Source of the DNA: a virus
Strand: one strand, 5' to 3'
Virus record (IMG/VR): IMGVR_UViG_3300015202_000041
Location: 1-27,354 of that record
Length of the DNA stretch: 27,354 bases
Part shown: in pieces, positions 1-27,354 of the stretch
Layout of the letters: every line of letters begins with the position of its first letter
How positions within the stretch are numbered: the first letter of the stretch is position 1
Translations under genes and position numbers: made by a program
Notes under the pieces: model-generated
What the model saw: only the letters and a program-made list of their open reading frames with translations
What the model was told of the DNA's origin: nothing
Databases searched by the model: none

Positions 1-93
1 ATCGCCGTTTCCATAGCCTAAGCCATAACCCGAGCCATCGCTATAGCCGTACCCTGAGCCATCGCCAGAGCCATTTCCGTATATTTTTGACAT
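1..93 (-). CDS. Gly-rich repeat microprotein, copy 1 (partial, runs off the left edge)
   Basis: The minus strand reads ATG at 93..91, preceded by an AGGGGA ribosome site 5 nt upstream. The first 31 codons give MSKIYGN followed by alternating-glycine sequence such as GSGDGSGYGYSDGSGYG, and the frame is open to the window edge. Glycine falls at almost every second position, with Y, S, D, N and L between. The product is acidic, has no recognisable fold and is presumably disordered. A 34-bp stretch (15..48) is identical to 297..330 in the neighbouring copy, so the two genes share a recent duplication or conversion tract. Function unknown. The start and ribosome site make it more likely a gene than a simple repeat. 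Confidence 0.55.
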   Translation of the reverse strand, partial: MSKIYGNGSGDGSGYGYSDGSGYGLGYGNGD

Positions 94-114
94 ACAAATC
101 CCCTGTGGTTAATT

Positions 115-396
115 TTAGCCGTCGCCGTTGCAATCGTTTGAGCCGTCTCCATCGCCTTCGCCCGAGCCATAGCCGTCTCCATCTCCCGAACCGAAGCCAG
201 AGCCAGAGCCATCGCTATAGCCATAGCCATAGCCTGAGCCATCGCCGAAGCCATAGCCTTCTCCAAAGCCGCTGCCATCGCCTTCGCCAGAGCCCAAGCC
301 TAAGCCATAACCCGAGCCATCGCTATAGCCATAGCCCGAACCAGAGCCCAAGCCGTTTCCCGTTCCTCTCTCGCTCTCGCTTGCCTCATCTAACAT
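115..396 (-). CDS. Gly-rich repeat microprotein, copy 2
   Basis: A 93-residue protein. The chosen ATG (396..394) follows an AAGGTGAG ribosome site at 4 nt; an in-frame GTG at 405 lies inside that site and is less likely. After a short non-repetitive head (MLDEASESERGTGN) the sequence is a run of G-x-G-x units such as GYGYSDGSG, GEGDGSGFG and GYGFGDGSG, ending SNDCNGDG. Alternating glycine plus Asp/Glu and Tyr/Phe suggests an acidic, flexible, low-complexity chain. It has no signal peptide or membrane segment. It lies 21 nt upstream of copy 1 and 15 nt downstream of copy 3, all on the same strand. Other frames are open here only because the DNA is a hexamer-based repeat. Function unknown. Confidence 0.6.
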   Translation of the reverse strand: MLDEASESERGTGNGLGSGSGYGYSDGSGYGLGLGSGEGDGSGFGEGYGFGDGSGYGYGYSDGSGSGFGSGDGDGYGSGEGDGDGSNDCNGDG

Positions 397-411
397 AAAT
401 CTCACCTTTTT

Positions 412-525
412 TTAGCCGTGCCCTTCGCCGTGTCCGCGGCCATCACCTAGCCCTGAACCGAAAACGCCGCCTGAGCACGAGCTATAGCCTATGCCATAGC
501 CATCGGCTGTATGGTGACCTAACAT
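412..525 (-). CDS. Gly-rich microprotein, copy 3 (37 aa)
   Basis: The minus-strand ATG at 525 has an AGGGG ribosome site 5 nt upstream. The 37-residue product begins MLGHHTADGYGIGYSSC and ends GDGRGHGEGHG. It shares the alternating-glycine style of the two genes downstream but is shorter and less repetitive, with three histidines near the end and one cysteine. It reads as a diverged or ancestral member of the same family. Three such genes in a row, each with its own ribosome site, close the leftward operon. Function unknown. Confidence 0.5.
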   Translation of the reverse strand: MLGHHTADGYGIGYSSCSGGVFGSGLGDGRGHGEGHG

Positions 526-557
526 GAGGCCCCTAAAATTTTGATATTTTCATTCAT

Positions 558-582
558 CGAGCGTAGAAAATCTCTACACTCG
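558..582. other. 10-bp hairpin between operon genes
   Basis: CGAGCGTAGA (558..567) pairs with TCTACACTCG (573..582) around a 5-nt loop, with one G-T pair. It sits between the DUF6948-like gene (ends 596) and the Gly-rich trio (starts 525). In the direction of the operon (minus) no T-run follows, so it is not a good terminator for these genes. On the plus strand a run of five T follows 4 nt later, so it could stop antisense transcription. An RNA-processing or mRNA-stabilising stem is equally possible. Confidence 0.45.
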
Positions 583-595
583 CGGATTTTTACAG

Positions 596-877
596 TTACG
601 CCGACCATATAGGCACAGATTTAATTGACTCTCTAGCTTGCTCAGTTACATCTAAAATTTCAATTGCTTGAAGTAGCTCGACTCGAGAAGCTTCGCAAGG
701 GAACTTACACTCTGCTGGTTTTTTCGTGCCCTCCATTGCTAATTGAGATAATGACGCAGCCCCATCCCAAAACCACAGGCGGCGCGCGTTACACAGAATC
801 ACTTCTTGTCCGTTCCTGCTTTCTAATTCTCCTGCAAAAACACCTGCTGAATAAGTTCTAACGATTACATATTTCAT
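596..877 (-). CDS. DUF6948-like phage protein
   Basis: A 93-residue protein beginning MKYVIVRTYSAGVFAGELES, then a GQEVILCNARRLWFWDGAAS segment and LSQLAMEGTKKPAEC. This pattern (a start with VIVRTYSAGVFAG, then NARR and W-x-W-D/x-GA) is familiar from a widespread small phage family that I recall as DUF6948; the number is from memory. Ribosome site AAAGGA, 6 nt before ATG at 877. It has no membrane segment. It lies in the leftward early operon below the recombination genes. No function is established for the family. Confidence 0.7.
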   Translation of the reverse strand: MKYVIVRTYSAGVFAGELESRNGQEVILCNARRLWFWDGAASLSQLAMEGTKKPAECKFPCEASRVELLQAIEILDVTEQARESIKSVPIWSA

Positions 878-912
878 TTTAAATCCTTTAGTTATGGTTA
901 ATTAGTAACGCA

Positions 913-1089
913 TTACTTTAAATGTAATTTCTTAAGTTGACTCTGAACGTCTTGATATGCGTACTTCTTATGCAAAGCCGACTCTCGCGCGTATTTCGTG
1001 TTAGATATTAATGCTCCTTCTTTTGCCAGCCTTACAATTTCGAGCTCAATCCATTTTTTCAGCTTTTGTATGTCAGATTTTTCGGTCAT
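913..1089 (-). CDS. Hypothetical 58-aa charged helical protein
   Basis: The minus-strand ATG at 1089 follows an AGGAG ribosome site (TAGGAGCCTAA). The product begins MTEKSDIQKLKKWIELEIVR and ends SQLKKLHLK. It is Lys/Glu rich and looks wholly helical, with no cysteine and no membrane segment. It starts 8 nt after the stop of the gene at 1098 and ends 35 nt before the start of the DUF6948-like gene, which fits the packed operon. Not recognised. Confidence 0.6.
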   Translation of the reverse strand: MTEKSDIQKLKKWIELEIVRLAKEGALISNTKYARESALHKKYAYQDVQSQLKKLHLK

Positions 1090-1097
1090 TTAGGCTC

Positions 1098-1364
1098 CTA
1101 TTTATTTGTTAAAGTGAGGTTTTTGCTGCTCAAATATTTTTTGAAGAATTGAACGCGCTCCTCGAGAGTAAAAGGTTTTTCTTCGTTACTTTCATCCTTC
1201 GCTTTTTCAGCAGTTGAGCTTTTATTCAGCTCAACTATTAGGGCATCAGCTATTTGCACGGACATTTTTGCGGTATCTAAAAATTCGTGAAATCCATACT
1301 TATTAATCCCGATTTCTAGTGCCGCTATAGCTATTCTTTCACGTAGTTTGTTTGGGTTTGTCAT
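1098..1364 (-). CDS. Hypothetical 88-aa protein downstream of the Gp157-like gene
   Basis: The product from the chosen start begins MTNPNKLRERIAIAALEIGI and ends SSKNLTLTNK. The ATG at 1364 has AGGGG 7 nt upstream. An in-frame ATG at 1385, overlapping the upstream stop as ATGA, would add MSEQGYK and is also possible because AAGGA lies 10 nt before it. The middle is helical (FLDTAKMSVQIADALIVELN) and is followed by a charged linker, then EERVQFFKKYLSSK. That last segment resembles EKRVKFFKDYLLCN in the gene just upstream, a possible shared short motif. Function unknown. Confidence 0.65.
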   Translation of the reverse strand: MTNPNKLRERIAIAALEIGINKYGFHEFLDTAKMSVQIADALIVELNKSSTAEKAKDESNEEKPFTLEERVQFFKKYLSSKNLTLTNK

Positions 1365-1381
1365 TTTATACCCCTGTTCGC

Positions 1382-1867
1382 TCATGATATTTTTATCCTT
1401 TCGTGTTGTTCCAATACTGCCCCGGGGACTTCTTTGCCCTCCTGCAATGCTTTTTTAATTGCCATCTTGTCTATTTTCTCGACCGTCTCGACATTGATAT
1501 AGATATCAGGAATCAGCTTTTCATTATAGCAAGCAACAGAGACCGGATTTTTAGCAATAGAAATCTTAAAGTATGGGTGCTTGATTTCTTGAATACCAAA
1601 TCTCTTCATGTTGCACAGCAAATAATCTTTGAAGAATTTAACGCGCTTCTCGATAGATTGCCGACGTGATGCCATTCGTTTTTCAGCATCGCGTATAGCG
1701 TCCGCTTCTGCTTCTAAGTTGTAAAAGTAGCCCGCAACGTTAATCGCCTTATCGTTAAATTTTTCAAAAGAGCCATCGAAAAGCGCGATATCTGTAATCT
1801 CTCCATTTTCGTCGATACAGCTTTCTAAAATCATTTGGTACTCTGTAGACACTTCGTAGAGTTTCAT
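1382..1867 (-). CDS. Siphovirus Gp157-family protein
   Basis: A 161-residue protein matching the Sipho_Gp157 family (PF05565) by its layout. It has an N-terminal MKLYEVSTEYQMILE, a long charged helix with EAEADAIRDAEKRMASRRQS and KRVKFFKDYLLCNMKRFG, then a small beta region with ISIAKNPVSV and a C-terminal DKMAIKKALQEGKEVPGAV. The family was named from a streptococcal phage protein linked to phage resistance. In many phages it sits beside single-strand annealing proteins, as here: its ATG overlaps the end of the RecT gene by 4 nt (ATGA), implying translational coupling. Biochemical role not settled. Confidence 0.9.
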   Translation of the reverse strand: MKLYEVSTEYQMILESCIDENGEITDIALFDGSFEKFNDKAINVAGYFYNLEAEADAIRDAEKRMASRRQSIEKRVKFFKDYLLCNMKRFGIQEIKHPYFKISIAKNPVSVACYNEKLIPDIYINVETVEKIDKMAIKKALQEGKEVPGAVLEQHERIKIS

Positions 1868-2724
1868 TGTGGCACATCCTCATCTATTTGTTCAGCTGCC
1901 AGAAATTCTTTGCGGGCTTCGGCAATATCTTTTATACCTTCGAGAGCATAAGGAGCCTTCTCTTTTGCAAACTTCCACGCGTCTCGAAGAAGTCGCTTAA
2001 GTTCATTTTGCGTGGAAGCTGTTTGAAGACTTTCTAGCATAGCGTCGAGCTGGTCTTCGATGGAAACCGAAGGCTCAATCACAAGCGGCTCCCCGGGGCT
2101 AGGCTTGTCTACGTAATATGGCTTAGATATAACCTCATACTCAGGCTCAATCGTCTTTAATTCGTCAGGAGTATACAAGCCGCCAATCACCTCTGGCGCG
2201 TGCCGTCTCGCCCATACCCTTGCGCCGTAATAAGCCAGCATTTGATCTGGGTCTTTCTCCCATCTTGCGCGAGCTCCCTTGCTGTCACTTAATCCAAGAG
2301 AGAGAGACACTTCTACCGTGCGCGGCTCTGATTCGCTTTTAAGTTTTCCCGACACAGTGCAAATGTAAGATTTTGCGTCACTCTTGTCGCCTTGATACGT
2401 ATAATTTAAAGAACCTAAAATAGAGGGGTGACTATTTATAATAGACGCCATTGTCTTCCCATCCATCGCAAATTTTCCCTGTATGACATAAGACCCATCC
2501 GCAATCGCGTACGGAGATTGTCCTATTCGGTGGGCAAGCTCAATAACTCGCAAACAGTCGCCCGGCTTATTGTGAAAATGCTGGGGCAATGTATTTGATT
2601 TCGCCATTACCTCCGCCAACTGCAACATCATGACAAACATATTCCCCTGAAGAAGTGGTGACCCATGATTCAAAGCTACGACATTCATAGCTTCATTTCC
2701 GACTGCTTGTAATTCTGTTCTCAT
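1864..2724 (-). CDS. recT: RecT-family single-strand DNA annealing protein
   Basis: A 286-residue protein with RecT-family signatures (PF03837). It has an N-terminal QLAEVMAKSNTLPQHFHNKP, then GDCLRVIELAHRIGQSPYAI, a beta core with GKFAMDGKTMASIIN, and the conserved W-x-x-D-P-x-Q-M-L-x-Y-Y-x-A block (RWEKDPDQMLAYYGARVWAR) followed by RHAPEVIGGLYTPDEL. RecT proteins anneal complementary single strands during phage recombination. No partner exonuclease (RecE, lambda Exo or YqaJ type) is visible beside it; the VRR-NUC nuclease at 8900 is in the other operon. The C-terminal 90 residues are acidic and variable. ATG at 2724 follows TAGGAGAATATT. It lies upstream of, and coupled to, the Gp157-like gene. 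Confidence 0.92.
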   Translation of the reverse strand: MRTELQAVGNEAMNVVALNHGSPLLQGNMFVMMLQLAEVMAKSNTLPQHFHNKPGDCLRVIELAHRIGQSPYAIADGSYVIQGKFAMDGKTMASIINSHPSILGSLNYTYQGDKSDAKSYICTVSGKLKSESEPRTVEVSLSLGLSDSKGARARWEKDPDQMLAYYGARVWARRHAPEVIGGLYTPDELKTIEPEYEVISKPYYVDKPSPGEPLVIEPSVSIEDQLDAMLESLQTASTQNELKRLLRDAWKFAKEKAPYALEGIKDIAEARKEFLAAEQIDEDVPQ

Positions 2725-2733
2725 AATATTCTC

Positions 2734-3051
2734 CTATGCGGCTTCTGAACCGGTGATTTTCTTAAGTGCATCTTCTGCTAACTCTGTACTTCCGTAGAAA
2801 TCCGCTCCCCACGAATCTCCGATATACATCTCTGGCAAATATTTATCCGGAGGGAGTTTGCACCCCATAAAATTAGCTCCGCGGGCATCTGAGCCGGACA
2901 TGTCAATATTGCTTAAATCGTTCATGCTAAAATCTAAACCTCTTAAATCGCAGTCATTGAGCTCCAGAGGGCCTTCTTTATAAAGCTCAAATTCCCATAA
3001 TTTATGCAATGCTAAAAGTTTTCTAAGCTGTTTCTGAGTAACTTTGTTCAT
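2734..3051 (-). CDS. Small pentapeptide-repeat protein
   Basis: A 105-residue protein. Residues about 29 to 65 read as consecutive five-residue units with a hydrophobic centre: LNDCD, LRGLD, FSMND, LSNID, MSGSD, ARGAN, FMGCK. This is the A(D/N)Lxx pattern of a short right-handed quadrilateral beta helix, about two turns. The N-terminal 28 residues are helical and basic, and the C-terminal part (GDSWGADFYGSTELAEDA) contains one more degenerate unit. AAGGAG lies 6 nt before ATG. The start overlaps the previous stop as ATGA. Larger members of the fold include DNA-mimicking gyrase inhibitors, but this one is too short to assign that role. Confidence 0.75.
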   Translation of the reverse strand: MNKVTQKQLRKLLALHKLWEFELYKEGPLELNDCDLRGLDFSMNDLSNIDMSGSDARGANFMGCKLPPDKYLPEMYIGDSWGADFYGSTELAEDALKKITGSEAA

Positions 3052-3320
3052 AACTTGCTCCTTAAGTTCAAAATCAATCTAATAAAACCGCATTTAAGTC
3101 TTACAAACCTTAATCTTCTTTCAGCTTTTCGCGTATTCACGTCTGCTTTCTCAAACAGAGTAGCCGCATGTTCGCATACACAGAAAGCTCTATCAGACTG
3201 CATCTTAAAAAAAGCGTGTTTTCTTTCTGAAAACGATATCTCGTTATCTAAATCTGACAATTTATCTCTAATGCTTTTAGTGTAAGGCTTAGACTCTAAA
3301 TGTACGAAATCTGACATCAT
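3048..3320 (-). CDS. Hypothetical 90-aa basic protein
   Basis: It starts MMSDFVHLESKPYTKSIRDK with AGGAG 6 nt before the first ATG (3320). The second half is rich in arginine and lysine (VNTRKAERRLRFVRLKCGF) and ends in a hydrophobic IRLILNLRSKL tail. Three cysteines are present (CVC, KCG). Most of it is predicted helical. It overlaps the next gene by 4 nt (ATGA) and starts 9 nt after the stop of the gene before it. Not recognised. Confidence 0.65.
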   Translation of the reverse strand: MMSDFVHLESKPYTKSIRDKLSDLDNEISFSERKHAFFKMQSDRAFCVCEHAATLFEKADVNTRKAERRLRFVRLKCGFIRLILNLRSKL

Positions 3321-3329
3321 AATGCTCTC

Positions 3330-3773
3330 CTAGATAGACTGGCGCGCGGGTTGGGATTCTGAGTGTTGAAAATAAAAATCACGTGAATCAAGGCCGAACG
3401 AAATATTATCGTTAATGTCTCGAATTACAGAAAATAGCGTCTGAGATACTAAACTAGTAAATATTGTATTCAAAATTGAATCTTTTCTATTTTGAATTTT
3501 TGATACTTTTTCATTGTCAAAAAAAGACACAGGCTTTGACATATACAAAGAAACTTTATCTGCGACAGTGAAAATATCATCTGAGTTTATTAGATACTCA
3601 ACTCTATCGCCCGGAGATAAAGTCATCAAATAAAGCCCTGAAACTTCAAACAAGTCATCTACTGAATAATGTTTCTTTATGTCAGATTCGTTGACTCCGG
3701 TGTAACCTTTTTCCGCAAAGTCATCAGCTATTATCTGAATGAGTTGTATATATTGTTGGTATGGTGTTTGCAT
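3330..3773 (-). CDS. Hypothetical 147-aa early protein
   Basis: It starts MQTPYQQYIQLIQIIADDFA. Its ATG overlaps the preceding stop in a TAATG, so translation is probably coupled. The sequence mixes helix and strand, with charged stretches (DKVSLYMSKPVSFFDNEKVS) and a C-terminal ISFGLDSRDFYFQHSESQPA. It has no membrane segment, cysteine or known motif. It is larger than most of its unknown neighbours and is in the first third of the leftward operon. Function unknown. Confidence 0.65.
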   Translation of the reverse strand: MQTPYQQYIQLIQIIADDFAEKGYTGVNESDIKKHYSVDDLFEVSGLYLMTLSPGDRVEYLINSDDIFTVADKVSLYMSKPVSFFDNEKVSKIQNRKDSILNTIFTSLVSQTLFSVIRDINDNISFGLDSRDFYFQHSESQPARQSI

Positions 3774-3955
3774 TAGATCACTCCGTCAAGTCGGAAACGT
3801 ATGTCGTCATAAACATATTGCGTTACAACAAATTCAAGTTCATCAAGAAGAAAACCATAGTATTGATTATCCGTATCCATACATCGATCGAATGCCTGGT
3901 TTGATTTATGCAGAAACTCGTTAAGCTCTTTGCGCACTTCTTCTACTGTTCTCAT
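3773..3955 (-). CDS. Hypothetical 60-aa protein
   Basis: It begins MRTVEEVRKELNEFLHKSNQ and ends FVVTQYVYDDIRFRLDGVI. A strong AAGGAGG site lies 6 nt before ATG, and the ATG overlaps the upstream stop (ATGA). Its ribosome site and first codons (AGGAGGTGTG, 2 nt, ATGAGAAC) almost repeat those of the next gene upstream (3952..4104), and both proteins start MRT followed by an acidic helix. They may be diverged duplicates, although the remaining sequence is not obviously alike. Function unknown. Confidence 0.65.
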   Translation of the reverse strand: MRTVEEVRKELNEFLHKSNQAFDRCMDTDNQYYGFLLDELEFVVTQYVYDDIRFRLDGVI

Positions 3956-4104
3956 AACACACCTCCTTGCTCTATAGCTTGCTTAAATCCTTCGCTGAAA
4001 CATTCTTTTTGAAGCTCTTCTAAAAGCTGGTCACCGAGTTCCTTATCTTCATCATCTAAAAATAAGTTATAAATCTCTCTGCTAATATCTGCTGAAGTTC
4101 TCAT
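3952..4104 (-). CDS. Hypothetical 50-aa acidic helical protein
   Basis: Start chosen at the ATG at 4104 because AGGAGG lies 7 nt upstream. A longer in-frame reading from 4158 lacks a ribosome site and would overlap the membrane microprotein. The product begins MRTSADISREIYNLFLDDED and ends FSEGFKQAIEQGGVL. It is acidic and helical. The ATG overlaps the upstream stop as ATGA. Function unknown. Confidence 0.6.
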   Translation of the reverse strand: MRTSADISREIYNLFLDDEDKELGDQLLEELQKECFSEGFKQAIEQGGVL

Positions 4105-4244
4105 GCCACACCTCCTGTATACCCAACATAAACCCAATTTTGTATCATCATGTCGCAAGCTCGAATCAAAATGGCCGCAACAAAGATAGATGCCAGCCCC
4201 TTAAATAAAATATTCTCTACCCACAACTTTTTAATGCGCTTCAT
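4101..4244 (-). CDS. 47-aa single-pass membrane microprotein
   Basis: The minus-strand ATG at 4244 follows AAGGAG at 6 nt. The product has a basic N-terminus (MKRIKKLW), then one hydrophobic segment NILFKGLASIFVAAILI, then RACDMMIQNWVYVGYTGGVA. This predicts one transmembrane helix with the N-terminus in the cytoplasm. It is the first gene of the tightly coupled block 4101-2734 and overlaps the next gene by 4 nt. Too short to assign; phage early membrane microproteins often interfere with host functions, but that is only an analogy. Confidence 0.6.
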   Translation of the reverse strand: MKRIKKLWVENILFKGLASIFVAAILIRACDMMIQNWVYVGYTGGVA

Positions 4245-4313
4245 AATTTTCTCCTTGAGATAACTTATGCTTACAAGCTATACTCGTAGTGTCTATCGTA
4301 AGTGTTTCACAAA

Positions 4314-4347
4314 GAAAGGTTACCTCCTTGCCGGGAAGTAGCCTTTC
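4314..4347. terminator. 14-bp hairpin after the first leftward gene
   Basis: Arms 4314..4327 and 4334..4347 pair over 14 positions with one C-A mismatch and one G-T pair around a 6-nt loop. It lies 9 nt past the stop of the 57-aa leftward gene (4357). On the minus strand the stem is followed by a broken T-run (CTTTCTTTG), so it may act as a leaky terminator or attenuator between the switch and the rest of the operon. The right arm on that strand contains AAGGAGGT-like sequence, so it could also hide a ribosome-site sequence, but no start codon follows closely. Confidence 0.5.
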
Positions 4348-4356
4348 GCTAACATT

Positions 4357-4530
4357 TCAGTCGGCTTGCATTTCTTCTTGATCAATCTTTGAATCGTCTC
4401 TAATCTTCTCTGTCTTCAGAGATTTATTGGACTCTTCTGCGTTATAGAAGATCTGATTTCTTTCACCAAATTCGCAAACTACAGTTAATGCATCTAAATT
4501 ATTAGCGCTTACTATCTTTCTAATTGTCAT
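4357..4530 (-). CDS. 57-aa first gene of the leftward transcript
   Basis: It begins MTIRKIVSANNLDALTVVCE and ends DDSKIDQEEMQAD. The ATG at 4530 is preceded by GGAGG at 8 nt. A longer reading from 4704 would cross the promoter and overlap the divergent gene, so it is rejected. It is the first gene from the leftward promoter, in the position of lambda N relative to PL, but it is acidic at the C-terminus and has no arginine-rich motif, so it does not resemble N. It may be a regulator or a host-takeover protein. Function unknown. Confidence 0.6.
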   Translation of the reverse strand: MTIRKIVSANNLDALTVVCEFGERNQIFYNAEESNKSLKTEKIRDDSKIDQEEMQAD

Positions 4531-4577
4531 TTGAAAATCCTCCGCTTGCTCAGCTGAATAACTAAGCTTGTGAAGTG

Positions 4578-4605
4578 AGTATAGCTCATCTGACTTATAA
4601 GTCAA
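4578..4605 (-). promoter_or_regulatory. Leftward early promoter
   Basis: On the minus strand: -35 TTGACT (4605..4600), a 16-nt spacer, and -10 TATACT (4583..4578). Transcription should begin near 4571, giving a leader of about 40 nt with a normal ribosome site for the 57-aa gene. The palindromic operator 4591..4604 overlaps the -35 box and spacer, so a bound repressor would block polymerase. Confidence 0.75.
4591..4604. promoter_or_regulatory. Operator palindrome, left copy
   Basis: TGACTTATAAGTCA is a perfect 14-bp palindrome covering half of the leftward -35 box. The same 12-bp core GACTTATAAGTC recurs at 4641..4652. The two centres are 49 bp apart. The likely ligand is the HTH protein encoded at 4675, by analogy with Cro/CI operators. 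Confidence 0.7.
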
Positions 4606-4638
4606 TGGTTTATCTAAATTATTTTTAAATAGATATTG

Positions 4639-4667
4639 TTGACTTATAAGTCTTCTGTTTGTATAGT
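4639..4667 (+). promoter_or_regulatory. Rightward promoter making a leaderless transcript
   Basis: -35 TTGACT (4639..4644), a 17-nt spacer, and -10 TATAGT (4662..4667). The expected start, 7 or 8 nt after the -10 box, falls on or beside the ATG at 4675. No Shine-Dalgarno sequence fits between. The mRNA is therefore predicted to begin at the initiation codon, as lambda cI does when transcribed from PRM. Confidence 0.75.
4640..4653. promoter_or_regulatory. Operator palindrome, right copy
   Basis: TGACTTATAAGTCT keeps the 12-bp palindromic core (4641..4652) of the left copy. It overlaps the -35 box of the rightward promoter in the mirror-image placement of the left copy, so both promoters should respond alike to one dimeric regulator. 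Confidence 0.7.
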
Positions 4668-4674
4668 GCCCGTT

Positions 4675-4923
4675 ATGAACAATCGAATTAAAGAGACAAG
4701 GCATAATTTAGGAGTTACTCAGGCAGTGCTCGCTAAAGCTATCAGAACTACTGTTATGTCTGTCTCTCAATGGGAAAGAGGGATACGCCATATATCGCCC
4801 GAATTTGCAAAAAGAGTCGCTATTTATGCAACATCTAATGGCGTACCCACTACCCTTGATGATATTTACGAAATGCCTAAAAAGGCGGATAAGGTCACTA
4901 GAGCTTCTGGAGGAAAGAAATGA
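4675..4923 (+). CDS. Cro/CI-type HTH regulator (82 aa)
   Basis: The product MNNRIKETRHNLGVTQAVLA continues KAIRTTVMSVSQWERG, a standard XRE-type helix-turn-helix: the first helix carries LGVTQ-x-x-LA and the recognition helix V-M-S-V-S-Q-W-E-R-G. The tail is basic (KKADKVTRASGGKK). It has no LexA-like cleavage or CI C-terminal domain, so size and place fit Cro or a minimal repressor. The ATG at 4675 was chosen over an upstream TTG at 4636, which lies in the -35 region. It is predicted to bind the two palindromes upstream and so control both itself and the leftward operon. The downstream lipoprotein gene overlaps it by 4 nt. Confidence 0.88.
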   Translation: MNNRIKETRHNLGVTQAVLAKAIRTTVMSVSQWERGIRHISPEFAKRVAIYATSNGVPTTLDDIYEMPKKADKVTRASGGKK

Positions 4924-5276
4924 TAAAATATATTTCATTAACGATTTCGGTGGCATTGTTAAGTGGGTGCTTATCTGCGCAAGAGATAGCAGAGAGAGAG
5001 AAGATAATAGAGACTGAAAAGCGTCAGAAATGTGCAAATCTTGGCGCTCCCCTCGGCTCTCAACAGTATTATCATTGTCGACAGTCTTTAGAGCTAGCCA
5101 GCGAAAGAGAAGTTCAAAGGTCTCAAGAGGCAGCAAGCAGCGCGCGGCAATACTGGGGTAATATGGGAAAGTCTCTGACACCAGCCCCCAATTTCTCTTT
5201 TGAGCGCCAGAATCGCGTGCGAATGCAATGCCGAACACATTCAATCGGGAATCAGACCTACACAGACTGCAATTAA
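4920..5276 (+). CDS. Phage-encoded lipoprotein
   Basis: A 118-residue protein. The signal peptide MIKYISLTISVALLSGC ends in a lipobox (L-S-G-C, Cys17) and is followed by Leu, with no Asp at +2, suggesting outer-membrane sorting. The mature part is a charged helix (EIAEREKIIETEKRQKC) with later short cysteine motifs (C-A-N-L-G, YHC) and a C-terminal MQCRTHSIGNQTYTDCN, a C-x(13)-C pattern seen at the end of many small secreted proteins. GGAGG lies 6 nt before the ATG, which overlaps the regulator stop (ATGA). Co-transcription with a regulator suggests a conversion or superinfection-exclusion role like other phage lipoproteins (inference). Confidence 0.75.
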   Translation: MIKYISLTISVALLSGCLSAQEIAEREKIIETEKRQKCANLGAPLGSQQYYHCRQSLELASEREVQRSQEAASSARQYWGNMGKSLTPAPNFSFERQNRVRMQCRTHSIGNQTYTDCN

Positions 5277-5392
5277 ATTGGCTCAATACGCAACATACAA
5301 AGAGGCTAAGGTTGCGATTGATGAAAGATATAAAATGCCAAAAAAAAACAAAAAAGATGTGGTTTCCGAGAGAAGCGAAAAATCTAAATAAC

Positions 5393-5422
5393 TTGACAAA
5401 AAGCGGGAATTGCTGGTGAATA
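5393..5422 (+). promoter_or_regulatory. Candidate promoter, replication operon, proximal
   Basis: TTGACA (5393..5398), an 18-nt spacer, then TGAATA (5417..5422) preceded by TGG, an extended -10 arrangement. The -10 box overlaps the palindrome AATACCGGTATT (5419..5430), which could be an operator or just chance. Confidence 0.35.
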
Positions 5423-5447
5423 CCGGTATTAAAGGTTACCGGCAGTT
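5419..5447 (+). repeat. ACCGGT palindromic element, copy A
   Basis: A perfect 12-bp palindrome AATACCGGTATT (5419..5430), 6 nt, then TACCGGCAGTT (5437..5447). Read in frame it gives NTGIKGYRQL. Copies B and C are at 5495 and 11585. Confidence 0.6.
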
Positions 5448-5457
5448 GCGTAAGTGA

Positions 5458-5486
5458 TTGATATGTAAGTGCTTGATTCATAATGA
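5458..5486 (+). promoter_or_regulatory. Candidate promoter, replication operon, distal
   Basis: TTGATA (5458..5463), a 17-nt spacer, then TAATGA (5481..5486). The expected start lies beside palindrome B (5495..5506). The leader to the initiator gene would be about 180 nt. Confidence 0.35.
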
Positions 5487-5494
5487 AAAAAATT

Positions 5495-5523
5495 TTTACC
5501 GGTAAACGTGCATATCGGCAATT
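5495..5523 (+). repeat. ACCGGT palindromic element, copy B
   Basis: A perfect 12-bp palindrome TTTACCGGTAAA (5495..5506), 6 nt, then TATCGGCAATT (5513..5523). Read in frame it gives FTGKRAYRQL. The flanking three bases differ from copies A and C but remain self-complementary. Confidence 0.6.
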
Positions 5524-5675
5524 ATACACAGTAACAAGCAGAAAAACTAATTTTTAAGGAATTTACTAATTCATAGATGGTGACAAAATAAACAACTGTC
5601 CAAAAAAAATAATATTGATTGAGCGTGGAAAAGTAAGCCGGGGAGGGGAATCATTATAAACTAAAAGGTATTTTT

Positions 5676-6950
5676 GTGAGCGATGTACATGCAAAGACGG
5701 GCTATTGGTATCCGATTTCAGAAGGGGAGGCTGATGCATTAGAAGAGCTTGACGATTTGTCATTCAGAACGTATCACGCTCTGCGGCGTAGAGTCGATTG
5801 GGAAACTATGCAACTGAAAGGTAAAGATAATTCTTGGGCCGCATTATTAAAAGCAGTTACTCCCGGCCGAAGGCAGGGGCTAGAAATCAAGAAGCCGACA
5901 TTAGCAAAAGTCAGAGGAGCTATAAAAAGGTTAGTGACAGATGGGTTAGTGATAAAGCTCAACAAAGATAAAGATGAGTACTTGTCTTTAATTTTACCAA
6001 GGGCAACTCATGTTGGGCAAAATAAACCTAACAGGAAGCTAACAGGGAAGATAACAGAGAACCTAACAGGGAACCTAACAGGGACAGAAGCATCGAAAAG
6101 CGTTGATTTATATGAAGATTTAAGGGGTGTGCTTTTAGAGCTTAACAGGGAAGTTAACATAGAAGCTAACATAGAAGTTTTTGAGAAGCTAACATGTAAT
6201 GAAGATATAAATATAAATACAAAAATAAATAAACAAAACGCGGGCGTGCATGCATGTGCGCTCATTGGGGCAAATGAAAAAGTTTTAGACGTGCGAGACA
6301 GCGAGACAGAGTCTACAGCACAGAACGACGAACACAGAGAAACGGGGGCAAAGACCCCTGCGCGATTCAGACAAGGGACGTACGTCGCAGACGAGAGCGA
6401 CACGGTGAGAAGCACAGCGGGCGATCGATTCCCGCACACCGGCAGCGGGGCGATTGACTCCCCGGGCAAGTCGACAGGGCTATCGCTGGTGTCTGGCAGC
6501 GGTATGCTCAGGGAATTGAATGGTGTGGAGGGGGTAGGTTTAGATCCTCGCATCGTAGAGTTGCGAAATCATTTTGGTCGAGACCGCGCGAAAATGGGTA
6601 GACCTAACTCGCTCGGCAAGCGGACGGGCGCAGCGGCAATTTTGTACGGAGGAGCTGACGAGTATTTCAGAAGCTGGTTGTCTTGCGGTCTTACAGTTGC
6701 AGAAATTGTGAGAATTTGCGATGACAACGACAAGATAGCGCAGAGAAACTGGTATACCGTTTCGTTTTACGATGTGCCGGTTACAGAGAGAATCGCGGAC
6801 AAAAAAAACCCGCATGTTGCTAGCAAGGCAACAGCGGGCAATGGGTTTGTTCAGTCGTCACAGACGAGTGTAAGAGGTAAGTATGAACGTAAAGTTAACA
6901 AATATCAATCGCGTTTCAGTCAAGCAGGAAATGACAGTGAAAACTTCTGA
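5676..6950 (+). CDS. Replication initiator, lambda O-like in organisation
   Basis: A 424-residue protein starting at GTG (5676) with AAAGG 7 nt upstream. Residues 1 to about 110 look like a winged-helix DNA-binding domain (GYWYPISEGEADALEELDDL, then a helix KPTLAKVRGAIKRLVTDGLV and wing LNKDKDEYLSLIL). Residues about 118 to 180 are encoded by iterons (LTGK, LTGN units). Residues about 190 to 290 are low-complexity and polar, and the C-terminal part (about 290-424) has a compact YGGADEYFRSWLSCGLTVAE region that may contact the helicase loader. The next gene is a DnaC-like loader overlapping by 68 nt, the O-P arrangement of lambdoid phages. The initiator role is inferred from fold style, iterons and neighbour; no direct sequence family was certain. 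Confidence 0.72.
   Translation: MSDVHAKTGYWYPISEGEADALEELDDLSFRTYHALRRRVDWETMQLKGKDNSWAALLKAVTPGRRQGLEIKKPTLAKVRGAIKRLVTDGLVIKLNKDKDEYLSLILPRATHVGQNKPNRKLTGKITENLTGNLTGTEASKSVDLYEDLRGVLLELNREVNIEANIEVFEKLTCNEDININTKINKQNAGVHACALIGANEKVLDVRDSETESTAQNDEHRETGAKTPARFRQGTYVADESDTVRSTAGDRFPHTGSGAIDSPGKSTGLSLVSGSGMLRELNGVEGVGLDPRIVELRNHFGRDRAKMGRPNSLGKRTGAAAILYGGADEYFRSWLSCGLTVAEIVRICDDNDKIAQRNWYTVSFYDVPVTERIADKKNPHVASKATAGNGFVQSSQTSVRGKYERKVNKYQSRFSQAGNDSENF
6028..6238 (+). other. Candidate replication origin: iterons plus AT-rich tract
   Basis: Inside the initiator gene a 12-bp unit, consensus CTAACAGGGAAN, starts (at its TAACA) at 6029, 6040, 6052, 6064 and 6076, then again at 6143, 6155 and 6167, with a last half-match at 6190. 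Spacing is 11 to 12 bp within each cluster, about one helical turn. The repeats are followed at 6202..6238 by an almost pure A/T tract rich in ATAAA. Iterons inside the initiator gene followed by an AT-rich unwinding region is the layout of the lambda origin. Confidence 0.7.
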
Positions 6951-7692
6951 CTCTAGAAAAGAATGTGAGCATTCTTTGATCGAACCTGCAATAGGTTCTC
7001 GTGAGCCTGTCATCTGTCTTCATTGCGCAAAAAGCGAGCGTCAGATAAAAGAAGAGGTGTGCGCGGCCGCCGCAATTGCAAATTTTATTAAAAATAAACT
7101 TGAAGAAATTCCGGCGCATTATCAAAATGCTGGCTTTGACACATTCAATGAGAACTACAGGCTGGACAAGATGAATGAGCCACAAAAAGCAGTTAATGGC
7201 AGATTGAAAGCGTTGAGAGTTTGCCGTGACTACGTTGATAATTTTGAAGAAAAGCTGAAGACCGGGGGAGGACTTGTGCTCAGTGGCGGTCACGGCACAG
7301 GAAAAACTTATCTTTCGTTTTGCATTTTTCGCGCGATAACTGAAAGCGGAAAGATTGTTACACGTCGAACTATTAATCGTCTACTGATGGAAGTTAAGGG
7401 GGCCTACAGCCCGCGCGATAAATATGCGCTAACTGCGCAACAAGTAATGGATTCTTTTGTAGTCCCGGATTTACTGATAATCGATGAGGTAGGCAGGCAA
7501 GAAGTTGATAGCCCCCACGAACGTAAATTAACAGACGATATTTTCGGGGAGCGATACGAAAAGAATAAACCTACAATTTTAATTTCAAATTGCAAGACAG
7601 AAGGCTTCAAAGACTCTATCGGCGAAAACATTTGGAGCAGGTTCGGCGAGCACGGAAAGCGCATACTTTTTGAATGGGAGGACGCAAGATGA
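6883..7692 (+). CDS. DnaC-like helicase loader ATPase
   Basis: A 269-residue AAA+ protein with Walker A GGHGTGKT (135-142), Walker B LLIIDEVGRQ (197-206) and a sensor-like ILISNC. N-terminal cysteines C28, C45 and C48 with H30 could bind zinc. DnaC/IstB-type loaders place the host replicative helicase at the origin. The start ATG at 6883 has AAGAGGT 4 nt upstream and overlaps the initiator gene by 68 nt; an internal ATG at 6931 has poorer spacing. It takes the place of lambda P, using the DnaC-like solution. The next gene begins in its stop codon (ATGA). Confidence 0.9.
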   Translation: MNVKLTNINRVSVKQEMTVKTSDSRKECEHSLIEPAIGSREPVICLHCAKSERQIKEEVCAAAAIANFIKNKLEEIPAHYQNAGFDTFNENYRLDKMNEPQKAVNGRLKALRVCRDYVDNFEEKLKTGGGLVLSGGHGTGKTYLSFCIFRAITESGKIVTRRTINRLLMEVKGAYSPRDKYALTAQQVMDSFVVPDLLIIDEVGRQEVDSPHERKLTDDIFGERYEKNKPTILISNCKTEGFKDSIGENIWSRFGEHGKRILFEWEDAR

Positions 7693-7967
7693 ACGAAGCA
7701 AAACGAGAGGCGGGACAGGAATGGCAGCGCATTATCATGAACTCTGCGCACTCTCATTTTTATGCGGAAAAGCCAAAGTTTTGGGACAGGTATCGAGTAG
7801 TCTACATGTTAATCTGTTTGTTTTTTCTTCCTCTGACCTATGTTGCCATTGGAGTTATCTGTCAAGGATGGTGGCAGGGGGTTTTTTATGCTTCTTTAAC
7901 GTTCATTTGGTACGTAACAGGCATACTTAGCGGTCGCTATATCTTCGGGAGGGATGACGATGGATAA
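7689..7967 (+). CDS. 92-aa two-pass membrane protein
   Basis: Start at ATG 7689 (GGGAGG 7 nt upstream), overlapping the loader stop. The soluble N-terminal 35 residues begin MNEAKREAGQEWQRIIMNSA. Two hydrophobic segments follow, VVYMLICLFFLPLTYVAIGV and VFYASLTFIWYVTGILSG, then a charged tail RYIFGRDDDG. This predicts a helical hairpin in the inner membrane. Location right after the loader suggests a link to replication or host control. Not recognised. Confidence 0.65.
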   Translation: MNEAKREAGQEWQRIIMNSAHSHFYAEKPKFWDRYRVVYMLICLFFLPLTYVAIGVICQGWWQGVFYASLTFIWYVTGILSGRYIFGRDDDG

Positions 7968-8070
7968 AGAAGCTTTAATCTTAATTTTAATCTTAGCTGT
8001 TCTTTTATTTAGCCCACACTATTCTGTAACATTTAGAGAAATTTATGAAAAAAAAGTTAACACAGGCTGA
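7960..8070 (+). CDS. 36-aa single-pass membrane microprotein
   Basis: ATG at 7960 with GGAGG 7 nt upstream, overlapping the end of the two-pass gene. The product MDKEALILILILAVLLFSPH continues YSVTFREIYEKKVNTG. Residues 5-17 are a strongly hydrophobic segment. It overlaps the next gene by 26 nt. It is too short for any family assignment, but the ribosome site is convincing. Confidence 0.5.
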   Translation: MDKEALILILILAVLLFSPHYSVTFREIYEKKVNTG

Positions 8071-8305
8071 AAAGCGTATTTATACGTGCTCAGAAAAGGT
8101 TATTGAGATACTAGCAGACACGGCAAAGGGCAATGGAGCGACTGCACTAATGGTTCTTTCTACGTGCTTGGTTCACTTATTGTGGTCATTAGAAAAAGTC
8201 GGAGTTCTAGAAAAGGCAGAAGATATTATTGATCAGATGTGCGCTGATATAAAAACTCAAATAGCGTCAAACCGGGGCTTTAAATCGTTTGGAGAGCTGC
8301 ACTAA
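8045..8305 (+). CDS. Hypothetical 86-aa protein, paralog 1
   Basis: The product MKKKLTQAEKRIYTCSEKVI continues through ATALMVLSTCLVHLLWSLEK and ends KSFGELH. It looks all-helical, with a moderately hydrophobic middle helix. The next gene appears to be a tandem paralog: both share V-x-x-IL near the start, a middle MV-x-S segment, an acidic EDIIDQMC or DEIAMC stretch and the same ELH end. The ribosome site is weak (TAGAGAA). Function unknown. Confidence 0.65.
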   Translation: MKKKLTQAEKRIYTCSEKVIEILADTAKGNGATALMVLSTCLVHLLWSLEKVGVLEKAEDIIDQMCADIKTQIASNRGFKSFGELH

Positions 8306-8523
8306 TGAATATAGGAGACGATGTACGCTCTATTTTGAATATACTTGACTCGAAAAGCGGAGGCCATTGCTGTAAAGTGATGGTGATTTCTTTATCTTAT
8401 ATAATCTCAAAAATAGAGGCTATTGACAAAGAAGAAGCCATTGATGAAATAGCAATGTGCGCGAAAGATGTTATAAAAAAAATGAGGTTTCCTGCTGTCA
8501 CAGCAGAAAGTGAACTACACTAA
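8305..8523 (+). CDS. Hypothetical 72-aa protein, paralog 2
   Basis: It begins MNIGDDVRSILNILDSKSGG, has a middle KVMVISLSYIISKIEAI and ends TAESELH. Its ATG overlaps the stop of paralog 1 (TAATG), with GGAGA upstream. It is shorter at the N-terminus than paralog 1 but aligns over most of its length. Both may form a helical heterodimer. Function unknown. Confidence 0.65.
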   Translation: MNIGDDVRSILNILDSKSGGHCCKVMVISLSYIISKIEAIDKEEAIDEIAMCAKDVIKKMRFPAVTAESELH

Positions 8524-8528
8524 AGAAT

Positions 8529-8607
8529 ATGGCTGTAGCGGGCGCTACGCGGGCGCAGAGGTTTAATTCCTTTCATCACGGTTTACGGACAAAAGAAACC
8601 GCAGCCA
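8529..8607 (+). ncRNA. Candidate structured RNA (three stems)
   Basis: Outer stem TGGCTG (8530..8535) with CAGCCA (8602..8607); inner stem TAGC/GCTA (8536..8539 with 8544..8547); third stem CGGTTT/AAACCG (8579..8584 with 8596..8601) directly stacked on the outer stem. The stretch is more GC-rich than its neighbours and fills the gap between two genes. It recalls C4-type phage antisense RNA in general feel, but that is a memory-based guess. It is not a tRNA: no CCA-proximal acceptor and no T-arm of normal size. A competing reading is a 46-codon frame from ATG 8529 (MAVAGATRAQRFNSFHHGLR), without a good ribosome site. Confidence 0.35.
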
Positions 8608-8634
8608 CCCTACTTTTGATATTCAGAGGAAGAT

Positions 8635-8829
8635 ATGAGCGAAGAGCAAGTTATAAGAAAATTTGAACAAGGGATAATAGATAGATTTCTTGTGGAAATA
8701 GAAAGCTTTAACGTGCTGGCTTTGCAATCTAATAGCCCTAAAAGGCATTCCGCGGCTATCGTTAGAGCTCTGGAGAAAGTAAACGACAGGGTTATAAATA
8801 AGAAAGTTAGAACGATAGTGTGTAATTGA
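8635..8829 (+). CDS. Hypothetical 64-aa protein
   Basis: It begins MSEEQVIRKFEQGIIDRFLV and ends VINKKVRTIVCN. GAGGA lies 4 nt before the ATG at 8635. It is predicted mostly helical, basic toward the C-terminus, and has no membrane segment. It lies just after the candidate structured RNA and before the nuclease gene. Not recognised. Confidence 0.6.
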   Translation: MSEEQVIRKFEQGIIDRFLVEIESFNVLALQSNSPKRHSAAIVRALEKVNDRVINKKVRTIVCN

Positions 8830-8899
8830 TTGTTTCGGAAAGTTGAAAAATTTTAAACTTATTGAGTCTAATTTATGTTCAGAGCAAGTTAAGCGAAAA

Positions 8900-9301
8900 A
8901 TGAAACCAATTTTATCATCTTCAGAAAGACAAGAGCAAATAGTCGTCGTGAAATATCTGCGATTAAAATATCCAGGGGTTCTATTTTTCGCCATCCCAAA
9001 TGGAGGCTCTAGAAACCCTATAGAGGGAGCAAACTTAAAGAAAGAAGGAGTGACGGCTGGGGTGCCGGATTTATTTATCGCAAGGCATAAACAATACTCG
9101 ACTTCTTTTTTAAACTCAAAAGATATGGGTTTTTTTTGGTCTACGTTGGGCGGCTTATTCATAGAGATGAAATCGGCAAAAGGAAAGCTGTCGAGCTCTC
9201 AAGATTCTGTGATAAAAAAACTTAAGGAAGCAGATTATCAGGTCTCGGTTTGTTATAGTGCAAATGAAGCTATAAATGTAATTGATGAATATTTAACGTG
9301 A
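8900..9301 (+). CDS. VRR-NUC domain nuclease
   Basis: From ATG 8900 the protein has 133 residues. An upstream TTG at 8843 would add 19 residues, but with poor spacing to GGAAAG. The VRR-NUC pattern (PF08774) is clear: SERQEQIVVVKYLRLKYPGV, then IPNGGSRN, GVTAGVPDLFIA (Asp57), LFIEMKSAKGKLSSSQ (Glu89, Lys91, Gln101) and a C-terminal YSANEAINVIDEYL. These are the PD-(D/E)xK catalytic residues. Stand-alone phage VRR-NUC proteins are structure-selective nucleases thought to cut Holliday junctions. Here it probably resolves replication or recombination intermediates before packaging, with SSB next door and RecT in the leftward operon. Confidence 0.9.
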   Translation: MKPILSSSERQEQIVVVKYLRLKYPGVLFFAIPNGGSRNPIEGANLKKEGVTAGVPDLFIARHKQYSTSFLNSKDMGFFWSTLGGLFIEMKSAKGKLSSSQDSVIKKLKEADYQVSVCYSANEAINVIDEYLT

Positions 9302-9409
9302 AGAAAATAATTTAAAGTTAGGCGGAAAATGGAGGAATCCTTGACGTTTTTTTCTGGGTTGCTTTGTGACATCCCTACAGAAATTAACTGAAATTACAGG
9401 AAAGCATTA

Positions 9410-9691
9410 ATGATGAATTTTAATTCGTTTAAAAGCTTAAAAGAAAGTATTAGCGCATTAACCAATATTCTTAATCATTTTATAATTACCAAAAAACAGC
9501 GAAATGATTTTTGGCAATCAGAAGAAGGTAAAGTTATTAATGAAGAATCTTTCGCTTGGAAAGACGGCTATAAAAAAGGTTATGAGGATTGCCGACGCAG
9601 AACAATAAATCCGGAAGAACTTAAATATGATCAAGGGTTTAATGATGGAGTTAAAGCGCAAAGAGAAGCGGAATTTTGGATTGGTTCTTAG
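9410..9691 (+). CDS. Hypothetical 93-aa protein
   Basis: It begins MMNFNSFKSLKESISALTNI and carries a charged C-terminal part with two similar segments, DGYKKGYEDCRRR and QGFNDGVKAQREAE, each an aromatic-glycine turn in a helix. AGGA lies 8 nt before the first ATG; the second ATG (9413) is also possible. It sits between the nuclease and SSB genes. Not recognised. Confidence 0.6.
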   Translation: MMNFNSFKSLKESISALTNILNHFIITKKQRNDFWQSEEGKVINEESFAWKDGYKKGYEDCRRRTINPEELKYDQGFNDGVKAQREAEFWIGS

Positions 9692-9750
9692 TTTGCCAAA
9701 GAAATAAAAGAAATTATTCAATATAATCAAATTAAAAAGGTAATATAAAA

Positions 9751-10218
9751 ATGTCTAAAGGTGTAAACAAAGTAATTTTACTGGGCAATCTTGGGCAAGA
9801 CCCAGAGATGCGCGCTATGAATACCGGGGTCGCAGTAGCTACCCTGAATGTCGCGACACAGGAAAAATGGAAGGATGCTAAAACCGGTGAACAGAAGGAA
9901 AAAACAGAATGGCATCGTGTTGTACTCTTTAATAGATTAGCTGAAGTTTGTCAACAATATCTCAAGAAAGGCTCTAAAGTCTACATCGAAGGAAAGTTAG
10001 AGACTAAGAAGTGGACAGATAAGGCTGGCGTAGAGCGCTACACGACGCAGATTATAGCAAGCGAAATGCAGATGCTTGGGAGTAGTCGCGGAGCTGGTTC
10101 GTCGCCAGAAGCGCCTAATGCTGGCGATTACGAAGAAGATGCAAAGCGATATTCTGCAGCGAGTTCAGGTGGAACAGCTACAGCCCCAGCGTATGCAGAT
10201 GATGATATTCCGTTTTGA
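9751..10218 (+). CDS. ssb: Single-stranded DNA-binding protein
   Basis: A 155-residue bacterial-type SSB. Residues 1-108 form the OB fold ([59 protein letters not shown]). A Gly/Ser/Ala-rich linker follows and the tail ends DDDIPF, the conserved acidic tip that docks SSB-interacting proteins. It coats single strands during phage replication and probably recruits host repair proteins through the tip. AAGG lies upstream of ATG 9751. The next gene starts in its stop codon (TGATG). Confidence 0.97.
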
Positions 10219-10439
10219 TGAGTGATAAAGCTCAATTTCATGTAATGTCTGATGCCGAACTGGAGGCTATGGGCCCGATGATTCGTGTCGGGGTTCGTCA
10301 GGAGATAGAAGTCCCAAAAACTATATATATAGCTATAATAAAGGGCAACGCGGCGCTTGAATATAACTTAACAGAGAAAACGGCGCGTGAATTAATGAAA
10401 ATGATTTCAGATGCTATTGAGGGGAGAGGTTGCTTCTAA
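10218..10439 (+). CDS. Hypothetical 73-aa protein coupled to SSB
   Basis: It begins [20 protein letters not shown], has a central strand-rich IEVPKTIYIAIIKG and a C-terminal helix KTARELMKMISDAIEGRGCF. The start ATG overlaps the ssb stop codon (TGATG). No ribosome site of its own is visible, so expression probably depends on ssb translation. Not recognised. Confidence 0.65.
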   Translation: MSDKAQFHVMSDAELEAMGPMIRVGVRQEIEVPKTIYIAIIKGNAALEYNLTEKTARELMKMISDAIEGRGCF

Positions 10440-10726
10440 TGATTAAATTCCTAAAAAAGATACTTTGGCGCATTCATAGCAGGGGAAAAATGCAACCTGA
10501 AGGTAAGCATCTTGCTTGCAGTTTAAAATTTGCTTTACAAGCATTCGGTTTTGATTTGAAAAAAACATACGGACATGAAGATATAGGATACTTTCAAGGC
10601 CTAAGGGATGCCGGAGTTGAGGAGGCGCAGCAGATAATTGACGCCATTGAAAAGCATGAAAGAATAACGTTCTATATTGGAGAATTCGGATGTCTGAAAA
10701 ATTTGAAACCATTGAAGCTGAGATAA
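10439..10726 (+). CDS. Hypothetical 95-aa basic protein
   Basis: It begins MIKFLKKILWRIHSRGKMQP and continues KHLACSLKFALQAFGFDLKK. The N-terminus is a short amphipathic, positively charged helix; the rest looks globular and helical. The ATG overlaps the previous stop (TAATG) and GGGGAGAGG lies upstream. Its 3' end overlaps the next gene by 37 nt. Function unknown. Confidence 0.6.
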   Translation: MIKFLKKILWRIHSRGKMQPEGKHLACSLKFALQAFGFDLKKTYGHEDIGYFQGLRDAGVEEAQQIIDAIEKHERITFYIGEFGCLKNLKPLKLR

Positions 10727-10950
10727 TTTGCGCAAACAACAGATTGGAATTTTTGAAAAAACAAGAAAAATCAGCGGATGACGCATATAATAGTCTTAAA
10801 GATAGATATCTTTCAGAATCTAATGATTTGCTAAATAAAATAAGAATAAAGCATCAAGAAATTGACAAAGAAATAAGTGGCAGAAAATTAGAAAAGATTA
10901 TTAGTATTTTATCGACACTTTTGGATATCAAAGAAAATGCCAAGACTTAG
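10690..10950 (+). CDS. Hypothetical 86-aa coiled-coil protein
   Basis: MSEKFETIEAEIICANNRLE continues as one long charged helix (LEFLKKQEKSADDAYNSLKD and ESNDLLNKIRIKHQEIDKEI), predicted to form a coiled coil. GGAGAA lies 6 nt before ATG 10690. It overlaps genes on both sides. Not recognised. Confidence 0.6.
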   Translation: MSEKFETIEAEIICANNRLEFLKKQEKSADDAYNSLKDRYLSESNDLLNKIRIKHQEIDKEISGRKLEKIISILSTLLDIKENAKT

Positions 10951-11182
10951 CAAGTTAACTCCAAACTATCTTCTTGCGTATAATGAAAGCCCAAACGTTA
11001 GGTTGTGCCATGGAGCTGATATTTTACATGACTCAGAGTGCATTAGGCTTGACTGGATAAGCAGCGATGGAGAGCATCAATATATATCGATTAATTACGA
11101 CAACTTAGCTGATATGGAAGTGCAAAAAAAAATAGTTATGGACCTCTACACCCAAAAACTCAAAGAACTACCCGGAGAATAA
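10937..11182 (+). CDS. Hypothetical 81-aa protein
   Basis: It begins MPRLSKLTPNYLLAYNESPN and has a central ECIRLDWISSDGEHQYISIN that looks like beta strands, then a helical end. Only a weak ribosome site (AAAGAAA) precedes it, and it overlaps the previous gene by 14 nt. Not recognised. Confidence 0.55.
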   Translation: MPRLSKLTPNYLLAYNESPNVRLCHGADILHDSECIRLDWISSDGEHQYISINYDNLADMEVQKKIVMDLYTQKLKELPGE

Positions 11183-11194
11183 GGAAAACAGTAA

Positions 11195-11632
11195 ATGCCA
11201 AGCTTTAGTAAGTCTTCAATGCTACATCTGATAACGTGTCACAAAGACCTGCAAACGTTATTTTTCGAGGTAATAAAAACATATGATTGTACAGTTACCT
11301 GTGGGTTCCGAAATAAAGCAGATCAGGAAAAAGCTTTTGATGCGGGAACTTCGCAGCTGCATTTTCCTTTCGGTAAACATAATCGCAACCCTAGTTATGC
11401 TGTGGACGTTGTACCGTATCCTGTTGATTGGAATGACCTAGAAAGATTCAAAGAGATGTCTGTCGTTGTTAAATCTACAATAAACAATCTGAAAGAAGGC
11501 AGGAAGATAGCAAGCAATATCGCGTGGGGCGGAGATTGGGCCACATTTAAAGACTATCCGCACTGGGAAATAAAGGAATGGACAATTACCGGTAATCGCA
11601 GTTACCGGCAATTAAACGGATGGAAAGGTTAA
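11195..11632 (+). CDS. M15-family endolysin (L-Ala-D-Glu/VanY-type peptidase)
   Basis: A 145-residue cell-wall peptidase. The order SSMLHLITCHKDLQTLFFEV, CGFRNKADQEKAFDAGTSQL, KHNRNPSYAVDVVPYPVDW and WGGDWATFKDYPHWEI is that of M15_C enzymes such as Ply500 relatives. Zinc ligands are His62, Asp71 and His123; Asp120 is in the catalytic position before PHW. It cuts peptidoglycan cross-link peptides at lysis. No signal peptide, so it needs a holin; the gene at 12306 is the candidate. The last 15 residues (TITGNRSYRQLNGWKG region) lie beyond the fold and are encoded by palindromic element C. AAGGAA lies upstream of ATG. Confidence 0.93.
   Translation: MPSFSKSSMLHLITCHKDLQTLFFEVIKTYDCTVTCGFRNKADQEKAFDAGTSQLHFPFGKHNRNPSYAVDVVPYPVDWNDLERFKEMSVVVKSTINNLKEGRKIASNIAWGGDWATFKDYPHWEIKEWTITGNRSYRQLNGWKG
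11585..11613 (+). repeat. ACCGGT palindromic element, copy C, inside the endolysin gene
   Basis: A perfect 12-bp palindrome ATTACCGGTAAT (11585..11596), 6 nt, then TACCGGCAATT (11603..11613). It encodes ITGNRSYRQL at the extreme C-terminus of the endolysin. Copies A and B are 6 kb upstream in the non-coding stretch. Confidence 0.6.
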
Positions 11633-11635
11633 AAA

Positions 11636-12028
11636 TTACTGATTATTGGTTGCTTTTGGGCTCTTCCCCGTTAGAAATGCCACCGCTAACACGCCAATGG
11701 CTGCTGTTGCTATTGTTGCGCCAGCCCACGGTTGATTATGCACTGCGGCATACGTTCCTCCAAAAATACCGCCTAACCCAATACATAGAGCTGAAGCTTG
11801 ACCTACACAGCGCCCCAAAAATATCCAGCCATTAAGTTTTGCGGTTTCCTTTCTCCGGTAATCAGATTCAATTTCTGTTTGCCGAATAATCCAATCAATC
11901 AAGTCTGGGCGAAAAGAATGAAGCTTTTCTAACTGAACAACGGGGATGATGGGACTATCTGTTTCGTGCTGATGAAGCGTAAAATCGAGGTGCTTTGATT
12001 TTATGTCAGTCCGAGTTGTTTTTGACAT
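11636..12028 (-). CDS. DUF2335-type membrane protein
   Basis: A 130-residue protein from ATG 12028 (AAGGAG 10 nt upstream). The cytoplasmic N-terminus contains PVVQLEKLHSFRPDLIDWII and a helix IRQTEIESDYRRKETAK. Two adjacent hydrophobic segments follow, CVGQASALCIGLGGIFGGTY and WAGATIATAAIGVLAVAFLT. This head plus double membrane helix is the pattern of predicted membrane proteins in DUF2335 (PF10097). Family function is unknown. It lies on the strand opposite its neighbours, downstream of and overlapping (23 nt) the 72-aa gene. Confidence 0.75.
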   Translation of the reverse strand: MSKTTRTDIKSKHLDFTLHQHETDSPIIPVVQLEKLHSFRPDLIDWIIRQTEIESDYRRKETAKLNGWIFLGRCVGQASALCIGLGGIFGGTYAAVHNQPWAGATIATAAIGVLAVAFLTGKSPKATNNQ

Positions 12029-12224
12029 GCTTCGCTGTCTCCTTACGAAGCTCGCGAGCAACTACAAAAGCGTCGCCACGCAACGCCGACGCGTCACGGT
12101 AGAAATCTTTACGACTGGGGATGATATAATCTTGCTCCGGAAAAAGCACAAAAGCCTGCCTCATCCCATCTAAAAAACTGTCTACATTTCTTTTGAAACT
12201 GCTGCTTTCTGATAATTTCTTCAT
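12006..12224 (-). CDS. Hypothetical 72-aa partner of the DUF2335 gene
   Basis: Start at ATG 12224, with AGGAG 8 nt upstream; longer readings lack such a site. It begins MKKLSESSSFKRNVDSFLDG and ends AKHVKNNSD. Soluble, basic, with a SxRDFYRDAS-like middle. It overlaps the DUF2335 gene by 23 nt, so the two are expressed together as a small island from their own promoter. Not recognised. Confidence 0.6.
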   Translation of the reverse strand: MKKLSESSSFKRNVDSFLDGMRQAFVLFPEQDYIIPSRKDFYRDASALRGDAFVVARELRKETAKHVKNNSD

Positions 12225-12274
12225 TGTAAAGGCTCCTATATAACGGTTAAAACACTTTTTTATATTATGCAACA

Positions 12275-12299
12275 ATTATAGCATGACTATAGGTATAAT
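12275..12299. promoter_or_regulatory. Divergent overlapping -10 boxes
   Basis: A perfect TATAAT lies on the minus strand at 12280..12275 and another on the plus strand at 12294..12299. No good -35 box is visible for either. The plus box lies 6 nt before the ATG at 12306, predicting a leaderless or near-leaderless transcript. The minus box would serve the two-gene island. The two promoters should exclude each other. Confidence 0.45.
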
Positions 12300-12305
12300 C
12301 CAGGA

Positions 12306-12521
12306 ATGAAGTTTTTACATGACGCATTTACAGGTATCGATAATCAGACCTACGACCTAGGTCGCATCTTGCTTGCGCTATCCCTCATTGCCTATTTCGC
12401 CCTCTCCTTTCTCTCCCTTGCCCGCTTTAATCCGCTAGATTTTGCGGGTGGGGTTGGCGCAATTCTTACAACAGGCGGAATTTTTCTTAAACTGAAAGAA
12501 ACCACAGAGCCGAAAAAATAA
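12306..12521 (+). CDS. Putative holin (small two-pass membrane protein)
   Basis: A 71-residue protein beginning MKFLHDAFTGIDNQTYDLGR. Two hydrophobic segments follow, ILLALSLIAYFALSFLSLAR and FAGGVGAILTTGGIFLKL, then a charged tail KETTEPKK. The pattern (a D-N-x-T-x-D-L-G-R start, a GxGA-I-L-x-x-GG second helix and a K-x-x-T-E-P end) recurs in small phage membrane proteins near lysins. Size, topology and place 670 nt after the endolysin fit a holin, but no experiment is implied. Confidence 0.65.
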   Translation: MKFLHDAFTGIDNQTYDLGRILLALSLIAYFALSFLSLARFNPLDFAGGVGAILTTGGIFLKLKETTEPKK

Positions 12522-12604
12522 TGAGCAATGAAACTAAACAAAATTTAGGTGCCCTCTTGTTCCGGTAATTGCATGGATTTTTAGATAAATACACTTCACT
12601 TCAT

Positions 12605-12805
12605 ATGAACATAGGCTCTCTTTTAATTTTTCAGCCAGAAAGAAAATTGATAAATAGCCCAAAAATAAGGCCGTTTCAATTTATAGACTTCTGGACAGAC
12701 AGAAAAGGCATTGTCCTATGGGTAATAAGTTGCCAAGAAATTAGGTTTGAAAAAGAGCCAGAATGGGGAGCTCGTCGATATAAACTTTTTGGCATTTGGT
12801 GGTAA
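12605..12805 (+). CDS. Hypothetical 66-aa protein, possibly the remnant of a longer gene
   Basis: The product MNIGSLLIFQPERKLINSPK continues WTDRKGIVLWVISCQEIRFE and ends RRYKLFGIWW. The end resembles small phage proteins that finish with a KLFGIWW-type motif. No good ribosome site precedes this ATG. The same frame is open upstream to 12521, where ATG overlaps the holin-like stop (TAATG), except for one TAA at 12566. The gene may have started there and been broken, or the upstream 15 codons may be separate. Function unknown. Confidence 0.45.
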   Translation: MNIGSLLIFQPERKLINSPKIRPFQFIDFWTDRKGIVLWVISCQEIRFEKEPEWGARRYKLFGIWW

Positions 12806-12855
12806 TTCATGAAAAAAACCTATTTCTTATTGTCGACTTTTATTGTGTAAATCAG

Positions 12856-12884
12856 TAGACAATCAACATATCAAAGAGTATTAT
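12856..12884 (+). promoter_or_regulatory. Candidate late promoter
   Basis: TAGACA (12856..12861), a 17-nt spacer, then TATTAT (12879..12884). It lies 39 nt before the first small late gene, and no other promoter-like sequence was noticed before the structural genes. Confidence 0.4.
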
Positions 12885-12922
12885 TGCTGATATCTTCGGT
12901 AATATTGCTTTTTGAGACCCCT

Positions 12923-13132
12923 ATGGCAAAGCTCACCTCTTCCGCTCGAAACAAGCTCCCATCTTCTGCTTTCGGCCTTCCGAAGGAAAAAAAATATCCA
13001 ATTCCCGACAAGTCTCATGCTGCGAATGCAAAAGCTCGCTCAACGCAAATGGTCCATAAGGGTAAGCTGAGTAAACCAGAAGAAAAGAAAATTGACGCAA
13101 AAGCTAACAAAGTTTTAGGTAAAAAGAAATGA
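12923..13132 (+). CDS. Small basic protein, DUF6582-like
   Basis: A 69-residue protein MAKLTSSARNKLPSSAFGLP, then KKYPIPDKSHAANAKARSTQ, ending in a lysine-rich tail. The KLPSSAFGLP and YPIPDKSHAANAKAR pair is typical of a small phage family found near structural genes, which I recall as DUF6582 (number from memory). Start at ATG 12923 by family match; the upstream ATG at 12884 falls on the putative -10 box. Its role is unknown. The next gene overlaps by 4 nt. Confidence 0.7.
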   Translation: MAKLTSSARNKLPSSAFGLPKEKKYPIPDKSHAANAKARSTQMVHKGKLSKPEEKKIDAKANKVLGKKK

Positions 13133-13311
13133 TTCCCGGATTGGGTGTCCCTAACAGCCAGCAAGGCTTTTTCTTTTATTTCACGCGCGACTCGGGGAAC
13201 ACCCCACCTCCGCCGAGCCCGGGGTTGCTGCTGATTAATGACTCTGCGGCGAGCTTTTCGTTGCTAGTTGATGATTCAGGATCAGCCGGCAGTATTTTAA
13301 CATCAGATTAA
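13129..13311 (+). CDS. Hypothetical 60-aa small structural-region protein
   Basis: It begins MIPGLGVPNSQQGFFFYFTR and has a PPPPSPGLLLINDSAASFSL middle, Ser/Asp-rich to the end. The ATG overlaps the previous stop (ATGA). The G-L-L-L-I-N-D-S repeat-like stretch resembles small proteins next to tail-fibre genes. It ends 18 nt before the fibre gene. Function unknown. Confidence 0.6.
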   Translation: MIPGLGVPNSQQGFFFYFTRDSGNTPPPPSPGLLLINDSAASFSLLVDDSGSAGSILTSD

Positions 13312-13329
13312 TATAGAGAGAGTACCTAC

Positions 13330-15306
13330 ATGGCCGATTTAGCGATTAATCAATTAAGCAATTATAGCGGCCCTCTTTTACAGACAAACGTGATTCCCGT
13401 TGTGCAGCTCCCTGGAGCGAGCCCAATTGCGGCTAGAAAAGCCCCACTTTCTGCCATTCTTTCAGATATAGTACAAAAAACAAACAATGCGACCGGATGG
13501 TCTCTTTCCGGTGGAGCAACAAACAAAACGTTAACGTTTCTTGAAAATTCAACAATAAATCAAAATCTATCTTCAGCCGCTTCGGTTGTTTTTGCTGGGT
13601 TAAACGCTACTTCACCCTCAAATGCAAATGCGAGAATAGAATTAAGCTATGACTTAGCAAATGTATGCGGTTTAGTTCAGTCAAACTATAATGGAGCAGG
13701 ATTAACAGAGCTTAAGCTTAACCCGTTAGGAAATTCTGTCAGCGTAAATCTTGCGGCGAATGTTGGTGCGCAGTCTCCTCTGCATGTAGAGGCAGATATG
13801 TTTTTGTCAAATACGACAACACCGCCGATACCCACTCTAGGCGGGAAATTGTACTCAAAGCTAACGGCTGGTAACTCCGACTTATATTACTTCGATTCAT
13901 CAGGGATAGAGCATCAAATAACAAGCACAGCATCGACAGTGGGTACTTGGGAGATAGCTCCCTCATCAACTTATTTAAGGCCTATTCCAGCGTTAGGAAT
14001 GACGGGCATTCTTTTGTATAATGCGGGAGCTTCATTTAACACTAAAATATCTTACGAGACAAACGGAATTTATTATGATTGTTCTGACATAAATCAAATA
14101 CACCGATTTTGGCAGCGCTTACAAGCGGAATCAAGTATAAAAATATCAAATTCAGGGACATTGACGCGCGGAAAAGGTTTGTCGTTATTTACAGGGAGTG
14201 ATGATTATAAAATTGGGTTCGATGATGTTGGCGGATCTGTAGGTTACATACGATATAATGTAGATACAGCTGATTCAATTCACGGTCACATTTTTTCAGC
14301 GGGGGCTCTAGGTTCAGCTACAACACTTGCAACATTGAGCGGCCTTGGCCAATTATCTGTAATAAAAAATGATGGATGGCTGGCTGGGGTTTTTGGCGGG
14401 GCGGCAACAAATAAAGCGGTGCTCGGAAGCTTGACAGGCGAGGCAACAATTGCAGCTCAAAATAGTAGCTTAACTGGCTTCGTAGATTTAACAATTCAAA
14501 ATTCAGCAGCAAATCTAATTATAGCAGCAGGCAATACCACGTTTAACGGAACTATATCATCATCGGCAGCCGGAGCCGCCTCTCTTATTGTTTCTGCTAA
14601 TCCTTTAGTAGTTAATAGCCAGAATGCTGGGTCTGGGGCCGTAAACTGGATAGCTTCAGGTTTTGGTGGACAGGCTGGCGACAAAGTCGTTACGGGGAAT
14701 CTGTATGGCCGAGCGACAATTGGGGCACATACGCAAACATTTTCTGCGTGGAAAAATCTGCATATTCAACCAACCCTCGCGGCAAATGTTGGTATATGTC
14801 TAGACCCGACAACTCAATCTGCAAATGCAAATCTTCACGCATTTGGGTCGACAATTTTAGGATGTCCTTCGACTGTAATGCCTGATGCGAATATGTACGG
14901 AAGTCAAATATCTCCTTCCGTAAATCAAACAACAAATGTTTTATCTTTCAAAGTTAAAAAAAGCGATGGCACGGTTGTTAGCTTTCCGATGGGATTATCA
15001 GTAAGGTCAATAACCGCAAACACAACAAATTTAGCTTCAGATGACATTGTATGTATTGATACAACGCTTGGCGCTGTCAATTTCACAGTTGACGTTTCTA
15101 TCCTTCGTCGACCTTTAGCTATTCTATTCTTTCAGGGTGCGGGGGCATGTTCATTCCAAGCTTTGGGGGGGCAATTTATTCATGGATTCTCAACCCCTAT
15201 TTCGCTCGGTGCAGTTTACTCAACTGCAACAATCTTGCCAACAACTTCATCAATCAATGGATTTATTTCTTCGTCAGCAACATATCAAACAGTCGGCACA
15301 ATATGA
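13330..15306 (+). CDS. Tail-fibre or receptor-binding-like structural protein
   Basis: A 658-residue protein. The N-terminal ADLAINQLSNYSGPLLQTNV continues VIPVVQLPGASPIAARKAPL, the I-x-x-L-(10-15)-IPVV-(10-15)-L pattern of many phage fibre attachment heads. The rest is Ala/Ser/Thr/Asn/Gly rich, low in lysine and predicted beta. Residues 350-391 and 440-481 are internal repeats (WLAGVFGG and WIASGFGG, then LTGEATIAAQ and LYGRATIGAH), period 90. The C-terminal 120 residues form another beta region. Probably trimeric and involved in host recognition (inference). Similar in length to P22 tailspike (666 aa), but no parallel beta-helix homology was recognised. It sits before the terminase genes. 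Confidence 0.65.
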   Translation: MADLAINQLSNYSGPLLQTNVIPVVQLPGASPIAARKAPLSAILSDIVQKTNNATGWSLSGGATNKTLTFLENSTINQNLSSAASVVFAGLNATSPSNANARIELSYDLANVCGLVQSNYNGAGLTELKLNPLGNSVSVNLAANVGAQSPLHVEADMFLSNTTTPPIPTLGGKLYSKLTAGNSDLYYFDSSGIEHQITSTASTVGTWEIAPSSTYLRPIPALGMTGILLYNAGASFNTKISYETNGIYYDCSDINQIHRFWQRLQAESSIKISNSGTLTRGKGLSLFTGSDDYKIGFDDVGGSVGYIRYNVDTADSIHGHIFSAGALGSATTLATLSGLGQLSVIKNDGWLAGVFGGAATNKAVLGSLTGEATIAAQNSSLTGFVDLTIQNSAANLIIAAGNTTFNGTISSSAAGAASLIVSANPLVVNSQNAGSGAVNWIASGFGGQAGDKVVTGNLYGRATIGAHTQTFSAWKNLHIQPTLAANVGICLDPTTQSANANLHAFGSTILGCPSTVMPDANMYGSQISPSVNQTTNVLSFKVKKSDGTVVSFPMGLSVRSITANTTNLASDDIVCIDTTLGAVNFTVDVSILRRPLAILFFQGAGACSFQALGGQFIHGFSTPISLGAVYSTATILPTTSSINGFISSSATYQTVGTI

Positions 15307-15593
15307 AAATTATAGACTTAAACTTTCAGCTATCTAACTACAATAATATGCCCGTGGGGATTGCTGGCATAATCGTTGCAGAACAAATGCAAGATTATAT
15401 TCTCAGAATGACAAGAGAAGGGAATCAAGTAAATTTGGACGCTATGTCAAAGGCGCAAGCTCAAGCAAGCGCAGTGCCGCATCAATTAAATTTAACGGAC
15501 ATTGAACTTACGATTGTTTCTACATGGGTAACTCAGTTTTCAGGCTTTTATAGCTTTGCTCTTGAGCAGCTAGAGAAAGCATTTAGCAATTAA
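15303..15593 (+). CDS. Hypothetical 96-aa protein after the fibre gene
   Basis: Start at ATG 15303 overlapping the fibre stop (ATGA). The product MKIIDLNFQLSNYNNMPVGI continues AEQMQDYILRMTREGNQVNL and ends ALEQLEKAFSN. It is helical and soluble. Coupling to the fibre gene suggests an assembly helper or a second fibre component (inference). A longer frame from 15147 lies inside the fibre gene and is not credible. Confidence 0.65.
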   Translation: MKIIDLNFQLSNYNNMPVGIAGIIVAEQMQDYILRMTREGNQVNLDAMSKAQAQASAVPHQLNLTDIELTIVSTWVTQFSGFYSFALEQLEKAFSN

Positions 15594-15611
15594 ACGTTAA
15601 TAGGTGAAATT

Positions 15612-15797
15612 ATGAACTTTTTTAAACTTCCAGAAACAATCTTAAATCAACTTATTGATTCAGCTTTGCGTGGGATTGGCGCTGCCGCCCTTCCATTGGT
15701 CGATGCCGTTAGAAATGAAATTTCAAAACAACTTTCCAACGAACATTCTAGCGAAATAGCTTCCCCCGAAAGAGTGGAAGACGAAACGAAAAACTAG
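15612..15797 (+). CDS. Hypothetical 61-aa amphipathic protein
   Basis: It begins MNFFKLPETILNQLIDSALR and continues GIGAAALPLVDAVRNEISKQ, ending in a charged tail. AGGTGA lies 4-5 nt before ATG. The middle is amphipathic rather than a clear membrane helix. It lies just upstream of the terminase genes. Not recognised. Confidence 0.6.
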   Translation: MNFFKLPETILNQLIDSALRGIGAAALPLVDAVRNEISKQLSNEHSSEIASPERVEDETKN

Positions 15798-15817
15798 GAT
15801 ACCGGAGCCGGTCATTA

Positions 15818-16237
15818 ATGGCGCGAAATACCACTAAAGATATAACAGCTACGCGTAAAAATTTCGCTGATGTATGCGAAAAAATATCGTGCAGCTTTAT
15901 TACAGTTAAAGACGCTATCACTCTTGCCGGCAGCAAAATCCCATACTGGGAATTTAGAAAGCTTGCAAGAGAGAGCGAAGACTTCAGAAAAATGTATTTC
16001 AATGCGAAGGAAGACCAAACGCATATCGGTGACGACATCATGACCGACATGATCAATGAGTCTATAGCAGGTCATCGTGACGCAAAAGATGCCGCACATA
16101 TTTGCAATATGGCAAAGTGGAAGATGGAAAAGTTAAATCCCAGATACTTCGGCGATAAGCAAGCAATGGTACTTGAAGAGTTAATGGTAAAAGTTGCAGC
16201 ATTGGCAGATAAGGAAATGAATGGCGACAATCGCTGA
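15818..16237 (+). CDS. terS: Terminase small subunit
   Basis: A 139-residue protein. The N-terminus (KNFADVCEKISCSFITVKDA) looks like a helix-turn-helix for pac-site recognition, followed by IPYWEFRKLARESEDFRKMY and a helical oligomerisation part (MINESIAGHRDAKDAAHICN and AKWKMEKLNPRYFGDKQAMV). The W-K-x-x-K-x-x-P-x-x-F/Y-G-D-K pattern is common in small terminases. It overlaps the large-subunit gene by 17 nt. P22 gp3 has 162 residues. Confidence 0.85.
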   Translation: MARNTTKDITATRKNFADVCEKISCSFITVKDAITLAGSKIPYWEFRKLARESEDFRKMYFNAKEDQTHIGDDIMTDMINESIAGHRDAKDAAHICNMAKWKMEKLNPRYFGDKQAMVLEELMVKVAALADKEMNGDNR

Positions 16238-17762
16238 GATTAAGAAGCTATATAAAAAATACGAAAAATCATTGCTTGATAAAAAAGTAATTGATATTTC
16301 AATAAAGGATGGCTGCACTATTATTCACGGTCGGCACGATATTATTTATAAACCGTCCAAAACGGGAGAGCTCGTAAATAATTGCAAAGATTTTGTTATC
16401 GCGACAGTGGGGCCTGTTAGGTCTGGGAAATCGACGCTAAAAATAAATAAAATTATGAGGCATACGTTAGAGATGCCGAAGTGTCACGATGGAGTTCGGC
16501 GCGCATGTTGGGCGATCATACGAAATACATACGGGGAGCTTGAGACGACAGTATTAAGAACGTGGATGACTTGGTTCGGAAAATTGGGAAATGTATATTT
16601 AAGAATGAATGCGCCCATTTATTATAAAGCATGCTTTAGAGATAAATATGGCCCTATTGAGCTTGAAGTATATTTTATGGCTTTAGACAGAGCGGAAGAT
16701 GTTAAAAAGCTTGATTCATTGGAGCTCACAGGCGCGTATGGCAATGAAATTCGTTATGTTCCTGAAATTGTAGTCGACAGACTTCAGCAGCGTGTAGGGC
16801 AATTTCCAAAAAAAGATATGGTTGTCGGTGGTGATTTTGATGGTGTTATTCTTCTTGATACCAACCCCCCTTCCACAAAGCACTGGTTCTATGAAAAATT
16901 TGAAAAAAAGAAAACGCAAGGATATCGAATATTTAAACAGCCGCCGGGATTATTAAAAATGGAAGATGGAACCTACATTACCAACCCGGAGGCAGATAAC
17001 CTTGAAAATCTCAATCCTTCGAATTATTACGAGCAGGCGGCTATAGGCCAAAGCGAAGAACATATTAACGTTATGCTTATGGGGAATTACGGAATTTCGG
17101 GTGACGGGAAAGCCGTCTATCATGAATACAATGATGATAGACACTCAACTTCCGGCCTTGAATATATGCCAGATGTTCCTGTTTTTATTGGGATAGATTA
17201 TCAAACCATTCCCAGCGTGATTTTTTCTCAAATAGCCCCAAACGGCCAAATCCAATGTTTAAAAGAGTTAATAGCGACAGAGCAGGGATGGAATTCTTTT
17301 GTTGATATTCATTTGATGCCGTATATAAGCCGAAATATCCCGAATCATAAAATTTACGCAACAGATGACCCGAGCGGAAATAATAAAGTAGCAACTACAG
17401 CAACAAGTTGCAGAATGTATCTGGCGACCAAAGGCGTTCATGCTCAGCCGGCCTATTCAAACTATATAGGCCCAAGAATGGAAGCCGTGAGGTCTGTTCT
17501 GAGAGACAGCGTCGACGGGAAAACGCCAAGATTTATTATTGACAGAGACGGCTGTCCGACCCTTCGAGAAGGGTTTATCAGCGGATATAAATTTAAAGAA
17601 ATAAAAACTGAAAATGGAAAAGGCTATGACGATGAGCCCGTAAAGAATTTATTTGCCGACATTCATGACGCATGTCAATACAACGTGATGGGGATGGTTG
17701 GAAAGCCCATAAAGAAATCAGATTACAAAATGAACTTAGGCGAGGTGGGCGAATGGAACTAA
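16221..17762 (+). CDS. terL: Terminase large subunit (packaging ATPase/nuclease)
   Basis: A 513-residue protein. Walker A is GPVRSGKST (about 64-72). The Walker B area is LELTGAYGNEI, followed by the coupling segment LLDTNPPSTKHWF. The C-terminal RNase H-like nuclease has IGIDYQT (Asp326), ATDDPSG and NLFADIHDACQY as acidic sites. It drives DNA into the prohead and cuts the concatemer. Start ATG 16221 has AAGGAAA upstream. P22 gp2 has 499 residues, a close match in size. Residue Tyr in GIDYQT replaces the more usual Gly in D-x-G. Confidence 0.95.
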   Translation: MATIAEIKKLYKKYEKSLLDKKVIDISIKDGCTIIHGRHDIIYKPSKTGELVNNCKDFVIATVGPVRSGKSTLKINKIMRHTLEMPKCHDGVRRACWAIIRNTYGELETTVLRTWMTWFGKLGNVYLRMNAPIYYKACFRDKYGPIELEVYFMALDRAEDVKKLDSLELTGAYGNEIRYVPEIVVDRLQQRVGQFPKKDMVVGGDFDGVILLDTNPPSTKHWFYEKFEKKKTQGYRIFKQPPGLLKMEDGTYITNPEADNLENLNPSNYYEQAAIGQSEEHINVMLMGNYGISGDGKAVYHEYNDDRHSTSGLEYMPDVPVFIGIDYQTIPSVIFSQIAPNGQIQCLKELIATEQGWNSFVDIHLMPYISRNIPNHKIYATDDPSGNNKVATTATSCRMYLATKGVHAQPAYSNYIGPRMEAVRSVLRDSVDGKTPRFIIDRDGCPTLREGFISGYKFKEIKTENGKGYDDEPVKNLFADIHDACQYNVMGMVGKPIKKSDYKMNLGEVGEWN

Positions 17763-19909
17763 ACGAAGATTTTGTCGGTAAAGACGAAAAAAATGAATCT
17801 GACGATGACATTATCCAGGAATTCAAAAAGAGAGCCTCGCGGTCGTATGATTTTCAATCAAAGAATTTTGCTAGCTATAAATTCGATACTGAGTTCCTAT
17901 GGGTAAATCAGTGGGACAACAAGGACCAGAAATCATTTAAACGATATAACAAAAAAGCATTGGAAGCTCCGAAGTTAGATGCCTACGCTAGAAACATCAT
18001 GGGAGAGCTTAGGCAGAACAGGCCCGACCTGGAGGTGGGTCGCGTTTTCGATGATGCTCCTGATGTTCTTGATGACCAATTCTCTGAAAGCATAGATAAA
18101 TCTGTAAACCTAAATCAAATGATTGTCAGGTCAATTACAGACACTCCCGAAGCTGAAATAGCAAAAGATGTGGCCGCAGAATGCGCCATGTCTGGCGGGT
18201 TTGGCGTTTTAAAAGTGATAGCAGATTACGAAAATGCAAACAGCTTTAACCAAACATTGTTTATGAAGCCCGCAAAAGACCCCCTAAAGTTTGGGTTTGA
18301 CCCAAGCGCTCAAGAAGACTCTAAGCGCGACGGCATGTATGCGTTTGAGGTCGTTAAAATTTCAAAAGAAGAATTTAGACAACGATACCCAGGGAAATCA
18401 TACCCAAAAGTAGAGGCAATACCAGGAATGGATGATAACTGGGTAGCTGATCACTCTTTGCATATTGCAATCTATCAAAGAAAGAAATTTTTCAAAAAGA
18501 AACTATACCAGATGCAGGATGGTTCAGTTCTTACGAAGCAGCAATACAAGGAAATGATTTTATCAAAAAAGGAAGAGCTGCAACTATCCGGCGTGCCTGA
18601 TGAGCAAATAAACATGCTTCTAAAAGGAACCCAAGGCGGAATATTACCTATTGCAGAAAGGGAAGCTGACGATTACATAATTGAAGTATTCAAGATAGCG
18701 GGAAATGAGATTTTAGAAAAAACAGAATGGGTGTCAAAATGGTTTGGATATATTTATGTGCCATTAAACCCTCATATTATCGATGGTCAAGAGCTGACTC
18801 GGTCTTTCTTTAAGTCTGCTCAAAATATACAGCAGTCCATAAACTATACATTTACACAGTTAATGTATCTGATGAAGACAACCCAAAACACAAGATTTAT
18901 GGTAGCAAAAGAGCAGCTATCAGTTTTAGAGGCGAGTGACTTAGAGGCGTGGAAGAATCCAGAAAGAGTCCGGGGGGCCCTCGTTTACGGAAATGTCCCT
19001 GGAATTCTGCCTCCCATTGTTGTTGAACCTCAGCCGATCAATCAATCGATTGTTAACATGTACCAAATGCTAAATGCGGATTTGCAGACAACGCTAGGTC
19101 TTTATGACTCATTCAAAGGAGATACCAGCGGCGATATGTCTCGATTCACTTCTGGGGCGGGGATATCGCAAAGCAATAAATCAACGTTCATTATTCACAG
19201 TGCATTAAACAGAGGTCTTGCTCAAGCTGGCGAAGTTATCCTTTCCGCCATCCCTAAAGTATTTAACACTCGAAGAATATTAAACTTAAAAAATGATGAT
19301 GGAAGAACGTCGCCATTCTTAATTAACGACGGAAGTAATGACATAGAAGAAGGAAACTATTATATCAAAATTGACGCGGCAGTTTCTTTTGAAAAGCAAC
19401 GTCAAGAAGCTTCAGCAAGAATGGTCCAGTTCTTAAGCATGAACCCCCAGTCATATAACTTGCTGGCCGATATGGCGGCAAAAACAATTCTCATGGGAAC
19501 TGATGCTCGCATAGCCGCAAGCCGTCTAAAAACCATCATCCCCCCCGACGTGATTTCTGCGGGAGAAGGAAAGTCGCCTGAGCCTAAACAGCCAGAAGGA
19601 CCGCCGCCAGAAATGCAGATAATGATGCAGCAAATGGAAAATGAGAAAATGCGCACGCAATCCATGCTTGAGATAGAAAACAAGAAGCTGCAAGCTAAGA
19701 CCTTGGAAATGGAAGCTAAGATTATGCAAGCGAAAATGGATGACGAGTTAAAACGCGAGCAAATGAATAACGATAATTCTAAATCGTTAATGGAGCTACA
19801 GTTCAAATATGACGAACTTGGAACGCAAGCAAGTCTCAAGCAATCGTCACATATGGACAAATTAGTAAACCAAACCTTAAGACAATCAGACAAACTATTC
19901 GGAGCCTAA
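17753..19909 (+). CDS. Portal protein, P22 type
   Basis: A 718-residue protein; P22 gp1 has 725. Start at ATG 17753 (GAGGTGGGCGA upstream) overlapping the terminase end. N-terminal LWVNQWDNKDQKSFKRYNKK and AYARNIMGELRQNRPDLEVG, then MSGGFGVLKVIADYENANSF and LKFGFDPSAQEDSKRDGMYA, are typical of P22-like portals. A C-terminal coiled coil (about 600-690) is rich in M, Q, E and K, with MEMKIMQ-like heptads, and may make the barrel. It forms the dodecameric DNA channel and terminase dock. Confidence 0.93.
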   Translation: MELNEDFVGKDEKNESDDDIIQEFKKRASRSYDFQSKNFASYKFDTEFLWVNQWDNKDQKSFKRYNKKALEAPKLDAYARNIMGELRQNRPDLEVGRVFDDAPDVLDDQFSESIDKSVNLNQMIVRSITDTPEAEIAKDVAAECAMSGGFGVLKVIADYENANSFNQTLFMKPAKDPLKFGFDPSAQEDSKRDGMYAFEVVKISKEEFRQRYPGKSYPKVEAIPGMDDNWVADHSLHIAIYQRKKFFKKKLYQMQDGSVLTKQQYKEMILSKKEELQLSGVPDEQINMLLKGTQGGILPIAEREADDYIIEVFKIAGNEILEKTEWVSKWFGYIYVPLNPHIIDGQELTRSFFKSAQNIQQSINYTFTQLMYLMKTTQNTRFMVAKEQLSVLEASDLEAWKNPERVRGALVYGNVPGILPPIVVEPQPINQSIVNMYQMLNADLQTTLGLYDSFKGDTSGDMSRFTSGAGISQSNKSTFIIHSALNRGLAQAGEVILSAIPKVFNTRRILNLKNDDGRTSPFLINDGSNDIEEGNYYIKIDAAVSFEKQRQEASARMVQFLSMNPQSYNLLADMAAKTILMGTDARIAASRLKTIIPPDVISAGEGKSPEPKQPEGPPPEMQIMMQQMENEKMRTQSMLEIENKKLQAKTLEMEAKIMQAKMDDELKREQMNNDNSKSLMELQFKYDELGTQASLKQSSHMDKLVNQTLRQSDKLFGA

Positions 19910-19912
19910 TAT

Positions 19913-20761
19913 ATGCAAGAGCTAGAACAGATGAATGACGTTATTGACGAAGTGATGGCAGAGCCGGAAATATCAGAAATACCCGAAGCATTTGAGGGGA
20001 CTTACCAAGAGAGCGATATTCAAGAACCTGATATCGCATCAACCGAAGAAAAGGAACCCGACAACTCAGACCTTAGATTTAAACAAGCGGTCGAAGAGAA
20101 GGTCAACAAGCGAATAGCAAGAGAAAGAAGACGAAGCTCTGAACAATTAAGCGCCGTCAATCAACAATTACTTGAAATTAGAGCACAAATAGCTGATAAT
20201 TACAGTCACGTTAGTTCAGCTCCTCCCCAAAATGGCGAGGCCGCCTCTTATGGCGGCAGTATAGATGAAATGGCAGCAGCCTTTCTCAAGGCGCAGCAGA
20301 TAGCCCAACAGCAACAAGTTGAGCAGCAGCATTTTGAGACGCGGCAGCAGCAGCAACATCTCTACAACACACAGGACGCTGAACTTGAGCAACGGTTCAA
20401 TGAAAACTACGACGATATGAGGGACGAACATCCTGATTTCGAAAACGTAGTCCTTCAGCCAGGCATTATGACTCAATCGATGCTAGAAGCCTTAAAACGG
20501 ACTTCTTCACCGGCTCAGACCATATATCGCCTAGCAAAAACTCAAAAAGCTGAATTACAAAGGATTGCTTCACTGTCTAATCCTATCGATCAAGCCCTTG
20601 AGTTCACCAAACTTAATTTATCCGTGTCAAACAATCAACAGGCCCGAAAACCAATCTCCCCTACTCCTGCGCCTATTCGTCAGGAAAAGCCGAGCGGCTC
20701 TACGCGTCCTGTTTCCTCTGACACCATCGATTTTATGAGAAAAACTCTCGCAGGTAGGTAG
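19913..20761 (+). CDS. Scaffolding protein
   Basis: A 282-residue protein with an acidic N-terminus (MAEPEISEIPEAFEG), a basic-helical segment KVNKRIARERRRSSEQLSAV, a glutamine-rich coiled coil (QQIAQQQQVEQQHFETRQQQ), an acidic middle and a basic C-terminus. Length and position between portal and coat fit P22 gp8 (303 aa). It guides coat assembly and exits before packaging. CGGAG lies upstream of ATG. Its stop is 7 nt before a hairpin that covers the coat start. Confidence 0.85.
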   Translation: MQELEQMNDVIDEVMAEPEISEIPEAFEGTYQESDIQEPDIASTEEKEPDNSDLRFKQAVEEKVNKRIARERRRSSEQLSAVNQQLLEIRAQIADNYSHVSSAPPQNGEAASYGGSIDEMAAAFLKAQQIAQQQQVEQQHFETRQQQQHLYNTQDAELEQRFNENYDDMRDEHPDFENVVLQPGIMTQSMLEALKRTSSPAQTIYRLAKTQKAELQRIASLSNPIDQALEFTKLNLSVSNNQQARKPISPTPAPIRQEKPSGSTRPVSSDTIDFMRKTLAGR

Positions 20762-20767
20762 ACCGAT

Positions 20768-20807
20768 ATTTCGGATGCCTCCTGAGATTCTTTGAGGCAT
20801 CCGAAAT
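20768..20807 (+). promoter_or_regulatory. Perfect hairpin burying the coat gene ribosome site and start
   Basis: Arms 20768..20781 and 20794..20807 pair over 14 bp with no mismatch, around a 12-nt loop. The right arm holds GAGG and the first two bases of the ATG at 20806. No T-run follows, so it is not an intrinsic terminator. Opening it is needed for a ribosome to start the coat gene, unless ribosomes finishing the scaffold gene melt it. Confidence 0.75.
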
Positions 20808-22047
20808 GAGTACCAACACCCTTAAAACTACACAATACGTATCAGACATGTCCCTCGCTTTGTTTATGAACAAGCTGGGGTTTCTTGAAAACGCAAACAT
20901 GGCAATTAACGACATGTTTACGAAGGAAAAGTATGCTGCAGGTCAAAGCATCGACATTCGCTTGCCATATAACTTTACCGTCGGTACTGGCGCTGCAATT
21001 ACCCCTCAAAATCTAATCGACCGCACCGTCAGATTAACCGTTGAGAAGCAATATAACGCAGCGATTGAATTTTCCGCATTTGAATACACTTTAAACATTC
21101 GCGACGATAAAGTGGTTTTTGACCGCTACATCGCTCCAATGTTAATCAATTTAGCGGAAGCTGCTGAAAACTTAGCTATTAGCAAGTTATTAGCATCCAA
21201 CATAATTGTTGGAACTCCGGGTGTGCGAATCAATACAACCGACACATTAAACATCGCAAAATCAACGCTTCGCCAATTAGGCGTACCAACCGATGATTTG
21301 TGTTTGGTTATTGACCCGTTGACCGGGGCAGCTATCGAAAACTCATTGCCCGGCAAATTTGTTCCCACCATTGGCGAAGAAATCATTCAGCGCAATTATC
21401 AAGGCAAATTCTTCGGAATGAAGTATTACCAATCGCCTCTTCTGCAAACTCATGTAGCAGGCGTCGGTGACGGTACTAATACAACTTCATTCGCAGGATT
21501 TTTAGCGGCTGGTCAGATTAACGCAAACGTTAGTTCCGGGGATACTCAGTTAGTCATTAAAGGCCTAACAAACGGAACTGTGCCATTCCTCCAAGGCGAC
21601 ATTATACAAATGGGTGTAACGCAGAGCGTAAATCCAGTTAGCCGAGTCGCAACGGGTCTTCCGATGACATTCGTCGCCGTGGCTGACGCTACGGTAGTGT
21701 CTGGTGGTTTATCTACCGTTCAGATTTCACCCGCTGTGATTTCTGACAATACAAGCCCTTATCAAAACGTGAGTGCTCCAATTTTGGCGAATGAATTTTT
21801 GTTCTTAGCTAAAACTCACCGAGTAGGTTACGTGTTCGCGCCAGACTTCTTGTATGTCGCAATGCCTCCTTTAGCTGCTTTAAATCGCGCAACCGTAGAA
21901 AGCCATACGTCGAAATCGAAGACGGGGATTTCTCTGCGCGTATCAATGGGTGCTGATATCCGCTCTGGGACAGACATTGACCGAGCCGATATCTTGATGG
22001 GAGCTCTTTGTAATCCTCAGTTCGGCGTACGACTTGTAGGTGCATAA
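20806..22047 (+). CDS. Major capsid (coat) protein, P22 gp5 type
   Basis: A 413-residue protein; P22 gp5 has 430. It begins MSTNTLKTTQYVSDMSLALF and has the P22-coat layout: an N-arm, an E-loop area with SIDIRLPYNFTVGTGAAITP, spine and P-domain, a beta-rich insertion around residues 225-345 (VSSGDTQLVIKGLTNGTVPF), and a C-terminal part with GISLRVSMGADIRSGTDIDR. Matches the P22 coat family (PF11651). It forms the icosahedral head. The start lies in the hairpin described separately. A strong terminator follows the stop. Confidence 0.93.
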   Translation: MSTNTLKTTQYVSDMSLALFMNKLGFLENANMAINDMFTKEKYAAGQSIDIRLPYNFTVGTGAAITPQNLIDRTVRLTVEKQYNAAIEFSAFEYTLNIRDDKVVFDRYIAPMLINLAEAAENLAISKLLASNIIVGTPGVRINTTDTLNIAKSTLRQLGVPTDDLCLVIDPLTGAAIENSLPGKFVPTIGEEIIQRNYQGKFFGMKYYQSPLLQTHVAGVGDGTNTTSFAGFLAAGQINANVSSGDTQLVIKGLTNGTVPFLQGDIIQMGVTQSVNPVSRVATGLPMTFVAVADATVVSGGLSTVQISPAVISDNTSPYQNVSAPILANEFLFLAKTHRVGYVFAPDFLYVAMPPLAALNRATVESHTSKSKTGISLRVSMGADIRSGTDIDRADILMGALCNPQFGVRLVGA

Positions 22048-22060
22048 AGGTAGTTGATTT

Positions 22061-22091
22061 AGAGGGGGGATGCTCTCCCCTCTTATTTTTT
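22061..22091 (+). terminator. Rho-independent terminator after the coat gene
   Basis: AGAGGGG (22061..22067) pairs with CCCCTCT (22077..22083), followed by TATTTTTT. It lies 13 nt after the coat stop. Placed inside the late operon, it should reduce transcription of downstream tail genes relative to coat. Confidence 0.85.
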
Positions 22092-22104
22092 AGGAGTAGC
22101 TCGT

Positions 22105-22437
22105 ATGAAACAACAAGATGTATTCAGAGATGGTTTCGGATTCGCCCATTTTTTAGCGCCAAGAGATGAAATTGGCGAGCAAAGAGTGTCAGGTCCGGCG
22201 CAGCCATTCTCAGCAAGAAATGAGCCCGTCAATGACGAGAATAGAGAATGCCTTGCTTATAACAAAGACGGAGAACATAAGCGAATTAGAGAAATGGACA
22301 TGCTTGATTTTAATAAAATTGGCTGGTTTTCGAGCCCAAAAGAAGCGGCTGATGCTTTTGAATCTTTGAAATCGACAGAAAAGTCGCTTGAAAAGAAGAA
22401 AAAAGAATTGACGAATAGTCCTGCAAAATCGGCATAA
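22105..22437 (+). CDS. Hypothetical 110-aa protein between coat and gp4-like genes
   Basis: It begins MKQQDVFRDGFGFAHFLAPR and has a C-terminal charged coiled coil (ADAFESLKSTEKSLEKKKKE). AGGAG lies 8 nt before ATG, immediately after the terminator. The R-D-G-F-G-F-A-H start may bind a structural partner. Function unknown. Confidence 0.65.
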   Translation: MKQQDVFRDGFGFAHFLAPRDEIGEQRVSGPAQPFSARNEPVNDENRECLAYNKDGEHKRIREMDMLDFNKIGWFSSPKEAADAFESLKSTEKSLEKKKKELTNSPAKSA

Positions 22438-22448
22438 GAGGCTATTAG

Positions 22449-23177
22449 ATGTTGTCCGTGACAGTAGAAGAAATAATTAGAGGATCGTTCTTCTTGTCCG
22501 GCGCTTGGGACGAAACATCTACGCCGTCAGATGGTCAAACATCTATGGCTATCAGCCTTTTGAATGACACTCTGCATTCCTCTCCCGGGGGTGCGGATGT
22601 GCCATTTTATACGACTAAAGAATGGAAATTAATAGCCGGGAAAGAAACGTACACTTTCGGTACTCTTCCTGACGTTGATTTTCAATCCAACAGAATAATT
22701 AGCATTCAATTCGCGGGAATTAAATATCAGAACCTTTATAGACCGATTAAAGTCTTTACTGCGTTTGATCAGTTCGAAAGATATCGCGTTTTAAATGGGA
22801 GCGGCAGTTTATTCACGGGATGGCCCTTCGCTGTCTACCTTGAGAACAATGTCGGAGTTTCTTCCATTACTTTTTATCCGTCGCCGCAAGAAGCGTTTAC
22901 AGCAAGCTTAAAATGTAAGGTTGATTTAGATGATTTTCAACCTCAAAAAGTCATTTTAAATGTACCTCCTTTTTATTACAAATACTTGCGATATCAACTT
23001 GCAAGAGAACTTTGCATGGTTTTCAACAGAACATCTAATTGGGATGAATTGAAAGAATCAGAATATCAAAAACTTTTGAAGGAAATGAGAGCGGGAATAG
23101 CGCTAGATCTTACGATTCATACTACAGATGACGCGGCAAACCGCGAATCATTGTTTGCGATTTATGACGGCCTCTAA
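22449..23177 (+). CDS. Head-completion/adaptor protein, P22 gp4-like
   Basis: A 242-residue protein beginning MLSVTVEEIIRGSFFLSGAW, with TPSDGQTSMAISLLNDTLHS and LPDVDFQSNRIISIQF, and a helical C-terminus with FYYKYLRYQLARELCMVFNR. This matches the P22 tail accessory factor gp4 family (PF11650), although P22 gp4 is 166 residues, so this is the longer form found in many relatives. It attaches to the portal and carries gp10. AAGAGG lies upstream. The C-terminus is translated to 23177, overlapping the gp10-like start. Confidence 0.87.
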   Translation: MLSVTVEEIIRGSFFLSGAWDETSTPSDGQTSMAISLLNDTLHSSPGGADVPFYTTKEWKLIAGKETYTFGTLPDVDFQSNRIISIQFAGIKYQNLYRPIKVFTAFDQFERYRVLNGSGSLFTGWPFAVYLENNVGVSSITFYPSPQEAFTASLKCKVDLDDFQPQKVILNVPPFYYKYLRYQLARELCMVFNRTSNWDELKESEYQKLLKEMRAGIALDLTIHTTDDAANRESLFAIYDGL

Positions 23178-24696
23178 AGAGATAGTTGCAGAATTAAACA
23201 TTGTTGGGAGCGACAAGCAAAGTCGATTCTCTCGCTTTGACGGTCAAAGAACTATAAATTTATACGAAGAGTTTGATGAGGAAGGGAAAAAAGGAAAAGC
23301 CCTTTTTCCTGTTGCCGGTAGGAAGCTTGTGAAGTCTCTTGTGGGGGCTGCAAATTCCAGAGACACATATTACGATTCATACAGAAACGTAACCGACAAC
23401 ACGTATTACGTTTATTGGGCGGCCTCTGAACGGGTTTTCAGAATAAACACAGATTCGTTTGTGGTTACTCAAATTGGGACGTTAACGACATCGGTAGGTC
23501 ATGTTGGGATTGCTTCCAACATTAACGGACAGATTATTTTTGTGGATGGATCTAAAGGCTGGCTATATAAAAATTCAGACAATACATTTACAGATATGTC
23601 TGTTTACGATGGGTTTCCAACAAGCCCAAATGACGTTGTTTTTCAAGATGGGTTTTTTCTTGTTTCGCAAGGAGAAAGCAATTTCTTTTATAGAAACATA
23701 AACCCAAATGATGGTGTTGTATGGAGAGGTTCAGATGGCAAGGTTCAAAGAGAGGCGCTGACTACTCGCGCAGACAACATTATTGCTCTTTCAGAATTAA
23801 ACCGTCGCGTTTTTGTGTTCGGAAATAGCGTTATAGAAACCTGGTATAACGCCGGGAGCCCTGGATTTGGGTTTAGAAGAGATAATAATTTGCTGATTCA
23901 GTACGGGTGTGACTCTGCTGACAGCATTGCAAATGATTACGGCTATTTGATTTGGCTTTCATCTCCGTCAAACGGAGCGCCAAAAATAATGATGACGGAC
24001 GGAACAAGACCTCAAAGAATCAGCACCTCTGATTTAGAGAGAATAATTTCAAAGTATCGGTCTCCAGACGATGCCGTCGGAATGATTTACTCAATTAGCG
24101 GTCATATTTTTTATGAAATTAGTTTCACTGCGGCGCAGGCAACATGGATTTATAACGTAGACACGGGGAGATGGTCTGAGGCAGAAGATTTACCTGGAAC
24201 GCGAAGATTAATGCAAGTGCACCAATATTTTGGGCCAAAAGCCACGGGGGGGAAACATTACATTGGCGCTTATAATAACGGAAATATTTACGAACTGTCT
24301 GATGACTATTACGACAATGACGGAGTTCCGTTCAGAAAGATGCGTGTAACAGCGCCATTTTCTGAGCCCAGCGGAAGAAAAATAACCATCAATGAAATTG
24401 AAATATTTTGTTTGCCAGGAGAGGCGTTTAATTATACATCTCAGGCAATCATCGCGCCTGGAGCGGCTAAAACTGATTTTGATCCAGTTGTATTTTTAAA
24501 AGTTTCAAAAGATGGCGGGAAAACATTCCAAGTTGTCAGGAAAGAATCAACCGGAGAAATAGGAAAGTATCGTCAGCGCGCAATATTCAGAATGCTTGGA
24601 ACAGGAAGAGATTTTGTTTTTCAGATTGAAAATTACAACAGGACTCCATTTGCGATTATTGGGGCATCAATTAAATACGTGGTTCAGCCTTCATAG
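23164..24696 (+). CDS. Packaged-DNA stabilisation protein, P22 gp10-like
   Basis: A 510-residue protein; P22 gp10 has 472. Start ATG 23164 inside the end of the gp4-like gene, giving MTASKEIVAELNIVGSDKQS; the longer frame from 23128 is not needed. It reads as a beta-propeller with repeated GxxWxYxV-like blades (TYYVYWAASERVFRINTDSF, GWLYKNSDNTFTDMSVYDGF, ATWIYNVDTGRWSEAEDLPG) and a C-terminal beta domain. This fits PF11134. It plugs the tail so packaged DNA does not leak. Confidence 0.9.
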   Translation: MTASKEIVAELNIVGSDKQSRFSRFDGQRTINLYEEFDEEGKKGKALFPVAGRKLVKSLVGAANSRDTYYDSYRNVTDNTYYVYWAASERVFRINTDSFVVTQIGTLTTSVGHVGIASNINGQIIFVDGSKGWLYKNSDNTFTDMSVYDGFPTSPNDVVFQDGFFLVSQGESNFFYRNINPNDGVVWRGSDGKVQREALTTRADNIIALSELNRRVFVFGNSVIETWYNAGSPGFGFRRDNNLLIQYGCDSADSIANDYGYLIWLSSPSNGAPKIMMTDGTRPQRISTSDLERIISKYRSPDDAVGMIYSISGHIFYEISFTAAQATWIYNVDTGRWSEAEDLPGTRRLMQVHQYFGPKATGGKHYIGAYNNGNIYELSDDYYDNDGVPFRKMRVTAPFSEPSGRKITINEIEIFCLPGEAFNYTSQAIIAPGAAKTDFDPVVFLKVSKDGGKTFQVVRKESTGEIGKYRQRAIFRMLGTGRDFVFQIENYNRTPFAIIGASIKYVVQPS

Positions 24697-24703
24697 GTGA
24701 TTT

Positions 24704-24994
24704 ATGGCAACTCCTGCCCCAGTTGATTTTGTTACAGAATATTTAGACTTGCCGCAGATATTTGACACTATCGTCAAAGAAAATCGCGAGCCAGAAAAAG
24801 AATTCCAGTCATGGCTAGATCAATGCCATGCATCCGTATCAAATATTTTTTCACAGCTAAACCAAGTCATTTCAGGAAGCACGGCAGTTTTTACAGTTGA
24901 ACAAAATATAGCACCAGGGCCCACTTATCAATTAATCATTAGTGCGCAATTTTCTGACGGCGCTCAAAAATCCATCACGTTAACGTTAACGTAG
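24704..24994 (+). CDS. Hypothetical 96-aa tail-region protein
   Basis: It begins MATPAPVDFVTEYLDLPQIF, has a helical middle EPEKEFQSWLDQCHASVSNI and a beta C-terminus ending KSITLTLT. AGGTGA lies 3-4 nt before ATG. It is in the place of P22 gp26/gp14 but is shorter and lacks the coiled coil of the gp26 needle, so it is not assigned. A 16-bp palindrome closes the gene. Confidence 0.65.
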   Translation: MATPAPVDFVTEYLDLPQIFDTIVKENREPEKEFQSWLDQCHASVSNIFSQLNQVISGSTAVFTVEQNIAPGPTYQLIISAQFSDGAQKSITLTLT

Positions 24995-25004
24995 GAGAAT
25001 CATT

Positions 25005-25955
25005 ATGTTCGGCGAACTTACTAATTTATTTTCAGGCGGCCAAGAAAAAGGTTCCAAATCTTTGATGGGAAACATTGAAAAGGGAATGGCCGAGCGTCAG
25101 CGCTATACAACGGAAGCAAATGACGCTTTGAAGCAATACGGTCAGCAAGGAATTGATGCCAGAAAGCAATACGGTCAGCAAGGAATTGATGCTTTAAAGC
25201 AATATGGTCAACAAGGAATTGATGCGTTTAGGCAGTATGGTCAACAAGCAAACCAAGGCCTTCAACCATACCAAACTTCGGGTCAAGGAGAAATAAACCC
25301 TTACATGCAAAATTATCAGCGCATGTTAGACCCAAATAAATTTATCAACGAACAAATGTCAGGCTACATGGAAAGCCCATGGGCAAAAATGCAAATGGCA
25401 AAGGGGCAAAATTCAATTCAAAACGCAGCTTCTGCTGGCGGCGGCTTAGGCGGAACAAATTACATGGCGGATATGGGTGATTATGCTAGAAACATTACAG
25501 CAGCAGATCAACAAAACTATTTAAACAATGCAATGAATGTTTGGAATGGCGGATTAGGCCGACAAGGCGAAATGGTCGGAATGGGTCATAACGCTTCTGG
25601 ACAAATGGGCAAAAACATGATGAACACGGGGAACAACATAGGTAACGCGTACAACAGCATGGGGCAAGGAGTCTCTGGAAATTATGGGAGCATGGGGCAA
25701 GGAATTGCAGGAGGTTATAACAGCATGGGGCAAGGAATAGCTGGGAATTATATTGGCCTAGGCAATGGAATGGCTGAGGATTTTGGAAACCGAGGTCAGG
25801 CGGAAATGGAAAACCAAAAATCGAAGGCGATGGGATGGCAACAAATGATCGGAATGGCTACGGGAGCCTTGACGGGAGGATTTGGAGGTCCTCAAGGTTT
25901 TGGGGGGAGTTTTAGTGGAATGGACGCGATGCGCGGAGCGAGGGGAGGAAGATAA
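25005..25955 (+). CDS. Probable DNA-ejection protein with two 11-residue repeat arrays
   Basis: A 316-residue protein. Residues 43-86 hold four units of KQYGQQGIDA(L/R/F), and residues 216-259 hold four units of YNSMGQGIAGN type. Both have an 11-residue (33-bp) period. The remainder is Met/Gln/Gly/Asn rich, with a helical middle (SGYMESPWAKMQMAKGQNSI). GGAGAA lies upstream of ATG. Position after gp10-like genes matches the P22 ejection-protein genes (gp7, gp20, gp16). 11-residue helical repeats pack as right-handed coiled coils, plausible for a tube-forming protein. Confidence 0.6.
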   Translation: MFGELTNLFSGGQEKGSKSLMGNIEKGMAERQRYTTEANDALKQYGQQGIDARKQYGQQGIDALKQYGQQGIDAFRQYGQQANQGLQPYQTSGQGEINPYMQNYQRMLDPNKFINEQMSGYMESPWAKMQMAKGQNSIQNAASAGGGLGGTNYMADMGDYARNITAADQQNYLNNAMNVWNGGLGRQGEMVGMGHNASGQMGKNMMNTGNNIGNAYNSMGQGVSGNYGSMGQGIAGGYNSMGQGIAGNYIGLGNGMAEDFGNRGQAEMENQKSKAMGWQQMIGMATGALTGGFGGPQGFGGSFSGMDAMRGARGGR

Positions 25956-25956
25956 T

Positions 25957-27066
25957 ATGAATATTCCTAAAACTGATTATGGCGCTGGTCTTTATAGTGC
26001 TCTTCAAGGATTTGAAAGGCAAAGAGCAGAAAACGAGGGCCTTGATATTCAAAATAAACTAAAGCCACAAAGGCTTGGCCTGGATGTTGCTCGTCATCAA
26101 TTAAACGAGCAGCGTTATTCTCCAGACCAATTAGAGGCAATGAGGCAATATAGGTTATCCGCTGCTAATAATTTGAAAAACACTTGGCGACATTTGACAC
26201 CGCTAGGAAAGGCGCAGATGGAAGAAAACAATGTGCTGGGTGGATTGCTTCCCAATGGTCAAAATTTTGGACAAGCTCCTCAAAATATTAATCAAATACC
26301 TATGCAGATATCGCAAGAGCAAGCGAATTCTATGGCGCAAGACCCCTCATTGGCAAATGCCTTTACAAGAGGCTATCCTCAACAGCCTATGGGTCAACAG
26401 CAACTTCCGGGACCCACGCAACAAAATGCAATGAACCAAGATCAAATGGGCAGACAGAAGGTTGCTGGCGGTAGATATGCTAATTACATCAATAAGCAAG
26501 TAACAGATCCAGAAGACAGGTCTCGTTCAAAAGCCGGCGTTAATTTAGAAATAACTGTAGGAGACTTGAAAAATAACTTTTCTCGATTTGCCGACGAATA
26601 TACAGGCCTTGGAGGCGCGTTAAACAAAGGAGCAGATGCCTTAACTTCAATGTTAACCGGCAAAGATTCTCCCGCTCTTATAGCTCAAGAAAAATTTAAC
26701 TCGGCGAGACATATAGCGGCTGACCAGCTAAGAGGATATTTTAAAGGGAGCATTACAAACCCGGCTATGCAGCGACTTGAAAAGTTACTAATGGACGATA
26801 ATTTATGGTCCACATCCCCCGGCCGCGCAAAATCTAGACTAGAACAGGCAATTAATCTTGTCGAAAAAGAATTGCCAACATATCAAAATACACATCAAGG
26901 CCCAGATGGATATATGCCGGGGGCCACTACCGGGAATATTGAGAAAAAACCGCTTACTAAATTATTTACCGGCGGAGAAATAAAAGATTTCATGAAGCGA
27001 AACCCAAAATTAACGAGAGAGCAAGCGATAACATCTCTTGAAAGATTCTCACCTCCGGGGAAATAG
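25957..27066 (+). CDS. Probable DNA-ejection protein, second gene
   Basis: A 369-residue protein. Start ATG 25957 has AGGAAG 6 nt upstream; the frame from 25882 lies within the previous gene. N-terminal helical part (YSALQGFERQRAENEGLDIQ, NEQRYSPDQLEAMRQYRLSA), a Gln/Pro/Met-rich linker (PQQPMGQQQLPGPTQQNAMN) and a helical C-terminal half (GLGGALNKGADALTSMLTGK). Composition and position fit an internal head protein ejected with DNA, like P22 gp20. Homology not recognised directly. Confidence 0.55.
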   Translation: MNIPKTDYGAGLYSALQGFERQRAENEGLDIQNKLKPQRLGLDVARHQLNEQRYSPDQLEAMRQYRLSAANNLKNTWRHLTPLGKAQMEENNVLGGLLPNGQNFGQAPQNINQIPMQISQEQANSMAQDPSLANAFTRGYPQQPMGQQQLPGPTQQNAMNQDQMGRQKVAGGRYANYINKQVTDPEDRSRSKAGVNLEITVGDLKNNFSRFADEYTGLGGALNKGADALTSMLTGKDSPALIAQEKFNSARHIAADQLRGYFKGSITNPAMQRLEKLLMDDNLWSTSPGRAKSRLEQAINLVEKELPTYQNTHQGPDGYMPGATTGNIEKKPLTKLFTGGEIKDFMKRNPKLTREQAITSLERFSPPGK

Positions 27067-27068
27067 AC

Positions 27069-27354
27069 ATGTCATTTACTCTTACGCCAGAACAATTCGC
27101 GGAAATAACGGGCGAGCCTCAAAAGCAAGAAAATAAAATTGCTTCTGAAAAAAGACCTTACGGTAAAGATGTACCTAAAGAACAACAATATCTTACAAAA
27201 AGAAACGCAGCAAATAACTTTTTGCGAAAAGGGGCGGAAACGGTATGGAATAATATAACATCCCCAGCTCATTTGGCGAGCGACTATTTGGGAACTCCCA
27301 GACCTCCAAGAGCAAATTTTGGCGCAGAAGAAGGCGGCGCTGGAACGGGAGCGG
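27069..27354 (+). CDS. Probable third ejection-region gene (partial, runs off the right edge)
   Basis: ATG 27069 with GGGGAAA upstream; open to the window end. The first 95 residues begin MSFTLTPEQFAEITGEPQKQ, then a charged linker and a segment ETVWNNITSPAHLASDYLGT. It directly follows the previous gene, in the place of the large P22 gp16-like ejection protein. Function not decidable from the fragment. Confidence 0.55.
   Translation, partial: MSFTLTPEQFAEITGEPQKQENKIASEKRPYGKDVPKEQQYLTKRNAANNFLRKGAETVWNNITSPAHLASDYLGTPRPPRANFGAEEGGAGTGA

Follow-up and report, generated by a model that had tools for sequence, protein, structure and literature searches.

A standing question about double-stranded DNA phages is what fixes the proportion of coat to scaffold protein. 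RNA phages are well known to control the starts of structural genes through RNA, and in MS2 an early metastable fold keeps the start of the maturation gene open until the inhibitory fold forms. Attenuators, both the translational ones of the erm genes and those of the trp type, are built from mutually exclusive stems, one of which hides the ribosome binding site (RBS), and the position of a ribosome on segment 1 chooses between them. Hairpins over the RBS also set the timing of genes e, soc, 49 and I-TevI of phage T4 (PMC3014915, PMC2988022). The targets of CsrA/RsmA present ANGGAN in a hexaloop, with the Shine-Dalgarno sequence (SD) in the stem and a second site 10-63 nt away (PMC7652899, PMC7366521), and on psl RsmA acts by stabilising the SD:anti-SD hairpin (PMC7652899). 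RNA control of a P22-like coat gene is, as far as our literature search reached, undescribed.

Here we analysed the junction between the scaffold and coat genes of an uncultured P22-like phage, in a window of 27,354 nucleotides (the whole stretch of DNA under analysis, a virus contig of IMG/VR). The two genes lie 44 nt apart within a P22-type head module with the following features:

16221-17762: TerL gene
17672-19909: portal gene
19913..20761, + strand: scaffold gene, 282 aa, stop TAG at 20759-20761 (PHROG phrog_8865, head scaffolding protein, E 8.8e-16)
20806..22047, + strand: coat (major capsid) gene, 413 aa, ATG start (PF11651 P22_CoatProtein, 72 bits; phrog_283)
22061..22083, + strand: intrinsic-terminator-like hairpin directly 3' of the coat gene, a 10-bp stem followed by TATTTTTT (terminator scan)
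23128-24696: Hc3

The coat start call is supported by the alignment of the ATG at 20806 with the MSNTLLT-type N-termini of homologs, and the coat message probably ends at the strong terminator-like hairpin.

A predicted hairpin over the coat start

The start of the coat gene lies in an exact inverted repeat, which we call the sequestor:

20768..20781, + strand: sequestor 5' arm, ATTTCGGATGCCTC, whose CCTC pairs with the SD GAGG (exact inverted repeat)
20782..20793, + strand: sequestor loop, CTGAGATTCTTT, 12 nt (repeat search and fold)
20794..20807, + strand: sequestor 3' arm, GAGGCATCCGAAAT, holding the coat SD GAGG and the AT of the ATG (exact inverted repeat and fold)

An initial annotation of this DNA had described a 14-bp perfect hairpin after the scaffold stop, enclosing the GAGG and the start codon, and our analysis confirmed it, although the range assigned to it (20762-20810) proved a few bases too wide. 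The arms are complementary at 14 of 14 positions, which is beyond chance: among 60 first-order Markov sequences of the window's length, the longest perfect arm reached 13 in two and 14 in none. The stem begins six unpaired bases 3' of the scaffold stop TAG. Since RNAfold closes it with an extra U-G wobble (20767-20808), the entire AUG (20806-20808) is covered, and the complete fold consists of a 15-bp stem, a small internal loop and three further pairs. Its predicted free energy is -24 to -30 kcal/mol. The 101-nt fold around it reaches -30 kcal/mol (z -4.5), a stability equalled in none of 200 shuffles, and of the window's + strand 60-mers, sampled every 5 nt, none is more stable than the one at 20756.

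The SD (20794-20797, 8 nt 5' of the ATG) has a predicted unpaired probability below 0.01 at 37 C; SD and AUG are thus predicted to be stably paired, as in an RBS-sequestering structure, and the initiation site to be occluded. Opening the RBS would cost 11.1 kcal/mol, the highest value among the 19 gene starts of the window that were examined; the range of homologs includes it, their median being 8.4 and their maximum 19.5, with the largest costs in GC-rich phages. In prediction, therefore, a non-random hairpin closes the coat start.

Several other identities for this hairpin were considered and rejected. It is not an intrinsic terminator, as the initial annotation had also concluded, since it has no T-run and its site is absent from the terminator scan. 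An RNA thermometer is contradicted by an SD that is predicted to be still paired at 75 C. A repeated or mobile DNA element is equally at odds with the data: there is no second copy of the palindrome in the 27,354-base record and none with 12-nt arms in viral_contigs, and the eight perfect palindromes found in genome_contigs with 11-nt arms belong to unrelated bacteria and have different loops and flanks. A leader peptide MPPEIL* (20775-20795; six codons inside the stem, with a UGA that overlaps the coat SD) could hand ribosomes to coat, and a -1 shift could join scaffold to coat in a frame that is open from 20758 to 20808; no signal supports either. No Rfam family matched the window above its gathering score.

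The sequestor resembles the RBS hairpins of T4 late genes (e, soc, 49 and I-TevI) and of mobE of Aeh1 in holding the SD and/or AUG in a stable stem before a late or timed gene. It differs from those of T4 in that a T4 late promoter inside the stem gives an open transcript, whereas no such promoter is visible in the window. Further differences are that the gene concerned is the major capsid gene, and that the 5' arm can also pair with part of the preceding ORF.

A second, mutually exclusive hairpin

When the RBS was held open in a constrained fold, the freed 5' arm paired with the last bases of the scaffold gene (20748-20760), forming a hairpin that we call the antisequestor. The elements of the two alternative structures are:

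20748..20787, + strand: antisequestor hairpin, overlapping the final scaffold codons and the stop; -19.6 kcal/mol; 15 pairs (20748-49/20786-87, 20751-54/20781-84, 20756-60/20776-80, 20763-66/20771-74)
20748..20760, + strand: segment 1, the final scaffold codons and the UA of UAG, partner of segment 2 in the antisequestor (constrained fold)
20763-20787, + strand: segment 2, which includes the sequestor 5' arm 20768-20781
20794-20807, + strand: segment 3, the coat SD and AUG (the sequestor 3' arm)

None of 200 dinucleotide shuffles was as stable as the antisequestor (z -4.0). Its stability was reached in 8 of 1000 cases when shuffling was confined to the 24 bases that precede the 5' arm, and by 9 of 3037 other 24-mers of the window; the significance is therefore moderate (p about 0.003-0.01), for a structure noticed after folding and without prior prediction. 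It is because of segment 1 that opening the coat RBS costs no more than 11.1 kcal/mol.

The sequestor and the antisequestor overlap at 20768-20787 and are predicted to be mutually exclusive, giving the pair of competing hairpins that characterizes an attenuator. In equilibrium folds calculated for each length of the growing transcript, the antisequestor is dominant for 3' ends at 20784-20802 and the sequestor from 20804 on. The barrier from antisequestor to sequestor was estimated at ~12 kcal/mol with a zipper model and at 16.6 kcal/mol on a direct path (findpath); at prefactors of 1e7-1e6 per s, the barrier of ~12 kcal/mol corresponds to about 30 s to 5 min.

These models lead us to favour, tentatively and knowing that it could well be wrong, a two-state attenuator-like leader in which scaffold translation closes coat. 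The sequestor would be a cis-acting RNA lock on the coat RBS and one half of a leader with two exclusive states, 1:2 (antisequestor, coat site open) and 2:3 (sequestor, coat site shut). On nascent or poorly translated RNA, 1:2 would form first and be kinetically trapped, leaving coat translatable. The scaffold stop codon lies within the antisequestor, so a ribosome finishing scaffold must break it; reading the final scaffold codons and the stop, it would melt 1:2 and let the more stable 2:3 form. Scaffold translation is thus predicted to close coat, because it would destroy the antisequestor, on which the open state of the coat site depends. Coat output would then be limited by scaffold translation, possibly balancing the two proteins. 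We infer that the junction is regulated, that both hairpins exist in vivo, that the trap is sufficiently long-lived to matter and that control runs in this direction.

Further considerations speak against such a switch. Coat is needed in bulk, and closing it upon scaffold translation requires another source of open mRNA; promoter-like sites in this region, among them a site within the scaffold gene at 20172-20200, are no commoner than in shuffles. The hairpins found in relatives (see below), moreover, support the principle and not the structure of the window, since they differ from it in sequence, size and loop.

With the erm and trp-type attenuators, the window shares segments that are predicted to pair in mutually exclusive ways, the RBS being hidden in one of them. 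Unlike theirs, its segment 1 belongs to the last codons of a structural gene and not to a leader peptide, and the ribosome is predicted to close, not open, the next gene, with no known stalling signal or ligand. The likeness to the kinetic trap of MS2 is in a predicted early metastable fold that leaves the coat start open; the differences are that the window belongs to a double-stranded DNA phage, that the metastable stem uses upstream coding sequence, and that the timing is an estimate.

The scaffold-coat junction in relatives

No close homolog of the window was found in viral_contigs, genome_contigs or the phage collection, and neither the coat, portal and TerL queries of viral_contigs nor the coat query of genome_contigs gave a useful close relative; there is consequently no covariation support for the sequestor or the antisequestor. 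Named phages were reached only through coats at 23-29% identity (tblastn), and the scaffold-coat gaps of these distant phages are mostly 6-29 nt. A nearer clade was obtained from a TerL alignment, which led to three coats at ~30%, and from these by a scan with a coat alignment. Its coats are 30-33% identical to that of the window and its gaps span 29-128 nt. The window joins this clade in the tree with support 99/91 and on a long branch, for which reason its placement is provisional. As separate observations, Xanthomonas phage PBR31 (L017) has an intrinsic-terminator-like hairpin (GACCCCGCCAAGTGCGGGGTTTTG) between scaffold and coat, and the annotation of MW202674.1 (L021, 843-2358) divides the P22 coat into two ORFs separated by a small one, possibly an inserted element or an assembly break.

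The absence of the stem from homologs had been named in the initial annotation as grounds for abandoning its proposal. Taken literally, the stem is absent: a perfect stem of at least 9 bp reaching the SD occurs in none of the distinct homologous junctions (73 from the distant named phages and 64 from the nearer clade). Yet about half of the closest relatives have a shorter, different hairpin on the SD, and the covariation that the annotation had proposed to look for is present in these hairpins of their own:

about -85 to -10 before the coat ATG (loci L195-L274, L115 and L275-L300): covarying leader with an ANGGAN hexaloop hairpin on the coat SD, often with a second one upstream

An ANGGAN hexaloop on a stem of 6-7 bp, whose 3' arm shares bases with the coat SD (TGGAG), is present in 28 of the 64 distinct clade junctions; other junctions of the clade have weaker or different hairpins. 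An ANGGAN hairpin further upstream is present in 16 of the 64, in 15 cases with an AAGGAY loop ~48 nt before the first. Mononucleotide shuffles give an expectation of 0.05 of 64, the frequency elsewhere in the same loci is 0.003 per equal-size window, and none of the 73 distinct junctions of distant named phages has an ANGGAN hairpin on the SD. Both sides have changed in 7 of the 16 pairs of the leader (0 of 500 shuffles), and the SD stem, taken by itself, is 100% paired and has changes on both sides of two pairs (0 of 500 shuffles on the covariation score), shuffle counts that overstate the significance because the clade sequences are related. The comparison thus supports the presence of a covarying RNA structure at the coat start of many among the closest relatives known. 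Searching all of viral_contigs for the SD-hairpin pattern returned 26 stretches (many from contigs of loci already counted), all 26 a few bases 5' of the same coat protein start, with the ATG 28-32 nt from the first base of the hairpin. Rfam gave no matches in eight relatives. We also observed that in leaders of the L220-L248 type (e.g. L232), at about -80 to -47 before the coat ATG, the 5' strand of the upstream hairpin (AAGGGTTTC) has two partners, GAAACCC and a second AAACCCTT; both are kept with covariation, and another alternative pairing is possible.

These leaders look like candidate CsrA/RsmA operators on the major capsid gene. As in the leaders of the RsmE-hcnA, RsmA-psl and glgC systems (PMC7652899), the SD forms the 3' arm of an ANGGAN hexaloop hairpin, and the second hairpin, where present, lies within the 10-63 nt that a CsrA dimer bridges. 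The CsrA targets in the relatives are putative, and differ from the known systems in that a csrA gene was found neither in the window nor in 20 relatives; a search for prophage hosts of the relatives in 398 genomes of one phylum returned only other clades at 27-31%. The window departs further from this architecture. Its scaffold-coat gap contains no ANGGA and its hairpin no hexaloop, and the covariance model of the relatives gave only chance-level matches on the window, none of them at the junction. What it shares with the clade is the gene junction, the target (the coat SD), a longer gap and structured RNA. Its hairpin is therefore a functional analogue at most, and not a member of the element of its relatives.

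Since hairpins with covariation lie on the coat SD of the nearest relatives, regulation by RNA structure at this junction, as the initial annotation had proposed, is plausible, and its interpretation as a whole is partly supported. Taken together, the window and its relatives suggest that P22-like phages may control the output of shell protein through RNA structure.

Alternative readings of the window's hairpin

P22 scaffold limits its own synthesis, and the window's stem stands at the same place as the ANGGAN hexaloop hairpins on the coat SD of the relatives, whose second hairpin in 16 of 64 junctions recalls CsrA/RsmA targets. Both facts would suit a static translational operator, bound or opened by a protein (scaffold, coat or a host RNA-binding protein), with the antisequestor being incidental. 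We consider this unlikely, given that the gap has no ANGGA and is passed over by the relatives' covariance model, that no CsrA is encoded in the window, and that a 14-bp stem far exceeds the needs of known operators recognized through their loop. Classical translational coupling, the idea of the initial annotation, has ribosomes that end scaffold melting the stem so that coat can start. A stop codon only 6 nt before the stem favours it, and a stop-to-start distance of 44 nt may allow some reinitiation. We modelled it by constrained folding, excluding from pairing all mRNA as far as the ribosome's leading edge, which we take to be at ~20771 when UAG is in the A site (toeprint convention). Such a terminating ribosome frees 4 of the 14 pairs, the outer A-U ones, and the 10-bp core keeps the SD shut, the opening of the RBS still costing 16-18 kcal/mol. 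The cost drops to ~6 kcal/mol only once the edge is at 20777 and to ~1 at 20796, for which the ribosome must read through the UAG as far as the in-frame UGA (20783-20785); only such read-through would open the stem. Coupling by plain melting is for this reason unsupported, and the predicted sign of the effect is the reverse of that proposed in the annotation. In a designed coupling element, furthermore, coupling is best at -1 to 5 nt from stop to start and drops with distance (PMC11602170), and we regard this mechanism as rather improbable here.

A processing site of the RNase III type, or a stabiliser of mRNA ends between the scaffold and coat messages, would agree with the 15-bp stem, small internal loop and three pairs, which resemble a substrate of a double-stranded RNase, and with the terminator hairpin at 22061-22083 that closes the coat message. 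It is very unlikely in our view, as cleavage of the 3' arm would detach the coat SD, destroy it or keep it paired to the 5' arm, and as such a stem is kept in no relative. The palindrome may instead be a recent product of mutation with no selected role, a template switch having copied the ribosome site GAGGCATCCGAAAT in inverted orientation. Perfect arms with no visible compensatory change would be expected from this, as would the lack of other copies in the record and in viral_contigs, and the gap of 44 nt compares with 6-29 nt in most distant phages. However, the gaps of the nearest relatives are also long and many of them structured, a closed coat gene should be strongly deleterious unless relieved, and the overlapping second stable hairpin is left unexplained; we judge this origin quite improbable. 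Finally, a timing gate like those known for T4 would keep long transcripts silent for coat and allow a late transcript, starting inside the stem and lacking the 5' arm, to be read. It appears highly improbable, since a scan limited to sigma-70-like promoters found none with a start in 20774-20795 (the best had 7 of 12 matches) and none is listed nearby.

The two-state leader thus makes the window one testable switch, and the relatives offer a candidate operator, supported by covariation, placed specifically before the capsid gene and in a form recognized by CsrA/RsmA. Such an operator would tie capsid production to a global regulator of the host or to a phage-encoded protein recognizing that motif. 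A wider scheme would join an inverse-coupling kinetic switch in the window, with coat synthesis confined to messages that are free of scaffold translation, to CsrA-type operators in the relatives, the RNAs at P22-like junctions having been re-invented between lineages and tuning the coat:scaffold ratio; in this full form we think it doubtful.

Elsewhere in the window, the ORFs at 5676-6950 (424 aa), 13330-15306 (658 aa) and 25882-27066 (394 aa) have no PHROG match, and the first two have no Pfam match either. Among named phages, TerL (16221-17762) is most similar to that of a Pelagibacter phage (36%) and those of other podoviruses, while portal and coat are P22-like; judged by these similarities, the head module is a mosaic.
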